60,704 nucleotides of DNA, taken from assembly GCF_000333595.1 (NCBI RefSeq), contig NZ_BADK01000137.1:1-60704 (forward strand). Direction: 5' to 3'. Each line of letters opens with the position of its first letter. Positions within the stretch are counted from its first letter, which is position 1. The notes under the pieces were generated by a model. That model did not search any database. It was not told where the DNA came from and saw only the letters and a list, made by a program, of their open reading frames with translations. This document shows, piece by piece, positions 1-60,704 of this stretch. The stretch is from Azospirillum sp. B506 (GTDB lineage Bacteria > Pseudomonadota > Alphaproteobacteria > Azospirillales > Azospirillaceae). Made by a program: the position numbers and the translations under genes.

Positions 1-24
1 CGCTCTCCGCTGAGCTATGGCCCC
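1..24 (-). tRNA. tRNA 5' end (probably tRNA-Ala), cut by window edge
   Basis: Read on the minus strand, the first 24 bases give GGGGCCATAGCTCAG followed by a D-arm. This is the usual 5' end of bacterial tRNA-Ala. The anticodon lies outside the window, so the identity is inferred from the acceptor and D-arm only. It lies 38 bases downstream of the tRNA-Leu gene on the same strand, so the two may share a transcript. Confidence 0.65.
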
Positions 25-45
25 ACTATACTTCTGCACCTCTAC

Positions 46-66
46 ACCAACACTTGGAGTGTTGGT
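46..66. repeat. 9-bp perfect inverted repeat at the 3' end of tRNA-Leu
   Basis: ACCAACACT and AGTGTTGGT are separated by three bases. The right arm includes the encoded CCA and discriminator base of tRNA-Leu (63-66), so in the precursor RNA the CCA end would be sequestered in a hairpin. No T-run follows. It could be a processing signal or a weak terminator between the two tRNA genes. Confidence 0.5.
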
Positions 67-149
67 GCGCTTGGAGGGACTCGAACCCCCACGGCCTTTC
101 AGCCACTAGGACCTGAACCTAGCGCGTCTACCAATTCCGCCACAAGCGC
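63..149 (-). tRNA. tRNA-Leu (anticodon CAG)
   Basis: On the minus strand, GCGCTTG at the 5' end pairs with CAAGCGC at the 3' end, followed by discriminator A and an encoded CCA. The anticodon stem CTAGG/CCTAG encloses TTCAGGT, giving anticodon CAG, which reads CUG leucine codons. A long variable arm (TGGCTGAAAGGCCG) marks it as a class II tRNA. The TTCGAGT T-loop is present. Total length is 87 nt, normal for tRNA-Leu. The upstream phospholipase D-like reading frame runs into its 5' half. Confidence 0.95.
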
Positions 150-1872
150 TTTCCCCGCACCGCGTTGGGCGCCGCGGGGAGCGCTTATGTAGCGGGATGG
201 ATCGCGGCCCGCAAGCAGAGAATTCACTCACCGTGCATTTTTTTCTATGCCCGTTCCGGCGGGCCAGAAGCACCAATCCGACCCCCACAGCCGCCGCCGC
301 GGCCACCCCGGCGCCGACGCGCCATGCCGTCCGGTTCACGTCGCCGAACAGCGTCGCCCCGCGCAGGATGGTGGCCGCCATCGGCTCCGGACGGTCGGGG
401 TCGAGCAGGCGCTCCTCCACCAGCTTGCGTTCCGTCTCGGTCAGCGGCTGCGGCTCCAGCGGGCGGAGCGAGCGGCCGGCCGGGCGGATCAGCCGGTCGA
501 TCGTGGCGATCAGCGACCCGGTCGCCTCCTCCGTGCGCTTCACCTCCTCGACGAAGACGCCGAGATGCTCCGCCATCAGGCGGGTGCGGACGGAGCGGAT
601 GGAACGGCAGACCTCCGGCCGTTCGCCCGGCGCGCACTCGATGGCGAGGTCGCATTCGGTGTCGAGCCCCTGGGACCGGTTGTTGATGTTGGACGACCCC
701 ACCCGCAGCAGCCGGTCGTCGACCACCAGCACCTTGGCGTGGACATAGATGCCCTCGCCGCCCTCGGTCACCGGCGCCAGGATGCGGAAGCGCGGGTTGG
801 CGACGGACTCGTGCAGGCGCTGGAGCAGCAGCGAGCGGGCGCTGCCCATCGACTCCTCCTCGATCCAGGCCGGCGTGCGTTCCGGATTGATCACCACCAC
901 CTCGGGCCCGTCGGGCTCCGACAGCCGGCCGATGATGGCGCCGACGATCTTCTGCGAGGCGAAATACTGGCTTTCCAGATAGATGAAATCACGCGCGGCG
1001 GCGATGGCGGCCAGATACAGCGCCTCGATCTCGCGCACGCCGCTCTTGCCGGTCTTCGGCGTTCCTTCGTGATCCGCCGCCCCATCATGTGCCAGGGGAT
1101 CGGTGCGGGCGATGGCGACGGGGAGGTCGCGGAAGTCGGGTTCCAGATCCTTGGGCCAGAAGGCCGGGACAGGCGGCGGCGGGGTCAGCCTCTCGCCGGT
1201 CGCCCGGTGCCAGCGCTCCCTCGCCAGTTCGCCCAACGCCCGCGCCGCCGCCCCGTCGACCGCGGTCGTCACGTCATGGAAGGGGCCATAAACCTCGCCG
1301 TCCGGCCGGACGCGGCGGGGATCGCCGTCGCGGTGGTCGGGGGTGTCCCAACGGTCGGTGGTCATGTCGATGCCGCCGCAGAAGGCCAGCGCATCGTCGA
1401 TGATGGCGATCTTCTGGTGATGGCAGGCGCCGGGCGGATGGGCCGAATCCAGGCGGAAGCGCAGGCGCCGGCTGCTGATCCAGTCAAGCAGGACCAGCGG
1501 CGTCCCGCCGCGGAACGGCATCTTGAGGACCGACAGATCCCATTTCAGCACATTGATGGTCAGCTCCGGCCGAACCCGGACGATCCAGCTCAGGAAATCG
1601 CCCAGCTCGTTCGGAACGCCCGGCATCGGATCGTCGGGTTCGAGCTTGATCCGCGTGTCGAAATCCCAGCCGATCAGCATCACCGTGTGGCGGGCATTCA
1701 GGATCGCCGCCTTGATCCGGGCGAAATAGGCGGCGGCGTCGATGATGACCGCCATCCGGTCGGCCTTCTCCAACCGCCAGCAGGTCCGGCCGGGCACCAG
1801 GATCGGATCGGCCGGGGTCTGGCTGGGCTGGCAATTGAGGCTTGGGCGGGCGGCGTCAGGCATCGCGGCCAT
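106..1872 (-). CDS. Phospholipase D / cardiolipin synthase-like protein, C-terminal membrane segment
   Basis: This is a phospholipase D superfamily member that probably hydrolyses or transfers phosphatidyl groups at the membrane; the substrate cannot be told. Two HxKxxxxD motifs are visible, around residues 152-159 (HQKIAIID) and 378-385 (HAKVLVVD), the second followed by GSSNINNRS. A single hydrophobic segment lies near residues 519-537, after which the frame continues for about 50 basic residues. The last 14 or so residues are encoded by the 5' half of tRNA-Leu (stop at 106-108), which is odd. Either the true C-terminus is disrupted or the gene genuinely overlaps the tRNA. In-frame ATGs occur at 1905, 1881 and 1872. 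GGAAGG lies about 10 bases before the 1872 ATG, so I prefer that start. Confidence 0.85.
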   Translation of the reverse strand: MAAMPDAARPSLNCQPSQTPADPILVPGRTCWRLEKADRMAVIIDAAAYFARIKAAILNARHTVMLIGWDFDTRIKLEPDDPMPGVPNELGDFLSWIVRVRPELTINVLKWDLSVLKMPFRGGTPLVLLDWISSRRLRFRLDSAHPPGACHHQKIAIIDDALAFCGGIDMTTDRWDTPDHRDGDPRRVRPDGEVYGPFHDVTTAVDGAAARALGELARERWHRATGERLTPPPPVPAFWPKDLEPDFRDLPVAIARTDPLAHDGAADHEGTPKTGKSGVREIEALYLAAIAAARDFIYLESQYFASQKIVGAIIGRLSEPDGPEVVVINPERTPAWIEEESMGSARSLLLQRLHESVANPRFRILAPVTEGGEGIYVHAKVLVVDDRLLRVGSSNINNRSQGLDTECDLAIECAPGERPEVCRSIRSVRTRLMAEHLGVFVEEVKRTEEATGSLIATIDRLIRPAGRSLRPLEPQPLTETERKLVEERLLDPDRPEPMAATILRGATLFGDVNRTAWRVGAGVAAAAAVGVGLVLLARRNGHRKKCTVSEFSACGPRSIPLHKRSPRRPTRCGESACGGIGRRARFRS

Positions 1873-1980
1873 GTCGACCATTCCTTCCGGCGTCGTGGGC
1901 GTCATCGCAGGGGCGGCAGCGGGACCGCTGCCGTGCCTTCGATGAACCCCGCGGGCCGGTGGGCGGTTCCGCTCCCCGAC

Positions 1981-3012
1981 TCAGCTCGTCCGGAATCGCA
2001 GCTGCATGCGGTGGCGGTAGGTCTCGCCGGGATCGAGCCGCGCCGACGGGAAATGCCCGATGTTCGGGCTGTTGGGGAAGCGCTGACTCTCCAGCGCCAG
2101 ACCGCCAAAGCGGCAGTAGGGCTGCCCACCCTTTCCGACAACCTTCTCGTTGAGATAGCCGCCGGTGTAGACCTGCAAACCGGGCTGGTCTGTCGCCAAT
2201 TCCATCCGCCGGCCCGATGCCGGATGCTCCAGCGCCGCCACAGGGCGCAGTTCCCCCGCCGGCCCCTCCAGGCACCAGTTGTGGTCGAAGCCGAAGCCGC
2301 CGACGGCGTCCAGCGCCTCGCCCAGCACCACCCCGCTGCGAAGGTCGAAGGGCGAGCCATCCACCGGCCGCACTTCCCCCGTCGGGATCAGGTCGGCGCC
2401 GACCGGCGTGGTGAAGCCGCCGCGCACCGTCAGCCAGTGGTCGCGCAGGTCGCCCGATGCATGCCCGGCAAGGTTCCAATAGCTGTGATGGACGATGTTG
2501 ACGATGGTCGGCCGGTCGGTCGTCGCCGTCATGGTGATGTCCAGCACCCCGTCCTCGCTCAACCGGTAGCGCGTCGTCGCCGTCAGCGTCCCAGGATAGC
2601 CCTGGTCGCCGTCGGGCGAGACCAGCGTGAAGGTGACGGCATTCTCCGCCTCTTCCACCTGTGCACCCCAAACCCGCCGGTCGAAGCCGTCCGGCCCGCC
2701 ATGCAGCTGGTTCGGCGGCTCGTTGACCGCCAACCCATGGCGCACCCCGTCCAGCGTGAAGGCCGCCCCGCCGATGCGGTTGCCGTAGCGGCCGCAGGTG
2801 GCGCCGAAATAGGCGTCGCTCGCCAGATAATCGGCCACACGGTCGAAACCCAGAACCATGTCGGCGACGGTTCCGTCACGGCCCGGCACCAGCATCCGCA
2901 CCAACCGGGCGCCATGGGCGATCACCGTCGCCTCCAACCCGCCGGCAGAGAGGGTGAAGCCCTCCACCGGACGGCCCTCAACGGTGTCGAACAGAAACCT
3001 CTCGATGGGCAT
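1981..3012 (-). CDS. galM: Aldose 1-epimerase (mutarotase)
   Basis: It interconverts alpha and beta anomers of aldoses in the cytoplasm. The 343-aa product has the family landmarks: N78-R79, H104 in NQLHGG, catalytic H176 in the VHHSYWNL motif, D243 in FGFDHNW and a glutamate in LALESQRFPNSPN (E308 as probable catalytic base). Two adjacent ATGs (3015, 3012) overlap the stop of the upstream permease (TGA at 3014-3012), with GGAGG just before. Translation is therefore coupled to the ABC transporter operon. Its place at the end of a furanose importer operon suggests it equilibrates the sugar released by the transporter. Confidence 0.93.
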   Translation of the reverse strand: MPIERFLFDTVEGRPVEGFTLSAGGLEATVIAHGARLVRMLVPGRDGTVADMVLGFDRVADYLASDAYFGATCGRYGNRIGGAAFTLDGVRHGLAVNEPPNQLHGGPDGFDRRVWGAQVEEAENAVTFTLVSPDGDQGYPGTLTATTRYRLSEDGVLDITMTATTDRPTIVNIVHHSYWNLAGHASGDLRDHWLTVRGGFTTPVGADLIPTGEVRPVDGSPFDLRSGVVLGEALDAVGGFGFDHNWCLEGPAGELRPVAALEHPASGRRMELATDQPGLQVYTGGYLNEKVVGKGGQPYCRFGGLALESQRFPNSPNIGHFPSARLDPGETYRHRMQLRFRTS

Positions 3013-3998
3013 CATGCCTCCGCCGGTTCGCCGCCGCGGCCGGCCCAGACCGTCAGCAGACCCTTCTGCAACAGGATGAAGACGAACAGCAGCACGCCGA
3101 TGGCGATCTTGGTCCACCAGCTGCTGAGCGTGCCGTCGAAGGTGATGTAGGTCTGGATCAGCCCCTGGATCAGCACGCCGACGAAGGTGCCGACGACGTA
3201 GCCGTAGCCGCCGGTCAGCTGGGTGCCGCCGATCACCACCGCGGTGATGGTGTCCAGCTCCACGCCCGTCGCCGCCAGCGAATAGCCGGCCCCAGTGTAG
3301 AGCGAGAAGACGATCCCCGCCAGACCGGCCAGCAGCCCCGACAGCCCATAGACCGCCACCGTCGTCCGCGCCACCGGCACGCCCATCAGCTCGGCCGACT
3401 GGCGGTTGCCGCCCAGCGCATAGAGGTTGGCGCCGAAGCGCGTCCAGTGCGCCAGCACCAGGGCGGCCAGCACCACCGCCAGCATCAGCAGCGCCGGCAG
3501 GCTCAGCTTCAGTCCGAAATCGAACCGCAGCGCCATGTCGTTCAGCTCGCCATAGAGCGGGTGGTTGATCGGGATCGAATCGGTGGTCAGGACGAAGCCG
3601 AGCCCGCGGGCGATGAACATGCCGGCCAACGTGACGATGAAGGGCGGCATCTGGAAGACATGGATCACCCCGCCCATCGCCGCCCCGAAGCCACCGGCGG
3701 CGATCAGCGCCACGACGAAGGCGGGAATGGGATGCCAGCCGCCCTGCTCGATCAGCACCGCCAGCAGCACGGTGGTGAAGCCGATCACCGCCCCCACCGA
3801 CAGGTCGATGCCGCCGGACAGGATGACGAAGGTCATGCCGACCGCGGTGATGCCGAGAAAGGCGTTGTCGGTCAAAAGGTTGGCCACCACCCGCCAGGAG
3901 GCGAAGTTGGGGAACTGCGCCGCACAGATCAGGAAGCCCACCACCAGCACCGCGGTGGTGACGATCAGCGGCAGAAAGCGCTGGAGTGCTCCGGTCAT
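3012..3998 (-). CDS. yjfF: Sugar ABC transporter permease, YjfF-like
   Basis: An inner-membrane permease of the BPD_transp_2 (RbsC/AraH) family, about 328 aa with 8-10 hydrophobic segments. The signatures GGIDLSVGAV and VVIGGTQLTGGYG are typical of ribose/galactofuranose permeases. Its ATG (3998-3996) overlaps the TGA of the preceding permease gene as ATGA, so the two are translationally coupled. In E. coli YtfQRT-YjfF imports galactofuranose through a heteromeric permease pair, and the gene order here is the same. The frame is intact, unlike its partner. The real substrate could be galactofuranose, arabinofuranose or another furanose. Confidence 0.9.
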   Translation of the reverse strand: MTGALQRFLPLIVTTAVLVVGFLICAAQFPNFASWRVVANLLTDNAFLGITAVGMTFVILSGGIDLSVGAVIGFTTVLLAVLIEQGGWHPIPAFVVALIAAGGFGAAMGGVIHVFQMPPFIVTLAGMFIARGLGFVLTTDSIPINHPLYGELNDMALRFDFGLKLSLPALLMLAVVLAALVLAHWTRFGANLYALGGNRQSAELMGVPVARTTVAVYGLSGLLAGLAGIVFSLYTGAGYSLAATGVELDTITAVVIGGTQLTGGYGYVVGTFVGVLIQGLIQTYITFDGTLSSWWTKIAIGVLLFVFILLQKGLLTVWAGRGGEPAEA

Positions 3999-5036
3999 GG
4001 TTTCGCCCCTCCGCTGGTCGGCGCCACCGGCGGCTTGACCGTTCCGATCGGCCGGGCGGCTTTCGGCCGCGGCAGGAACAGGGTCAGCGTCGGCGATTGC
4101 AGCAGCAGGACGACCAGCAGAACGCCCGCCTTGACGATCAGGTTGAATTCCGGCTTGAAGCCGCTCAGCAGGATGCCGGTGTTCATCGCCTGGATGATCA
4201 GCGCGCCCACCACCGACAGCACCAGCCCGAAGCGCCCGCCGAGCAGCGAGGTGCCGCCGACCACCACCGCCAGGATGGCGTCCAGCTCCAGCCACAGCCC
4301 GGCATTGTTGGCGTCGGCGCCGCGGATGTCGGCGGTGACGATCAGCCCGGCCACCGCCGCGCACAGCCCGCACCAGACATAGACGGCGACCAGAACCACC
4401 GGCGTGTTGACGCCGGCCCCGGCACTCGACAGCCGGTTGACGCCGACCGCCTCGATCATCAGCCCCAGCGCGGTCGCCCGCACCAGCAGTGCCGTCACCG
4501 CCAGCACGACGACGGTGAGGACCACCGGCATCGGCACGGTCAGGAAGGATCCGCTGCCGATGAAGGCAGCGCCGGGCTGGTGAGGTGACGATCTGCCCTT
4601 CGGTCACCAGCTGGGCGATGCCGCGGCCGGCGACCATCAGGATCAGGGTGGCGATGATCGGCTGGATGCGCAGAACCGCCACCAGCAGCCCGTTCCACAG
4701 CCCGCACAGCAGCCCGGCGGCAAGCGACGCCGCCAGCACCGCCGGCAGGCTCCAGCCCGCCCCGGTCATGGTGGCGGCGATGGCGCCGGAGATCGCCATG
4801 ACGGCGCCGACCGACAGGTCGACGCCGCGGGTGGCGATGACCATGGTCATGCCGATGGCGAGCAGCGCCACCGGGGCGCCGCGGTTCAGCACGTCGATCA
4901 GGCTGCCGAACAAGCGGCCGTCCTGCAGACGGATGGCGAAGAAATCGGGAAACAGCAGCCAGTTGGCCAGCAGGACGGCGATCAGTGCGCCATATTGCGG
5001 CAGGTTGCGCGACGGGCCGGGGGCGGACAGCGTCAT
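3995..5036 (-). pseudogene. ytfT: Sugar ABC transporter permease, YtfT-like, frameshifted
   Basis: The N-terminal half starts at ATG 5036, which overlaps the ATPase stop as ATGA. It encodes typical permease sequence (RGVDLSVGAVMAISG) as far as VTEGQIVT. Homology then resumes in another frame from about 4582 down to 3995, with RGADANNAGLWLELDAILAV and GGTSLLGGRFG, both highly typical of YtfT. The break is at about 4582/4583, where ACCTCACC occurs and two more bases would restore the expected reading VTFHQPG. The whole is 1042 nt, one more than a multiple of three. This is either a sequencing error or a real inactivating indel. If real, the importer lacks one permease unless YjfF alone suffices. 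Confidence 0.85.
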
Positions 5037-6592
5037 TGCCGCACCTCCGCGCCCGATCCGGCGGCAACAGGCGTCTCCGACGCGATGGCGGCGACGATGC
5101 GCTCCACGCTGACCTCCCCTCCCCTCAGTTCCGCCACATGGCGGCGGTCGCGCAGCACGACGACGCGGCGGCTGTAGGCGACGATCTCCTCCAGCTCCGA
5201 CGACACAACCAGCAGCGCCATGCCGTCGGCGCACAGCCGCTCGATCAGGCGGATGATCTCGGCATGCGCCCCGACGTCGATGCCGCGCGTCGGCTCGTCG
5301 AGGATCAGCAACCGCGGCTCGGTCGCCAACCAGCGTGCCAACAGCGCCTTCTGCTGGTTGCCGCCCGACAGCAGCTGGATCGGTCGTTCGGCGTCCGGCG
5401 TGCGGATGTCGAGCAGGCGGATGAAGCGGTCGGCGATCTCCTCCTGGCGGCGGCGCGGAATCGGCTTCAGCCAGCCCTGCCGCGCCTGGAGGGCCAGGAT
5501 GATGTTCTCGCGCACCGACAGCTCGCCGACGATGCCCTCCTTCTTGCGGTCCTCCGGACAGAAGCCGAAGCCGAGCTGCACGGCGTCGCGCGGCCCCTTC
5601 AGCCGCACCGTCTGGCCGTCCACCGTCGCCTCGCCCCGGTCGGCGCGGTCCATGCCGAAGACCAGCCGCACCGTCTCCGTGCGACCGGAGCCAAGCAGTC
5701 CCGCCAGCGCCACCACCTCGCCGGGGCGGATGTCGAGGTCGAAGGGTTCGACGCTGCGCGCCTTGCCGAATCCCTTGAAGCTGGCCAGCGGCGGGCGGCT
5801 GTCCACCTCCGCCGGGCCAAGATCGATGCGATGGGCCGCCGCTTCCAGCTCCCGTCCCAGCATCATGGCGACGAGGTCGAGGCGCGGCAGGTCGGCCGTG
5901 CGCCGCTCGCCGACCAGCCGGCCGTTGCGCAGCACGGTGATGCTGTCGCAGACCTCATAAACCTGATCGAGGAAATGGGTGACGAAGACGATGCCGATCC
6001 CGCGCGACCGCAGGGTCCGCATCACCTTGAACAGCACCGCCACCTCCTGCGCGTCCAGGCTGGCGGTCGGCTCGTCGAGGATCAGCACCTTGGCCGACAT
6101 GTCGACCGCGCGGGCGATGGCGATGATCTGCTGCGTGGCTACCGAGAAGCGCCCGAGCGGCGCGGTCACATCGATGGACAGGCCGTAGGGTTGCAGCACT
6201 GCCCGCGCCCGCCGCCGCATGGCGCCGCGATCGACCAGCCCCCAGCGCATCGGCTGGCGGCCCAGGAACAGGTTTTCCGCCACCGACAGGTTGGGCAGCA
6301 GGTTGACCTCCTGATAGACGGTGCCGATGTGCAGGCGCTGCGCCTCCTCCACCCCGCGCGGCGCGATCTCCCGCCCCTCCAGCGCGACGGTGCCGCTGTC
6401 GCGCTGATAGACGCCGGTCAAGGTCTTGATGAGGGTCGACTTGCCAGCGCCATTCTCGCCCAGCAGGGCATGGATCTCGCCATGGCGCAGGGTGAAATCG
6501 ACACCGTCGAGCGCCTGGACGCCGAGAAACGCCTTCGACAGCCCGCGGATCGCCAGCAGCGGAGCGGAAGGGGGAGCGGTGGATGCCGTCAT
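5033..6592 (-). CDS. ytfR: Sugar ABC transporter ATP-binding protein, YtfR-like
   Basis: A double ABC ATPase of about 519 aa that energises sugar import at the inner membrane. The first cassette has Walker A GENGAGKST (residues 45-53), a Q-loop (VYQEV) and Walker B (VLILDEPT). The second has GLLGSGRTE, a degenerate Walker A usual for the RbsA/MglA/YtfR family, then LSGGNQQK and LLILDEPTRGIDVGA. ATG 6592 follows GAGG by 8 bases. The open frame extends upstream to 6676, but those codons (PPHPNPLPGGERG) only translate the extragenic palindromic repeat. The stop overlaps the permease start. Confidence 0.93.
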   Translation of the reverse strand: MTASTAPPSAPLLAIRGLSKAFLGVQALDGVDFTLRHGEIHALLGENGAGKSTLIKTLTGVYQRDSGTVALEGREIAPRGVEEAQRLHIGTVYQEVNLLPNLSVAENLFLGRQPMRWGLVDRGAMRRRARAVLQPYGLSIDVTAPLGRFSVATQQIIAIARAVDMSAKVLILDEPTASLDAQEVAVLFKVMRTLRSRGIGIVFVTHFLDQVYEVCDSITVLRNGRLVGERRTADLPRLDLVAMMLGRELEAAAHRIDLGPAEVDSRPPLASFKGFGKARSVEPFDLDIRPGEVVALAGLLGSGRTETVRLVFGMDRADRGEATVDGQTVRLKGPRDAVQLGFGFCPEDRKKEGIVGELSVRENIILALQARQGWLKPIPRRRQEEIADRFIRLLDIRTPDAERPIQLLSGGNQQKALLARWLATEPRLLILDEPTRGIDVGAHAEIIRLIERLCADGMALLVVSSELEEIVAYSRRVVVLRDRRHVAELRGGEVSVERIVAAIASETPVAAGSGAEVRQ

Positions 6593-6631
6593 GGCGGACC
6601 TCGCCGGATGCGCAACGAAACATGTGGAGAA

Positions 6632-6750
6632 TCCCCTCTCCCCCCCGGGGAGAGGGTTAGGGTGAGGGGGAAGCATTGCAGGATTTTCACTAAGGTCCCG
6701 CGACGCATCCCCCTCACCCCGACCCTCTCCCCGGGGGGGGAGAGGGGGAT
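6632..6750. repeat. Pair of inverted REP-like palindromes (CCCTCTCC/GGAGAGGG type)
   Basis: Two copies of a C-rich palindromic unit (6632-6670 and about 6708-6750) face each other across about 37 bases. Each contains CCCCTCTCC...GGGGAGAGGG plus a GGGTGAGGGGG or CCCCCTCACCC extension. The whole is a large imperfect inverted repeat between the substrate-binding protein gene and the ATPase gene. In other genomes such elements act in mRNA stability or attenuation within transporter operons. Here it could let the binding protein be made in excess of the ATPase. Confidence 0.8.
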
Positions 6751-6761
6751 TTCAGCCTCAA

Positions 6762-7739
6762 TCAGTAGGCGTCCTTGCGGCGCTCATACTCGGCCTTGGC
6801 GGTGTCGGGCGTGAACAGCGCCGACTCCGTCTGGATCCACTTCGGCGGCGCCTTGCCATCCTTCTTGAAGGCGATCAGCGCGTCATAGGCCGGGCCGGCC
6901 ATGTTCGGCGTCAGCTCCACCGTGGCGTTCGCCTCGCCTTCCGCCATCGCCTTGAAGATGTCCGGCACGCCGTCGATGGAGACGACCAGGATGTCCTTGC
7001 CCGGCTTCAGGCCGGCTTCCTTGATCGCCTGGATGGCGCCGACGGCCATGTCGTCGTTGTGGGCGTAGACGGCGCAGATGCCCTTGCCGCCATTCTCGGC
7101 CTTGATGAAGCTCTCCATCACCTCCTTGCCCTTGGCGCGGGTGAAGTCGCCGGACTGGGTGCGGATGATCTTCATCCCCGGATTCTTGGCGACGATCTCG
7201 TCGAAGCCCTTCTTGCGGTTGATGGCGGGCGACGAGCCGACGGTGCCCTGCAGCTCGACCACGGCGCATTTGCCGCCGGTCTGCTTGGCCAGCCACTCGC
7301 CGGCCACCCGGCCCTCATGCACCGTGTCGGAGGTCACGGCGGTCATGTAGAGGCTGGGGTCCTTGGTCTCGATCTGACGGTCCAGCAGCACCACCGGGAT
7401 CTTCGCCTCCTTGGCTTCCTTCAGCACCGAATCCCAGCCGGTCGCCACCACCGGCGCGATGAAGATCGCATCGACGCCCTGGGCGACGAAGGAGCGCACC
7501 GCCTTGATCTGGTTCTCCTGCTTCTGCTGGGCATCGGAGATCTTCAGGTCGATGCCGCGCTTGTCGGCCTCCGCCTTGGCCGTCTTGGTCTCGGCCGCAC
7601 GCCAGCCCGATTCCGAACCGATCTGCGAGAAGCCCACCACCAGCTTCTTGTCGGCGGCCTGGACGCCGCCCAGCCCGCCGAAGCCGATCATCAGCGCCGC
7701 AGCGGCGGTGGCGGCGGAGATCACCCATTTCCTGGACAT
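6762..7739 (-). CDS. ytfQ: Periplasmic sugar-binding protein, YtfQ-like
   Basis: The solute-binding component (about 325 aa) of the furanose ABC importer, Peripla_BP_4 family. It begins with a signal peptide (MSRKW, hydrophobic stretch, AxA-like cleavage near VQAADKK). Ribose-binding-like motifs follow: VGFSQIGSESGWR, VDAIFIAPVVATGWD, AHNDDMAVGAIQAIKEAG and a hinge VVSIDGVPD. ATG 7739 is preceded by GGGAG at 7 bases. It is the first gene of the operon ytfQ-ytfR-ytfT-yjfF-galM. The specific sugar is inferred only from overall similarity to YtfQ. Confidence 0.9.
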   Translation of the reverse strand: MSRKWVISAATAAAALMIGFGGLGGVQAADKKLVVGFSQIGSESGWRAAETKTAKAEADKRGIDLKISDAQQKQENQIKAVRSFVAQGVDAIFIAPVVATGWDSVLKEAKEAKIPVVLLDRQIETKDPSLYMTAVTSDTVHEGRVAGEWLAKQTGGKCAVVELQGTVGSSPAINRKKGFDEIVAKNPGMKIIRTQSGDFTRAKGKEVMESFIKAENGGKGICAVYAHNDDMAVGAIQAIKEAGLKPGKDILVVSIDGVPDIFKAMAEGEANATVELTPNMAGPAYDALIAFKKDGKAPPKWIQTESALFTPDTAKAEYERRKDAY

Positions 7740-7951
7740 CCGATTTACTCCCTGACGTATTATTGCGGTGCTTGTTGGATGGAGGCAGGCGACGGGACGG
7801 GGTGCTGTAAGATCGTGATCGCAGCCCGGTCCGAAATTGTTCGTCATGCCTACTTTAAGTACGTAGAACCATAACTGTCCAATACGATTCTCGACCGATG
7901 CGATGCCGAAAAGGATATATCCGGCCGGAAATCGGCCCGCGGATCAGGTCG
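7740..7951. promoter_or_regulatory. Leader/promoter region of the furanose importer operon
   Basis: This stretch of about 210 nt upstream of ytfQ contains no gene I can support. It holds the near-palindrome TACTTTAAGTA (7851-7861), about 110 bases before the start codon, in a locally AT-richer segment. It may be an operator, but no regulator gene is adjacent and no second copy was noticed. Confidence 0.35.
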
Positions 7952-7984
7952 AAAAAACGGCCGGGCAGCAATGCCGCCCGGCCG
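7952..7984 (-). terminator. Rho-independent terminator of the porin gene
   Basis: On the minus strand CGGCCGGGC and GCCCGGCCG form a perfect 9-bp stem with a 9-base loop, followed by TTTTTTC. It lies about 165 bases downstream of the porin stop and separates the porin from the importer operon. Confidence 0.88.
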
Positions 7985-8147
7985 TGAGGTGACCCCGCTC
8001 CAGCCTGGACCGGGGCCGACGCACCCGAGGGAGAGCGCGCCGGGACGCAACCGCCATGGTGGGATGGAGAGGAACACCACGGACGGCGCGAAGACTGGAA
8101 GAATAAGGCCAGGACGTCGGTCGGCCTTGGATCCGAGCGCGTGGCTC

Positions 8148-9305
8148 TTAGAAGGCCAGGTCGGTGCGGATGATGAAGATGTCGCCCTTGTCGCTGTTGG
8201 CGGCGACGTCGGAGCTGAGCTTGAAGTGGTTGTATTCCGGCGCGAGGCTGAAGCCGGGAGCGACGACATACTTGGCGCCGACGGTGATCAACTCGAACTT
8301 GCTGCGGCCGCGGACCGTCAAGTCGCCGGCGTCCTTGGCGTTCAGGTAGCCCACGCCCAGCGTCGTGGCGCCGAAGGTGTATTGCGCACCGGCGGTCCAA
8401 ACATCCTGCTTCTCGCGGCTGACGATGCCGGGGGTGCTGGACTTGGCATAGCCGCTGTCGCCCGACCAGGCATAGCTGCCGCCGATCTTGAAGCCGGCAT
8501 AGGCCAGGGTCAGGCCGGCATGGGTGGAGGACAGGTCGTCGAAGCTCGCCGCCGGGGTGGTGGTGGAGTTCTTGGCCTGGCCGCCGAGATAGAACAGGCT
8601 GCCGTTGACCGCGACGCCGCCCAGCGTGTTGGTGTAGGTGCCGCCGACTTCATAGACGTCGCGGTAGGCACCGGTGCGGTTGGCCGAGGCCAGCGCCAGC
8701 TTGGAGCGGTTGACGTCGGTGTTGCTGCTGTCCGACGACGGCTGGTAGGAGGCGCCGAGCTTGAAGCCGGCGATTTCCGGCGTCCAGTAGGTGGCGCGGG
8801 TGGCGCTGTTGCCGGAGATCAGGGCACGGATGTTGCCGATGGTGACCGGCGCGTTGGCCGCGCTGTTGCCGAGCCAGGACGGGAAGGAGCCGTCGACGCC
8901 GCCGGTGCCCCAGTCCGACGGGGCGATGATGCCGCTGTCGTCGGACGGACCGTTCTCGACGCCCAGATGCAGGACACCGAAGCCGCCATTGACGAAGATG
9001 AAGGCGCGGTCGTTGGTGACGGTGCGGACGTTGCCGGTGCCGTTCTCGGCCAGCAGGCGGACACGGGCGCCATATTCCAGACCGTTGTCGGCCTTGGCCT
9101 TTGGCGTCACCAGCAGGCGCAGGCGGTTGCGGAACTCGGTGTTGCGCTGACCGGAATCGCGGTCCTGGTTGACATAACCGCCCTCGAAATAGGCGTCGCC
9201 GCCCAGCATGATGTCGAATTTCGATTGGGCGGAAGCCGGGCCGGCCACCATGACGGAGGCGAGCGAAAGGGTGGCTGCGCCAAGCAGCAGAGCTGATCTC
9301 ACCAT
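8148..9305 (-). CDS. Outer-membrane porin (gram-negative porin family)
   Basis: A 385-aa protein with a clear signal peptide (residues 1-26, ending GPASA-QS). The rest is rich in Gly, Ser, Thr, Asn and aromatics, with alternating hydrophobic strands and a C-terminal phenylalanine (RTDLAF), all typical of trimeric beta-barrel porins. The start at 9305 follows GAGGA by about 8 bases. It sits between the furanose importer and the aldarate dehydrogenase, so it may admit sugars or sugar acids, but its specificity cannot be read from sequence. It has its own terminator (7952-7984). Confidence 0.9.
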   Translation of the reverse strand: MVRSALLLGAATLSLASVMVAGPASAQSKFDIMLGGDAYFEGGYVNQDRDSGQRNTEFRNRLRLLVTPKAKADNGLEYGARVRLLAENGTGNVRTVTNDRAFIFVNGGFGVLHLGVENGPSDDSGIIAPSDWGTGGVDGSFPSWLGNSAANAPVTIGNIRALISGNSATRATYWTPEIAGFKLGASYQPSSDSSNTDVNRSKLALASANRTGAYRDVYEVGGTYTNTLGGVAVNGSLFYLGGQAKNSTTTPAASFDDLSSTHAGLTLAYAGFKIGGSYAWSGDSGYAKSSTPGIVSREKQDVWTAGAQYTFGATTLGVGYLNAKDAGDLTVRGRSKFELITVGAKYVVAPGFSLAPEYNHFKLSSDVAANSDKGDIFIIRTDLAF

Positions 9306-9517
9306 CTGCGTTTCCTCTAAATGCGGTTTGTTCTTGCTTCGATGCACTGGGTGGGAGCGATGCCTCGGCGATGCGCGGACGCACGCCGTGCCCGGCCGCC
9401 AAACCCGGCTTGCGGCCGGGTCCGGCGGTGTACCCTGCGTCAGCGCCCCCTCTGACGCAGCCGTTGCGGGTTGGTGTCGCCGGTCAGTGCCGGCCGCTGG
9501 TTCCCTCGAACCGGCGG

Positions 9518-11098
9518 TTACTTTTGTCCAAGAGTGCCATCGACCCGGCGCCACAGCCCGAGCGGGTTGCCGTCGCGCAAGCTCTCCGGCAGCAGGTCGG
9601 CAGGGATGTCCTGATAGCAGACCGGGCGGAGGAAGCGGCGGATCGCCAGCGTGCCGACCGAGGTGCTGCGCGGGTCCGAGGTCGCCGGGAACGGGCCGCC
9701 ATGCACCATCGCGTGGCAGACCTCCACCCCCGTGGGCCAGCCGTTCGCCAGGATGCGGCCGGCCTTGCGCTCCAGCGTCGGGATCAGTCCGGCCACCCCG
9801 GCCTTGTCCTCGCCATCCATCTGCAGGGTCGCCGTCAGCTGCCCTTCCAGCTTTTCCGCCACCGCCGTCATCGCCGCCACGTCGGGGCAGCGGATCAGCA
9901 GCGAGGCGGCGCCGAACACCTCCTCCTGCAACGCCGGATCGGCCAGGAAGGCCTCCGCCGTCGTGGTGAAGAAAGCCGCCTGCGCCTGGTTCGGCCCGCT
10001 GCAGGCCAGACCGCGCGCCAGCGTCTCAACCTCGCCGCTGCCGGCCAGCTTGGCGACGCCAGAATCATAGGCGGCATGGATGCCCGGCGTCAGCATGGTC
10101 GAGGCCACGCTGCCGCCCACCGCCTCCACCGCCGCGGCGACGAAGCGGTCGAGGTCCGGCCCCTCCACCGCCAGCAGGATGCCGGGGTTGGTGCAGAACT
10201 GCCCGGCGCCCATGGTCAGCGACGCCACGAACGCCTTGCCCAGCGCCTCGGCGCGCGAGGCCAGCGCCGCCGGCATCAGGAAGACCGGGTTGATGCTGCT
10301 CATCTCGGCATAGACCGGGATCGGCTCCGGCCGCCCGGACGCCACCTCCATCAGCGCCAGCCCGCCGCGGCGCGAGCCGGTGAAGCCCACCGCCTTGATG
10401 CGCGGATCGGCGACCAGCGCCGTGCCGATCTCGTTGCCGGTGCCGAACAGCAGCGAGAACACCCCCTCGGGAAGGCCACAGGAAGCCACCGCCGCCTGGA
10501 TGGCGCGGCCGACCAGCTCCGAGGTGCCGGGATGGGCACCGTGGCCCTTCACCACCACCGGGCAGCCGGCGGCGAAGGCCGAGGCGGTGTCGCCGCCGGC
10601 CACCGAGAAGGCCAGCGGGAAGTTCGACGCGCCGAACACCGCGACCGGCCCCAGCGCGATGTGGCGCTGGCGGATGTCGGCACGCGGCAGCGGCGTACGG
10701 GCAGGCAGGGCCGGGTCGATGCGGGCCTCGATCCAGCTGCCCTCGCGCACCACCTGGGCGAACAGGCGCAGCTGGCCGACGGTGCGGCCGCGCTCGCCCT
10801 CCAGCCGGGCGCGCGGCAGGCCGCTCTCGGCCATGGCGCGGGCGATCAGGTCGTCGCCGATGTCGAGGATGTTCTGGGCGACCGTCTCCAGGAAGGCGGC
10901 ACGCTGCTCCAGCCCGGTCTCGCGGAAGGCGTCGAAGGCGGCCCAGGCGAGCGCGCAGGCGCGCTCGACCTCAGGGGCACCGCCGCCGCCGAAGACGGGT
11001 TCCAGCGCTTCGCCGCTGGCGGGGTCGAAGGCGCGGAACTCGCCCTGGCTGCCGCGATGCGCCGTGGCGCCGATCAGCATCTCGCCGGTGATGGTCAT
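9518..11098 (-). CDS. 2-oxoglutarate semialdehyde dehydrogenase (KGSADH, aldehyde dehydrogenase family)
   Basis: It oxidises 2-oxoglutarate semialdehyde to 2-oxoglutarate with NAD(P)+, the last step of the oxidative aldarate and pentose routes. The 526-aa chain has the ALDH fold: N159 (GASNFPLAF), K184, the nucleotide motif FTGSR (239-243), catalytic E265 (YAEMSS) and nucleophile C302 (GQFCTNPG). It resembles the longer KGSADH types described from Azospirillum for glucarate/galactarate and hydroxyproline use rather than the arabinose type; this subtype call is inference. The start at 11098 has GGAG about 8 bases upstream. It is divergent from the FadR-type regulator and shares its 19-bp operator-like element with the kdgD operon. 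Confidence 0.92.
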
Positions 11099-11191
11099 GT
11101 AATGTGTCTCCTTGCAGGGCGGGCGCGCGGGGGAGGAGCGCCCGCCGACAACAGCGGCCGGATATTTGTTTGAGAGGCGATCTATCACGCC

Positions 11192-11210
11192 ATCAGTCAT
11201 CATACAAGTG
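11192..11210 (-). promoter_or_regulatory. Putative operator, copy 1 (KGSADH/regulator intergenic)
   Basis: On the minus strand this reads CACTTGTATGATGACTGAT, identical over 19 bases to 12227-12245 in front of kdgD. CTTATCGCA also precedes both copies, at slightly different spacing (3 versus 6 intervening bases). A GTATGATGAC core has partial dyad symmetry, as expected for FadR-type GntR sites. It lies about 95 bases upstream of the dehydrogenase start and about 150 upstream of the regulator start. Confidence 0.75.
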
Positions 11211-11359
11211 GGCTGCGATAAGCACGTCCATCCACGCCATCCTTCGCCAGCCACCTCCGCTTGCTTGTCTATTGTCGTATAGGTTTTGCGGGTGTTAACT
11301 CTGAACATGGAGTGGTGACGGGCGGTCCGTCCCGGAGCCGGGTTTGAGTGAGGATGGTG

Positions 11360-12091
11360 ATGACAGCGCGCAGGCGCCGGGATCCGCTGGCGAAGCAACT
11401 GGTGGATGCCCTGGCCGAACGGATTTCCGGCGGGCAATACAAGAGTGGCGACCGGCTGCCGAGCGAACAAGACCTGATCGATGAATTCGGTGTCAGCCGC
11501 ACTGTGGTGCGCGAGGCGATCGCCAATCTGAAGGCGGTCGGCATGGTCTCCACCCGGCAGGGGTTGGGGGCCTTCGTCCTGCGCGACGCAGCGATCTTGC
11601 CCTTCCGCATCGAGGAATCGACGTTGGAGGCGGTGAACGAGGCGATTTCGGTGCTGGAAGTCCGCATCAGCCTGGAATCGGAGGCTGCCTACCTCGCCGC
11701 CATCCGCCGCGACGACAGCCAGTTGGCCCGCATGCGCGAGGCTCTGGACACCATGACGGCGGCGGTGGAGGCGGGAGAAGATGCCATCGACGCCGATCTG
11801 GCCTTTCACAGCGCCATCGCCGCGGCGACCGGAAACAAGCACTTTCTGGCTCTGTTCTCCTATCTGGGATCGCTGCTGATCCCGCGTGCCCGCGTGCGTT
11901 ACGGCCATCTCGAAGGAGATTCCCGCCGCCAGTATCTCCGCCGGATCAACGACGAGCACCAGACCCTCTATGCCGCCATCGAGCGTCAGGATCCGGAAGG
12001 CGCCCGCGCCGCCATCCGCCTGCATCTGAACGGCAGTCGCGACCGGCTGCGCGCTGGCGGCGACTTCAAGGCGACTGCCGCGACCGGCTGA
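11360..12091 (+). CDS. FadR-subfamily GntR transcriptional regulator of aldarate catabolism
   Basis: A 243-aa regulator with an N-terminal winged helix ([36 protein letters not shown] region, residues about 25-70) and a C-terminal all-helical FCD effector domain. The FCD domain has conserved metal/ligand residues ([14 protein letters not shown] and a late H in the [10 protein letters not shown] segment). In-frame starts exist at GTG 11348, ATG 11354 and ATG 11360; GAGGA fits the last. Its location between two transcription units that carry the same 19-bp element makes it the obvious regulator of the pathway, probably a repressor released by a pathway acid. The effector is not known from sequence. 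Confidence 0.9.
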
Positions 12092-12119
12092 CCGCTTCCT
12101 TCCAATCCGGCCCTGCGCT

Positions 12120-12159
12120 GCAAAGGGACGCCGCCGCAATGCCGGCCGCGTCCCTTTGC
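12120..12159 (+). terminator. Terminator hairpin after the GntR regulator
   Basis: GCAAAGGGACGC and GCGTCCCTTTGC form a perfect 12-bp stem with a 16-base loop, followed by TTTGCC. It starts 29 bases after the regulator stop, so it should separate the regulator transcript from the kdgD operon promoter. The T-run is short. Confidence 0.65.
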
Positions 12160-12226
12160 TTTGCCGTTCCTGCATTCGCTGCTTCCATATTGATGGAGAA
12201 GCGGATTGCCACTTATCGCATCAAAT

Positions 12227-12245
12227 CACTTGTATGATGACTGAT
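12227..12245 (+). promoter_or_regulatory. Putative operator, copy 2 (upstream of kdgD operon)
   Basis: CACTTGTATGATGACTGAT is an exact repeat of the element at 11192-11210, about 115 bases before the kdgD start. The flanking CTTATCGCA is shared too. It probably binds the neighbouring FadR-type regulator and overlaps or adjoins the operon promoter. Confidence 0.75.
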
Positions 12246-12358
12246 ATGATGGTACTCGTCCTGTTATCGGACGCCGCCGGTGTCGAACGGACCGCTGCAA
12301 GACCGGCCGGTACCCGCGCCCCAAGCCACCATTACCGTTTTCCAAGGATGCCCCCCCG

Positions 12359-13270
12359 ATGGAACCGCAAGCCCTGAAGGCCGTCGTCAGCGAAGGTCTC
12401 CTGTCGTTCCCGCTGACCGATTTCACCGCCGACGGCACCTTCGAGCCGGGCGGCTACGCCCGCCGCCTGGAATGGCTGAAGCCCTATGGCGCGTCGGCGC
12501 TGTTCGCCGCCGGCGGCACCGGCGAGCTGTTTTCCCTGACCCCCGACGAGCACAAGAGCATCGTGTCGCTGGCCGTCGAGGTCTGCGGCAAGGATGTGCC
12601 GATCATCGCCGGCGTCGGTTATTCCACCCGCATCGCCATCGAGATGGCGCAGGCTGCCGAGAAGGCCGGGGCCGCCGGCATCCTGGTGTTGCCGCACTAT
12701 CTGACCGAAGCGGATCAGGAGGGCGTCGCCGCCCATGTCGAGGCGATCTGCAAGTCGGTCGGCATCGGCGTCATCATCTACAACCGCGCCACCTGCAAGC
12801 TGAGCGCCGACCGTCTGGCGACGCTGGCGGAGCGTTGCCCCAACCTGATCGGCTTCAAGGACGGGTTGGGCGACATCGAGCTGATGACGACCATCCGCCG
12901 CAGGATGGGCGACCGCTTCAGCTATCTGGGTGGCCTGCCGACCGCCGAGGTCTACGCCGCCGCCTATCGCGCCATCGGCGTGCCGGTCTATTCGTCGGCG
13001 GTCTTCAATTTCATTCCGCGCACGGCGATGGAGTTCTACCGCGCCGTCGCATCCGGCGACACCGCGACCACCGACCGGCTGCTCGACCAGTTCTTCCTGC
13101 CCTATCTGGCGATCCGCAACCGCAAGGCCGGCTATGCGGTCAGCATCGTCAAGGCGGGTGCCGCCGTCGTCGGCCGTCCCGCCGGTCCGGTGCGTGCGCC
13201 GCTGGTCGACTGCACCCCCGCCGAGGTCGAGGACCTGCGCGCCCTGATCGAGGCGCTGGGGCCGCAGTAA
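12359..13270 (+). CDS. kdgD: 5-dehydro-4-deoxyglucarate dehydratase
   Basis: It dehydrates and decarboxylates 5-keto-4-deoxy-D-glucarate to 2-oxoglutarate semialdehyde (DHDPS/NAL aldolase superfamily). The 303-aa length is normal. The Schiff-base lysine is K167 in GFKDG, with catalytic Y141 in IIYNRAT and the substrate-binding [10 protein letters not shown] near residues 52-61. AAGGA lies about 9 bases before ATG 12359. It is the first gene of the operon kdgD-transporter-mannonate-dehydratase-like-gudD-garD and joins the products of both aldarate dehydratases. Confidence 0.95.
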
Positions 13271-13431
13271 CCCCTTAACCCACGGCAACGACCCATCGCC
13301 GGACGGGCAGGCGCCGGGCTTCAGTTCCCGACGCCGGACACAAGGTGCAGCCAGCAAGCCGGATCCGTCAAGCGGGTCCGGGAACGGACTGCCGCGCCTG
13401 CCCGCCCTCATGCCTTGAGGGAGGAAATCTC

Positions 13432-14817
13432 ATGACAATCGAGAGCACCGCAGCCAACACCGAGCGCGCGTCCTATTCCAATACTGCCGCCGCGGCCCAG
13501 CCTGCCGCCAAACAGACCAGGGTCCGCTACCTCATCCTGGCGATGCTGTTCCTGGTCACGGTCATCAATTACGCCGACCGGGCGACCCTGTCGATCACCG
13601 GGCCGGTAATCTCGAAGGAACTGGGGATCAGCGCTGCCGAGATGGGCTTCATCTTCTCCGCCTTCGGCTGGGCCTATGTGCTGGGGCAGCTGCCGGGCGG
13701 CTGGCTGCTCGACCGCTACGGGTCGAAGATCGTCTATGGGCTGAGCATCTTCACCTGGTCGGTCTTCACCCTGATGCAGGGGTCCATCGGTTTCTTCGCC
13801 GGCGGGGCCGCGGTCATGATGCTGTTCGCCCTGCGCTTCGCCGTCGGCTTCGCCGAGGCGCCGTCCTTCCCCGGCAACAGCCGCGTTGTCGCGGCCTGGT
13901 TCCCCGGACAGGAGCGCGCCACCGCGTCGGCCATCTTCAATTCCGCCCAGTATTTTGCCACGGTGATCTTCGCGCCGCTGATGGGCTGGCTGACCCACTC
14001 CTTCGGCTGGCACTGGGTGTTCGGCGTCATGGGCGGCCTCGGCATCGTCACGGCCGGCGTCTGGATGAAGACGGTCTACGCCCCCAAGGACCATCCGGGC
14101 ATCAATCAGGCCGAACTGGACCACATCGCGGCCGGCGGTGGTCTGATCAACATGGATGACGGCCAAAAGGCGGCGGCTTCCGCGCAAGGCGGGGCGAAGT
14201 GGGATTACATCCGCCAGCTCTTCGCCAGCCGCATGATGGTCGGCATCTTCCTCGGCCAGTTCTGCATCAACGCCATCACCTATTTCTTCATCACCTGGTT
14301 CCCGGTCTATCTGGTCCAGGCCCGCGGCATGTCGATCCTGAATGCCGGCTTCATCGCCTCCATCCCGGCGATCTGCGGCTTCGTCGGCGGTATCCTCGGC
14401 GGTGTGATGTCTGACGCCATGCTGCGCCGGGGCTACTCCCTGACCGCGGCGCGCAAGACGCCCATCGTGCTGGGCATGCTGATGTCGATGGCGATGATCG
14501 CCTGCAACTACACCGATCTGCAGTGGGTTGTCGTCTCGCTGATGGCGCTGGCCTTCTTCGGCAAGGGCATCGGTGCGCTGGGCTGGGCCGTCATGTCGGA
14601 CTGCGCGCCGAAGGAGATCACCGGCCTCAGCGGCGGCGTGTTCAACATGTGCGGCAACCTGTCGTCGATCTCGACGCCGATCGTCATCGGCTACATCATC
14701 CAAAGCTCCGGTTCCTTCAACGGCGCCCTGGTCTTCGTCGGCGCCAACGCCCTGATCGCGGCGGTCAGCTACCTCGTCATCGTCGGCGAGATCAAGCGGA
14801 TGGAACTGAAGAAGTAA
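13432..14817 (+). CDS. MFS aldarate transporter (GudP/GarP-like)
   Basis: A 461-aa major facilitator of the anion:cation symporter type, probably importing D-glucarate and/or D-galactarate with protons at the inner membrane. About 12 hydrophobic segments follow a polar N-terminus of some 30 residues. Family marks include INYADRATLS near TM1, LPGGWLLDRYG in the TM2-3 loop and FAEAPSFPGN, all typical of GudP/GarP/hexuronate transporters. GGGAGG lies about 8 bases before ATG 13432. It sits between kdgD and the dehydratase genes. Specificity within the aldarates is inferred from the operon. Confidence 0.92.
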   Translation: MTIESTAANTERASYSNTAAAAQPAAKQTRVRYLILAMLFLVTVINYADRATLSITGPVISKELGISAAEMGFIFSAFGWAYVLGQLPGGWLLDRYGSKIVYGLSIFTWSVFTLMQGSIGFFAGGAAVMMLFALRFAVGFAEAPSFPGNSRVVAAWFPGQERATASAIFNSAQYFATVIFAPLMGWLTHSFGWHWVFGVMGGLGIVTAGVWMKTVYAPKDHPGINQAELDHIAAGGGLINMDDGQKAAASAQGGAKWDYIRQLFASRMMVGIFLGQFCINAITYFFITWFPVYLVQARGMSILNAGFIASIPAICGFVGGILGGVMSDAMLRRGYSLTAARKTPIVLGMLMSMAMIACNYTDLQWVVVSLMALAFFGKGIGALGWAVMSDCAPKEITGLSGGVFNMCGNLSSISTPIVIGYIIQSSGSFNGALVFVGANALIAAVSYLVIVGEIKRMELKK

Positions 14818-14854
14818 ATTCCAGCGTCGAACGGTCTGGCAAAGGGTCTTCCCA

Positions 14855-15943
14855 ATGTATATCGGCGAACAGCTCATCAATCCCACCGACAAGCGCCTGC
14901 GCCTGTCCGCCCAGCTCGGCGCCAGGGGCATCGTCATCGACAGCCGGCCGAACGCGCCGGTGATGGCCAACGACGATGTCGCGGCCGGCCTGTGGGACGG
15001 CCGCAAGGTCGCCGCCCAGCGCAAATGGGTGGAGAGCCATGGCCTGACGCTGGACTGTCTGGCGCTTGATGTCGGCTCCATCCTGCTCGACAGCCTGCGG
15101 GCGCCGGAGAAGGCGGCGGCGACGGCGGAGCGGCTGCGTCACAACATCCGAGCCGCGGCGGACGGCGGCGTCGATACGGTGAAATACACCGTCGCTATGG
15201 TCGGCATCACCCGCACCGGGGTGGTCGAAGGCCGGGGCGGCATGAAGTGCAGCATTTTCCGCGCCGACGAGTACAAGGCGGAGAATGACGCCCGCTTCTC
15301 CTACTGGGGTACCGTCCTGCCGGAGGACGACACCGGCACCAAGCCCTCCCCGCTGGCATCGCGCGGTGCGCCGGAGACCTGCGGTCAGGTGATGGCGAAC
15401 GAGGCCGGCGGCATCAGTGAGGCCGATGGCTGGCGCGCCATCGAATATCTGGTGGAGGCCATCCTGCCGACTGCCGAGAAAGCCGGCGTGAAACTGGCTT
15501 GCCATCCGCACGATCCGGCCTATCCGCCGGGCGGGCTGAACGGTGTGCACCATGTGCTGGGCTCGCTCGACGGGTTGCGCCGCTTCGTCGCCCTGGCACC
15601 GGAGAGCAAGTCGCTCGGCTTCAATTTCTGCCAGGGCACCATCGCCGAAATGTCGCGCAACCCGACCGAAACGGTGCTGGAGGCGATCCGCGAGTTCGGT
15701 CCGCAGAACCGCATCTTCATGGTCCATTTCCGCAACATCAAGGGTGGCTATCTCGACTTCCGCGAGGCGATGCCGGACGAGGGTTCGGTCGATATGGCGG
15801 CCTGCATCCGCGCCTACCGCGAGGTCGGATACCAGGGCATCCTCTGCCCCGATCATGTGCCCTTCTCCGACCTCGATCCCGATCGCGAGCGCTTCTTCGC
15901 CTTCGCGCTCGGCTACACCCAGGCGCTGCTGCAAGCCGCCTGA
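14855..15943 (+). CDS. Mannonate dehydratase-like TIM-barrel enzyme (UxuA family)
   Basis: A 362-aa xylose-isomerase-like TIM-barrel related to D-mannonate dehydratase. Visible family features are LACHPHDPAYPP (metal/substrate histidine and aspartates), LGFNFCQGT, VHFRNIKGGYLDF and a C-terminal CPDHVPFSD. UxuA itself acts in the glucuronate route, dehydrating mannonate to 2-keto-3-deoxygluconate. Here it sits inside an aldarate operon that has no uxuB or KDG kinase, so it may dehydrate a different sugar acid. AAAGGG precedes ATG 14855 by about 10 bases. The family call is firm and the substrate is open. Confidence 0.85.
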   Translation: MYIGEQLINPTDKRLRLSAQLGARGIVIDSRPNAPVMANDDVAAGLWDGRKVAAQRKWVESHGLTLDCLALDVGSILLDSLRAPEKAAATAERLRHNIRAAADGGVDTVKYTVAMVGITRTGVVEGRGGMKCSIFRADEYKAENDARFSYWGTVLPEDDTGTKPSPLASRGAPETCGQVMANEAGGISEADGWRAIEYLVEAILPTAEKAGVKLACHPHDPAYPPGGLNGVHHVLGSLDGLRRFVALAPESKSLGFNFCQGTIAEMSRNPTETVLEAIREFGPQNRIFMVHFRNIKGGYLDFREAMPDEGSVDMAACIRAYREVGYQGILCPDHVPFSDLDPDRERFFAFALGYTQALLQAA

Positions 15944-15982
15944 TACGCTTTCCCCGCATTCCCGCTGTCGAGACCCCGCATC

Positions 15983-17320
15983 ATGGCCATTCAGATGTCC
16001 TCGCCCAAAGTCACCGAACTGCTGGTCGTGCCGGTCGCCGGCCAGGACAGCATGCTGCTGAATCTGTCGGGCGCCCATGCCCCTTACTTCACCCGCAACG
16101 TGGTGATCCTGAAGGACAGCGCCGGCCACACCGGCGTCGGCGAGGTTCCCGGCGGCGAGAAGATCCGTCAGACTCTGGAGGACGCCCGCGCCCTGGTCGT
16201 CGGCCAGCCGGTCGGCGCCTTCAACAACATCCTGAATGCGGCCCGCCGCGCCTTCGCCGACCGCGATTCCGGCGGTCGTGGCTTGCAGACCTTCGACCTG
16301 CGCATCGCCATCCATGCGGTGACGGCACTGGAGGCGGCGCTGCTCGACCTGCTCGGCCAGTTCCTGGAGGTGCCGGTGGCGGCCCTGCTGGGCGAGGGGC
16401 AGCAGCGCGACGCGGTGGAGATGCTGGGCTACCTGTTTTATGTCGGCGACCGCAAGAAGACCGATCTGGCCTACCGTAGCGAAGCGGATGCCAAGCACGA
16501 CTGGTTCCGCCTGCGCAACGAGGTGGCGTTGACCCCCGACGCGGTGGTGCGGCTGGCCGAGGCCGCCCATGACCGCTACGGTTTCAACGACTTCAAGCTG
16601 AAGGGCGGCGTGCTGCGCGGCGAGGAGGAGATCGAGGCGGTGACGGCGCTGGCCCGCCGCTTCCCCCAGGCCCGCGTCACGCTCGATCCGAATGGTGCCT
16701 GGTCGCTGGAGGAGGCGATCCGGCTGTGCAAGGGGAAAGGCGATGTTCTGGCCTATGCCGAGGATCCCTGCGGCGCCGAGCAGGGCTATTCCGGGCGCGA
16801 GGTGATGGCTGAGTTTCGCCGCGCCACCGGTCTGCCGACCGCCACCAACATGATCGCAACCGACTGGCGCCAGATGGGCCATGCCATCCAGCTTCAGTCG
16901 GTCGACATCCCGCTGGCCGATCCCCATTTCTGGACCATGCAGGGCAGCGTCCGCGTCGCCCAGATGTGCCACGAGTGGGGGCTGACCTGGGGCTCGCACT
17001 CCAACAACCACTTCGACATCTCGCTGGCGATGTTCACCCATGTCGCCGCCGCCGCTCCCGGCCGCATCACCGCCATCGACACCCACTGGATCTGGCAGGA
17101 CGGCCAGCGCCTGACCAGGGAGCCGTTCCGGATCGAGGGCGGACTGGTCGCCGTGCCGAAGAAGCCCGGGTTGGGGGTCGAGATCGACATGGACGAATTG
17201 GCGAAGGCGCACGACCTCTACAAGCGCCATGGTCTGGGCGCCCGCGACGACGCCACGGCGATGCAGTATCTGATCCCCGGTTGGACGTTCGACAACAAGC
17301 GGCCGTGTCTGGTGCGGTGA
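15983..17320 (+). CDS. gudD: D-glucarate dehydratase
   Basis: An enolase-superfamily enzyme that dehydrates D-glucarate (and often L-idarate) to 5-keto-4-deoxyglucarate. The 445-aa chain keeps the catalytic set at the positions known from E. coli GudD: K205 and K207 (FKLKGG), D235 (DPNG), E260 and E266, N289 (ATNM) and H339 (GSHSNNH). It starts 40 bases after the preceding gene and 47 bases before garD, within the aldarate operon. Confidence 0.96.
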
Positions 17321-17367
17321 AGCCGCTTTGCAACGCCTCCAACCCGACCAAACAGTCAGGGCAAGCC

Positions 17368-18891
17368 ATGACCCAGAAGCCTCTCTACATCCTGGTCCAT
17401 CCAGAGGACAACGTCGCGATCGTGGTGAATTCCGGCGGGTTGCCGCCAGGGGCAGAGTTCGAGTGCGGGCTGGTCCTGACCGACTTTGTGCCGCAGGGCC
17501 ATAAGGTGGCGCTCGCCGATCTGGAGGAAGGGGCGTCGATTGTCCGCTACGGTCAGGTGATCGGTACTGCCGCCCGCCCGATCCGCCGTGGCGCCTGGAT
17601 CGAGGAATCGCTGGTCCGCCTGCCCGATCCGCCGGAACTCGACACGCTGCCGCTCGCCACCGCCGTTCCGCCCGACGCTCCGGTTCTGGATGGCTATACG
17701 TTCGAGGGCTACCGCAATCCCGACGGGACGGTCGGCACCAAGAATGTGCTGGGCATCAGCATCAGCGTGCAATGCGTCGCCGGGGTGATGGATTTCGCCA
17801 TCGAGCGCATCAAGAAGGAACTGCTGCCGAAATACCCCAACGTCGATGACGTGGTGGCCCTTAACCACACATATGGCTGCGGGGTGGCGATCAACGCGCC
17901 GGGGGCGGCGGTACCGATCCGCACCCTGCAGAACCTCGCCCGCAACCCCAACCTGGGCGGGGCGGTGATGGTGGTCGGACTAGGCTGCGAGAAGCTCCAA
18001 CCGGAACGGCTGCTGCCGGCCGGGGGCGAGCCGAGCATCGTCACCTTGCAGGACGAACGTCATCAGGGCTTCGGCGACATGGTCGCTTCCATCCTGGAGA
18101 TGGCCGACCGCCGGCTGGTGCAACTGAACGAGCGGCGGCGCGAGACCTGCCCGGCATCCGACCTCGTCGTCGGGCTGCAATGCGGCGGCAGCGACGCCTT
18201 TTCCGGGGTGACCGCCAATCCGGCGGTCGGCTATGCCGCCGACCTGCTGGTGCGGGCAGGGGCGACGGTCATGTTCTCCGAAGTGACGGAGGTGCGCGAC
18301 GCCATCCATCTGCTCACCCCGCGCGCCATCGACGAGGAGACCGGCCGCGCGCTGATCCGTGAAATGCGCTGGTACGACGATTATCTCCAGGTCGGTTCGG
18401 CCGACCGCAGTGCCAACCCCACCCCCGGCAACAAGAAGGGCGGCCTTGCCAATGTGGTGGAGAAGGCGCTCGGCTCCATCGCCAAGTCGGGAACCAGCCC
18501 GATTGCCGGCGTGCTGTCGCCGGGCGAGCGTGCGACGCGCAAGGGGCTGCTCTATGCCGCCACCCCGGCCAGCGACTTCATCTGCGGCACGCTGCAACTT
18601 GCCTCGGGCTGCAACATCGAGGTGTTCACCACCGGCCGCGGCACGCCCTATGGACTTGCCATGGCACCGGTGATCAAGGTGGCGACGCGGACGGAATTGG
18701 CGTCGCGCTGGCATGACCTGATCGACGTCGACGCCGGCCGCATCGCCACCGGCGAAGCCAGCATCGAAGATGTGGGCTGGGAGCTGTTCCGCCTAATCCT
18801 GGAGGTGGCGAGCGGCCGCAGGCAGACCTGGGCCGATCACTGGGGGCTGCGGAACGCGCTGACCCTGTTCAACCCGGCGCCAGTGACCTGA
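17368..18891 (+). CDS. garD: D-galactarate dehydratase
   Basis: It dehydrates galactarate (mucate) to 5-keto-4-deoxy-galactarate/glucarate and is iron-dependent. The 507-aa product has the N-terminal SAF-like domain (about 1-85) followed by the UxaA/GarD catalytic region with [47 protein letters not shown] and PTPGNKKGG. It is slightly shorter than E. coli GarD (523 aa). The frame is open far upstream in overlap with gudD, but ATG 17368 is the family start. It is the last gene of the operon. Its stop lies in a short tandem repeat. Confidence 0.95.
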
Positions 18892-18910
18892 CTTGACCTG
18901 ACTTTACCTG
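18885..18910 (+). repeat. Short tandem repeat over the garD stop codon
   Basis: GACCTGACTT occurs twice in a row (18885-18894, 18895-18904), followed by a partial TACCTG. The garD TGA lies in the first unit. It looks like replication slippage at the gene end. Confidence 0.6.
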
Positions 18911-18926
18911 TCCAGCGGCCGGGGGC

Positions 18927-18954
18927 GGGGACGCGGCGTCCGCGATGCGTCCCC
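18927..18954. terminator. Hairpin between convergent garD and chemoreceptor genes
   Basis: GGGGACGC (18927-18934) pairs with GCGTCCCC (18947-18954) in the gap between two convergent genes. No clear T-run follows on either strand, so termination function is a guess. Confidence 0.4.
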
Positions 18955-18964
18955 GGATGGCCGT

Positions 18965-20671
18965 TCAGCCGGCCCGCACCTGCGTCAGGAAGCGGGCGAC
19001 CTCTTCGCGCAGGCTGTCGGTCTGCACGGACAGCTGCCGCACATTTTCCAGCACCTCATAGGCGACCTTGCCGCTCTTGCCGGCGGCGAGGTTCACGCCG
19101 CCGATGCTGGACGACACCTCATGGCTGCCCTGGGCGGCCTGCTGGATGTTGCGGCTGATCTCGCGGGTCGCCGCACCCTGCTGTTCGACCGCCGACGCGA
19201 TGGAGGTGGCCACATCGTTGACCCGGCCGATGACCTGCGCCACCCCCTTGATCTCCTGCACCGCCTGCGTGGTCTCGCCCTGGATGCCGGCAACCTGGGC
19301 GGCGATTTCCTCCGTGGCCTTTGCGGTCTGGTTGGCCAGTGCCTTGACCTCCTGTGCCACGACAGCAAAACCCTTTCCGGCCTCTCCGGCGCGGGCGGCT
19401 TCGATGGTGGCGTTCAGCGCCAGCAGATTGGTCTGGCTGGCAATGGAGTTGATCAGGCCCACCACGGCACCGATCCGCTCCACCGCGCCGGCCAACCCTT
19501 CGACCTTGCCATTGGCCCGTTCGGCGCTTTCGACCGCTTCGCGGGCGATCTGCGCCGACTCGCCGACCTGACGACTGATCTCATTGATCGAGCTGGTCAG
19601 TTCCTCCGTCGCCGCGGCGACGGTCTGGACATTGGCCGAGGTCTGTTCGGTTGCAGAGGCGACGGCGCCGGCCAGCGTACCCGTCTGATCGGCGGCGCGC
19701 GTCATGTCCTGGGCCCGCTGTTCGATGCCGTCGGTCTCGCGGGCCACATCGTGGATCAGGTTGCCGACCGTCTGCTCGAAATGGCTTGCGAGCTGCGTCA
19801 TCGCGTCGCGCTTCTCGGTCGCGGCCCGCTCCGCCTGCTCGGCCTGGCTCGCCTCCAGGCTGGCTTTCGCCTGGGCGTTCTCCTTGAAAACCTGCAGCGC
19901 CTGGGCCATGCCGCCGATCTCGTTGCGCCGCGTCGCCTCCGGGAAAGTGACGCCGAGGTCTCCGGCGGCGAGCGCGGTCATCTTGTCGCGCAGCCGGTGC
20001 AGCGAGCGCACGATGTCGCGATTGACCAGGAACGCGATCAGCACCAGCGCGGCGATCAGAGCCACCGTGGCGGTGCCAGCCCTGACGAGGAACTCGTGAT
20101 AGGCGGCGTCGATGTCGTCGGTGTAGACGCCGGAACCGACGATCAGGCCCAGCGGCTGGTAGCGCTGGACATAGTTGGTCTTGAGCAGCGGCACGTCCGA
20201 CCCCAGCTTCGGCCAGACATAATGGATGATGGCGCTGTCCTGCCGGCGCATCGTCTCCACGATCTCCCGGACGAAATATTTGCCGGCCTTGTCCTGGAGG
20301 CCCGTGCGGTCGGTACCGACCGCCTTGTGGTTCGAGGGGTTGGCGACGGCGATGCCGTTGAGATCGTAGGCGAACAGATAGTCGGCGCCGTCATGGTAGG
20401 ACATCGCATGCACCGCGTTGCGGAAGCGTACCAACGCCTCCTCGCGGGGCAGGGTTCCCGCCTCCACCTCGGTGTTCAGCCCCTTCGCCAGACCCACCGC
20501 CAGTTCCACCGCCGAGCGGATGGTGTCGATGCGGTCGTCGACCATGCGCTGGTGGGCGAAGCTGCTGCTGATGGCGATCACGACCGCCGGGGCCAGGACG
20601 GACAAGACGACCAGTGCGGTCAGCTTCGCCCGTATCGTCAGATTTTCCAGGAGTTTCATGGGGGCCTTCAT
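18965..20671 (-). CDS. Methyl-accepting chemotaxis protein with single Cache sensor
   Basis: A 568-aa membrane chemoreceptor. TM1 lies near residues 15-38. A periplasmic sCache_2-type domain spans about 40-190 ([29 protein letters not shown]), and TM2 lies near 198-220, followed by HAMP and the cytoplasmic coiled-coil signalling domain. The signalling hairpin carries the conserved [20 protein letters not shown] segment. Such Cache domains often bind small organic acids. It lies next to the aldarate operon (convergent), so it might sense these acids, but that is inference from position. An alternative start is the fifth codon (20659). No CheB/CheR-binding tail is evident. Confidence 0.93.
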
Positions 20672-20791
20672 GTCGCGCGCATTCGGGGGGCGGCAACTGA
20701 TATACTACAATACAAAGGGACGTCTGAAATCGGATTGGCTGATTTCGGTATGAAAATAACGCCGTCCGGTTAAAAAATTCTTCCGGTCGCG

Positions 20792-21724
20792 TTACCGCTT
20801 CGTGGTGTCAGCCATGCTGGAGAAGTGGGCGAGCGACGGGCCGGCGACATCGCGCAGCAGGGCGGCGAATCGCTCCGCCGCCGGCGACAGCGAACGGCCG
20901 GCCTTGCGGATGAAGCCGATTCGGCGCACCAGCCCGGCGGTATGGATCGGCTCGACCACGATGCCCTTGCAGGAGGCCGCATCGACGGCCGACTGCGGCA
21001 GGACCGAAACGCCAAGCCCGGCCCGCACCATGCCGACCGCCGTCGACATGTAGTTCGCCTCGCAGGACAGGCTGATCTCCAGCCCATCCTTTTCCAGCGC
21101 CCGCTCCACCAATGAGCGCACGCTGGTGCCGCGTGCCGTCAGGATCATGGGAAATGCAACGATGTCCTTTAGCAGCAATGGACGCCGCCCGTTCAGCGGA
21201 TGGTCGGTGGGGAAGAAGGCGCACATCCGGTCGGTGAGGAAATCGGTCACTTCGACGTCGCGGTCCGGGCCAACCCGGCTGCCGATCCCGAAATCCACCT
21301 CCTCCGCCTTGACCAGCTGGATGATCCGCTCGGCGACGACGTCACTGACCCGCACATCGATGTTCGGGTGATCGGCGGCAAAACGGCGGATGGCGATCGG
21401 CAACAGGCCGGCGGCGACGGACGGCAGGGTGGCGACCGACACCGATCCGCGCCGCAGCCCGGCCAGATCGTGGCTGGCGCTCATCACCGCATCCATTTCG
21501 GCCAGCACCCGCTGCAAGGCCGGCAGCAGGTCGCGACCGGCCTGGGTCAGAACCACATGGCGCTTGTTCCGGTCGAACAGCCGCACGCCCAAGCTCTCTT
21601 CGAGCTGGCGGATCTGCACGGTCAGCGCCGGCTGCGACAGGTTGACCTCCGCCGCCGCCCTGGTGAAGCTGCCGAGCCGCGCGACGGCGACGAAGGCCTT
21701 GATATGTCTCACTCCCTGGATCAT
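20792..21724 (-). CDS. LysR-family regulator of the CitMHS-AtuA operon
   Basis: A 310-aa LTTR with an N-terminal winged HTH (GSFTRAAAEVNLSQPALTVQIRQLEESLGVRLFDR region, residues 18-52) and a periplasmic-binding-like effector domain. GAGG lies 7 bases before ATG 21724. It is divergent from the CitMHS transporter gene with about 310 bases between the start codons, the standard layout for an LTTR that controls its divergent neighbour. The effector is probably the transported acid. Confidence 0.92.
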   Translation of the reverse strand: MIQGVRHIKAFVAVARLGSFTRAAAEVNLSQPALTVQIRQLEESLGVRLFDRNKRHVVLTQAGRDLLPALQRVLAEMDAVMSASHDLAGLRRGSVSVATLPSVAAGLLPIAIRRFAADHPNIDVRVSDVVAERIIQLVKAEEVDFGIGSRVGPDRDVEVTDFLTDRMCAFFPTDHPLNGRRPLLLKDIVAFPMILTARGTSVRSLVERALEKDGLEISLSCEANYMSTAVGMVRAGLGVSVLPQSAVDAASCKGIVVEPIHTAGLVRRIGFIRKAGRSLSPAAERFAALLRDVAGPSLAHFSSMADTTKR

Positions 21725-22033
21725 GGCCGGCCTCTTATAGAAGAATCAAATTACCGTGATACAACAAATTCATTTCTATAATCTGATTGTGGGTTCGTAC
21801 AGTGTCAATCGAAGCCGCCGGTTCGGCACGGTCCGATAGAATGATAGCGCTGTGAAAAGCCCTGCTGCCGGCAGGTTTTGCAAAAGTTGAAGTTTTGTTG
21901 AAATCCGCTTGGGCGGCGTTACTCGGGGATCGCAGCCGGTCGCCCGCGGACTCCGTCATGATCCTTCGCAGGGAGCGAAGAGTTCGTGCAGCGGACGTCA
22001 AACAACAATAACAACGGTCAAAGAGGAGGTCAC
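21725..22033. promoter_or_regulatory. Divergent promoter region with LTTR-type dyad
   Basis: This 309-nt AT-richer gap holds no gene I can support. Near the LysR side, ATAGAA (21737-21742) and TTCTAT (21774-21779) form part of an imperfect interrupted dyad, with AGAAT and ATTCAT flanks, a plausible LysR recognition/activation site. The transporter side ends with GAGGAGGT just before the start at 22034. Confidence 0.5.
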
Positions 22034-23368
22034 ATGCTCGCGTTACTCGGCTTGGCCACCATCGTCGTTCTGCTGGTTGTCATCATGACCAACAGGATGT
22101 CGCCCCTGGTCGCGCTGATCGCCGTGCCGATCATCGCCGCGCTGGTGGGCGGTTTCGGTCTGGAGACCAGCAAGTTCATCATTGCCGGCATCCGGTCGCT
22201 CGCGCCGACCGCCGCCATGTTCGTCTTCGCCATCATCTTCTTCGGTGTCGTCACCGACGCCGGCATGATGGATCCGATCATCGACCGCATCCTGCGCGTT
22301 GTCGGCACCCGGCCGGCGCGCATCACGGTCGGCACCACCCTGCTGGCGCTGCTGATCCATCTCGACGGGTCGGGTGCCGTCTGCTTCCTCATCACCATTC
22401 CGGCGATGCTGCCGCTCTATGACCGGCTGGGCATGGACAAGCGCATCCTGGCGCTGTGCGTGTCGATGGCGGCCGGCGTCAATTTCCTGCCCTGGACCGG
22501 ACCGATGATCCGGTCGGCCGCCGCGCTGAAGGTGCCGGTGACCGACATCTTCAACCCGCTGATCGCGGTGCAGGGCGTCGGCCTTCTGTTCATCTTCACC
22601 GTCGCCTTCCTGCTCGGCAAGCGCGAGGAGCGCCGCCTCGGCCTCGGCCTCGCCCGTGGCGCGGTTGCGGCGGGCGGGACCCCGGTCGGCTCAGCTCCGG
22701 TCGGCCCGGCTCTGCGCGTCCTGACGCCGGAGCAGATCAAAATCCGCCGTCCCAAGTTGTTCTGGGTCAATTTGATCCTGACCGCCGTCATCATGGCCGT
22801 GATGATCGAGGGCGCGGTCGATCCGGTGGTGATGTTCATGATCGGCACCGTGCTGGCGCTGATGATCAACTATCCCGACGTCAAGATGCAGAAGGACCGC
22901 GTCGACGCCCACGCCAAGGCGGCGCTGATGATGGCGAGCATCCTGCTTGCGGCCGGCGTCTTCACCGGCATCATGAGCGGCACCAAGATGCTGACGGCCA
23001 TGGCCCAGTCCGCCGTCGCCTTCGTCCCGCCGGAGATGGCGCAGCATGTCCCCTTCGCGCTGGGCATCCTTTCGATGCCGCTCAGCCTGCTGTTCGATCC
23101 GGACTCCTATTATTTCGGCATGATGCCGGTGGTGGCCGAGGTCTATAAGACGCTGGGCGGCAATCCGATCCAGATCGCCCAGGCCTCCGTTCTCGGCCAG
23201 ATGACGGTCGGCTTCCCGGTCAGCCCGCTCACCCCCGCCACCTTCCTCGTCGTCGGCCTGTGCGGCATCGGGCTGGGCGAGCACCAGAAATTCTCGATCC
23301 CCTACCTGTTCGCCGCCTCGGTGGTCATGACCGTCGCCGCGGCCGTCCTTGGGGTCATTCCCTTCTGA
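22034..23368 (+). CDS. CitMHS-family carboxylate:metal/H+ symporter
   Basis: A 444-aa inner-membrane transporter with about 11-12 hydrophobic segments. It has the CitMHS family landmarks VIMTNRMSPLVALI near the N-terminus, THLLALLIHLDGSG-like TM segments (residues 105-120) and FDPDSYYFGMMPV near the C-terminus. Characterised members import citrate complexed with Mg2+ or Ca2+. Here the downstream genes are AtuA-like enzymes rather than citrate-metabolism genes, so another carboxylate is likely. GAGGAGGT precedes ATG 22034, and upstream in-frame codons lack a better site. Confidence 0.88.
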   Translation: MLALLGLATIVVLLVVIMTNRMSPLVALIAVPIIAALVGGFGLETSKFIIAGIRSLAPTAAMFVFAIIFFGVVTDAGMMDPIIDRILRVVGTRPARITVGTTLLALLIHLDGSGAVCFLITIPAMLPLYDRLGMDKRILALCVSMAAGVNFLPWTGPMIRSAAALKVPVTDIFNPLIAVQGVGLLFIFTVAFLLGKREERRLGLGLARGAVAAGGTPVGSAPVGPALRVLTPEQIKIRRPKLFWVNLILTAVIMAVMIEGAVDPVVMFMIGTVLALMINYPDVKMQKDRVDAHAKAALMMASILLAAGVFTGIMSGTKMLTAMAQSAVAFVPPEMAQHVPFALGILSMPLSLLFDPDSYYFGMMPVVAEVYKTLGGNPIQIAQASVLGQMTVGFPVSPLTPATFLVVGLCGIGLGEHQKFSIPYLFAASVVMTVAAAVLGVIPF

Positions 23369-23418
23369 CGCGGCCCAAGCATCGTTTTGAACAGGCGGCC
23401 GCACACAGGAGCACCATC

Positions 23419-24762
23419 ATGAAAACCATCCGCATCGGATCGGGCGCCGGCTATTCCGGCGACCGCATCGAACCGGCCGTGGAACTGGCCGAACAGGGCG
23501 ACATCCAATATCTCGTCTTCGAATGCTTGGCGGAGCGCACCATTGCCATCGCCCAGGGCGCCAAGCTGAAGGACCCGGCTCAAGGCTACGATCCGCTGCT
23601 GGCCGAGCGCATGCTGGCGGTGCTGCGGCCCTGCCATGCCAAGGGCATCCGCATCGTCACCAACATGGGCGCTGCCAATCCGGCCGCCGCCGCCGCCAGG
23701 ACGCGGGAGATCGCCCGCTCGCTCGGCCTCGGCGGGCTGAAGATCGCCGCGGTGTCCGGCGACGACGTGCTGGAGACGCTGAAGTCGGGCGACCACCGGA
23801 TCGAGGAGACCGGTGAGCCGGTGTCCGCGATGGCCGGCAAGCTGGTTTCGGCCAACGCCTATCTCGGCGCCGCTCCCATCGTCGCGGCGCTGAAGGCCGG
23901 GGCCGACATCGTCATCACCGGTCGCGTCGCCGACCCGGCCCTGTTCCTCGCCCCGCAGATCTTCGAATTCGGCTGGTCGATGGAGGACTGGGACCGGCTG
24001 GGCAAGGGAACGGTGGTCGGCCATCTGCTGGAATGCGCTGGTCAGGTCACCGGCGGCTATTTCGCCGACCCCGGTGTGAAGGACGTGGCCGATCTGGCCC
24101 GGCTCGGCTTCCCGATTGCCGAGGTGGGCGAGGACGGCAGCGCCGTCATCACCAAGGTGGCCGGTTCCGGCGGCGCCGTGACCACCGCCACCTGCAAGGA
24201 GCAGCTGCTCTACGAGATCCACGACCCCGCCGCCTATCTGACCCCGGACGTGGTGGCCGATTTCTCGCAGGTCCGCTTTGTCCAGGAGGGGCCGGACCGG
24301 GTGCGGGTAACCGGCGCCACCGGGCGCCAGCGTCCCGGCACGCTGAAGGTTTCGGTCGGCTATATCGACAGCTTCATCGGCGAGGGGCAGATCTCCTACG
24401 CCGGACCCGGCGCGCTTGCTCGCGGTCGGCTGGCACTGGAGATCGTGCGCGAACGTCTGGCGCTGACCGGAGTCGCGACGACCGAGCTGCGCTTCGACCT
24501 GATTGGCGTCGATTCCATCCATGGCGGCGCACTGTCCACCGCTGGCGGGCAGGAGCCTTACGAGGTGCGCGTCCGCGTCGTCGGCCGCACCGGCAGCCTG
24601 AAGGAGGCGCAGCGCATCGGCAACGAGGTGGAAACCCTCTACACCAACGGCCCAGCCAGCGGCGGCGGCGCCACCAAATCGGCGAAGGACGTTGTGGCAA
24701 TGCTGTCCGCCCTGTTGCCCCGCGAGCTGGCGAAGCCCGCCATCGAGTTTATGGAGGCCTGA
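23419..24762 (+). CDS. AtuA-like (DUF1446) acyclic-terpene-utilisation family protein
   Basis: A 447-aa protein of the DUF1446/AtuA family. Recognisable segments are the N-terminal RIGSGAGYSGDRIEPAVELAE, NMGAANP, VITGRVADPALFLAP, GHLLECAGQVTGGYF and a C-terminal NEVETLYTNGPASGGGA. AtuA is needed for citronellol/geraniol degradation in Pseudomonas, but its reaction is not established. This version is encoded 50 bases after a CitMHS transporter and 1 base before a small AtuA-C-like protein, with none of the other atu genes. That points to catabolism of a hydroxy- or keto-acid rather than terpenes. AGGAG precedes ATG 23419. Confidence 0.85.
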   Translation: MKTIRIGSGAGYSGDRIEPAVELAEQGDIQYLVFECLAERTIAIAQGAKLKDPAQGYDPLLAERMLAVLRPCHAKGIRIVTNMGAANPAAAAARTREIARSLGLGGLKIAAVSGDDVLETLKSGDHRIEETGEPVSAMAGKLVSANAYLGAAPIVAALKAGADIVITGRVADPALFLAPQIFEFGWSMEDWDRLGKGTVVGHLLECAGQVTGGYFADPGVKDVADLARLGFPIAEVGEDGSAVITKVAGSGGAVTTATCKEQLLYEIHDPAAYLTPDVVADFSQVRFVQEGPDRVRVTGATGRQRPGTLKVSVGYIDSFIGEGQISYAGPGALARGRLALEIVRERLALTGVATTELRFDLIGVDSIHGGALSTAGGQEPYEVRVRVVGRTGSLKEAQRIGNEVETLYTNGPASGGGATKSAKDVVAMLSALLPRELAKPAIEFMEA

Positions 24763-24763
24763 C

Positions 24764-25093
24764 ATGAAACTCCGCGACATCGCCCATTCCCGCACCGGCG
24801 ACAAGGGCGACATCTCCAACATCTCCGTCATCGCCTTCGACGAGGCGGACTATCCGCTGATCGAGGCCCATGTCACCGCCGACCGCGTAAAGGAGCTGTT
24901 CCACGAGGTCGTCCATGGCGAGGTGGTGCGCTACACCATCCCCAGCGTCGGCGCCCTGAACTTCGTGATGCGGCAGGCGCTGGGCGGCGGTGTGACGCGG
25001 TCCCTGGCGCTCGACGCCCATGGCAAATGCTTGGCGTCGGCGCTGCTCGACCTTGAGATCCCCGCCACCGACCGGCCCGTCCGGGCAACCTGA
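24764..25093 (+). CDS. Small AtuA-like ferredoxin-fold protein
   Basis: A 109-aa protein that starts 1 base after the AtuA-like stop (ATG 24764, with GGAGG in the end of the preceding gene), so the pair is translationally coupled. It matches the C-terminal AtuA-like domain found fused to DUF1446 in some proteins, with IAHSRTGDKGDISNIS at the N-terminus and NFVMRQALGGGVTRSLALD toward the C-terminus. It probably forms a complex with the larger protein. No catalytic function is known. Confidence 0.8.
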   Translation: MKLRDIAHSRTGDKGDISNISVIAFDEADYPLIEAHVTADRVKELFHEVVHGEVVRYTIPSVGALNFVMRQALGGGVTRSLALDAHGKCLASALLDLEIPATDRPVRAT

Positions 25094-25106
25094 CGGGAGA
25101 AGGGCG

Positions 25107-25997
25107 TCACGTCCGGCCGCGCCTGCCCTTGGCGAGCGCGCTGCCGGCCGAGGCGAACATGATGCAGGCGATGGCCGCCCACTGAAGCGCGCTCAGCCGC
25201 TCGCCCAGCATCAGGAAGCCGATCAGCGCCGCCACCGCGGGGGAGGCGCTGACGGCAAGCCCGAAGACATGGCTGGGCAGGCGGCGGAGCGCCATCATCT
25301 CCAGAAGGTAGGGCACCATGCTGGACAGCACCGCCACCGCCAGCCCGGTGAGCAGGACCGCCGGGACCAGCAGTCCGCCACCGGCATGGGCGATGCCGAG
25401 CGGGACGGTGAAGCTGGCGGCGACCAGCATGCCCCAGGCCACCGCCTGCCCGCCCGGCAGGGCGGAGGCGCGTTTGCCGAACACGATGTAGAGCGCCCAG
25501 CAGAAGGCCGCCGCCGCCGCATAGGCGATGCCGGCCGGGTTCAGCGTGCCGGATGCTTCCCGCAACGGCAGCAGCAGGGCAAGGCCCGCCACGGCGCAGG
25601 CGATCCACAGGAAATCCTTCAGCCGGCGCGAGCCGAGCAGCGCCACCGCCAGCGGTCCGGTCACCTCGATGGCGATGGCGATGCCGATGGGGATCAGCTC
25701 CATGGCACGGTAGATCGACAGGTTCATCGCCCCCAGCGTGGCGCCATAGACCAGCAGGTTGCCCAGGTCCGCCCGTCCCGGCAGGCTGCGCCAGGGCCTT
25801 AGAATCGCCAGCAGCATCAGCGCCGACAGCCCGACGCGAAGGCCGGTCACCCCCTCCGCCCCGACCAGCGGGAACAGCGACTTTGCCGAGGCCGCCCCGA
25901 CATATTGCGACAGCAGCGACGCCAGCAGGACCAGTAGCGGCAGCAGCGCCGGCTCCGGCCGGGCGAGCGTGGTGGAGTCGAAGGAGGCGTTCGTCAC
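25107..25997 (-). CDS. RhtA-like EamA/DMT exporter
   Basis: A 296-aa drug/metabolite transporter with 10 hydrophobic segments and two EamA repeats, closest in feel to the threonine/homoserine exporter RhtA (QYVGAASAKSLFP, YRAMELIPIGIAIAIEVTGPLAVAL, LPSHVFGLAVSASPAVAALIG). GTG 25997 has GGGAG 7 bases upstream and gives the family length; the frame also opens further upstream into the divergent regulator region. It is divergent from an Lrp/AsnC regulator, a common arrangement for amino-acid exporters. Confidence 0.88.
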   Translation of the reverse strand: MTNASFDSTTLARPEPALLPLLVLLASLLSQYVGAASAKSLFPLVGAEGVTGLRVGLSALMLLAILRPWRSLPGRADLGNLLVYGATLGAMNLSIYRAMELIPIGIAIAIEVTGPLAVALLGSRRLKDFLWIACAVAGLALLLPLREASGTLNPAGIAYAAAAAFCWALYIVFGKRASALPGGQAVAWGMLVAASFTVPLGIAHAGGGLLVPAVLLTGLAVAVLSSMVPYLLEMMALRRLPSHVFGLAVSASPAVAALIGFLMLGERLSALQWAAIACIMFASAGSALAKGRRGRT

Positions 25998-26103
25998 GCG
26001 CGGGCTCCCGCAGATGGGTTCGAACGAAAAGATACTGTGACGGGGGTGCGCTGGGCGTTTAAGTTTCGCCCGGTCGATGCATAATTTTTTCGCGAAAGCC
26101 GCC

Positions 26104-26589
26104 ATGCGCTCAACGATCGCTCGCCCGCCGGATCAGCTCGACGAGCAGGACCGCGCGATCCTGCGCATCCTGCAACAGGACAACAAGACCTCGCAGCGGG
26201 AGATCGGCGAGGCGGTCCATCTCTCCGCCCCGGCGGTGCAGCGCCGCATTGCGCGGATGGAGACGGCCGGAATCATCCGCCGCAATGTGGCGGTCGTCGA
26301 TCCGGTGGCGGTCGGGCAGGGCGTGACGGTGGTGGTGGAGGTCCAGACGGTCAATGACCGTTCGCCCGTCATCGCCGCCGCCAAGCGGCTGTTCCGCGAG
26401 GCTCCCGAGGTGCAGCAATGCTATTTCATCACCGGCAAGGCGAGCTTCGTCCTGATCCTGCTGGTCCCGGACATGGCGAGCTACGAGGTTCTGTCGCGCC
26501 GTCTGTTCGCCGACAATGACCTGGTGCAGTCCTTTCAGACGATGGTGGTGCTCGATCCGGTGAAGGTGACGCTGGAGGTTGATTTGTAA
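26104..26589 (+). CDS. Lrp/AsnC-family regulator
   Basis: A 161-aa regulator with an N-terminal HTH (LDEQDRAILRILQQD; REIGEAVHLSAPAVQRRIARME) and a C-terminal RAM ligand domain (VVEVQTVNDR, CYFITGKASFVLILLVPD). It lies divergent to the RhtA-like exporter with a gap of about 106 bases and probably controls it in response to an amino acid. An in-frame ATG at 26077 would add nine residues but has no ribosome-binding site. The 26104 ATG has only a weak GAAAG. Confidence 0.9.
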   Translation: MRSTIARPPDQLDEQDRAILRILQQDNKTSQREIGEAVHLSAPAVQRRIARMETAGIIRRNVAVVDPVAVGQGVTVVVEVQTVNDRSPVIAAAKRLFREAPEVQQCYFITGKASFVLILLVPDMASYEVLSRRLFADNDLVQSFQTMVVLDPVKVTLEVDL

Positions 26590-26602
26590 GCCGGATGGCG
26601 TT

Positions 26603-27730
26603 TCAGTCCGGCCACTCCTCATATCCCCAATCCTCGGCATCGGGGTCGGCGGTTCCCAGCGGCGCCACCGTGGCGCCGGCGTCGAGCGCGGCGGCCAGCC
26701 AGGGTTCGACGCTGGTGACGGGCGACAGGGGGGCACCAGCGCCCGCCGCCGTCCATCCCAGCGGCAATGGCCCTGCCGCTTCATCTCTTTCCCGCAAGTC
26801 CCAGGATGGGATGGCAGGAAAGCGCAATTCCAGGCCGCGGTCGTTCTGCGCGATCTCGACAAGCTCCCCGCCGGCGGTGACGTGGGTCAGCCCGTTCTCC
26901 AGAACCGTGCGCAGGGCGGCGGCACGGTCCTCGCGGACACGCGCCTCCGCCTCGCGCTGGTGGCGGCGCTCGGCCAGGGCGTCGGCGAGCCAGTCCGGCG
27001 GTTCCTCCAGCACGCGGTAGCCGGCGCCGCCGCGCGGGCCGGGCGCCTCTTCCAGCAGACCGTCGCGCAGCAGGTCCGCCAGCAGCGCCTTCAGCCGGTC
27101 GCGGTCGCCTGGGATGCCGGGCTGGCGGTGGGCGGCGGCATCGGCAACGGTGAAGCGCGCGCCGGCACCCCAGCCGTCATGGATCGCGGCGGCCAGGGCG
27201 TGCAGTTCGGCGATGCGGGCGCGTTGGCCGGTCAGGTGGCCGGCGACGATGGGATTGGGCGGCAGATCGACCCGCCCGGTCAGGCCGCAGGTCCGGCATT
27301 GCCAGCCGCCGGGGTCGGAAAGCAGCACCTCGGGCGCGCAACGGCGCTTGCGGCAATGCTCCTCGCTGCCAGGTTCGGGTAGGCCGCGCCCGCTGTCCAG
27401 AAGGGCGCGGATGGCGTCGAGCGGCGTGTCGGCGACGCTGCGCAACCGGTCCAGAATCTCGGCCGGCAGCCAGACCCCGGCGCCGCCTCTCGCATCCGGC
27501 GCGGCGAAGCGGCTCGTCAAGGCGCGGCGCCGGGCGGGCGTCAGCAATGCCAGCACCCGTTCGGCGGTGTAGCTTTCGTCGAAGATATCGGCGAGCAGGG
27601 CGGCCAGATCGCCCAGCGTCGCCGGGGATGTCAAGGCGCTTTCCTCCCCGGCGGCGAGAATACGGTGGGCTTCTGCGAGAATTTCCGTGCTTTCGTCCGC
27701 TCCCGTCGCCATCTGCGCCCTGATCCCCAT
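26603..27730 (-). CDS. Hypothetical protein with central zinc ribbon
   Basis: I do not recognise this 375-aa protein. The N-terminal third is helical and begins with an acidic segment. Four cysteines (C126, C131, C145, C148) in a CX4C-X13-CX2C arrangement (WQCRTCGLTG) look like a zinc ribbon. The region after it, including FTVADAAAHRQ and a DRLKALLADLLRDGLLEE stretch, resembles a winged-helix segment. The C-terminus is rich in Trp, Asp and Glu (EDWGYEEWPD). It is cytoplasmic by appearance and convergent with the Lrp gene (13-base gap). A DNA- or RNA-binding role is possible but unproven. Confidence 0.75.
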   Translation of the reverse strand: MGIRAQMATGADESTEILAEAHRILAAGEESALTSPATLGDLAALLADIFDESYTAERVLALLTPARRRALTSRFAAPDARGGAGVWLPAEILDRLRSVADTPLDAIRALLDSGRGLPEPGSEEHCRKRRCAPEVLLSDPGGWQCRTCGLTGRVDLPPNPIVAGHLTGQRARIAELHALAAAIHDGWGAGARFTVADAAAHRQPGIPGDRDRLKALLADLLRDGLLEEAPGPRGGAGYRVLEEPPDWLADALAERRHQREAEARVREDRAAALRTVLENGLTHVTAGGELVEIAQNDRGLELRFPAIPSWDLRERDEAAGPLPLGWTAAGAGAPLSPVTSVEPWLAAALDAGATVAPLGTADPDAEDWGYEEWPD

Positions 27731-27879
27731 CTATTCCGCGTAGCAAGCTGGGCATCGCCGGAATGCCAATCAAGCGCCGGCTGGACAGTCTGTAGAGGCC
27801 GGATGAGGCAGGAACGGCCGGCCGAAGCGCGGCGTTGACCGGGAGCATCGACCAGCTCCAATGACGGAAAGGCCATCCC

Positions 27880-28866
27880 ATGTCCAACAGCACCCATTTC
27901 GCACCGCCCGGCCCACTCGGCTTCGGCGGGGCGCCCCTCGGCAACATGTTCGAGGAGGTGACGGACGAGGCAGCCGAAGCCACCCTCGACGCCGCCTGGG
28001 ACGCCGGCATCCGCTATTTCGACACCGCGCCGGAATATGGACCGGGTATTTCCGAGCACCGCTTCGGCCATGTCCTGCGCAGCCGCCCGCGTGACGAATT
28101 CGTCCTGTCGACCAAGGTGGGCCGGCTGTTGCGCGCCGACGCCAGCAAGGGCGGCCAGCATGGTCCCTTTGTGAAGGGCCTGCCGTTCCGCGTCGATTAC
28201 GACTACACCGCCGACGGCGTGCGGCGCTCCATCGAGGACAGTTTGCAGCGGTTGGGCATGGCGCGCATCGACATCGCCTATATCCATGACTGCGCCGAGG
28301 ACGCCCATGGCGACCGCTGGCTGGAGGTGTTCGACACCGCCATGAAGGGTGCCGCCGTCGCCTTGACCCAGCTGCGCGAGGAGGGGGTGATCGGCGGTTG
28401 GGGCCTGGGCGTCAACCGGGTGGAGCCCTGCGTGATGGCGTTGGAGCGGGCGGATCCGGACGTCTTCCTGCTGGCCGGACGCTACAGCCTGCTGAACCAG
28501 CCGGCGCTTGACGAGCTGTTCCCGCGCTGTGCCGAACGCGGCGTGCATGTGGTGGTCGGCGGCCCCTACAATTCCGGCATCATCGCTGGGGGCAAAAATT
28601 TCGAATATCAGGAGGCGTCGCCCGACAAGGTGGCGGCCCGCAACCGGCTGGCGGAGATCGCCAAGCGCCATGGCGTCGATCTGCGCGCCGCGGCCCTCCA
28701 ATTCTGTGCCGCGCATCCGGTCGTCGCCTCGGTCATTCCCGGTACCAAGAATCCAGCGCGCGTGCAGGAGAATGTGACGCTGATGGGCCAGCCGATCCCG
28801 GCCGACTTCTGGCGGGAACTGAAGGCCTCCGGCGTCCTGCCGGAACAGGCGCCGACACCCGCGTGA
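27880..28866 (+). CDS. Aldo/keto reductase (aldose 1-dehydrogenase-like)
   Basis: A 328-aa cytoplasmic NAD(P)-dependent oxidoreductase. The catalytic tetrad is visible as D48 (YFDTAPEYG), Y53, K79 (STKVG) and the histidine of AYIHDCAED. LGFGGAPLGN at the N-terminus and VIPGTKNPARVQEN near the C-terminus are typical. The closest characterised relatives are D-threo-aldose/L-fucose and pyridoxal dehydrogenases. The substrate is not determined. No obvious operon partner exists; the ribosome-binding site before ATG 27880 is weak. Confidence 0.9.
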   Translation: MSNSTHFAPPGPLGFGGAPLGNMFEEVTDEAAEATLDAAWDAGIRYFDTAPEYGPGISEHRFGHVLRSRPRDEFVLSTKVGRLLRADASKGGQHGPFVKGLPFRVDYDYTADGVRRSIEDSLQRLGMARIDIAYIHDCAEDAHGDRWLEVFDTAMKGAAVALTQLREEGVIGGWGLGVNRVEPCVMALERADPDVFLLAGRYSLLNQPALDELFPRCAERGVHVVVGGPYNSGIIAGGKNFEYQEASPDKVAARNRLAEIAKRHGVDLRAAALQFCAAHPVVASVIPGTKNPARVQENVTLMGQPIPADFWRELKASGVLPEQAPTPA

Positions 28867-28894
28867 GCAAGCCGGCGGTGGCGGCGCCGATGCC

Positions 28895-29020
28895 TCAGCG
28901 CCGCGGCGCCGCCACATCCGCCGGGGTGGCGCTGGCCTGCTTGCCGCCGAAATGGCCCAGCACATCGTTGGTGACCGCGGCGATCTCGGCATCGTCTGAG
29001 CCGGCGGTGAAGCCGGTCAT
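28895..29020 (-). CDS. Small hypothetical protein coupled to MBL hydrolase
   Basis: A 41-residue reading frame whose ATG (29020-29018) overlaps the TGA of the metallo-beta-lactamase-fold gene as ATGA. It starts MTGFTAGSDDAEI and ends ATPADVAAPRR, is soluble and matches nothing I know. The coupling is the main reason to list it. It could equally be chance, since ATGA overlaps arise easily. Confidence 0.4.
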   Translation of the reverse strand: MTGFTAGSDDAEIAAVTNDVLGHFGGKQASATPADVAAPRR

Positions 29021-29991
29021 GCGTCCACCACCGTTCCGGGATGGCCCACTTCGAAGCGGGCAGGATCGATGCCATGGCCGGCAAGTGCGGTGCGCAGCCG
29101 CTGCGGCGGCTCGTCCCGCGCCTCGTCGGTCAGGGCGAAGGTGCCCCAATGGATGCCGACGGCCTTCTTCGCCCCGACGTCCAGCATGATCCGCACCGAC
29201 TCGTCCGGGTCGCAATGCTGGGCCGCCATGAACCAGCGCGGCTCATAGGCACCGATGGGAAGCAGGGCCAGATCGCAAGCCCCCAGTCGCCCGCCGATGG
29301 CGCGGAAGGCCGCGCCGGTGCCATAGCCGGTGTCGCCGGCGAAATAGACCGATCCGGCCGGCGTGCGCAGGACGAAGCCGCCCCACAACGCCATCCGCCG
29401 GTCGCGCCCGGTGCGTGCCGACCAGTGGTTGGCCGGAACGATGTGGATCTCGGTCCCCGGGGCCAGTTCGAACCGGCTCCACCAGTCGCCCACCGCGGTC
29501 CGTACCCCCGGGATATGCTTGCGCAGGATGACGTCGTTGCCGAGCGGCGTGACCATCAGCGGCCTGTCGCGGTCGTGCAGGCGTTTCAGCGTCGCCACGT
29601 CGAGATGGTCGTAATGATTGTGCGACACCAGCACCGCGTCGATCTTCGGCAGGTCGTGGAAGCGGATGCCCGGCGCGGTCACCCGCTTCGGCCCGGCGAA
29701 GCGGACCGGGCTGGCGCGGTCGGACCAAACCGGGTCGGTCAGGATGTTCAGCCCGGCGGCCTGCACCAGGGTCGTGACATGCCCCACCACCGTCACGCGG
29801 AGACCGGCGACGCTCCGGGCCGGCATCACCGGCGTCACCGCCACCTGCCGCGGCCATTTGACCGCCTTCCGGCCCAGCTGCCAGCGAAGCAGTTCGCGGA
29901 AGCCGCGGTCGGTTTCCGGTTCGCCGGGATTGAAAAAACGCAGCCCGTCGAAATTCGAGGTGACAGGACCCTGCCAATAGGGATTACGCAT
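29017..29991 (-). CDS. Metallo-beta-lactamase-fold hydrolase (NAPE-PLD/UlaG-like)
   Basis: A 324-aa dinuclear zinc hydrolase. It shows the metal motif HNHYDHLD, preceded by VLVSH, then PANHWSARTG, the FAGDTGYG aspartate and a late IHWGTF histidine. LTDPVW and the RFAGPKR region place it with the L-ascorbate-6-phosphate lactonase / NAPE-phospholipase-D-like group, which often acts on phospholipids or lactones. ATG 29991 follows GAGGA by about 9 bases; the frame extends eight codons further. No signal peptide is seen. It is convergent with the aldo/keto reductase and divergent from the helicase gene. Confidence 0.88.
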   Translation of the reverse strand: MRNPYWQGPVTSNFDGLRFFNPGEPETDRGFRELLRWQLGRKAVKWPRQVAVTPVMPARSVAGLRVTVVGHVTTLVQAAGLNILTDPVWSDRASPVRFAGPKRVTAPGIRFHDLPKIDAVLVSHNHYDHLDVATLKRLHDRDRPLMVTPLGNDVILRKHIPGVRTAVGDWWSRFELAPGTEIHIVPANHWSARTGRDRRMALWGGFVLRTPAGSVYFAGDTGYGTGAAFRAIGGRLGACDLALLPIGAYEPRWFMAAQHCDPDESVRIMLDVGAKKAVGIHWGTFALTDEARDEPPQRLRTALAGHGIDPARFEVGHPGTVVDA

Positions 29992-30120
29992 GCGTACCGG
30001 TTCCTCTGAAACCATGGTCCCGGAGGAGATGGTGTCGCCGCAGCGAAGTTCTATGGACCGGCGGTGGGCGGTCGGACTACTGTGCCATCTTCATTCATGG
30101 TTTGATCCCGGTTCGATCCA

Positions 30121-31323
30121 ATGCAGTCCGACACCCCGACCGACGAGCAGCATCGCGCCATCAAGGCGATCGACGCTTGGTACAAGGACGACAGTGCCCA
30201 GCAGGTTTTCTGGCTGGCCGGGGAGGCCGGGACCGGCAAGACCAAGACCACCGCCTTCGTGCTGGAGCATCTGCTGGAACGCCGCCGGCTGACCGACTAT
30301 GTGGTCGGCGCCCCCACCGGCAAGGCGGCCCAGGTCTTGCGCCAGAAGGGGATCGAGGGGGCGGCGACCCTGCATTCGCTGCTCTATGCCCCGCGCAAGG
30401 ACGGCGACACCGGCGAGCTGTTCTTCTCCCGCCGCAGCGACGGGCCGGTGGCCGACGCCGACCTGATCGTCTGCGACGAGGGATCGATGATCGGCGACGA
30501 TCTGGCGCGCGACCTGATGCGGACCGAAAAGAAGATCCTGGTCATCGCCGACGATTACCAGCTGCCGCCGGTTTCCGGCCAGGGGCTGTTCACCAGCGGC
30601 GAACCCGATTTCCGCCTGACCGAGCCGCACCGCACCGCCCGCGAAAGCCCGGTCATCCGCTTGGCCCACCTGCTGCGCCGGCAGGAGATGCCCCGGCGTT
30701 TCGGCTCGGTCGGCAAGGTCCATGTCCTGCCGCTGGAGCAGCGCACCCAGTCGCTGGTGATGCGGCCGTCGTCTCAGGCGATCTGCGGCACCCACCGCGT
30801 GCGCACCACCTATACCAAGCGGATGCGCAAGCTGCTCGGCCACGACTCCGTGATGCCGCAGACGGGGGAGCGGGTCATCTGCCGGCGCAACCAGAAGGAC
30901 GAGGGGCTCTACAACGGCATGATCGGCGCCCTGACCCGTCCGGCGGCCGAAGGGCAGGGGCGCGACGCCGGGCTGTGGTCGCTCGGCGTGCAGATGGAGG
31001 ACGAGGTCCGGTCGCGCAGCAAGCTGATGGTCCATCCCTGGATGTTCCAGGCCCATTACACCGAAGGGATGGTCCAGCCGCGGGTCGGCAAGGACATCCA
31101 GCTTTACGACTGGGCGTGGCTGATCACCTGCCACGCCTCCCAGGGGTCGGAATTCCCGTCGGTCACGGTGGTCGACGATTCGGCCGCCTTCCGGGAGCAT
31201 CGCTGGCGCTGGCTCTACACCGCCGTCACCCGCTCGCGCGACGAGCTGGTGCTTCTGCTGCGCAACGTCGACCTCGGCGGATCCTGGCAGGCACCCGAGT
31301 TCGACGACTGCCTTCCCGCCTGA
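30121..31323 (+). CDS. Small SF1 DNA helicase, RecD2/Dda-like
   Basis: A 400-aa ATP-dependent helicase with Walker A GEAGTGKT (34-41), motif Ia (APTGKAA), motif II DEGS (119-122), motif III ADDYQLPPV and the UvrD_C_2-type C-terminus with TCHASQGSEFPSV and YTAVTRSRDELVLL. The size and layout match T4 Dda-like, 5'-to-3' SF1B helicases. There is no RecB/RecC-like partner nearby. It could be a phage-derived gene that has become a host repair or replication factor. The start at 30121 is the family-like one; the frame does not need an upstream extension. Confidence 0.88.
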   Translation: MQSDTPTDEQHRAIKAIDAWYKDDSAQQVFWLAGEAGTGKTKTTAFVLEHLLERRRLTDYVVGAPTGKAAQVLRQKGIEGAATLHSLLYAPRKDGDTGELFFSRRSDGPVADADLIVCDEGSMIGDDLARDLMRTEKKILVIADDYQLPPVSGQGLFTSGEPDFRLTEPHRTARESPVIRLAHLLRRQEMPRRFGSVGKVHVLPLEQRTQSLVMRPSSQAICGTHRVRTTYTKRMRKLLGHDSVMPQTGERVICRRNQKDEGLYNGMIGALTRPAAEGQGRDAGLWSLGVQMEDEVRSRSKLMVHPWMFQAHYTEGMVQPRVGKDIQLYDWAWLITCHASQGSEFPSVTVVDDSAAFREHRWRWLYTAVTRSRDELVLLLRNVDLGGSWQAPEFDDCLPA

Positions 31324-31446
31324 TCCATAAATCAAAATTATCGAATTGATCATATCTTTGCGTTGGATGTGATCGGAAGCGGTCTTCATAATTTTACGCA
31401 TGGGAACGGTGTTTTCTGTTCCCAACTGCTTCCGGAGACCCATCCC

Positions 31447-32535
31447 ATGGTTCCTGACACCGTGGCACCCGCAAAGGGGGTGCCGGGAAAGCCTATGCTT
31501 TTCCATGCCCGTATTCTTCTGCCCGGCCTTGCCCTGTGCGTTGCCGTCACGGCTCTCGCCTTCGCCGCCGCTTCGGCCGAGGTGGCTCTGTTCGGCGAGG
31601 CGTGGATCGAGGCGCTGGTTCTGGCCATCCTGATCGGCACCGCGCTCCGCACCGCCTGGACGCCGTCGGCGCGCTGGCATCCAGGCATCGCCTTTTCCGC
31701 CAAGATCCTGCTGGAGGTGGCGGTGATTCTGCTTGGCGCGTCGGTCAGTGCCGCGACCATCCTGTCGGCGGGGCCGGCCCTGCTGCTGGGCATCGCCGGG
31801 GTGGTGGCGTTGGCGCTGCTGGCCGGGTTCGGGATCGGGCGTCTGCTCGGCCTGCCGGTGAGGATGGCGGTGCTGGTCGCCTGCGGCAACGCGATCTGCG
31901 GCAACTCGGCCATCGCCGCGGTGGCGCCGGTGATCGACGCGCACAGCGACGATGTCGCCGCCTCCATTGCCTTCACCGCCGTGCTGGGTGTCGCTGTCGT
32001 TCTCGGCCTGCCGCTGCTCGGCATCGGGCTGCGGCTGAGCGGGGTGCAGTATGGCGCGCTGGCCGGTCTGACCGTCTATGCCGTGCCGCAGGTGATCGCC
32101 GCCACCGCACCGCTGGGTGCCACCGCCGTGCAGATCGGCACGCTGGTGAAGCTGGTGCGGGTGCTGATGCTGGGGCCGGTCTGCCTGCTGCTGTCGCTGC
32201 TGGCACCCAAGCTGGGCGAGGAGGGGGCGGCGACGGCTGCGGACTGTCCGCGTCCGGGCCGCCCGCCGGTCCATCATCTGGTGCCGTGGTTCATCCAGGG
32301 GTTCCTGGCGATGATCGCCCTGCGCTCGTTCGACCTCATTCCGCAGGTTGCCTTGCCGGCGATGGAGCATGCGGCGACATTGCTGACCGTGGTGTCGATG
32401 GCGGCGCTGGGGCTGGGGGTGGACGTGCGGACGGTGGCGCGGGCCGGTGGGCGGGTCACCGCGGCGGTCATCCTCTGCCTGCTGGTTCTGGGGGCAATCA
32501 GCCTGACCCTGATCCGTCTGATCGGCCTGACCTGA
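31447..32535 (+). CDS. YeiH/UPF0324-family membrane protein
   Basis: A 362-aa inner-membrane protein with about 10 hydrophobic segments. Diagnostic segments are AKILLEVAVILLGASVS, VACGNAICGNSAIAAVAPVI, VPQVIAATAPLGATAVQIGTLVKLVRVLMLGPV and SMAALGLGVDVR. Homologues are annotated as putative sulfate or sulfonate exporters, with little experimental support. GGAGA lies 8 bases before ATG 31447. The AT-rich 120-base gap upstream contains an imperfect dyad (ATCAAAATT and AATTGAT, about 31331-31350), a possible regulator site. Confidence 0.87.
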   Translation: MVPDTVAPAKGVPGKPMLFHARILLPGLALCVAVTALAFAAASAEVALFGEAWIEALVLAILIGTALRTAWTPSARWHPGIAFSAKILLEVAVILLGASVSAATILSAGPALLLGIAGVVALALLAGFGIGRLLGLPVRMAVLVACGNAICGNSAIAAVAPVIDAHSDDVAASIAFTAVLGVAVVLGLPLLGIGLRLSGVQYGALAGLTVYAVPQVIAATAPLGATAVQIGTLVKLVRVLMLGPVCLLLSLLAPKLGEEGAATAADCPRPGRPPVHHLVPWFIQGFLAMIALRSFDLIPQVALPAMEHAATLLTVVSMAALGLGVDVRTVARAGGRVTAAVILCLLVLGAISLTLIRLIGLT

Positions 32536-32747
32536 AACCCGGTTCGGCCTGGAAACGGGCGGGAGTCTACAGCTGTCAACCATAGGCCGCATTGACCCAG
32601 ATTAATGCGCGAATCCGCCAGTGTGCGATCCTGAGATCACCAAGCCCCCTCGCCGGTTCTCTACAGAAGGGCCGGCGGAGGAGGCGGGCCCCGCGGGGGG
32701 AAGTCGCCAAAGCGCCCCGTCCCGCGCGTAGAACAAGGAGTATGGTC

Positions 32748-33077
32748 ATGCGTCAACCGGTGCAGATCGCCTTCCGCAACATCGAGCCCTCTCCCGCCCT
32801 GGAGCATCTGATTCGCGAGCATGCCGACAAGCTCGACCGCTTCTTCGGGACGATCATGGCAAAGCGCGTGGTCTTCGAGGTTCCGCACCGCCACCAGCAT
32901 CAAGGCAAGCAGTTTTCCGTCCAGGTCGCCCTGTCCGTGCCCGGAGACGAACTGGTCGTTCACAGCGACAAACCCGGCAGCCATGGCCACGAGAGCGCCG
33001 ATGCTGCCATCCGCGACGCCTTCGACGCCGCGCGCCGCGCGCTGGAACGTTTTGCCGGAAAGCAGCGCCACGAGTGA
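32748..33077 (+). CDS. hpf: Short ribosome hibernation factor (HPF/RaiA family)
   Basis: A 109-aa protein of the S30AE/sigma-54 modulation family that binds the 30S subunit decoding region and promotes ribosome inactivation in slow growth. It lacks the C-terminal dimerisation domain of long HPF. Typical segments are VQIAFRNIEPSPALEHLIREHADKL-like helix 1, KRVVFEVPHRHQHQGKQFSV in the sheet and AAIRDAFDAARRALERF in helix 2. AAGGAG is 7 bases before ATG 32748; an ATG at 32742 is too close to it. It is a single-gene unit. Confidence 0.87.
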   Translation: MRQPVQIAFRNIEPSPALEHLIREHADKLDRFFGTIMAKRVVFEVPHRHQHQGKQFSVQVALSVPGDELVVHSDKPGSHGHESADAAIRDAFDAARRALERFAGKQRHE

Positions 33078-33270
33078 CAGCTTGCGCTTCTGACGCCACG
33101 GTGCCTTGAAAGGCACGCCGCCCATCATTCGATCCAACCAGCGCTCCGTCTGTCCGGCGATCCCGGATACGCGGAGCGCTCTGCATTTCTGTACGTCGCT
33201 TCAGAATATACAATTTAATAATGTGTTTTAATTTCAAAAATCTCTGTAATCCACATAATGTGCATGAAAT

Positions 33271-33291
33271 TTCCTACTTGCAATATAGGAA
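33271..33291. promoter_or_regulatory. Inverted repeat in an AT-rich promoter upstream of the XRE-cupin regulator
   Basis: TTCCTA (33271-33276) and TAGGAA (33286-33291), extended to AATTTCCTA and TAGGAATT, flank nine bases. The whole 33190-33300 stretch is markedly AT-rich compared with the surrounding DNA. It lies about 80 bases before the regulator start and may be its own operator. Confidence 0.45.
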
Positions 33292-33371
33292 TTAATGGTG
33301 TTCAATTATTCCGCCAGCTGTCGGGGTGAGCCGCGTCGCTCCGGCCGGTCCTGCCGCAGGAGACTGGAGCC

Positions 33372-33980
33372 ATGACGATCGATACCGCCCCATCCGCCGT
33401 CCAATCCTCCACTCCGCCGTCCCTCGACCGGCTGGTTGGGGTGATCGGCGACAATCTGCGCGGCTTCCGCCGGCGCCAGGGTCTGTCGGTGGAGGGGCTG
33501 GCACAGTTGTCCGGCAGCGATCCGCATATTCTGCTGGCCATTGAGGAAGGGCGGCACCGTCCCGACATCGGCACGCTGTGGACGGTGGCCAAGGCGCTGG
33601 ACCTGTCCTTTTCCAGCCTGCTCAGCAGCGGCGCCGACGCCGGTACCACGGTGATCCGGCGGGTGGAGCAGCGCAGCCTGACCTCCCGCGATGGGCTCTT
33701 CACCTCCCGCGCCCTTTTCCCGCTGAAGGGCGAGCGGCAGGTGGAGTTCTACGAATTGCGCTTGGCTCCGGGCGCCGACGAGGCGTCCGACGGTCATTCC
33801 CCCGGCACCGTCGAGAACATCCTGGTCGGCCGAGGCCGGGTGGAGATCGCCACCGCCGATGGCGGTCACCGGCTGGAGGAGGGCGATTCGATCCTTTTCG
33901 AGGCGGACGCCCCCCACCGCTACCGCAATGCAGGAGATGGCGAAGCGGTGCTGTACCTCGTCATGTCCTACATCCTCTGA
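33372..33980 (+). CDS. XRE-family regulator with C-terminal cupin domain
   Basis: A 202-aa regulator. Residues about 20-75 form an XRE helix-turn-helix (IGDNLRGFRRRQGLSVEGLAQLSG, GRHRPDIGTLWTVAKALD). Residues about 95-200 form a small cupin (VENILVGRGRVEIATADGGHRLEEGDSILFEADAPHRY). Proteins of this build often control amino-acid or polyamine genes or nearby esterases and exporters. It is followed after 18 bases by an esterase gene and probably co-transcribed with it. Confidence 0.9.
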   Translation: MTIDTAPSAVQSSTPPSLDRLVGVIGDNLRGFRRRQGLSVEGLAQLSGSDPHILLAIEEGRHRPDIGTLWTVAKALDLSFSSLLSSGADAGTTVIRRVEQRSLTSRDGLFTSRALFPLKGERQVEFYELRLAPGADEASDGHSPGTVENILVGRGRVEIATADGGHRLEEGDSILFEADAPHRYRNAGDGEAVLYLVMSYIL

Positions 33981-33998
33981 CTTCCGGGGAGAGCGTCG

Positions 33999-34991
33999 AT
34001 GCCGGACACCGTTCTGCCGCTTCAGCGAGACCTGCTGGATCCGCAGGTCATAGAGCTGGCGGAACTGACCGCCCGTGCCGGTCTGGTTCCCGCCGACCCG
34101 CTGCGCCTGCCGCTGGCCGAGGCCCGCGACGCGGCGGAGCGCCACCACGCCTTCCTCAATGGCCCGGCGCTGTCTGCCGACGTCCGGGATGTCATCGTGG
34201 ATGGCCCGGCCGGTCCCTTGCGTCTGCGGCTGATCCGGCCCCCGGCAGGGTCCGAGGATGACGACGCCCAGGGCCATCCTCTGCCGGTGCTGATCTATTT
34301 CCACGGCGGCGGCTTCGTCGTGAACTCCATCGATACCCATGACCGGTTGCTGCGACTGCTGGCCAAGTACAGTGGCGCGGTCGTCTGCGCTGTCGCCTAC
34401 AGCCTCGCGCCCGAGCGGCGCTTTCCCCATCAGCGCGGAGAGGCGCTGGCCGCCCTGCGCTGGGTGGTGCGTCATGGCGCCTGCCATGGCCTCGATCCCG
34501 AACGGATCGCAGTCGGCGGCGATTCGGCAGGCGCCAACCTTGCGCTCGGCCTCGCCCTCGATGCGCGGCACGAGCCCGGTCCGCCTCTGTCCTTCGCCAT
34601 GCTGCTCTATGGCATGTTCGCCCATGATTTCGATACCGACTCGCACCGGCTGTTCGGAGACGGACGCTTTGGCCTGACGACGGACCGGATGCGCTGGTAC
34701 TGGCAGCAATATCTCGGCCATGGCGGATTCACGCGCGATCCTGCGGCGGCGCCCCTGTTGGCCGACCTGCGCGGGCTGCCGCCGCTGCATGTGGCGGCGG
34801 CCGGGCTGGATTGCCTGCGCGACGACAGCCTGCGCCTCGCCCAAAGGTTGGTACAGGCCCGTATCCCGCACCGGCTGGTCCTGCATGACGGGCTTCCCCA
34901 TTCCTTCGCCAGCATGACCCGCCATGTGCGAAGGGCGGAGGCGGCGGTGGTCCAGGCCGGTTGCGCCGTCGGCCGGCAGCTTCGCCGCTGA
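33999..34991 (+). CDS. Alpha/beta hydrolase, HSL-family esterase
   Basis: A 330-aa cytoplasmic esterase/lipase of the hormone-sensitive-lipase family. It has oxyanion motif HGGGF (102-106), YSLAPE, nucleophile S176 in GDSAG, acid D in GLDCLRDD and H in LPHSF. It probably hydrolyses short-chain esters; the natural substrate is unknown. It follows the XRE-cupin regulator by 18 bases. Immediately after its stop, in the same frame, the remains of an RsbQ-like hydrolase begin. Confidence 0.92.
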   Translation: MPDTVLPLQRDLLDPQVIELAELTARAGLVPADPLRLPLAEARDAAERHHAFLNGPALSADVRDVIVDGPAGPLRLRLIRPPAGSEDDDAQGHPLPVLIYFHGGGFVVNSIDTHDRLLRLLAKYSGAVVCAVAYSLAPERRFPHQRGEALAALRWVVRHGACHGLDPERIAVGGDSAGANLALGLALDARHEPGPPLSFAMLLYGMFAHDFDTDSHRLFGDGRFGLTTDRMRWYWQQYLGHGGFTRDPAAAPLLADLRGLPPLHVAAAGLDCLRDDSLRLAQRLVQARIPHRLVLHDGLPHSFASMTRHVRRAEAAVVQAGCAVGRQLRR

Positions 34992-35636
34992 ACCGCCGCT
35001 GAACCGCCGATCCGTTCCAGTCCCGATTGCCGATATGCCAGCTATGGCACGCTGGATGCCTATGCCTGCGACGTGGTGGCGGTCCTCGACGCCCTCAGGG
35101 TCGGGAGTTGCGTCCGCGTCGGCCATTCCGTGGCGGGAATGGTGGCGGCGCTAGCCTCCATCCAGGCGCCCTCCCTGTTCCGCAAGCTGGTGATGTTGGG
35201 CGCGTCGGCCTGCTATCGCAATGTCGGCGACTATCGCGGCGGTTTCGACCCTGCCGACATCGACCGTCTGATCGACAGCGCTACCCACGACTACATGCAG
35301 TGGACGGCCAGCTTCGGCCAGACGGTTGTCTCCCGCCCGGCGCAGGATCCGACGGTGTGCGAGTTCGTTGCGACCTTGCGGGCGATGCGCCCGGACATGG
35401 CGCTGTCACTGCTGCTGACCATTCTGCACAGCGACGTCCGCAGCCGCCTTGCAGACGTCAAAGTCCCTGCCGTCATTCTGCAGACCCGGCAGGATGCCGC
35501 GGTGACGTGCAAAGCAGCGGAGTTCCTGCGAGACCATCTGACGGGCAGCGCCCTGGAGATCCTGGACGCGTCGGGGCATCTGCCCCACATGTCGGCGCCT
35601 GAAACGGCAATCGCCGCGCTCGACCGTTTCCTCTGA
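34992..35636 (+). pseudogene. RsbQ-like alpha/beta hydrolase lacking its N-terminus
   Basis: From about 35025 the frame reads CRYASYGTLDAYACDVV, then GHSVAGM (nucleophile serine), YNVGDYRGGFDPADI-like sequence, an acid in QTRQD and GHLPHMSAP with the catalytic histidine. This is the RsbQ/KAI2-type order, starting at the middle of the family alignment. Roughly the first 75 residues, including the HG oxyanion motif, are missing. No ATG or ribosome-binding site precedes the homology; the first usable start is GTG 35073. The homology begins right after the esterase TGA (34989-34991) in the same frame, as if a deletion fused the two regions. Probably non-functional as an enzyme. Confidence 0.75.
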
Positions 35637-35688
35637 AATTGCTAATTTAGTAATCGCATCGGGGAAATCCTGTATCGAAGGTCGGAAA

Positions 35689-35706
35689 CCTAGACCAAGG
35701 TCTAGG
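35689..35706. promoter_or_regulatory. Perfect palindrome CCTAGACC-AA-GGTCTAGG
   Basis: Eight-base arms around AA give an 18-base dyad in the 210-base gap between the truncated hydrolase and the AraC regulator, about 140 bases before the AraC start. The symmetry and spacing resemble sites for LuxR/NarL-type response regulators, and one is encoded at 43504-44154. It could instead be an autoregulatory AraC site. No second copy was noticed in the window. Confidence 0.55.
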
Positions 35707-35846
35707 GCTGCTCGACCTAAACACTGCCGGGGCTAATCTGCGTCTAGTGGATTGCGGCATATGGTCGCGGGTACTCTGTGTGGGCAAGTCAGGCGGTGGC
35801 TCCTCTTCCTTGGAAGGCCCCGCCAGCACGCCAACGGAGATGCCCC

Positions 35847-36827
35847 ATGGCCTCGGCCCAACAGAGCAATCTGCTGATGCGCTACGTTCCGACGCCGGAA
35901 AAGCCTGAGGTTCTGGTTCTCGGCTCGGGTGGCAGCACGGTGGGGGTGGCGCGGATCCGGTGCATTGCCGGAGGAGTCGGCCGCTTCAGTCCGGCATCGG
36001 AGGATGCCTTCCTGGTCAGCCATCATCTGTCCAACTTCCGCTCCGACATCTGGGTCGACGGCAGGCTTGTCGAAAAGCCCGGCAACATCGCCGGCCTGAC
36101 CACGATCCACGACTACCGCCGCAGGATCGATTGCCACATGTACACGGCCTTCGACACGCTGACCTTTCATCTGCCCCGCGCGGCGCTGGAGAGCGCTTGC
36201 CCCGATACCAGCGGCGGCCGGTTGGAGGATCTGTCGATCAGGCCCAGCACCCCGGTTGACGATCCGACGGTGCGGGCGTTGGCATCGGCCATCCTGCCGA
36301 CGCTCGAATTCCCCGAGCGGATCAGCCTGCTGTATGTCGACCATGTCTGCTCGGCCCTGGCGACCCACATCGTGACCGCCTATGGCCGGGTCAGCACAGC
36401 CAGGACCGGGGGCACGCTGGCGCCCTGGCAGGAAAAGCGGGTGAAGGAGATGATCGCCGCCAACCTGGACGGGGAAATCCGTCTGGCGGATCTTGCTGCC
36501 GAATGCCGGCTGTCGGTGGGGCATTTCGTCCGGGCCTTCCGCCGCACCGCCAACACCACCCCATACCAATGGTTGCTGCAACGGCGGATCGACCACGCCA
36601 AGGCGCTGATGCGCGACGGGTCGCAGACCTTGGCCGATGTGGCGCTGGCCTGCGGCTTCGCCGACCAGAGCCATTTCACCCGCACTTTCAGCCGTCTGGT
36701 CGGCATTTCGCCGCGCAGCTGGCCCCGCCGCAACACGGCGGCCGACGCCCTGATGCCGGTGGGTGCGCCGCGCTGCGCTCCCGCTGGGATTCCTGCCGGA
36801 CTCCCGGGCCGGCATCCGTTTGCCTGA
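35847..36827 (+). CDS. AraC-family transcriptional regulator
   Basis: A 326-aa regulator with a variable N-terminal domain (about 1-210) and a C-terminal double HTH. The HTH part carries IRLADLAAECRLSVGHFVRAFRRTANTTPYQWLLQRRIDHAKALM and ALACGFADQSHFTRTFSRLVGISPRSW features, the standard AraC/XylS signature. GGAGA lies 7 bases before ATG 35847. It is followed after 87 bases by the large pseudokinase-histidine kinase gene on the same strand. The target genes are not evident. Confidence 0.9.
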   Translation: MASAQQSNLLMRYVPTPEKPEVLVLGSGGSTVGVARIRCIAGGVGRFSPASEDAFLVSHHLSNFRSDIWVDGRLVEKPGNIAGLTTIHDYRRRIDCHMYTAFDTLTFHLPRAALESACPDTSGGRLEDLSIRPSTPVDDPTVRALASAILPTLEFPERISLLYVDHVCSALATHIVTAYGRVSTARTGGTLAPWQEKRVKEMIAANLDGEIRLADLAAECRLSVGHFVRAFRRTANTTPYQWLLQRRIDHAKALMRDGSQTLADVALACGFADQSHFTRTFSRLVGISPRSWPRRNTAADALMPVGAPRCAPAGIPAGLPGRHPFA

Positions 36828-36914
36828 GCGGCTCGACACGATGTCGCGGCAATTTCCCCATCTGCCGGGGAATGCCGCTATCCTGTCCCCGCTATTCTGG
36901 GGAAAGGCCGTGTC

Positions 36915-39900
36915 ATGGAGCCCAATCTCGACCATCTGACGGAGGCCGGCTCCGGCACCCACGCACTGGGTGGCGACGGGGAAACCCGGCTGCTGCGGGT
37001 GACGCGGCCGGGGCAGCCCTTTCCGATCCTGGCCCGCATGGCCGAGCCGGCGGCCCCGGCCGACGGGGTTCTGGCTCGTTTGCGGCGCGAGCATGAACTG
37101 TTCCGCCTGCTCGATCCCGCCTGGGCGGTCAAGCCCCTCGACCTGTTGCGTCATGGCACCGTTCCGGTGCTGACCCTGGCCGATCCCGGCGGGCAGCCAT
37201 TGTCGGCGTTGGCAGCCTCCGCCCCTTACATGTCCACCGCTTCGGTTGTCGTCGGAACCTTCCGCCAGCGGCTTTCCCTGGCGTTCCGCATTGCCGGATC
37301 GGTGGCGCAGCTGCACCGCCGCGGGCTTCTGCATGGCGACCTGCGGCCCTTCAACCTGCTGGTCGGGGAGGATGGGGCGGTGCGCCTGACCGGATTCGGC
37401 CGTGCGACCGACCTGTCCGATCCGCAGCGCCAGGAGGTGGAGCGCCCGGCTGCACTGCTGCCCTATATGGCGCCGGAGCAGTCAGGACGGATGAACCGCC
37501 CGGTCGATCGGCGCAGCGACCTCTATGCCCTGGGCGTCACGCTGTACGAGCTGTTCACCAGGGAACTGCCCTTCGCCGCCCGCGATGCAACCGAATGGGT
37601 GCACAGCCATCTCGCCCGTGCCCCGATTCCGCCGTCGCAGCACGCGCCCGACCTGCCGCCGGCGATCTCCGGCATCCTGCTGCGGCTTCTCGCCAAGACG
37701 GCGGAGGAGCGCTACCAGACTGCCGGCGGCCTTGTCCGCGACCTCGGCCATGCCCTCCAGCTTTGGGACGGGCAGGGGCGCATCCCCGACTTTCCGCCCG
37801 GCCTGCACGACCTGCCGGAGGGGTTGGAGCCGCCGCCGAGGCTCTACGGGCGGGAGGAACCGGTCGCCGTCCTCCAGGCAGCCTTCGACCGGGTTGCCGG
37901 CCGCGGTCGGATGGGCGTCGTCCTCATTTCCGGCCGGTCGGGAGTGGGGAAGTCGGCGGTCGTCCACGCACTGGAGGAACAGCTGGTGCCGCCACGCGGC
38001 CTGTTCGCCGCCGGCAAGTTCGACCAGGGCCGGCGCGACCTGCCTTATGCCAGCCTTGCGGAAGCCTTCCGCGGGCTGGTCACGCGCATCCTGGCCTTGC
38101 CGGTTCCCCATCGCGACCAATGGTGCCGCGACCTGGGAAAGGCGGTGGGCGACGGCGGTGCGCTGATGACCGCGCTCATTCCCAATCTCTCCCTGTTGAT
38201 CGGCGAACAGCCGGCGGTCCCGCCGCTGCCACCGCAGGAGGCGCAGAACCGCTTCGACCTGCTGTTCCGCCGGGTGCTCCAGCTCTTCGCCCGTCCCGAT
38301 CACCCGCTGGTCCTGGTCCTCGACGATCTGCAATGGCTCGACCGCGCAACGCTGGATTTGCTGGACCGGCTGGTCGCCGACGGAAGCATCAACCACCTTC
38401 TGCTGGTCGGCGCCTACCGCAGCGACGAGGTGGGACCGGATCACCCGCTGACCGCCCTGCTGGACCGGATCAGGGACGCCACCTCCCGGTCCGGAGTCGC
38501 CGGTCTGGACATCGATTGCAGCGAGATCACCCTGGGTCCGCTGTCGTCCGACGACCTGCACCGGCTGGTCGCCGACAGCCTGGACCGCAGGCCGGAGGAG
38601 GTGGCGGCGCTGGCGGCATTGGTCGAAGACCGGACCGGCGGCAACGCCTTCTTCGCCGTGCAGCTTCTGACCGCGCTGGAGCGCTCCGGCCGGCTGTGGT
38701 TCGACCGCGCGGCCAGGCGCTGGGACTGGGATCCGGCGGCGGTGGAGACGGCACGGTCGGGTGCCAGCATCGCCTCGTTGATGACCGAACGTCTGGGCCG
38801 CTTTCCGGCGCGGGCACGCGATCTTCTGGCCCGCCTTGCCGCGTTGGGCGCCCGTGCTCCGCTCGCCACCCTGGCGCGGGCGGGCGGCCTGACCGAGGCG
38901 GAGACCGAGCGGAACCTGAAGCCGGTGCTGGCCGAGGGGCTGCTGCTGCGCGAGGGCGATGGTTTCCGCTTCCTTCACGACCGGGTGCAGGAGGGAGCCT
39001 ATGCCCTGGTTCCGGCGGAGGGACGGGCTGGTCTTCATCTCGACATCGCCCGCGCCCTGCACAGCGGCTTCGCCACCGAGCTGTCGGGCGAGCGGCTGTT
39101 CGCGCTGGTCGGCCAGTATGACCGTTGCCTTCCCTTGATCCAGGACGGGCGGGAGCGCGAGGAGGTGGCGACACTCCACCTCGCCGCCGGACATCAGGCC
39201 AAGGCGGCGAGCGCCCATGGCTCCGCGCTCGCCTATGCGCTGGCGGGCCTGCGCCTGCTGGAGGGCGGCCAATGGGAGCGCCGGCACCGGCTGGCCTTCG
39301 CGCTTGAGCATCTGCAGGCCGAATGCGAGTTCCTTAGCGGCGATCTGCGGCGGGCGGAGCTGAGGCTGCTCGGGTTGGTCGGGCGGGCCGAATGTCCGGC
39401 GGACCGGGCCGCCATCACCGCCCTTCTGGTCACCGTCTACACCGCCATCGACCGCAGCGACCGCGCCATCGACGCCTGTCTCGCCTATCTGCGCGGCGCC
39501 GGCATCGACTGGCCCGCCCACCCGCCTGCCTCCCTGGCGCAGGAGGAATATGCGCGGCTGCGCGCGGCCATCGGCGGCCGGCCGATCGCGTCGCTGGCGT
39601 CGTTGTCCGCCGTCGGCGATCCCGACAGCCGGGCGACGATGGACGTGCTGGCCGCAGCATTGCCGCCAGCCTTCTTCAGCGACCGCGACCTTGTCTGCCT
39701 GATCCTCTGCCGGATGGCTAATCTGACGCTGCAACATGGGCGCAGCGACGCCTCAGCGCTGGGCTTCGCCTATCTCGGCATGATGGCCGGGCCGTATTTC
39801 GGCGATTACGCCGCCGGCTACGCCTTCGGCAGGCTCGGCTACGATCTGGCGGAGCGGCAGGGGCGGACCCGTTACCGGGCGCGGGTGCTGATGACCTTCG

Positions 39901-41981
39901 CCTATCATGTCGTGCCCTGGACCCGCGATATCCGCAGCGAGCGCGCCCTGCTTCTGCGGGCGTTCGAGGAGGCGCGGGAGGCCGGCGACGTCACCTATGG
40001 CGGCTTCACCAGCGTGACTCTGGTCACCAGCATGCTGGCGTCGGGCGACCCGGTGACGACGGTGCAGCGCATCGCCGAGGCGCGGCTCGCCTATGTGCGG
40101 CAGGTGAAGTTCGGTCTGTGTGCCGACATCCTGACCACGCAATTGCAGCTGCTGCGCGCCTTGCAAGGACGGACCGACGCGCTCGACTCCTTCGACGGGC
40201 GCGGTTTCGACAATGCCGCCTTCGAGGCACGGCTGCTGGCCAACCCAAGCCTGGACATCGCCACATGCTGGCACTGGATCCGCACGCTTCAGCTCCGCTG
40301 CATCGCCGGCGGGATGCGTGCGGCGGTCGAGGCGGCCGAACGGGCAGAGGGGTTGCTGTGGACCACGTCGGGCCATTGGGAGATGGCGGAGTTCCATTTT
40401 CATGCGGCTCTGGCCAGGGCTGGAGCGATGGATGGAGCGGAGCCGGAGGAGCGCGCCCGCCACGCGATGATGCTCTCCCGCCATCTCGCCCAACTGCGCG
40501 AATGGGCCGGCCACAGCCCCGACAGCTTCGATGCCCGGTTCGCGCTGGTCACGGCCGAGGTGGCGCGCACGCAGGGGCAGACCGAGGATGCCATGCGCGG
40601 CTATGACCGCGCCGCGCAGGCTGCCCGCCGCACCGGCCTGCCGCATGTGGAGGCGCTGGCCCAGGAGTGCGCTGCCGGCTTCTACCGCCGGATGGGGCTG
40701 CCGACACTGGAATTCGCCTGCATCCGCGAAGCGGCGGAGCGTTACGGCGCCTGGGGGGCGTCGGCCAAGGTCCGGCAACTTGCCCGGCGCTATCCCTCCC
40801 TGCTTCTGGAGGCGGGCGAGGCGGCGGTCCCGGAGACGCCCCGCGGCTTCGACGGGATCGATCTGGCCGCTCTGCTGGAGACGCTGCGCACCGTCTCCGA
40901 CCAGTCGGGGGTGGAGCAGTTGACCACCACCCTGCTGACCCTGGTGCTGGAGCATGCGGGGGCCAGCCGCGGCCTGCTGATCCTCGCCCGCGGCGAGCGC
41001 CTGCGGGTGGAGGCGGAGGCGACGACCGGCCTCTACGGCGTGTCGGTCCGGCTGGTGCAGGAGGATGCCGACCGCTTCCCGCTGCCCCACGCCATCATCC
41101 ATGGCGCCATCCGCGACCAGGAGGCGGTGATCGTCGACGACACCCGTGCCGCCGGCCCGCTGTCCGCCGATCCCTATTTCCACGAGACGGAGGCGCGCTC
41201 CATCCTCTGCCTGCCGCTGGTCCGCCGCCGACGGGTCGTCGGTCTTCTGCATCTGGAGAATGCGCTGGCGACCTACGCCTTCACCCAGCAGCGGGTCAAT
41301 GTGCTGACCCTGCTCGGTGCCCAGGCCGCGGCATCGCTGGAGACGGCGACGCTGGAGGAGAAGGACGCGCTGTTGAAGGAAATCCACCACCGGGTTAAGA
41401 ACAACCTGCAGCTCGTCACCAGCCTGCTGAACCTCCAGTCCCGCCGGATCGAGGACGAGACAGTGGCCGCCCTGTTTGCCGACAGCCGCGACCGCGTGCG
41501 GTCGATGGCATTGGTTCATGAAAGCCTGTACCGTCTGGGCAACTTCGCCCGCGTGCCCATGCGCGAGCATCTGGAGTCGGTCTGTGCCCATTTGTTACGG
41601 GCCTATTCCCGCCAAGCCGGAGCGGTGCGGCTGGAAACAGGGCTGGACGACCTGAAGCTGGACCTCGACCGGGCAGTGCCCTGCGGGCTGATCGTCAACG
41701 AGCTGGTCTCCAACGCGCTGAAGCATGCCTATCCGGGCGGGCGCGGCGGCGTTTTGCACGTCGCCTTGACGATGGATGGCCAAGCCTGCCGGCTATCCGT
41801 CCGGGACGACGGCGTGGGCTTGCCCGACGGGTTCGATCCCGATAGGATGGAATCAGTCGGCTTCCAGCTTGTTTCGGACTTGACCAGTCAGTTGCACGGA
41901 AATCTGCAATACAGGTTCAACACAGGCTCGGAATTCATCGTCACCTTTCCTTTGAGGGGGCGCAATCGGGGAAGCGAATGA
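36915..41981 (+). CDS. Giant sensor: pseudokinase - AAA ATPase - TPR-like region - GAF - HisKA_2 histidine kinase
   Basis: A 1688-aa cytoplasmic signalling protein. Residues about 20-285 form a Ser/Thr-kinase-like domain with LLHGDLRPFNLLV (D142, N147) and YMAPEQSG. The DFG motif reads GFG (160-162), and the beta-3 lysine appears replaced by Arg (ILARM), so it looks catalytically dead. Residues about 309-600 form an AAA_16 ATPase with Walker A GRSGVGKS (340-347) and Walker B LVLVLDDLQWLD. A long helical TPR-like region follows, then a GAF domain (about 1325-1480). The C-terminal histidine kinase has IHHRVKNNLQ (H1491/H1492) and N-box NELVSNALKHAYP. ATG 36915 is the likely start. The stop overlaps the next gene as ATGA. 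Confidence 0.9.
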   Translation: MEPNLDHLTEAGSGTHALGGDGETRLLRVTRPGQPFPILARMAEPAAPADGVLARLRREHELFRLLDPAWAVKPLDLLRHGTVPVLTLADPGGQPLSALAASAPYMSTASVVVGTFRQRLSLAFRIAGSVAQLHRRGLLHGDLRPFNLLVGEDGAVRLTGFGRATDLSDPQRQEVERPAALLPYMAPEQSGRMNRPVDRRSDLYALGVTLYELFTRELPFAARDATEWVHSHLARAPIPPSQHAPDLPPAISGILLRLLAKTAEERYQTAGGLVRDLGHALQLWDGQGRIPDFPPGLHDLPEGLEPPPRLYGREEPVAVLQAAFDRVAGRGRMGVVLISGRSGVGKSAVVHALEEQLVPPRGLFAAGKFDQGRRDLPYASLAEAFRGLVTRILALPVPHRDQWCRDLGKAVGDGGALMTALIPNLSLLIGEQPAVPPLPPQEAQNRFDLLFRRVLQLFARPDHPLVLVLDDLQWLDRATLDLLDRLVADGSINHLLLVGAYRSDEVGPDHPLTALLDRIRDATSRSGVAGLDIDCSEITLGPLSSDDLHRLVADSLDRRPEEVAALAALVEDRTGGNAFFAVQLLTALERSGRLWFDRAARRWDWDPAAVETARSGASIASLMTERLGRFPARARDLLARLAALGARAPLATLARAGGLTEAETERNLKPVLAEGLLLREGDGFRFLHDRVQEGAYALVPAEGRAGLHLDIARALHSGFATELSGERLFALVGQYDRCLPLIQDGREREEVATLHLAAGHQAKAASAHGSALAYALAGLRLLEGGQWERRHRLAFALEHLQAECEFLSGDLRRAELRLLGLVGRAECPADRAAITALLVTVYTAIDRSDRAIDACLAYLRGAGIDWPAHPPASLAQEEYARLRAAIGGRPIASLASLSAVGDPDSRATMDVLAAALPPAFFSDRDLVCLILCRMANLTLQHGRSDASALGFAYLGMMAGPYFGDYAAGYAFGRLGYDLAERQGRTRYRARVLMTFAYHVVPWTRDIRSERALLLRAFEEAREAGDVTYGGFTSVTLVTSMLASGDPVTTVQRIAEARLAYVRQVKFGLCADILTTQLQLLRALQGRTDALDSFDGRGFDNAAFEARLLANPSLDIATCWHWIRTLQLRCIAGGMRAAVEAAERAEGLLWTTSGHWEMAEFHFHAALARAGAMDGAEPEERARHAMMLSRHLAQLREWAGHSPDSFDARFALVTAEVARTQGQTEDAMRGYDRAAQAARRTGLPHVEALAQECAAGFYRRMGLPTLEFACIREAAERYGAWGASAKVRQLARRYPSLLLEAGEAAVPETPRGFDGIDLAALLETLRTVSDQSGVEQLTTTLLTLVLEHAGASRGLLILARGERLRVEAEATTGLYGVSVRLVQEDADRFPLPHAIIHGAIRDQEAVIVDDTRAAGPLSADPYFHETEARSILCLPLVRRRRVVGLLHLENALATYAFTQQRVNVLTLLGAQAAASLETATLEEKDALLKEIHHRVKNNLQLVTSLLNLQSRRIEDETVAALFADSRDRVRSMALVHESLYRLGNFARVPMREHLESVCAHLLRAYSRQAGAVRLETGLDDLKLDLDRAVPCGLIVNELVSNALKHAYPGGRGGVLHVALTMDGQACRLSVRDDGVGLPDGFDPDRMESVGFQLVSDLTSQLHGNLQYRFNTGSEFIVTFPLRGRNRGSE

Positions 41982-43504
41982 TCGCGGCACGCATCCTGAT
42001 CGTCGAAGACGACCGCATCGTTGCACGCGACATTCAGCATCAACTGTCCCGTATGGGCCATGTGGTCGTCGGCATGTCGGCCAGCGGCGAGGAGGCCGTC
42101 CGGTTGGCCTGCAGCCAGCAGCCCGATCTGGTTCTGATGGACATCCGCCTGGAAGGAGAGATGGACGGGATCGAGGCGGCTCGCCGGATTCGCGATGCCC
42201 AACGCATTCCCATCGTCTTCCTGACCGCCTATGCCAATGACGAGGTGGTGCATCGCGCCAGCCTGACGGAGCCCTTCGGCTATCTGCTGAAGCCCTTTGA
42301 AGAGCCGCAGATGCGGACCGTGATCCAGATGGCGTTGTACAAGCATGCCAGCGACACCAGGCTCCGCCTCAGCGAGCGGCGCTATGCCGCCACCCTCGCC
42401 AGCATCCGCGACGGCGTCATCCTGTGCAACCGCGACGGCCGGGTCGATTTCATGAACAGGGCGGCGGAGACGATGACCGGCTGGACCGCGGCCGACGCTG
42501 CCGGGCAGCCGCTGTCTGCCGTTTTCGTCGTGGTGGACGAGGAAACAAGCAAGCCGCTGGAGGATTTCTCCGCCGTCGTCTTGCGCAGCGGCGACTTCGC
42601 CCCGCCGGAACGGCAGTCGCGGCTGCTGCCCCGTGGCGGGGGCGAGGCTGATGGGAACGCCACCGACGGACTCGTGGTGGAGGAGCGATGCTCCGCCATC
42701 ATCGACGACCGTGGCGATCCGGTGGGATCGATCCTCGTGTTTCGCGACCTTACCCAGCGTCGCCGGATTGCGGAGGCCCTGCGGACGGCCCAGGCCGACC
42801 TTGCCCATATCGGCCGGCTGACCATGATGGGCGAATTGGCCGCGGCGGTCGCGCATGAGGTGAATCAGCCGCTGATGGCGATCGTCACCAATGCCGGCAC
42901 CTGCCTGCAGCATCTGTCGCAACCGCAGCCCGACCTCGAAAAGACCCGGGTGGTGGTGGAGCGGATCGTGCGTGACGCCCAGCGCGCCGGCGATGTCGTG
43001 CGCAGCATCCGCGCGCTGGCCCGCCGCACCCCGGCCGATCCGGGCTGGGTCGACATCAGCGCGCTGATCGCCGAGACGCTGGAACTGGTGCGGGCGGAGC
43101 TGCGGCGGGCCCGCATCACGGTGGAAACCGACCTGCAGGCCGGCCCGCCCTGGGTCCATGGCGACCGTGTGCAGTTGCAGCAGCTCGTCCTGAATCTGGT
43201 GATGAACGCCATCGAGGCGATATCGGCCGCCGACCGGTCCGAACGGCTGCTGCGGATCGTCACCGGCAGCGGCGACGGCTGGATCCGCGTCCGGGTCGAG
43301 GACAGCGGGCCGGGCATCGCCGAAGCGGATGTCGACAGCATCTTCCGCGCCTTGTACACCACCAAGCCGGACGGGTTGGGCATGGGCCTGTCGATCAGCC
43401 GGTCGATTGTCGAGCTGCATGGCGGGCGATTGACCGCCACGCCCGGCATCTCCGGTGGCAGCGTGTTCGAATTCATGATGCCCGTATCGCCCGGAGGACA
43501 GTGA
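41978..43504 (+). CDS. Receiver-PAS-histidine kinase (hybrid with N-terminal REC)
   Basis: A 508-aa protein. An N-terminal receiver (D11/D12, phosphoacceptor D55, K in YLLKPFEEP) is followed by a PAS domain (about 130-260; DGVILCNRDGRVDFMNRAAETMTGW) and then a HisKA dimerisation helix with H293 (AHEVNQPLMAIVTNAG) and HATPase_c (NLVMNAIEAI, DSGPGIAEADVD, GLGMGLSISRSIVELHGG). Its ATG overlaps the stop of the giant sensor, so the receiver probably takes phosphate from that kinase. Its own kinase, of the FixL/DctB class, then feeds the FixJ-like regulator encoded next. This is an inferred phosphorelay. Confidence 0.92.
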   Translation: MIAARILIVEDDRIVARDIQHQLSRMGHVVVGMSASGEEAVRLACSQQPDLVLMDIRLEGEMDGIEAARRIRDAQRIPIVFLTAYANDEVVHRASLTEPFGYLLKPFEEPQMRTVIQMALYKHASDTRLRLSERRYAATLASIRDGVILCNRDGRVDFMNRAAETMTGWTAADAAGQPLSAVFVVVDEETSKPLEDFSAVVLRSGDFAPPERQSRLLPRGGGEADGNATDGLVVEERCSAIIDDRGDPVGSILVFRDLTQRRRIAEALRTAQADLAHIGRLTMMGELAAAVAHEVNQPLMAIVTNAGTCLQHLSQPQPDLEKTRVVVERIVRDAQRAGDVVRSIRALARRTPADPGWVDISALIAETLELVRAELRRARITVETDLQAGPPWVHGDRVQLQQLVLNLVMNAIEAISAADRSERLLRIVTGSGDGWIRVRVEDSGPGIAEADVDSIFRALYTTKPDGLGMGLSISRSIVELHGGRLTATPGISGGSVFEFMMPVSPGGQ

Positions 43505-44154
43505 TGGTGAGGAATGCCGAAGCCATGCCGGCGGAGGAGACCGTCATCATCATCGACGATGACGAAGCCGTCCGGGAAGCGCTGGAAGGGCTGCTTGATT
43601 CCGTCGGGCTGCAGGTGAGGAGCTACGGCTCGGTGCAGCAATATGTCGAGCAGCGGCCAGCCATCGACGTCGGCTGCATGGTGCTGGACGTGCGGCTGCC
43701 GGGGCGCAGCGGCCTGGATTTCCAGGCGGAGCTCGCTCAGTCCGGCAACAGCCTGCCGGTGATCTTCATCAGCGGGCATGCCGACGTGCCGATGTCGGTG
43801 CGTGCGATGAAGGCGGGGGCCTTCGAATTCCTGACGAAGCCTGTGCATCACCAGGAACTGCTCGACGCGATCCATGCCGCCATCGCCGCCCATGGCGTGC
43901 GGCGCAGCCAGGAACGCGGCCTGACCACCCAGCGCGCCCGTTTCGAGACCCTGACCGCGCGCGAGCGCGAGATCACGATGATGGTGGTCCTCGGCCTGCG
44001 CAACAAACAGATCGCTGACGACCTCGGCCTTAGCGAAGCGACGGTCAAGCTGCATCGCGGTCAGGCCATGCGCAAGATGGAGGCCCGGTCCGTCGTCGAA
44101 CTGGTGCGCATCGTTGACAGCCTGACCGGAATCGGCGCTGGCCGGACCCAATAG
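43504..44154 (+). CDS. FixJ/NarL-type response regulator
   Basis: A 216-aa DNA-binding response regulator with receiver acidic pocket D18-D20, phosphoacceptor D62 (VLDVRLPGRSG), conserved T/S and K (FLTKPVH) and a C-terminal LuxR-type HTH (LTAREREITMMVVLGLRNKQIADDLGLSEATVKLHRG). ATG 43504 shares a base with the preceding TGA (TGATG) and follows GGAGGA. It is the output of the three-gene signalling operon. Target promoters are unknown; the palindrome at 35689-35706 is a candidate. Confidence 0.93.
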   Translation: MVRNAEAMPAEETVIIIDDDEAVREALEGLLDSVGLQVRSYGSVQQYVEQRPAIDVGCMVLDVRLPGRSGLDFQAELAQSGNSLPVIFISGHADVPMSVRAMKAGAFEFLTKPVHHQELLDAIHAAIAAHGVRRSQERGLTTQRARFETLTAREREITMMVVLGLRNKQIADDLGLSEATVKLHRGQAMRKMEARSVVELVRIVDSLTGIGAGRTQ

Positions 44155-44555
44155 CCGGTTCCGGCGGACCCGACGCTCGCGACGCCAACCCTGTGGCGGT
44201 GCCCTTGATAGGGACATCGTGAGAGGGATGTCAGGTCCGGAATTGTAGTCATATTCCTTAATGCATAGCCTGTGCGTCCTTTGCGGTCGGAGGCATACCG
44301 CAGGACGGAATCTTTTCGTGCATCTGCAACGATGGCGATGCGGGTTGCCGGTTGCCGAACGAAGCTTTCCCGCCGACCGTTGCCCCTCGATCAATCCGTA
44401 TGACTGAGGCAAATACCCGAAGACGAATCAGGGATTTATTATAACACTTCCTTAACTCTTCTCCCGCTTTTCACTTGATTAGACGATTGCCCAAAAGGGC
44501 AGGTGCCGAAAAAGAAGAACAAGGCGCCTATTATAAGGTGAAATTGGGGGTTGGC
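44155..44555. other. Intergenic region before the second chemoreceptor
   Basis: These 401 bases hold no gene I can support. The last 150 bases are AT-rich (GGATTTATTATAACACTTCC near 44431-44450), which fits a promoter for the chemoreceptor. No convincing sigma-28 promoter or terminator was seen. Confidence 0.45.
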
Positions 44556-46232
44556 ATGACGATCAGGGCTTTGTCTCTTGCGGGAAAGACTGCTCTTCTG
44601 TGCAGTAGCGGCTTGCTATTGCTTGTATTTTCTACATTCGGAGTCAATGAGCTTCTGTTGACCGGCTATGCCGAGCGCATGGCGATGGAGCGGCAGGAGA
44701 CCAACATGCGTGTTGCCTGGGATGTGCTGAACCAGTATGGGCAGGCGTTCGACGTGCGCGACGGCAAGCTTTATGCCGGCGACCGCGCCCTGAACGACGT
44801 CTTCGAGCCGGTGGACCGGGTCAAGCGGCTGGTCGGCGGCACCGCGACCCTGTTCATGGGCGACCGCCGTGTCGCCACCAATGTGCTGAAACCGGACGGC
44901 AGCCGCGCGGTCGGCACGACGCTGGCCAAGGGACCGGTCTATGATGCGGTGCTGACGCGCGGCGTGCCGTATCGCGGGCAGGCCGACATTCTCGGGACGA
45001 CCTTCTACACCGCCTACGACCCGATCAAGGCACCGGACGGGCGTGTCGTCGGCATCCTCTATGTCGGCGTCGCGAAGGCGGAGTTCTTCGCGGCGATCCG
45101 CGACACCCAGGCGATGATCGCGGTCATCAGTGCGGTCGTGACGCTGCTGGTCGCCGCCGTTTGCCTGCTGCTGGCGCGGCGCATGTTCCGGCCGCTGTCC
45201 GACATCCGCAACGCGATGGAGGCGTTGGCGCGCGGCAACCTGTCGGTCGCCGTCCCGGCGCTGGGCCGCAGGGACGAGATCGGCGGCATGGCCAAGGCGC
45301 TCGGCGTGTTCAAGGACAATGCGCTGGAGGTTGCCCAGCTGCACGAGGCCCAGGCGGCGGAGCGCACCCGGTCGATGCAGGAACGCCGCGCGGCGATGGA
45401 GGAGGTGGCGCAGTCCTTCGAAGGATCGCTGCTGGGTGTTGTCGGCGTGCTGAGCGCCACCACGACCCAGTTGCAGGCCAATGCGCAGCGCCTGCACGAC
45501 ATCGCGGAAAACGGCAGTGTCCGTGCCCACACCGTCAGCACCGCCGCGGGCGAGGCGAGCGACGACGTGCGCGTCGTTGCCGCTGCGGCGGAGGAGTTGA
45601 GCGGCTCGATCGGCGACGTCGGCCGGCAGGTGGAGGACTCCGCCCGCATGGTCCGCAGCGCGGTGGAGGAGGTGACAGCCACCAACCGGACGATGGACGG
45701 GCTGGCCGCCGCCGCCGGCAGGATCGGCGAGGTGGTGACCCTGATCCAGTCGATCGCCGGCCAGACCAATCTGCTGGCGCTGAACGCCACCATCGAGGCG
45801 GCGCGGGCTGGCGAGGCCGGCAAGGGCTTTGCCGTCGTGGCGGGCGAGGTGAAGGCACTTGCCAATCAGACCGCGCGTGCCACCGACGACATCGCCCGGC
45901 AGGTGGCGGAAATCCAGACAGTGACCGGCCATGCGGTCGACGCCATCGAGGGGATCGGCCGCAAGGTGATGTCGGTCAGCGACCTGGTCGGCCGCATTGC
46001 CGTCTCCGCCGACCGCCAGAGCGCCACCACCGCCGATATCGCCCAGTCGGTGCAGCGTGCCGCCGACCGCACGGCGGAGGTGACCCACAACATCGAGGAG
46101 GTCTCGCAGTCCGCACACGAGACCGGAACGATGGCCTCGGAGGTCCGTGCCGCCGCCGCCGACCTCGGTCGGCAGGCGCTATCCCTGCGCGATCAGGCGG
46201 AGGAGTTCCTCCGCCATGTTCGGACGGCCTGA
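44556..46232 (+). CDS. Methyl-accepting chemotaxis protein with Cache_3-type sensor
   Basis: A 558-aa chemoreceptor. TM1 lies at about residues 10-35. A periplasmic Cache_3/Cache_2-like domain spans about 36-190 ([45 protein letters not shown]). TM2 lies at about 195-218, followed by HAMP and the cytoplasmic signalling domain with [20 protein letters not shown]. The ATG at 44556 follows a GGGGG tract. In-frame codons upstream to 44475 are possible but polar and without a site. Cache_3 domains of this kind usually bind carboxylates. It follows the phosphorelay operon but is separated by 400 bases. Confidence 0.92.
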
Positions 46233-46263
46233 TGGGGGAGAAGGAGGCGCAGCGGCTCCGGCG

Positions 46264-46698
46264 TTACTTGAAGGCCAGCAGGATGACGCCGGCGGCGATC
46301 AGCACGACGCCCAGCCAGTTCGGCCCCGACAGTTTCTCGCCCAGGAACAGGACGCCGAACAGCGCGACCAGCACGACGCTGAGCTTGTCGACCGGTGCCA
46401 CCTGCGACGCCGATCCCAGTTTCAGGGCGCGGAAATAGCACAGCCACGACGCCCCGGTGGCGAGGCCGGACAGGATGAGGAACAGCCATGTCCGGCCCGA
46501 CACCGCCGATGGCGACAGCGACTGGCCCGACGCGACGACGATGCCGATCAGCATCGCGAAAATGACGGCCGTCCGGATCAACGTCGCCATGTCGGAACCG
46601 ACACCCTCGACGCCGACCTTGGCGAAGATGGCGGTCAGTGCCGCGAATCCCGCCGACAGCAGCGCCCACAGCAACCAGGACGGCAGGCCACCGGTCAT
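46264..46698 (-). CDS. Small EamA-domain membrane protein (half-size DMT)
   Basis: A 144-aa membrane protein with 5 hydrophobic segments and one EamA repeat, where full transporters have two. It ends FLGEKLSGPNWLGVVLIAAGVILLAFK, the typical EamA C-terminal pattern. Such short forms work as dimers. The N-terminus (MTGGLPSWLLWALLSAGFAALTAI region) contains the first membrane segment. It is convergent with the chemoreceptor. The substrate is unknown. Confidence 0.87.
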   Translation of the reverse strand: MTGGLPSWLLWALLSAGFAALTAIFAKVGVEGVGSDMATLIRTAVIFAMLIGIVVASGQSLSPSAVSGRTWLFLILSGLATGASWLCYFRALKLGSASQVAPVDKLSVVLVALFGVLFLGEKLSGPNWLGVVLIAAGVILLAFK

Positions 46699-46794
46699 TC
46701 TCTGGGTTCCTTCCGCGTTTCGATGCCTGGATAAGGCTGCAGAAAGGATCCGGCCGTCAAGGGTGCGGCCAAGGACGGCGGCCGCTCATCCGGT

Positions 46795-47478
46795 TCAGTC
46801 ATCCCAGGGCTTCGGATCGGGGCGGGTGTCGGGCGGCAGCAGGTCGTTGGTGTCCCAGCTCAGCATCAGCAAAAGCACCCATTCAGCCCGGTTGGAGAAA
46901 CCGTATTGCGGGCCGCTGGACGATACCAGCGTGCCGGAGGTCCTGTCGTAGGCGGTGGCGGCGATCTTGGCGACTCCCTGCGTCAGTTCCTTCTTGAACA
47001 GCGAGATCTCTGGCGTGGAGGAGGTGCCGCTGACCGGCATCGGAATGTCGATGCTGGGAATGCCGAGCAGCGAGCTTTCGCTGTCCACCGACAGGGCGCC
47101 GACCCGCAGTTCCACGATGGTGGCCGCCTTGTCGCGGGTCTCGGCCATGGCGGCCCCGTGGCGCAGCAGGGCGTCGCGCACGGCGGACACGGCATATTTG
47201 GTGTCATACCCCTCGACCCCGGCCGCATCGACATAGACGCTTCCCTTCACCGCCAGCCGCCCGGCCAGACGCTCCGCCGCCTGGTCGGCCGCGGTGGAGA
47301 TCAACAGCTGTTCGGTGGCGGAACGGGCCGGGGTGGTGACGTGGGCGGTCGAGCATCCGGCCAGTCCAGCCGCGGTGCTGGCGAGTAAAGCGGCGATCAC
47401 GGTCCGGTAAATCCGGCTCCGCAGCGCAATTGCCGTCGGTCGCGGCCTGTAGAATGAGATGTTCCGTCCGACGAACAT
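46795..47478 (-). CDS. Hypothetical lipoprotein (DUF6655-like)
   Basis: A 227-aa predicted lipoprotein. A basic N-terminus precedes a hydrophobic stretch and the lipobox LAGC (about residues 39-42), so the mature protein would be membrane-anchored. The body has alternating charged and hydrophobic segments (QLLISTAADQAAERLAG, VELRVGALSVDSESSLLGIP, FKKELTQGVAKIAATAYDR). It resembles the DUF6655 group by memory, with no known function. The frame is open further upstream, but ATG 47478 follows GGGAAG at a suitable distance. Confidence 0.75.
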   Translation of the reverse strand: MFVGRNISFYRPRPTAIALRSRIYRTVIAALLASTAAGLAGCSTAHVTTPARSATEQLLISTAADQAAERLAGRLAVKGSVYVDAAGVEGYDTKYAVSAVRDALLRHGAAMAETRDKAATIVELRVGALSVDSESSLLGIPSIDIPMPVSGTSSTPEISLFKKELTQGVAKIAATAYDRTSGTLVSSSGPQYGFSNRAEWVLLLMLSWDTNDLLPPDTRPDPKPWDD

Positions 47479-47673
47479 TATCCGCTTCCCTGACTTCCAC
47501 CATCGATAGGCGCGGCGCTGTTGTGCCGCGATCTGACGGAGGGCGATCAAGGACGATGGAGGGCGGTCCGGTCAACGGCGCAAATGTCGAGGTCGGATGC
47601 CGACCGGAAGGGGGAGGGGAGGGTCGGGGCAGAGCGAACGCCCTCCCGCTCCGGCAGCGGATCAGCCGGCGGA

Positions 47674-48786
47674 TCAGTAGGTGTAGAACATCTTCTGGAT
47701 GGCCTTGGTGTCGGTCGTCCGGGTCAGCGCCAGCATCAGCAGGATGCGGGCCTTCTGCGGGTTGAGGGTGTCGCTGGCGACGAAGTCCAGCTCGTCGTCA
47801 TTGGCCTCGCCGTTTCGGGCGACGATGCCGTTGCCGACACGGGACGAGCGGACGATCACCACCCCCTGCTTGCGGGCGTCGACCAGGCCGGGCTTCATCG
47901 CGTTGGACAGGCTGCCGTCGCCGACGCCGGCATGGATGATGCCCTTGGCCCCCGCCTTCACCAGGGCGTCGAGCGCCGTGCGGTTGTTGTTGGCATAGCC
48001 ATAGACGATGTCCACCTGCGGCAGGCTGTCGAGATTGGAGATGTCGAACTCCGCCTCCGCGGTGTGCTTGCGCACGACCTGCCGGTAGAAGTGCGCCTTG
48101 TTGTCCTGCATGTAGCCGAGGAAGCCCAGTTCCGGCGTGCGGAAGGTGTCGGCGGTCGAGGTGTTGGTCTTGGTCACGTCGCGGCCGGCGTTGATCTGGT
48201 CGTTCAGCGAGACCAGCACGCCCTTGCCGACGGCGTCCTTGGAGCCGGCCAGCGTCACCGCGTTGTAGAGGTTGACCGGGCCGTCGGCGCTGATGGCGGT
48301 GGACGGGCGCATGGCGCCGACGATCACCACCGGCTTGGTGCTCTTGACCGTCAGGTTCAGGAAATAGGCGGTTTCCTCGATGGTGTCGGTGCCGTGGGTG
48401 ATGACGATGCCGTCGACGTCCTTCTGCGCCAGCAGTTCGTTGACCCGCTTGGCCAGCTTCAGCCAATGCTCGTTGGTCATGTTCTCGCTGGCGATCTGGA
48501 AGACCTGCTCGCCCTTGACGTTGGCGACCTTCTTCAGCTCCGGCACCGCTTCAATCAGCTTGTCGACTCCGACCTTGGCAGCGGTGTAGCCGACGGTGGT
48601 GGTGCTGGTGGCGCCGGTGCCGGCGATGGTGCCGCCGGTTGCCAGGATGGTCACGTTCGGCAACCCGTCATCGGCAGTGGCGGTGGCGGCGGTGGCGGCG
48701 TGGGTAGCGGCTCCGGTCATCAGCAGCGCGGCGAGCCCGGCGGCGACCGCGGTGCGGGCCATTGAGTGGGCGGTGGTCTTCAGCAC
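47674..48786 (-). CDS. ansB: Periplasmic type II L-asparaginase
   Basis: It hydrolyses L-asparagine (and often glutamine) to aspartate and ammonia in the periplasm. The 370-aa precursor has a signal peptide (to about residue 34). The two catalytic triad/diad motifs are present: TGGTIAG (T50 and following) and THGTDTIEET (T133-D134), with the lysine of TVKSTKPVV. GTG 48786 follows GGGAGAGG by about 6 bases, which decides the start; the next in-frame ATG is 48762. It is a single-gene unit. Confidence 0.94.
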   Translation of the reverse strand: MLKTTAHSMARTAVAAGLAALLMTGAATHAATAATATADDGLPNVTILATGGTIAGTGATSTTTVGYTAAKVGVDKLIEAVPELKKVANVKGEQVFQIASENMTNEHWLKLAKRVNELLAQKDVDGIVITHGTDTIEETAYFLNLTVKSTKPVVIVGAMRPSTAISADGPVNLYNAVTLAGSKDAVGKGVLVSLNDQINAGRDVTKTNTSTADTFRTPELGFLGYMQDNKAHFYRQVVRKHTAEAEFDISNLDSLPQVDIVYGYANNNRTALDALVKAGAKGIIHAGVGDGSLSNAMKPGLVDARKQGVVIVRSSRVGNGIVARNGEANDDELDFVASDTLNPQKARILLMLALTRTTDTKAIQKMFYTY

Positions 48787-49006
48787 GGCGTTCCTCTCCC
48801 AGTGCGATTTTCTTGGCCGGCCCGTGCCAGCCCTTGGGAGTGCGCAGTCTGACCAATGCCATTGAATGTCATTGGTTAGCGTCATGAACAGTTTGCGCAA
48901 CACATGTGAACGGCCGTTCGCAATCAGGCACCGGGACGGGAGACGATGCCGGTCCTCCAGATCTCCCGGCTGTTCCAGTCTCCCGCCCGTTGGCCTGCCG
49001 CGTGGC

Positions 49007-49837
49007 TCAGCCCTGGTTGGTGAAGTCTGTGCCGCGGGTCACCGTTTCCCAGGCGTCGATTTCCGCGATCACGGCATCGAGCTTGGCACGGGCGCGGCCG
49101 AGGGCGTCGGACCCCAGCAGAAGATGGAGCGGCGGGGTGTCGGACCGGACGGCGGTCAGGATGGCCTGCGCCGCGCGGTCCGGATCGCCGAGCTGGCGGC
49201 CGGCCATGCCGTCGAAGGCGGACGACATCCGCCCGACGCTGTCGGCGTAGGCCGCGTCTTCGGCAGCACTCTTGCGGATCGAATGGGTGGACAGGAAGTC
49301 GGTGCGGAAGGCACCGGGCGCCACCGCCGTCACCTTGATGCCGAACGGGCCGATCTCCTGCGCAAGGCTGGAGGACAGTCCTTCCAGGGCGTGTTTGGCT
49401 GCGGCGTAGAGACCGGAACCGGCGCCGGGCGCCCGTCCGGCGATGGAGGTGATGTTGACGATGTGGCCGGTCCGTTGGGCGCGCAGGCGGGGCAGGGCGG
49501 CCCGGATGATGCGGAAGGGGGCGAACACGTCGACCGCGAACAATCGGGCGACCTCCTCGTCGCTCGCCGCTTCGACCGCCCCCAGCAGGCCGTAGCCCGC
49601 ATTGTTGACGATCACGTCGATGCTGCTGGCAAGAGCGAAGGCCTCGCCGACGGCAGCCTCGGCCGCATCGCCGTCGGCAAGATCGACGGTGAGGACATGC
49701 AGGGTGCCGCGTCCAGCGGGGAGGTCAGGTTTGCCGGTGCGGACGGTGCCGATGACGGTATCGCCCTCGGCAAGGGCCGCCTTGGCAAGCGCCAGTCCGA
49801 GGCCGCGCGAGATGCCGGTGATGAACCATGTGGTCAT
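49007..49837 (-). CDS. Short-chain dehydrogenase/reductase
   Basis: A 276-aa classical SDR. The cofactor motif is TGISRGLG (7-14), with NNAG, an active-site serine in NITSIAG and YAAAK (Tyr-xxx-Lys). An acidic residue at the end of beta-2 is not obvious and TVRTGKP suggests NADP(H). It is divergent from a LysR regulator with about 107 bases between them, the usual layout for regulation by that regulator. The substrate is unknown. Confidence 0.92.
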   Translation of the reverse strand: MTTWFITGISRGLGLALAKAALAEGDTVIGTVRTGKPDLPAGRGTLHVLTVDLADGDAAEAAVGEAFALASSIDVIVNNAGYGLLGAVEAASDEEVARLFAVDVFAPFRIIRAALPRLRAQRTGHIVNITSIAGRAPGAGSGLYAAAKHALEGLSSSLAQEIGPFGIKVTAVAPGAFRTDFLSTHSIRKSAAEDAAYADSVGRMSSAFDGMAGRQLGDPDRAAQAILTAVRSDTPPLHLLLGSDALGRARAKLDAVIAEIDAWETVTRGTDFTNQG

Positions 49838-49944
49838 GGGAAGTCTCCTTTCGCGACCAGAGATATATCCCGTGATCTGTTTACAGAATGTCCGGATTCC
49901 TGATCAGACTTGTAAGCTAGACTGAAGAATGCTCTTCTTGACCC

Positions 49945-50907
49945 ATGGATCCCATGCTCTCCGGCAGCGACTACAACCAGCTTCGCGCGTTCCTCGCCGT
50001 CGGCGAGACGCTGAGCTTCAGCCGGGCGGCGGAACGGTTGGGCGTTTCCCCTTCGGCGCTCAGCCAACTGGTGCGCGGGTTCGAGGAGCGGGTGGGGGTG
50101 CGGCTGCTCAACCGGACCACGCGAAGCGTCGCGCTGACGGACGCCGGTGAGAACCTGTTCCGTCGCGTGCAGCCGGCCGTCTCCGAATTGGGCGACGCCA
50201 TCGGGCAGGTGCGCCAGTATCGCGACCGCCCGTCCGGCATCGTGCGCGTCCACAGCTTCCGCGCGGCGGCAGAGCGCTACATCGAGCCGATGCTGGTGGA
50301 CTTCGCGCGGGACTTTCCGGATGTGGTGCTGGACATCACGTTGGATGATGCGGTGGTGGATCTGGTGGCCGGCGGCTTCGATGCGGCCATCCGGATCGGC
50401 GAAGTGATCGACCGCGACATGGTTGCCGTGCGCCTCGGTCCGGACCTGCGGCAGATCGCCGTGGCATCGCCCGATTATCTCGATCACCATGGCCGGCCGG
50501 CGCATCCGCGCGATCTGGTCGATCATCGTTGCATCCGCTGGCGCTGGCCGGGCCATGTGATGCCCTATGCCTGGGAGTTCTTCGGGAACGGATCCTGGTT
50601 CGAGGTCGCGGTCGACGGGCCGCTGATCTTCAACGACAAGGACATGGCATTGCGCGCGACCCTGCAGGGAATCGGGATCGGCTTCTGTGTCGAGGATGCG
50701 GTGGCCGGGCATATCGCGGCGGGAAGGCTGGTTCCGTTGCTGGAGGACTGGTCCGCCGCCTTTCCCGGCCGGTTCCTGTGCTATCCGCGCCAGAGACAGA
50801 TGGCCCCGGCCCTGCGGGTCTTCATTGACGCGGTCCGCGCAGCCGCTGCCAGGGCGGGCGACGAAATGGATGTCCGGCCGGAGCAGGAGGCACGTCGCCG
50901 TCCTTGA
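49945..50907 (+). CDS. LysR-family transcriptional regulator
   Basis: A 320-aa LTTR with an HTH at about residues 20-60 (SFSRAAERLGVSPSALSQLVRGFEERVGVRLLNRTTRSV) and a substrate-binding domain of the CrgA type (GIVRVHSF, GFDAAIRIGEVIDRDMVAVRLG). It probably controls the divergent SDR gene. The start may be the fourth codon (49954). The C-terminus ends in a basic tail. Confidence 0.92.
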   Translation: MDPMLSGSDYNQLRAFLAVGETLSFSRAAERLGVSPSALSQLVRGFEERVGVRLLNRTTRSVALTDAGENLFRRVQPAVSELGDAIGQVRQYRDRPSGIVRVHSFRAAAERYIEPMLVDFARDFPDVVLDITLDDAVVDLVAGGFDAAIRIGEVIDRDMVAVRLGPDLRQIAVASPDYLDHHGRPAHPRDLVDHRCIRWRWPGHVMPYAWEFFGNGSWFEVAVDGPLIFNDKDMALRATLQGIGIGFCVEDAVAGHIAAGRLVPLLEDWSAAFPGRFLCYPRQRQMAPALRVFIDAVRAAAARAGDEMDVRPEQEARRRP

Positions 50908-50967
50908 AACCCGCGGCGTTGCCTGGGCAGAGTGGTCATAACACTTTCGATCCGAAGGAAGATTGCC

Positions 50968-52623
50968 GTGAACACCCTGGGACGGACCGTCGCGCTCGCC
51001 CTGTCGCTTTTCGTCTGGATGGCCGGCCCGGGCGAGGCCGCGGCGGAAAAGCGTGTGGCGCTGGTGTTGGGCAACAGCACCTACCAGTACGCGCCACGGC
51101 TGCCCAACCCCACCAACGATGCCAAGGCGATGGCGGATTCCCTGCGCGCCGCCGGGTTCGAGCTGATCGGAGGAGCCCCGCAGCTGGATCTGGACCGCGC
51201 GGCCACCGAACGGGTAATCCGCAGCTTCGGCGCCAAGCTGGCGGGGGCCGATGTCGGGCTGTTCTTCTATGCCGGGCATGGCATGCAGGCCCGGGGCACC
51301 AATTATCTGCTGCCGGTTTCCGCCAATCTGGAGAAGGAGGCCGATGTCCGGTACGAGCTGATCGATGTCGCCAGTGTGCTGGACGAGATGGCGCTGGCGG
51401 AAAGCCGGCTGAACATCGTCATCCTCGACGCCTGCCGCAACAATCCGTTCGGTGGGCGCGGGATGCGCGCGGCCTCTCCCGGTCTGGCGCAGATGCAGGC
51501 GCCGGCTGGTACCATCATCGCCTATGCGACCCAGCCGGGCGCGGTGGCGGCCGATGGCGCCGGTTCCAACAGCCCCTATACCGAAGCGCTGTCGAAGGCC
51601 ATGCTGAAGCCGGGCGAAACGGTGTTCGATGTCTTCAACGATGTCGGCATCGCGGTGAAGCGCAATTCCGGCGGTGTCCAGCAGCCCTGGGTGTCGGCCT
51701 CTCCCATCGAGGGGCGCTTCTATTTCCTGGGTCCGACCACGGTGGTGACGACGCCCCCGGCCGACGCGGCGACCGCTGCGGGTGCCGGTGCCGACAAGGA
51801 GACGCTGTTCTGGGACAGCATCAAGGGCAGTTCCAACCGTGGCCTGTTCGAGGCTTATCTGAAGCAGTTCCCGCAGGGCACCTTCACCCCCATCGCCGAG
51901 GCGCGGATCGCCGAACTGGGCGGGGCGGCGCCTTCGGAGCGGGCGCCCGTTTCGGTCGCGGCCCTTGCCGTTCCGCCGGTCCCGGCTCCGGCCCCGGTTC
52001 CAAAGCCGATCCCGGCCCCCGGCGCGACCCCGGCACCGGCCGCTCCGCCGGCCCGGCCGCTGACTGTGTCGGCCATCCCCTATCTCAACGCCAAGGCTCG
52101 CGAGGCGCTGGCGATCTATCCGGGATTGCCGTCGCCCAAGGCGCTGGCGATCTCGGCCAAGGGCAACTACGCCTATTTCTCCAACAAGTCGAACAGCCGG
52201 ACCGAGGACGACGTCAAGCGCAGTGCCCTGCAATATTGCCAGTACCGTGCGGAAGAACCCTGCACCCTCTATGCGGTGGGCGACGAGGTGGTGATGCCCC
52301 CCAAAGGGTTCGTGCCGATGCCGGTCGAGATTGTCGGGAGCGGCCGCTTCGATCCGGCGAGCGTACCCTTCGTCAGCGACCACACCCGCAAGGTCGGCAT
52401 GGTGAACTACCAGCGCAATCCCGGCCACAAGGCGCTGGCCGTGACCCTGGCCGGCCGCTGGGCCACAGTCTGGGATCGCGACAGCGAGGAGGAGGCGAAG
52501 ACGGCGGCGCTGGAGCGGTGCGGACAATCCGGCGGCAGCCAGGAGTGCATGCTCTACGCCGTCGGAGACCGGATCGTCTTCGAGGAGGTTCCGGACGAGG
52601 AGGAAGACGAGGAGGAGGAGTGA
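50968..52623 (+). CDS. Secreted caspase-family (C14) protein with Pro-rich linker and duplicated C-terminal cassette
   Basis: A 551-aa exported protein. A signal peptide (about 1-26, ending GEAAA) precedes a p20 caspase-like domain with catalytic H104 (YAGHGMQ) and C156 (LDACRNNPF). A Pro/Ala-rich linker covers about residues 335-365. Two related cassettes follow (about 392-443 and 489-540), each with two cysteines and ending in LYAVGD. The tail is strongly acidic (DEEEDEEEE). GTG 50968 follows AAGGAAG by about 6 bases; the frame opens upstream without a better site. It is probably a periplasmic metacaspase-like protease; its targets and the cassette function are unknown. Confidence 0.87.
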   Translation: MNTLGRTVALALSLFVWMAGPGEAAAEKRVALVLGNSTYQYAPRLPNPTNDAKAMADSLRAAGFELIGGAPQLDLDRAATERVIRSFGAKLAGADVGLFFYAGHGMQARGTNYLLPVSANLEKEADVRYELIDVASVLDEMALAESRLNIVILDACRNNPFGGRGMRAASPGLAQMQAPAGTIIAYATQPGAVAADGAGSNSPYTEALSKAMLKPGETVFDVFNDVGIAVKRNSGGVQQPWVSASPIEGRFYFLGPTTVVTTPPADAATAAGAGADKETLFWDSIKGSSNRGLFEAYLKQFPQGTFTPIAEARIAELGGAAPSERAPVSVAALAVPPVPAPAPVPKPIPAPGATPAPAAPPARPLTVSAIPYLNAKAREALAIYPGLPSPKALAISAKGNYAYFSNKSNSRTEDDVKRSALQYCQYRAEEPCTLYAVGDEVVMPPKGFVPMPVEIVGSGRFDPASVPFVSDHTRKVGMVNYQRNPGHKALAVTLAGRWATVWDRDSEEEAKTAALERCGQSGGSQECMLYAVGDRIVFEEVPDEEEDEEEE

Positions 52624-52735
52624 CCGACACTGGCGGAATGGCGCTCCCCGGACCGCCGCACCGCACTGTCTCTGGTGGTTTGCCTCGTCATGCCGGACAC
52701 TGAGCATCAGTCGAAGATTGACCGGGACTGATGGG

Positions 52736-53821
52736 ATGAGCGGATGGCCGAGCGTGCTGGTGGCTTGGATGGCGCGGAGCCGGTCGAGACTGGTGCACGC
52801 CCTGCGGATGACCACCTCCAGCCTCGCGACCTTCGCGCTGGCGGATGTGCTGGACTTGCCGCAGGGTTTTTGGGCGGTGATCACGGCGCTGATCGTCACC
52901 CAAAGCAATGTCGGGGGATCGCTGAAGGCGGCGCTCGACCGCTTCGTCGGATCGTTGGTCGGCGTGGTTTATGGCGGGGTGATCGCCATTCTGATCCCGC
53001 ACACGGACGGTCTGGCGCGTGCGGCGGCACTGCTGGCGGCAGTGGCGCCTTTGTCCTACCTCGCCGCCCTGTCGGCCGGTTTCCGCATCGCTCCGATCAC
53101 CGCGATCATCGTGCTGCTCGGCACGTCCGGGGCCAGTCTCGGCCCGCTCAGCTTTGCCACCGACCGCATGCTGGAGGTCGGGCTCGGCTGTGTTGTCGGC
53201 ATCGTTGTCTCGCTTCTGGTGGCGCCGGCCCGTGCCTCGAGGTCCGTGCTGGACACGGCGGCGGAGGCGGCGCGGCTGATGGCCGAACAGCTCGACACGC
53301 TGGCAGCCACCGATGACGCCTCGCAGGCCGTCATGAGCCGGCTGGTGGTGCGGACCCGGCAAGCCCTCAACCGGCTGGAGACCCTGGTGGGGGAGGCGGC
53401 GCGGGAGCGGCACAGCCGACTGGCCGACCTGCCCGATCCCGATCCGCTGCTGCGCACCCTGATGCGGCTGCGGCACGATGTGGTGATGCTGCGCCGCGCG
53501 GTGGGGGAGCCGCGGCAGGACCTGCCGGACCGAGCGATCTGTCCCGACTGGACACCGGTCGCCGCGGCGGGGGCTGCCACCCTGCGCGGTCTGGCCGACG
53601 CGCTGGCTGGCGGAAAGCCTCCCGACCGTTCCACCGCGCTTGCCGATGCGCTGGCGGCCTACCGCAGCAGCATCGACCGCACGCGGGCCGAACGGCGGAC
53701 GCGCGACATGCCGACCGACTGGCTGTGGCGGATGTTCGGCACCGGTTTCGCGCTGGAGCAGTTCCGCCGCAACCTGGACGACCTCGTCGAACGGACCGCC
53801 GATTTCGCTGCCCATGGTTAG
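52736..53821 (+). CDS. FUSC-family membrane protein (aromatic acid exporter-like)
   Basis: A 361-aa protein. About six hydrophobic segments at residues 20-165 (FWAVITALIVTQSNVGGSLKAALDRFVGSLVGVV and LSYLAALSAGFRIAPITAIIVLL regions) match the N-terminal half of FUSC/AaeB-type exporters. The rest is a cytoplasmic helical domain. The full AaeB architecture has a second membrane half, which is absent here. The ATG at 52736 is chosen as the first in-frame ATG; a TTG at 52718 is the only upstream option. The ribosome-binding site is weak. Confidence 0.82.
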   Translation: MSGWPSVLVAWMARSRSRLVHALRMTTSSLATFALADVLDLPQGFWAVITALIVTQSNVGGSLKAALDRFVGSLVGVVYGGVIAILIPHTDGLARAAALLAAVAPLSYLAALSAGFRIAPITAIIVLLGTSGASLGPLSFATDRMLEVGLGCVVGIVVSLLVAPARASRSVLDTAAEAARLMAEQLDTLAATDDASQAVMSRLVVRTRQALNRLETLVGEAARERHSRLADLPDPDPLLRTLMRLRHDVVMLRRAVGEPRQDLPDRAICPDWTPVAAAGAATLRGLADALAGGKPPDRSTALADALAAYRSSIDRTRAERRTRDMPTDWLWRMFGTGFALEQFRRNLDDLVERTADFAAHG

Positions 53822-53842
53822 GTGCGCTGAGAAACGACGAAA

Positions 53843-53869
53843 GGGCCGGCACCGCGAGGATGCCGGCCC
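53843..53869. terminator. Hairpin between convergent genes
   Basis: GGGCCGGCA and TGCCGGCCC form a perfect 9-bp stem with a 9-base loop in the gap between the FUSC gene and the small minus-strand gene. On the minus strand it is followed by TTTCGTCGTTT, a weak U-rich tail, so it fits a terminator for the minus-strand transcript. It may act in both directions. Confidence 0.6.
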
Positions 53870-53890
53870 GGGCCGTTCGCAACTGTACTG

Positions 53891-54136
53891 TCAGCGGTCG
53901 CCCAGATCGTGTTCGATCTCGGTTACCAGCCGCTCGGCGCAGTGCAACGCCCGCTGGCGGTCGTCGTCGCTCATCCCCTGCATGGGGTCGGACTGGGCCG
54001 GGAAGGACTCCGACCGGCAGAGCCGGCGGCCCGAAGCGCAGACCATCACTTCGTAGTGGCGGCTGTCCTCGTTGAACAGGCACTCGGACTCGAAACCTTT
54101 GGCGTCGGTTTCGGCCCACATGATCGTCTTGCTCAT
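53891..54136 (-). CDS. Small hypothetical protein
   Basis: An 81-aa soluble acidic protein that I do not recognise. It starts MSKTIMWAETDAKGFESECLF and has four cysteines scattered through it. AGGAG lies 7 bases before ATG 54136, and the start falls 34 bases after the GAPDH stop on the same strand, so it may be co-transcribed with gap. Confidence that it is expressed comes from the good ribosome-binding site and the terminator-like hairpin just beyond its stop. Confidence 0.65.
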   Translation of the reverse strand: MSKTIMWAETDAKGFESECLFNEDSRHYEVMVCASGRRLCRSESFPAQSDPMQGMSDDDRQRALHCAERLVTEIEHDLGDR

Positions 54137-54170
54137 CGTCCGGCTCCTTCTGGTCTGGGTCGGGCTGATT

Positions 54171-55193
54171 CTATTTGGCGTTCGCCATCGCGACGGCGGT
54201 GTCGGCCATCCGGTTGGAGAAGCCCCACTCGTTATCGTACCACGCCATGACGCGGACGAAATTGCCATCGATGACCTTGGTCTCCTTCAGCGCGAAGGTA
54301 GAGCTGTGCGGATCGTGGTTGAAGTCCGAGGACACCAGGTCCTCGTCGTATGCGGCCAGAACGCCCTTCAGGGCGCCGTTGGCGGCCTCGGAGATCGCCT
54401 TGACGATTTCCTCGACCGAGGTGGCGCGCTTGGCGGTGAACTTGAAGTCGACGACCGACACGTTCGGCGTGGGCACGCGCATGGCGGTGCCGTCCAGCTT
54501 GCCCTTCAGTTCCGGCAGAACCTTGCCGACGGCCTTGGCCGCACCGGTCGAGGTCGGGATCATGTTCAGGGCCGCCGCGCGGGCGCGGTGCAGGTCCTTG
54601 TGGTTGGTGTCGACGATCCGCTGGTCACCCGTGTAGGAGTGGATCGTGGTCATGAAGCCCTTTTCGATGCCGACCAGGTTGTTCAGCACGAAGGCGACCG
54701 GCGCCAGGCAGTTGGTGGTGCACGACGCGTTGGAGACGATCTTGTGCTCGGCGGTCAGCTTGTCGTGGTTGACGCCGTAGACGACGGTGATGTCCTCGTC
54801 GGTGGCCGGGGCCGAGATCAGCACCTTCTGCGCACCGGCTTCCAGATGCTTGGCGGCATCGGCGCGCTTGGTGAAGATGCCAGAGCATTCCATGGCGATC
54901 TCGATGTTGAGATCCTTCCACGGCAGCTTGGCCGGGTCACGCTCCTGCACGACCTTGATGGAGTGGCCGTTGACGATCAGCACGCCGCCCCCGTCTTCTG
55001 ATTGGGCGGTCTCGATGGTGCCGGGGAAGCGGCCGTGGACGCTGTCGTACTTCAGCAGGTGGGCGTTGGCCTTCAGATCGGCGAGGTCGTTGATCGCCAC
55101 GACCTCCACGTCCTTGCGGCCGCTCTCGTAGATGGCGCGCAGAACCAGACGGCCGATGCGGCCAAAACCGTTGATCGCTACCCGTACAGCCAT
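54171..55193 (-). CDS. gap: Glyceraldehyde-3-phosphate dehydrogenase, type I
   Basis: It oxidises and phosphorylates glyceraldehyde-3-phosphate to 1,3-bisphosphoglycerate with NAD+ (glycolysis/gluconeogenesis). The 340-aa protein has the dinucleotide motif INGFGRIGR (7-15), nucleophile C158 (SNASCTTN), H185 (HSYTGDQ) and a C-terminal YDNEWGFSNRMAD. It is encoded upstream of a small hypothetical gene and downstream of a PGK-like half gene. An intact pgk is not in the window. Confidence 0.97.
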   Translation of the reverse strand: MAVRVAINGFGRIGRLVLRAIYESGRKDVEVVAINDLADLKANAHLLKYDSVHGRFPGTIETAQSEDGGGVLIVNGHSIKVVQERDPAKLPWKDLNIEIAMECSGIFTKRADAAKHLEAGAQKVLISAPATDEDITVVYGVNHDKLTAEHKIVSNASCTTNCLAPVAFVLNNLVGIEKGFMTTIHSYTGDQRIVDTNHKDLHRARAAALNMIPTSTGAAKAVGKVLPELKGKLDGTAMRVPTPNVSVVDFKFTAKRATSVEEIVKAISEAANGALKGVLAAYDEDLVSSDFNHDPHSSTFALKETKVIDGNFVRVMAWYDNEWGFSNRMADTAVAMANAK

Positions 55194-55321
55194 GATGTGC
55201 TCCAGTCTTTCCGTTGCGGTCCCGTGCCGATTGGGGCGGAGACCTGATTTAACCGCAGGAAGCGGGTTTCAACCCGCAGGAATTGCAATGTCGGGGCGCA
55301 TGGCCCCGGGAAGTCGTCCCG

Positions 55322-56110
55322 TCAGGCCGGCAGCGCGTGCGGCACATCCCCATCCAGCCAGGCGGGCAAGGCATCGGCGGTGGTGAGTTCGCTGAAGCGC
55401 TCCTCCACCCCGGCGGCGGCCAGTGCGGCGATGGTGTCCTCGCCGGCCGCGACCGACCGCAGGCCGGCGTCGCGGGTCCGGCGGGCGATGAACCAGGCCA
55501 GCGCGTTGGTGCCGCCGTCGAAGGGGGCGATCCGGTAGACGCCGAGCGGTCCGGTCCAGACCACCGTCCGGGCCGTTTCGATGCAGGCGGTCAGCCGGGC
55601 CACCGTCGCCGGCCCGATGTCGAGCACCATGTCCTCCGGCCCGATGGCGGCGCAGGCGATGACGCGGTCTTCCGCTCCCGCGCGCACGTCGCTCGCCACC
55701 ACCGCGTCGACCGGCAGCATCAGCTCGCAGCCGCATGCCTTCGCCTTGTCCAGGATCCGGCGGGCTTGGTCGATCAGGTCATGGTCGCACAGCGAGGCTC
55801 CCATGTCGGTGCCGGTGGCGGCCAGGAAACTGTTGGCGATGCCGCCGCCGAGCGCCAGAACATCGACCCGTGCCACCAGTCGGGCCAGCAGATCCAGCTT
55901 GGCCGCCAGCCCGATGCCACCGACGATGGCGCAGACCGGATGTTCGGGGCGTCCCGTCTTGCGGCTTGGGGAGAACAGCGTTGGACGTTCGGTGGCGGTC
56001 GCATCCTGTCGGGTGTCGCGGCCGGCATCGGTCCGTCCGCCGTGGATCAGCTGAAACCGGCCAGTCAGGCGGGGGGCCGGAGTGCTGCCTTGGACATCGG
56101 TCGTAACCAT
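55322..56110 (-). CDS. Phosphoglycerate kinase-like protein lacking the N-terminal domain
   Basis: A 262-aa protein. After about 55 unrelated residues it matches the C-terminal (nucleotide-binding) half of phosphoglycerate kinase: CAIVGGIGLAAKLDLL, GGGIANSFLAATG, LPVDAVVASD, DIGPATV, VVWTGPLGVYRIAPFDGGTNALA. The 3-phosphoglycerate-binding domain is absent. The nucleotide-site lysine of GGAKVS is replaced (GGIGLA), and the GGGDT loop reads AGEDT. It is unlikely to be a working PGK. It lies 128 bases upstream of gap on the same strand, where pgk often sits. ATG 56110 follows AAGGAAGG by 10 bases. Confidence 0.82.
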   Translation of the reverse strand: MVTTDVQGSTPAPRLTGRFQLIHGGRTDAGRDTRQDATATERPTLFSPSRKTGRPEHPVCAIVGGIGLAAKLDLLARLVARVDVLALGGGIANSFLAATGTDMGASLCDHDLIDQARRILDKAKACGCELMLPVDAVVASDVRAGAEDRVIACAAIGPEDMVLDIGPATVARLTACIETARTVVWTGPLGVYRIAPFDGGTNALAWFIARRTRDAGLRSVAAGEDTIAALAAAGVEERFSELTTADALPAWLDGDVPHALPA

Positions 56111-56157
56111 GATGCCTGTTCCTTCCTTGGAACCAAAATCCATTGATGCTTCGGTAT

Positions 56158-57114
56158 TCAGGCGGTCCTGATCGGGCCGGCATTGCGGGCTTTCCGGGAG
56201 GAGCCGGCCCGTTCGTCACCGGAGGAGGCCCGGCGGGTCTCGCGGTACAGGATCAGCAGTCCGCTGCCGATGACCACCGTGGCGCCGATCACCACATGCG
56301 GTGCCGGCACATCGCCCCAGACCAGCCAGCCGAGGATTGTCGCATAGATCAGGCTGGCATAGCTGAAGGGGCCGACCACCACCGCCCTGGCCAGCGAATA
56401 GGCCCGCGTGCTGAAATACTGCGCCCCGCCGCCGGCGATCCCCATCGCCGCCATCAGGAGCAGTGCATGTCCGTCCGGTGTCGTCCAGCCGAAGGGCAGG
56501 GCCAGTGCGCTGAGCAGGGTCGAGACCACGGTGAAGTAGAAGACGGTGGTCACCGGCTTTTCCGTACGGCCGAGCTGGCGCATGGCGATCATCGCCAGGG
56601 CGTAGCAGACGGCGGCGGTCAGCGCGACCATCGCTCCGCGGTCGATCATGTCGGGGCCGGGCTGCACCATGATCAGCACGCCGGCGAAACCGACAACCAC
56701 GGCGCCCCAGCGGAAGGCACCGACCTTCTCGCCCAGCAGCGGCACCGACAGGGCGGTGAGGAACAGCGGCGCCGAATAGGAAATCGCCACGGCATTCGCC
56801 AGCGGCATCAGGTGATAGGCCCAGAACAGCAGCACCATCGATGCCAGACCGACGACGGCCCGCCACAGATGCCCCTGCCAGTGGGTGGTGTGCAGGCAGC
56901 TCCGCCCGCCCGCCGCGGCGACCATGGCGACCGCCGGCAGCAGGGCGAACAGGTTGCGGAAGAAGGTCACCTCGCCCAGCGGGTAGGTCTCCGCCAGGAT
57001 CTTGGCGAGGGCGTTCATGATGGTCATCAGGACCATCGCCAGCAGCATCGACAGGATGCCAAGCCGGACATTCTCGGTCGGGCTTGTGGCCGGAGATGTG
57101 GGGACCTGTTCCAT
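56158..57114 (-). CDS. EamA/RhaT-family DMT transporter
   Basis: A 318-aa inner-membrane transporter with 10 hydrophobic segments and two EamA repeats (LLAMVLMTIMNALAKIL, LMPLANAVAISYSAPLFLTALSVPLLGE, AYSLARAVVVGPFSYASLIYATILGWLVWGD). GGAAGAA precedes ATG 57114. The open frame extends upstream only through the palindrome at 57136-57174, so the longer start is rejected. It lies between the acetate kinase and PGK-like genes on the same strand. The substrate is unknown. Confidence 0.9.
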   Translation of the reverse strand: MEQVPTSPATSPTENVRLGILSMLLAMVLMTIMNALAKILAETYPLGEVTFFRNLFALLPAVAMVAAAGGRSCLHTTHWQGHLWRAVVGLASMVLLFWAYHLMPLANAVAISYSAPLFLTALSVPLLGEKVGAFRWGAVVVGFAGVLIMVQPGPDMIDRGAMVALTAAVCYALAMIAMRQLGRTEKPVTTVFYFTVVSTLLSALALPFGWTTPDGHALLLMAAMGIAGGGAQYFSTRAYSLARAVVVGPFSYASLIYATILGWLVWGDVPAPHVVIGATVVIGSGLLILYRETRRASSGDERAGSSRKARNAGPIRTA

Positions 57115-57135
57115 GATGACTTCTTCCTTATCCGG

Positions 57136-57174
57136 GCCGCTTTCCCTCTCCCATCTCGGGAGAGGGAAAGCGGC
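57136..57174. repeat. 17-bp perfect REP-like palindrome
   Basis: GCCGCTTTCCCTCTCCC pairs with GGGAGAGGGAAAGCGGC around a five-base loop. It lies between the acetate kinase stop and the EamA start on the same strand. No T-run follows. It belongs to the same CCCTCTCC-type family as 6632-6750 and may stabilise or attenuate the transcript. Confidence 0.8.
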
Positions 57175-57189
57175 CGGCATCCGCTACAC

Positions 57190-58416
57190 TCAGGCCGCCC
57201 GGCTCAGTTGATCGGCGGCGATGACGCCCAGCGTGTGGCGGGCGATCATCCGTTCCTCGTCGGTCGGGATGATGAAGACCGGCACGCGGCTCTCCTGGGC
57301 GGAGATGCGGGTCGCCTTCGCCCGGTTGGCCGCCGGGTCGATGGCGACGCCGAGCCAGGCCAGCTTCTCCGCCACCCGCGCCCGCACCAGGGTCGAGTTC
57401 TCACCCACACCCGCGGTGAAGACCACGGCGTCGAGCCCGCCCATCGAGCCGGCCAGCGCCGCCACCTGCTTGGCGACGTTGTGGCAGAACAGCTCCACCG
57501 CCTCGGCAGCGGCCGGAAGGTCGGAGTTCTCCAGGTCGCGCATGTCGTTGGAGATGCCCGACACGCCCAGCATGCCCGACTTGTGGTAGAGCAGCTTTTC
57601 CAGCTCGTCGGCGCCGTAGCCCTTCTCGCGCATCAGATAGATCAGCACGCCGGGGTCGATGGCGCCCGGCCGGGTGCCCATCGGCACGCCGTCCAGCGCG
57701 GTGAAACCCATGGTGGTGTCGACGCTGTGCCCGCCGCGCATGGCGCATAGGCTGGCGCCGCTGCCGAGATGGCAGACCACCACATGGGCGTCGGCCAGTT
57801 CCGGCGCCACCTGGGGCAGGCGGTGGGCGATATACTCGTAGCTCAGGCCGTGGAAGCCGTAGCGGCGGATGCCTTCCGCCGTCAGCTCGCGTGGGATGGC
57901 GAAGGTCTGCGACTGCCAGGGCTGGGTCTGGTGGAAGGCGGTGTCGAAGCAGGCGACCTGCGGCAGCGACGGATAGACCTGGGCCAGCGCCCGCATGGCG
58001 GCGATGTTGTGCGGCTCGTGCAGGGGAGCGAGCGGGATCAGCTCCTCCAGCTGGTCGAGCACCGCCGGGGTCACGCGGACAGGGGCGGAGAAGCGGGTGC
58101 CGCCATGGACGACACGATGGCCGGCGGCCACCAGCGTGGCGCCCTTCAGCGTGCCGCCGATCCAGTCGAGCAGATGGTGCAGAAGCTCGGGACGGCCCGG
58201 ATTCTCCCCGTCGGCCCAGCTGTGGTCGGCGATCTTGTTGCGGCCGGCGTCCTTCGCCTCGAAGCGGGGGGCGGTGCCGATGCCGGAGATCTGGCCGGTG
58301 ACGACCGGGGCGATCTCGGCGGCGCTGCCACCCTGGAAGACGCAGAATTTCAGGCTGGAGGACCCTGCGTTGATGACGAGGCAGGCATCCTCGCTGGAGT
58401 TTGACAGTGCGACCAT
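57190..58416 (-). CDS. ackA: Acetate kinase
   Basis: It interconverts acetate + ATP and acetyl phosphate + ADP. The 408-aa chain has the ASKHA-fold signature N16-AGSSSLK, GHRVVHGG, the catalytic aspartate in ACFDTAFH, RRYGFHGLSYEY and MGTRPGAIDPG, with GVGENS near the C-terminus. It lies 12 bases after the MaoC-Pta stop, so the two form an acetate/acetyl-CoA operon. Confidence 0.96.
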   Translation of the reverse strand: MVALSNSSEDACLVINAGSSSLKFCVFQGGSAAEIAPVVTGQISGIGTAPRFEAKDAGRNKIADHSWADGENPGRPELLHHLLDWIGGTLKGATLVAAGHRVVHGGTRFSAPVRVTPAVLDQLEELIPLAPLHEPHNIAAMRALAQVYPSLPQVACFDTAFHQTQPWQSQTFAIPRELTAEGIRRYGFHGLSYEYIAHRLPQVAPELADAHVVVCHLGSGASLCAMRGGHSVDTTMGFTALDGVPMGTRPGAIDPGVLIYLMREKGYGADELEKLLYHKSGMLGVSGISNDMRDLENSDLPAAAEAVELFCHNVAKQVAALAGSMGGLDAVVFTAGVGENSTLVRARVAEKLAWLGVAIDPAANRAKATRISAQESRVPVFIIPTDEERMIARHTLGVIAADQLSRAA

Positions 58417-58428
58417 GACGAAAACGTC

Positions 58429-59871
58429 CTATTCGGCGGCCAGCGCGAGCTTCGGCTGGCGTTGAGCGGCGGCGACCAGCGAGGCGACGGCGCAGGAAGC
58501 GAGCCGTGCCCGCACATTGTCGGCGCGGCTGGTGAGGATGACCGGCACCTTGGCGCCCAGCACGATGCCGGCGAGGTCGGCGTTGGCCAGGAAGGACAGC
58601 TGCTTGACCAGCATGTTGCCGGCCTCCAGATCGGGGGCGAGCAGGATGTCCGGCTGGCCGGCGACCGGGGAGGCGATGCCCTTGGTGCGGGCGGCTTCGG
58701 CGGAGATGGCGTTGTCGAAGGCCAGCGGGCCGTCGAGGATGCCGCCGGTGATCTGGCCGCGGTCGGCCATCTTGCAGAGTGCTGCGGCTTCCAGCGTGGT
58801 GTTGATCTTCGGATTGATCGTCTCGACCGCCGACAGGATGGCGACGCGCGGGGTGGCGACGCCCAGGATCTTGGCGAGGCCGATGGCGTTCTGGACGATG
58901 TGGACCTTGTCTTCCAGCGTCGGGTAGATGTTGATCGCCGCGTCGGTGATCAGCAGCGTCTTGGAATAGGTCGGCACATTCATCAGGAAGACGTGGCTGA
59001 TCCGGCTGGCGGTGCGCAGGCCGGTCTCCTTCTTCACCACCTCGCCCATCAACTCGTCGGTGTGCAGGCTGCCCTTCATCACCGCCTCGGCCTCGCCGGT
59101 GCGGGCCAGCGCCACGGCGGCGGCGGCGGCGGCGCGGCTGTGGGCGGCGTCGACGATGCGGTAGCGGGCGATGTCGAGCCCGCCGGCGGCGGCGACCTTG
59201 CGGATCAGGGCTTCCGGCCCGACCAGGATCGGCTCGATCAGCCCGGCCTCGGCAGCCTCGACGGCGCCCTGGAGGGAGCTGGCATCGCAGGGATAGGCGA
59301 CGGCGGTGACGACCGGCGGCAACTCGTCGCATTTGGCAAGCAGGGCGTCGTGCTTGTCGTGGCGGATCATCTGGATCTGCGGCAGCTCATGCGCCGCGCG
59401 GACGACCTTCTGGGTCGGTGCGACCACCTCGGCGGTGCCGAGCACGACGACTTCGCCATCCTGGTTGGTGCAGACGCAGTCGAAGACGACGACATTCTTG
59501 GCCGGTCGCTTCTCGATCACGGTGACGGTGGCGGTGACGATGTCGCCCAGGCCCACCGGGCGGCGGAACTGCAGGCTCTGGCCGGCATAGAGCGAACCGG
59601 CGCCGGGCAGATAGGTGCCCAGCACGCCGGAGATCAGCGAGCCGGTCCACATGCCGGGACCGATCACCTTCTGGAACCGGCTGTCGGCAGCGAATTTCGG
59701 GTCGAGATGGGCCGGGTTGATGTTGCCCGACACGGTGGCGAACAGCTCCACATCCATCAGCGTCAGCTGACGGGAAAGGCTGGCCGATTGGCCGATCTGG
59801 ATTTCGTCGAAGGTCACATTCTCGACCACGGCAGAGGCGCCGTTGCCGAGGGCTTCACCACTGGCACGCAT
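58429..59871 (-). CDS. MaoC hydratase-phosphate acetyltransferase fusion
   Basis: A 480-aa fusion. Residues about 15-150 form a MaoC/hotdog hydratase-like domain (IGQSASLSRQLTLMDVELFATVSGNINPAHLDP, with the catalytic D/H region NPAHLD). Residues about 165-480 are phosphate acetyl/butyryltransferase (VMKGSLHTDELMGEV, HVFLMNVPTYSKTLLITDAAINI, VAILSAVETINPKI, DGPLAFDNAIS, DILLAPDLEAGNML). It probably makes acyl phosphate from acyl-CoA, coupled to AckA next door. ATG 59871 follows GGAG by 9 bases; the frame extends 50 codons further without a better site. Confidence 0.92.
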   Translation of the reverse strand: MRASGEALGNGASAVVENVTFDEIQIGQSASLSRQLTLMDVELFATVSGNINPAHLDPKFAADSRFQKVIGPGMWTGSLISGVLGTYLPGAGSLYAGQSLQFRRPVGLGDIVTATVTVIEKRPAKNVVVFDCVCTNQDGEVVVLGTAEVVAPTQKVVRAAHELPQIQMIRHDKHDALLAKCDELPPVVTAVAYPCDASSLQGAVEAAEAGLIEPILVGPEALIRKVAAAGGLDIARYRIVDAAHSRAAAAAAVALARTGEAEAVMKGSLHTDELMGEVVKKETGLRTASRISHVFLMNVPTYSKTLLITDAAINIYPTLEDKVHIVQNAIGLAKILGVATPRVAILSAVETINPKINTTLEAAALCKMADRGQITGGILDGPLAFDNAISAEAARTKGIASPVAGQPDILLAPDLEAGNMLVKQLSFLANADLAGIVLGAKVPVILTSRADNVRARLASCAVASLVAAAQRQPKLALAAE

Positions 59872-60326
59872 TTTTGAACACTCCGGTTGACCGGGTCGAG
59901 CGAGCGGCCCGTTTCTACGGTCCGAGGGGGCGGCGGCGGGACGGGACGAGTTGCCGTCCACTGTTTCTTCCATGCTCATCGCCCGTTTTGCGCCAGCGTT
60001 CTGCGCCGCGCCGGGAACCATCGATATATTAATATATTAACTGTGCATCGCAACATAGAACCATCGGAAACCCCCCTCCTTGACACTATGCCGCAGGTTG
60101 CCGGTGGCCGAATTCTGCGGGAGGGTCCGGCGGGGCTTCCCCCTCCCCCCGGGGAGAGACGGGAGGAGGGGGCACAACGGCGGGACGTCTCAGCGATAAG
60201 GGCGCCCGCCGCCCGTCCTTGAAGTCCCTTCAGGTGCGTTTCCTGCCGCCGTTGTCGCCTCTCCGGGGGCGGGAGAGGGCGGGCGGGGGGATCGCCGGGC
60301 AGGGGACTTCAGGAGCTCGACAAACC
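59872..60326. promoter_or_regulatory. Promoter region of the pta-ack operon and enolase trailer
   Basis: A 455-nt gap. For the minus-strand pta-ack operon, an AT-rich palindromic segment lies at 60024-60040 (ATATATTAATATAT overlapping TTAATATATTAA), about 155 bases before the start. On the minus strand TTGCGA at 60053-60048 lies 17 bases before AATATA, a plausible -35/-10 pair. The enolase-proximal half holds GC-rich palindromes. No gene is supported here. Confidence 0.5.
60139..60285. repeat. REP-like C-rich palindromes downstream of enolase
   Basis: CCCCCTCCCC...GGGAGGAGGGGG occupies about 60139-60172, and a second element with CGCCTCTCCGGGGGCGGGAGAGGGCG lies near 60257-60285. Both are related to the repeats at 6632-6750 and 57136-57174. 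Their position downstream of eno suggests 3'-end roles. Confidence 0.55.

Positions 60327-60704
<378 letters not shown>

Follow-up and report, generated by a model that had tools for sequence, protein, structure and literature searches.

Introduction

How does a signal travel through a locus that encodes two histidine kinases and one response regulator in three overlapping genes, with a kinase-like domain of degraded catalytic motifs at its head? The question is raised by a soil bacterium, Azospirillum sp. B506, in a 60,704-nucleotide stretch of DNA (contig NZ_BADK01000137.1, henceforth termed the window). A sequence-only reading had proposed two kinases in series and a pseudokinase acting as a binding or allosteric module. 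Here, we compare the three genes with their orthologs, with relatives of other architecture and with described systems. The picture that we favor is a pseudokinase-ATPase-GAF sensor kinase feeding a serial relay from gene 1 through gene 2 to gene 3, StyS/TodS-like but split, a reading to which we assign a probability of about two in three.

Architecture of the three genes

The locus comprises the following features, all on the + strand:

36915–41981, +: gene 1 (1688 aa), pseudokinase - AAA_16 ATPase - ~800 aa - GAF - HisKA_2 - HATPase
36915–37784, +: pseudokinase domain, residues ~1–290; C-lobe from Pfam, N-lobe from alignments with DFG-intact relatives and a low-confidence model
37839–38408, +: AAA_16 ATPase domain, residues 309–498, Walker A and B intact
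40908–41342, +: GAF domain of gene 1, residues 1332–1476 (Pfam; limits approximate)
41379–41957, +: HisKA_2 and HATPase of gene 1, residues 1489–1681
41978–43504, +: gene 2 (508 aa), Rec-PAS-HisKA-HATPase, counterpart of the C-terminal half of StyS
41993–42325, +: gene 2 receiver domain, residues 6–116
43501–44154, +: gene 3 (217 aa), FixJ/StyR-like response regulator (Rec-GerE)

The coordinates and the chain of overlaps described by the sequence-only reading are correct. Genes 1 and 2 share 4 nt (ATGA) in the window, an overlap kept in 24/24 ortholog loci, and gene 3 begins either with GTG at 43501 or with ATG at 43504, the latter giving a TGATG overlap. The trio is present in all 24 Azospirillum ortholog loci; gene 1 occurs as a full-length copy in 24 of the 44 other genomes of the genus, at 65–91% identity, and Paroceanicella retains the entire trio. 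Eleven named Azospirillum assemblies are among the carriers of orthologs. In one copy (L058) gene 3 is complete only as far as the receiver because undetermined bases come after it.

Pfam supports the domain order proposed for all three proteins. The Pkinase match of gene 1 covers the C-lobe only (residues 122–267; 67.6 bits against a cut-off of 31.7) and is followed by AAA_16 (309–498, 125.1 bits), an ATPase which we take to be STAND-like, and, after some 800 residues in which Pfam has no match, by GAF, HisKA_2 (PF07568, 1489–1564; 92.8 bits against a gathering score of 22.3) and HATPase (1592–1681). Gene 2 is receiver-first and ends in a kinase of its own (Response_reg 6–116, PAS 135–263, HisKA 284–350, HATPase 395–503), and gene 3 joins Response_reg (15–124) to GerE (150–204). 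The domains that follow the kinase-like region are intact: no variation across the window and its 24 orthologs (25/25) affects the Walker A/B residues, the phospho-accepting His and Asp, the key residues of HATPase or the H box HHRVKNN of the gene 1 HisKA_2. The phospho-acceptors are taken to be H1492 of gene 1, the H-box His beside Arg, with D55 and H293 of gene 2 and D63 of gene 3, the last numbered from the GTG start. Gene 3 is FixJ-like in the sense of a relative; a literal FixL/FixJ pair was rejected, the NCBIfam scores being 199 bits against a curated 850 for FixL and 190.3 against 255 for FixJ, values that mark relatives and not equivalogs. Hydropathy profiles of the three proteins contain no transmembrane-like segment, while that of a neighboring chemoreceptor (MCP), used as a positive control, contains one. 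The favored reading is a cytosolic phosphorelay distributed over the three overlapping genes.

A kinase domain without its key residues

In gene 1 the β3 lysine is replaced by Arg41, the DFG motif reads G160-F161-G162 and the HRD motif reads H140-G141-D142, so that the catalytic Asp and Asn147 are still present. The β3 Arg, GFG and the HRD-Asp are shared by 25/25 copies, with HGD turning into HRD in the seven most distant Azospirillum sequences (L026–L032). Alignment with DFG-intact paralogues or relatives (L033–L037), in which both K and DFG are retained, bears out the loss of the two residues that had been read from the letters alone. A one-off or a sequencing artefact is ruled out, since GFG and R41 are invariant across all 25 copies. 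Also rejected is an active Ser/Thr protein kinase, or an active dual Ser/Thr-His kinase, the β3 Lys and the DFG Asp both being lost.

Within gene 1, conservation is lowest in the pseudokinase (median identity 0.74 and 0.77); GAF is the most conserved domain of that protein (0.89) and the gene 2 receiver the most conserved of the trio (0.93). Among six near orthologs, the N-lobe has a dN/dS of ~0.12 and the C-lobe one of ~0.23, the latter being the highest of the trio; the remaining gene 1 domains have values of 0.07–0.18. The domain is thus under purifying selection despite the lowest conservation within gene 1. Free decay of the kinase domain is not supported, given invariant GFG and R41 and a dN/dS well under 1. 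Because of the purifying selection, a role as a binding or allosteric module is plausible on sequence grounds. An AlphaFold model of residues 1–310, for which 11 sequences were used, has low quality (mean pLDDT 48.4); VIA-align of this poor model ranks protein kinases at Z ~11, with most rows covering both lobes. A kinase fold of the N-terminus agrees with this low-confidence model, which lends it weak support.

The loss extends far beyond Azospirillum. In a quick tree of the kinase-AAA region (75 rows: 12 of the 25 Azospirillum orthologs and 63 others, leaving out the near-duplicates L034, L036, L062 and L069), which is midpoint-rooted, contains several long branches and has SH-aLRT as its sole support measure, one branch (SH-aLRT 98) splits 29 rows from 46. 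The DFG Asp is kept in 25/29 rows on one side and absent in 46/46 on the other. The DFG-less side holds Azospirillum, Paroceanicella, Rhizobium, Microvirga, Bradyrhizobium, Paraburkholderia and further genomes of the same phylum. Judged from this tree, the pseudokinase of gene 1 is a member of a widespread clade and not a local peculiarity. At least two of its members are automatically annotated as Ser/Thr kinases despite missing key residues: the one-piece sensors L084 and L086 are named 'trifunctional serine/threonine-protein kinase/ATP-binding protein/sensor histidine kinase', and their aligned β3 Lys and DFG Asp are missing. A literature search on this annotation name found no paper.

The claim that the domain is a pseudokinase thus gains from motif loss across a whole clade, with the reservation that the retained HRD-Asp would be compatible with residual or unusual activity. 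The domain might, for instance, catalyze AMP or phosphate transfer via this residue and be no pure pseudokinase. Such chemistry would fit the conservation of the HRD-Asp and Asn147 in 25/25 Azospirillum copies and the same pattern in the DLHK family, where, in the sections of the source drawn on here, degraded ATP-binding and DFG motifs accompany a retained HRD-Asp (PMC12599244). With the β3 Lys and the metal-binding Asp both gone, and the HRD-Asp lost as well in six DFG-less relatives (L063, L077, L118, L119, L120 and L126), we regard it as quite improbable and favor the pseudokinase.

One-piece relatives

In many relatives, rhizobial and others, the pseudokinase-AAA-GAF sensor and a gene-2-like kinase form one protein. 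These one-piece sensors share the LTGFG pseudokinase, AAA_16 and GAF with the trio, and in most of them the C-terminal histidine kinase (HK) is 40–48% identical to that of gene 2; one of them (L082) has PAS-HisKA, within a single protein, where gene 1 has HisKA_2. The LTGFG members L111, L116 and L124 carry other HKs.

A gene-2-like C-terminal HK (at least 150 bits) is present in 29/38 DFG-less and 0/29 DFG-intact family members. This census of 67 rows, several of them near-duplicates, leaves out the Azospirillum orthologs, partial rows (L078, L092, L103, L106, L121, L127) and repeat places (L076, L081, L114, L123, L128); ten of its rows came from a query that itself contained a gene-2-like HK, and without them the counts are 21/28 and 0/29. 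An independent-pairs test of the association between DFG loss and the gene-2-like HK found no informative pair, and the association goes back essentially to a single event at the level of the clade instead of 29 separate ones.

Regulators resembling gene 3 (at least 100 bits) accompany the gene-2-like HK in 18 of 26 loci, within the stretch examined per locus, and are missing from the other eight. None occurs in the 12 family loci lacking such a kinase; 11 of these 12 are from Azospirillum or the family to which it belongs, and the groups compared are therefore not matched in taxonomy.

Proposed wiring of the relay

Residues 5–507 of gene 2 align with StyS 445–973 (33% identity, E 2e-68). StyS, the styrene sensor of Pseudomonas putida S12, has the order PAS-HisKA-HATPase-Rec-PAS-HisKA-HATPase in one chain, and the HK of gene 2 is 45% identical to its second kinase (HK2) versus 28% to its first (HK1). 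Gene 3 and StyR share 44% identity over 200 aa. Both the Rec-PAS-HK2 half and the LuxR-type cognate regulator of the TodS/StyS class are thus matched, by genes 2 and 3.

The HisKA_2 of gene 1 and the receiver of gene 2 stay together in three genera. Relative to the window, HisKA_2 and receiver are 64% and 78% identical in Paroceanicella, and 57% and 66% in Paraburkholderia, where a receiver-first kinase lies directly behind a HisKA_2 sensor and the output kinase is different. Both HisKA_2 loci outside Azospirillum carry a gene-2-like receiver of at least 60 bits (2/2). Within the window genome, the best non-self matches to HisKA_2 (47%) and to the gene 2 receiver (47%) are adjacent on one contig (C986), where a Rec-PAS-PAS protein is encoded next after a PAS-HisKA_2 kinase. 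Of the 25 non-self receiver matches in this genome, those at ranks 1, 4 and 8 come immediately after a HisKA_2 kinase; for those ranked 2 (C81) and 3 (C455, at a contig end), the DNA stretch examined contains no HisKA_2 kinase.

A different wiring has to be weighed against these observations, in which the kinases of genes 1 and 2 work independently and each of them acts on gene 3, or in which HisKA_2 addresses stand-alone receivers elsewhere, the gene 2 receiver being an internal phosphate sink. Such branching is conceivable insofar as gene 2 contains a full kinase, which could phosphorylate its own receiver, and in A. lipoferum 4B gene 1 is immediately preceded by an additional single-receiver gene. 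Moreover, 7 of the 10 HisKA_2 loci examined in the window genome have no gene-2-like receiver nearby, so the HisKA_2 kinases of this genome have varied partners. The gene 2 receiver, however, is far closer to the receiver that follows a HisKA_2 kinase on C986 (48% identity) than to the receiver of gene 3 (24%), and a receiver of its type (at least 60 bits) is found in 0 of 38 family loci, among which are the 26 examined loci with a one-piece gene-2-like HK. We consider branched wiring unlikely. Two kinases in series, as the sequence-only reading had proposed, are well supported by comparison, that is, by homology to StyS/StyR, the co-kept HisKA_2-receiver pair, the neighboring paralogues and the one-piece relatives.

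The same comparisons suggest how the serial arrangement may have arisen. A HisKA_2 and receiver pair would have entered, at the boundary of GAF and PAS, a rhizobial-type one-piece pseudokinase-AAA-GAF-PAS-HK sensor partnered by a FixJ-like regulator, yielding the trio of Azospirillum and Paroceanicella. The trio probably originated by insertion at this boundary, the direction and the number of insertions being inferred. The tree places the Paraburkholderia HisKA_2 sensor away from the trio clade at moderate support (SH-aLRT 82–89), and therefore the cassette may have been acquired on two occasions or exchanged; on this evidence it may have moved more than once.

Genomic surroundings

Which genes surround the trio depends on the species: the window and B510 have AraC and esterase genes there, A. 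lipoferum 4B has siderophore/TonB/FecR genes, and A. brasilense and TSH58 have FAD oxidoreductase and alpha/beta hydrolase genes. Across the Azospirillum species compared, no stable neighbor points to target genes by synteny, and with such varying flanks the trio gives the impression of a stand-alone unit whose targets are distant. An Rfam scan of 30–50 kb of the window returned nothing at gathering score.

Discussion

In the serial relay that we favor, the N-terminal kinase fold of gene 1, dead or nearly so, would be a module of the AAA_16 ATPase that binds a ligand, a nucleotide or a partner, and the state of ATPase and GAF would govern the HisKA_2 kinase. To judge from their co-inheritance, HisKA_2 would autophosphorylate and then phosphorylate the N-terminal receiver of gene 2. 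By homology, the phosphorylated receiver would switch the FixL/StyS-type kinase of gene 2, which would in turn phosphorylate the FixJ/StyR-like gene 3 protein, a presumed regulator of transcription. In a broader joint reading, which we put a shade below even odds, HisKA_2 and the receiver form a portable two-part cassette that turned a two-component system into a three-protein relay when spliced into a one-piece pseudokinase-ATPase-GAF-HK sensor; the clade would have surrendered Ser/Thr catalysis and kept the dead kinase domain as its conserved input module.

As one-piece protein and as relay, the two versions of this sensor offer a clean comparative pair for measuring the effect of an added phosphorelay step, mirroring the Min-TodS deletion published in the portion of PMC4861429 used here. 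They also tie a broad pseudokinase clade, which the abstract of PMC12599244 presents as mostly unstudied at the bench, to defined histidine-kinase outputs.

The pseudokinase module is itself of an already known kind, because the CP1 family of bacterial Ser/Thr (pseudo)kinases has been published as including COG3899-linked pseudokinases. In the sections of O'Boyle et al. 2025 considered, ~40% of CP1 members are pseudokinases, all of them COG3899-linked and often found with FhlA/GAF or PAS (PMC12599244). Gene 1 resembles this family in its degraded kinase motifs, GAF/FhlA and lack of a transmembrane region: where CP1 pseudokinases have at least one degraded catalytic motif, it has K→R41 and D→G160 in 25/25 copies, and Pfam gives it a GAF domain, while its hydropathy, read beside the MCP control, gives no transmembrane region. 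CP1 pseudokinases are linked to a COG3899-type ATPase; the ATPase of gene 1 matches Pfam AAA_16. The parts of the CP1 account covered here contain no description of HisKA_2/receiver wiring or of a relay made of three genes (PMC12599244). Literature searches combining COG3899 with kinases (among the matches listed) and Azospirillum with the domain names of the trio gave no title on this system. A survey of Azospirillum two-component systems tabulates, in the part consulted, one S_TKc-containing classic histidine kinase each for A. lipoferum 4B and B510, and gene 1 may be among them (PMC4618731).

HstK-type cyanobacterial Ser/Thr and His kinases, in the portion of their description drawn on, share with gene 1 an N-terminal Ser/Thr kinase fold, GAF and a C-terminal histidine kinase, yet the Ser/Thr kinase signature is lost in gene 1.

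The closest counterparts in wiring are StyS/StyR and TodS/TodT, which have the order HK1 - Rec - PAS - HK2 - regulator in common with the trio. As reported in the sections of the TodS work considered, the HK1 His, the Rec Asp and the HK2 His are all needed for signaling to TodT, and a minimal TodS without HK1-Rec-PAS2 still discriminates agonists from antagonists (PMC4861429). StyS and TodS are one polypeptide, whereas their counterpart in the trio is divided between genes 1 and 2; HK1 is HisKA in StyS and HisKA_2 in gene 1; the front end is PAS in StyS/TodS and pseudokinase-AAA-GAF in gene 1; and StyS/StyR adjoin styrene genes, in contrast to the trio, beside which no stable target is seen. 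Functionally, the trio would correspond to a StyS/TodS cut between HK1 and Rec, and by sequence comparison it looks like a naturally split form of a double-kinase sensor already described, and the kind of system would not be new.

Possible receiver partners of HisKA_2 kinases

Two loci outside the window place HisKA_2 kinases beside receiver domains:

L161, on contig G000:C986 of the same genome, 4713-8345: PAS-HisKA_2 kinase, then Rec-PAS-PAS, then a GGDEF-EAL-like frame
L195, Azospirillum lipoferum 4B, 11587-11961: stand-alone receiver gene, 39 bases upstream of gene 1 of the trio

The PAS-HisKA_2 kinase and the Rec-PAS-PAS unit of L161 are likely a cognate pair. The third reading frame, which resembles GGDEF-EAL as judged by eye, lies in a different frame, and the locus possibly encodes a single long protein split by a frameshift. 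The stand-alone receiver of A. lipoferum 4B may be an extra partner of the gene 1 HisKA_2 kinase.

Related pseudokinase sensors

Some Azospirillum genomes contain a second pseudokinase-AAA-GAF sensor (loci L063 and L077), in which LTGFQ or LTGFE occupies the DFG site and HGA replaces HRD, so that the catalytic Asp of HRD is gone as well. At these loci, a histidine kinase resembling that of gene 2 is fused directly to the sensor, and a regulator resembling gene 3 is encoded close by. One contig (L181) carries two tandem pseudokinase sensors, preceded by a third gene-2-like kinase. A further family member, L116, has GFG at the DFG site, yet aligns a Lys at beta-3 (LLKT); this combination makes it a possible intermediate, which would suggest that the DFG Asp was lost earlier than the Lys.

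Genes of the window on either side of the trio

35073-35636, + strand: alpha/beta-hydrolase gene (top NCBIfam match BioH, far under the cut-off)
50932-52623, + strand: 563-aa protein with a caspase domain (Peptidase_C14)

In Azospirillum sp. B510, too, the annotation places a caspase family protein downstream of the trio. The hydrolase, which we take to be RsbQ-like, looks like the product of a gene truncated by deletion, because, compared with its counterpart in Azospirillum melinis (L039, before 5183), it lacks approximately 70 N-terminal residues and lies approximately 330 bases closer to the upstream esterase.
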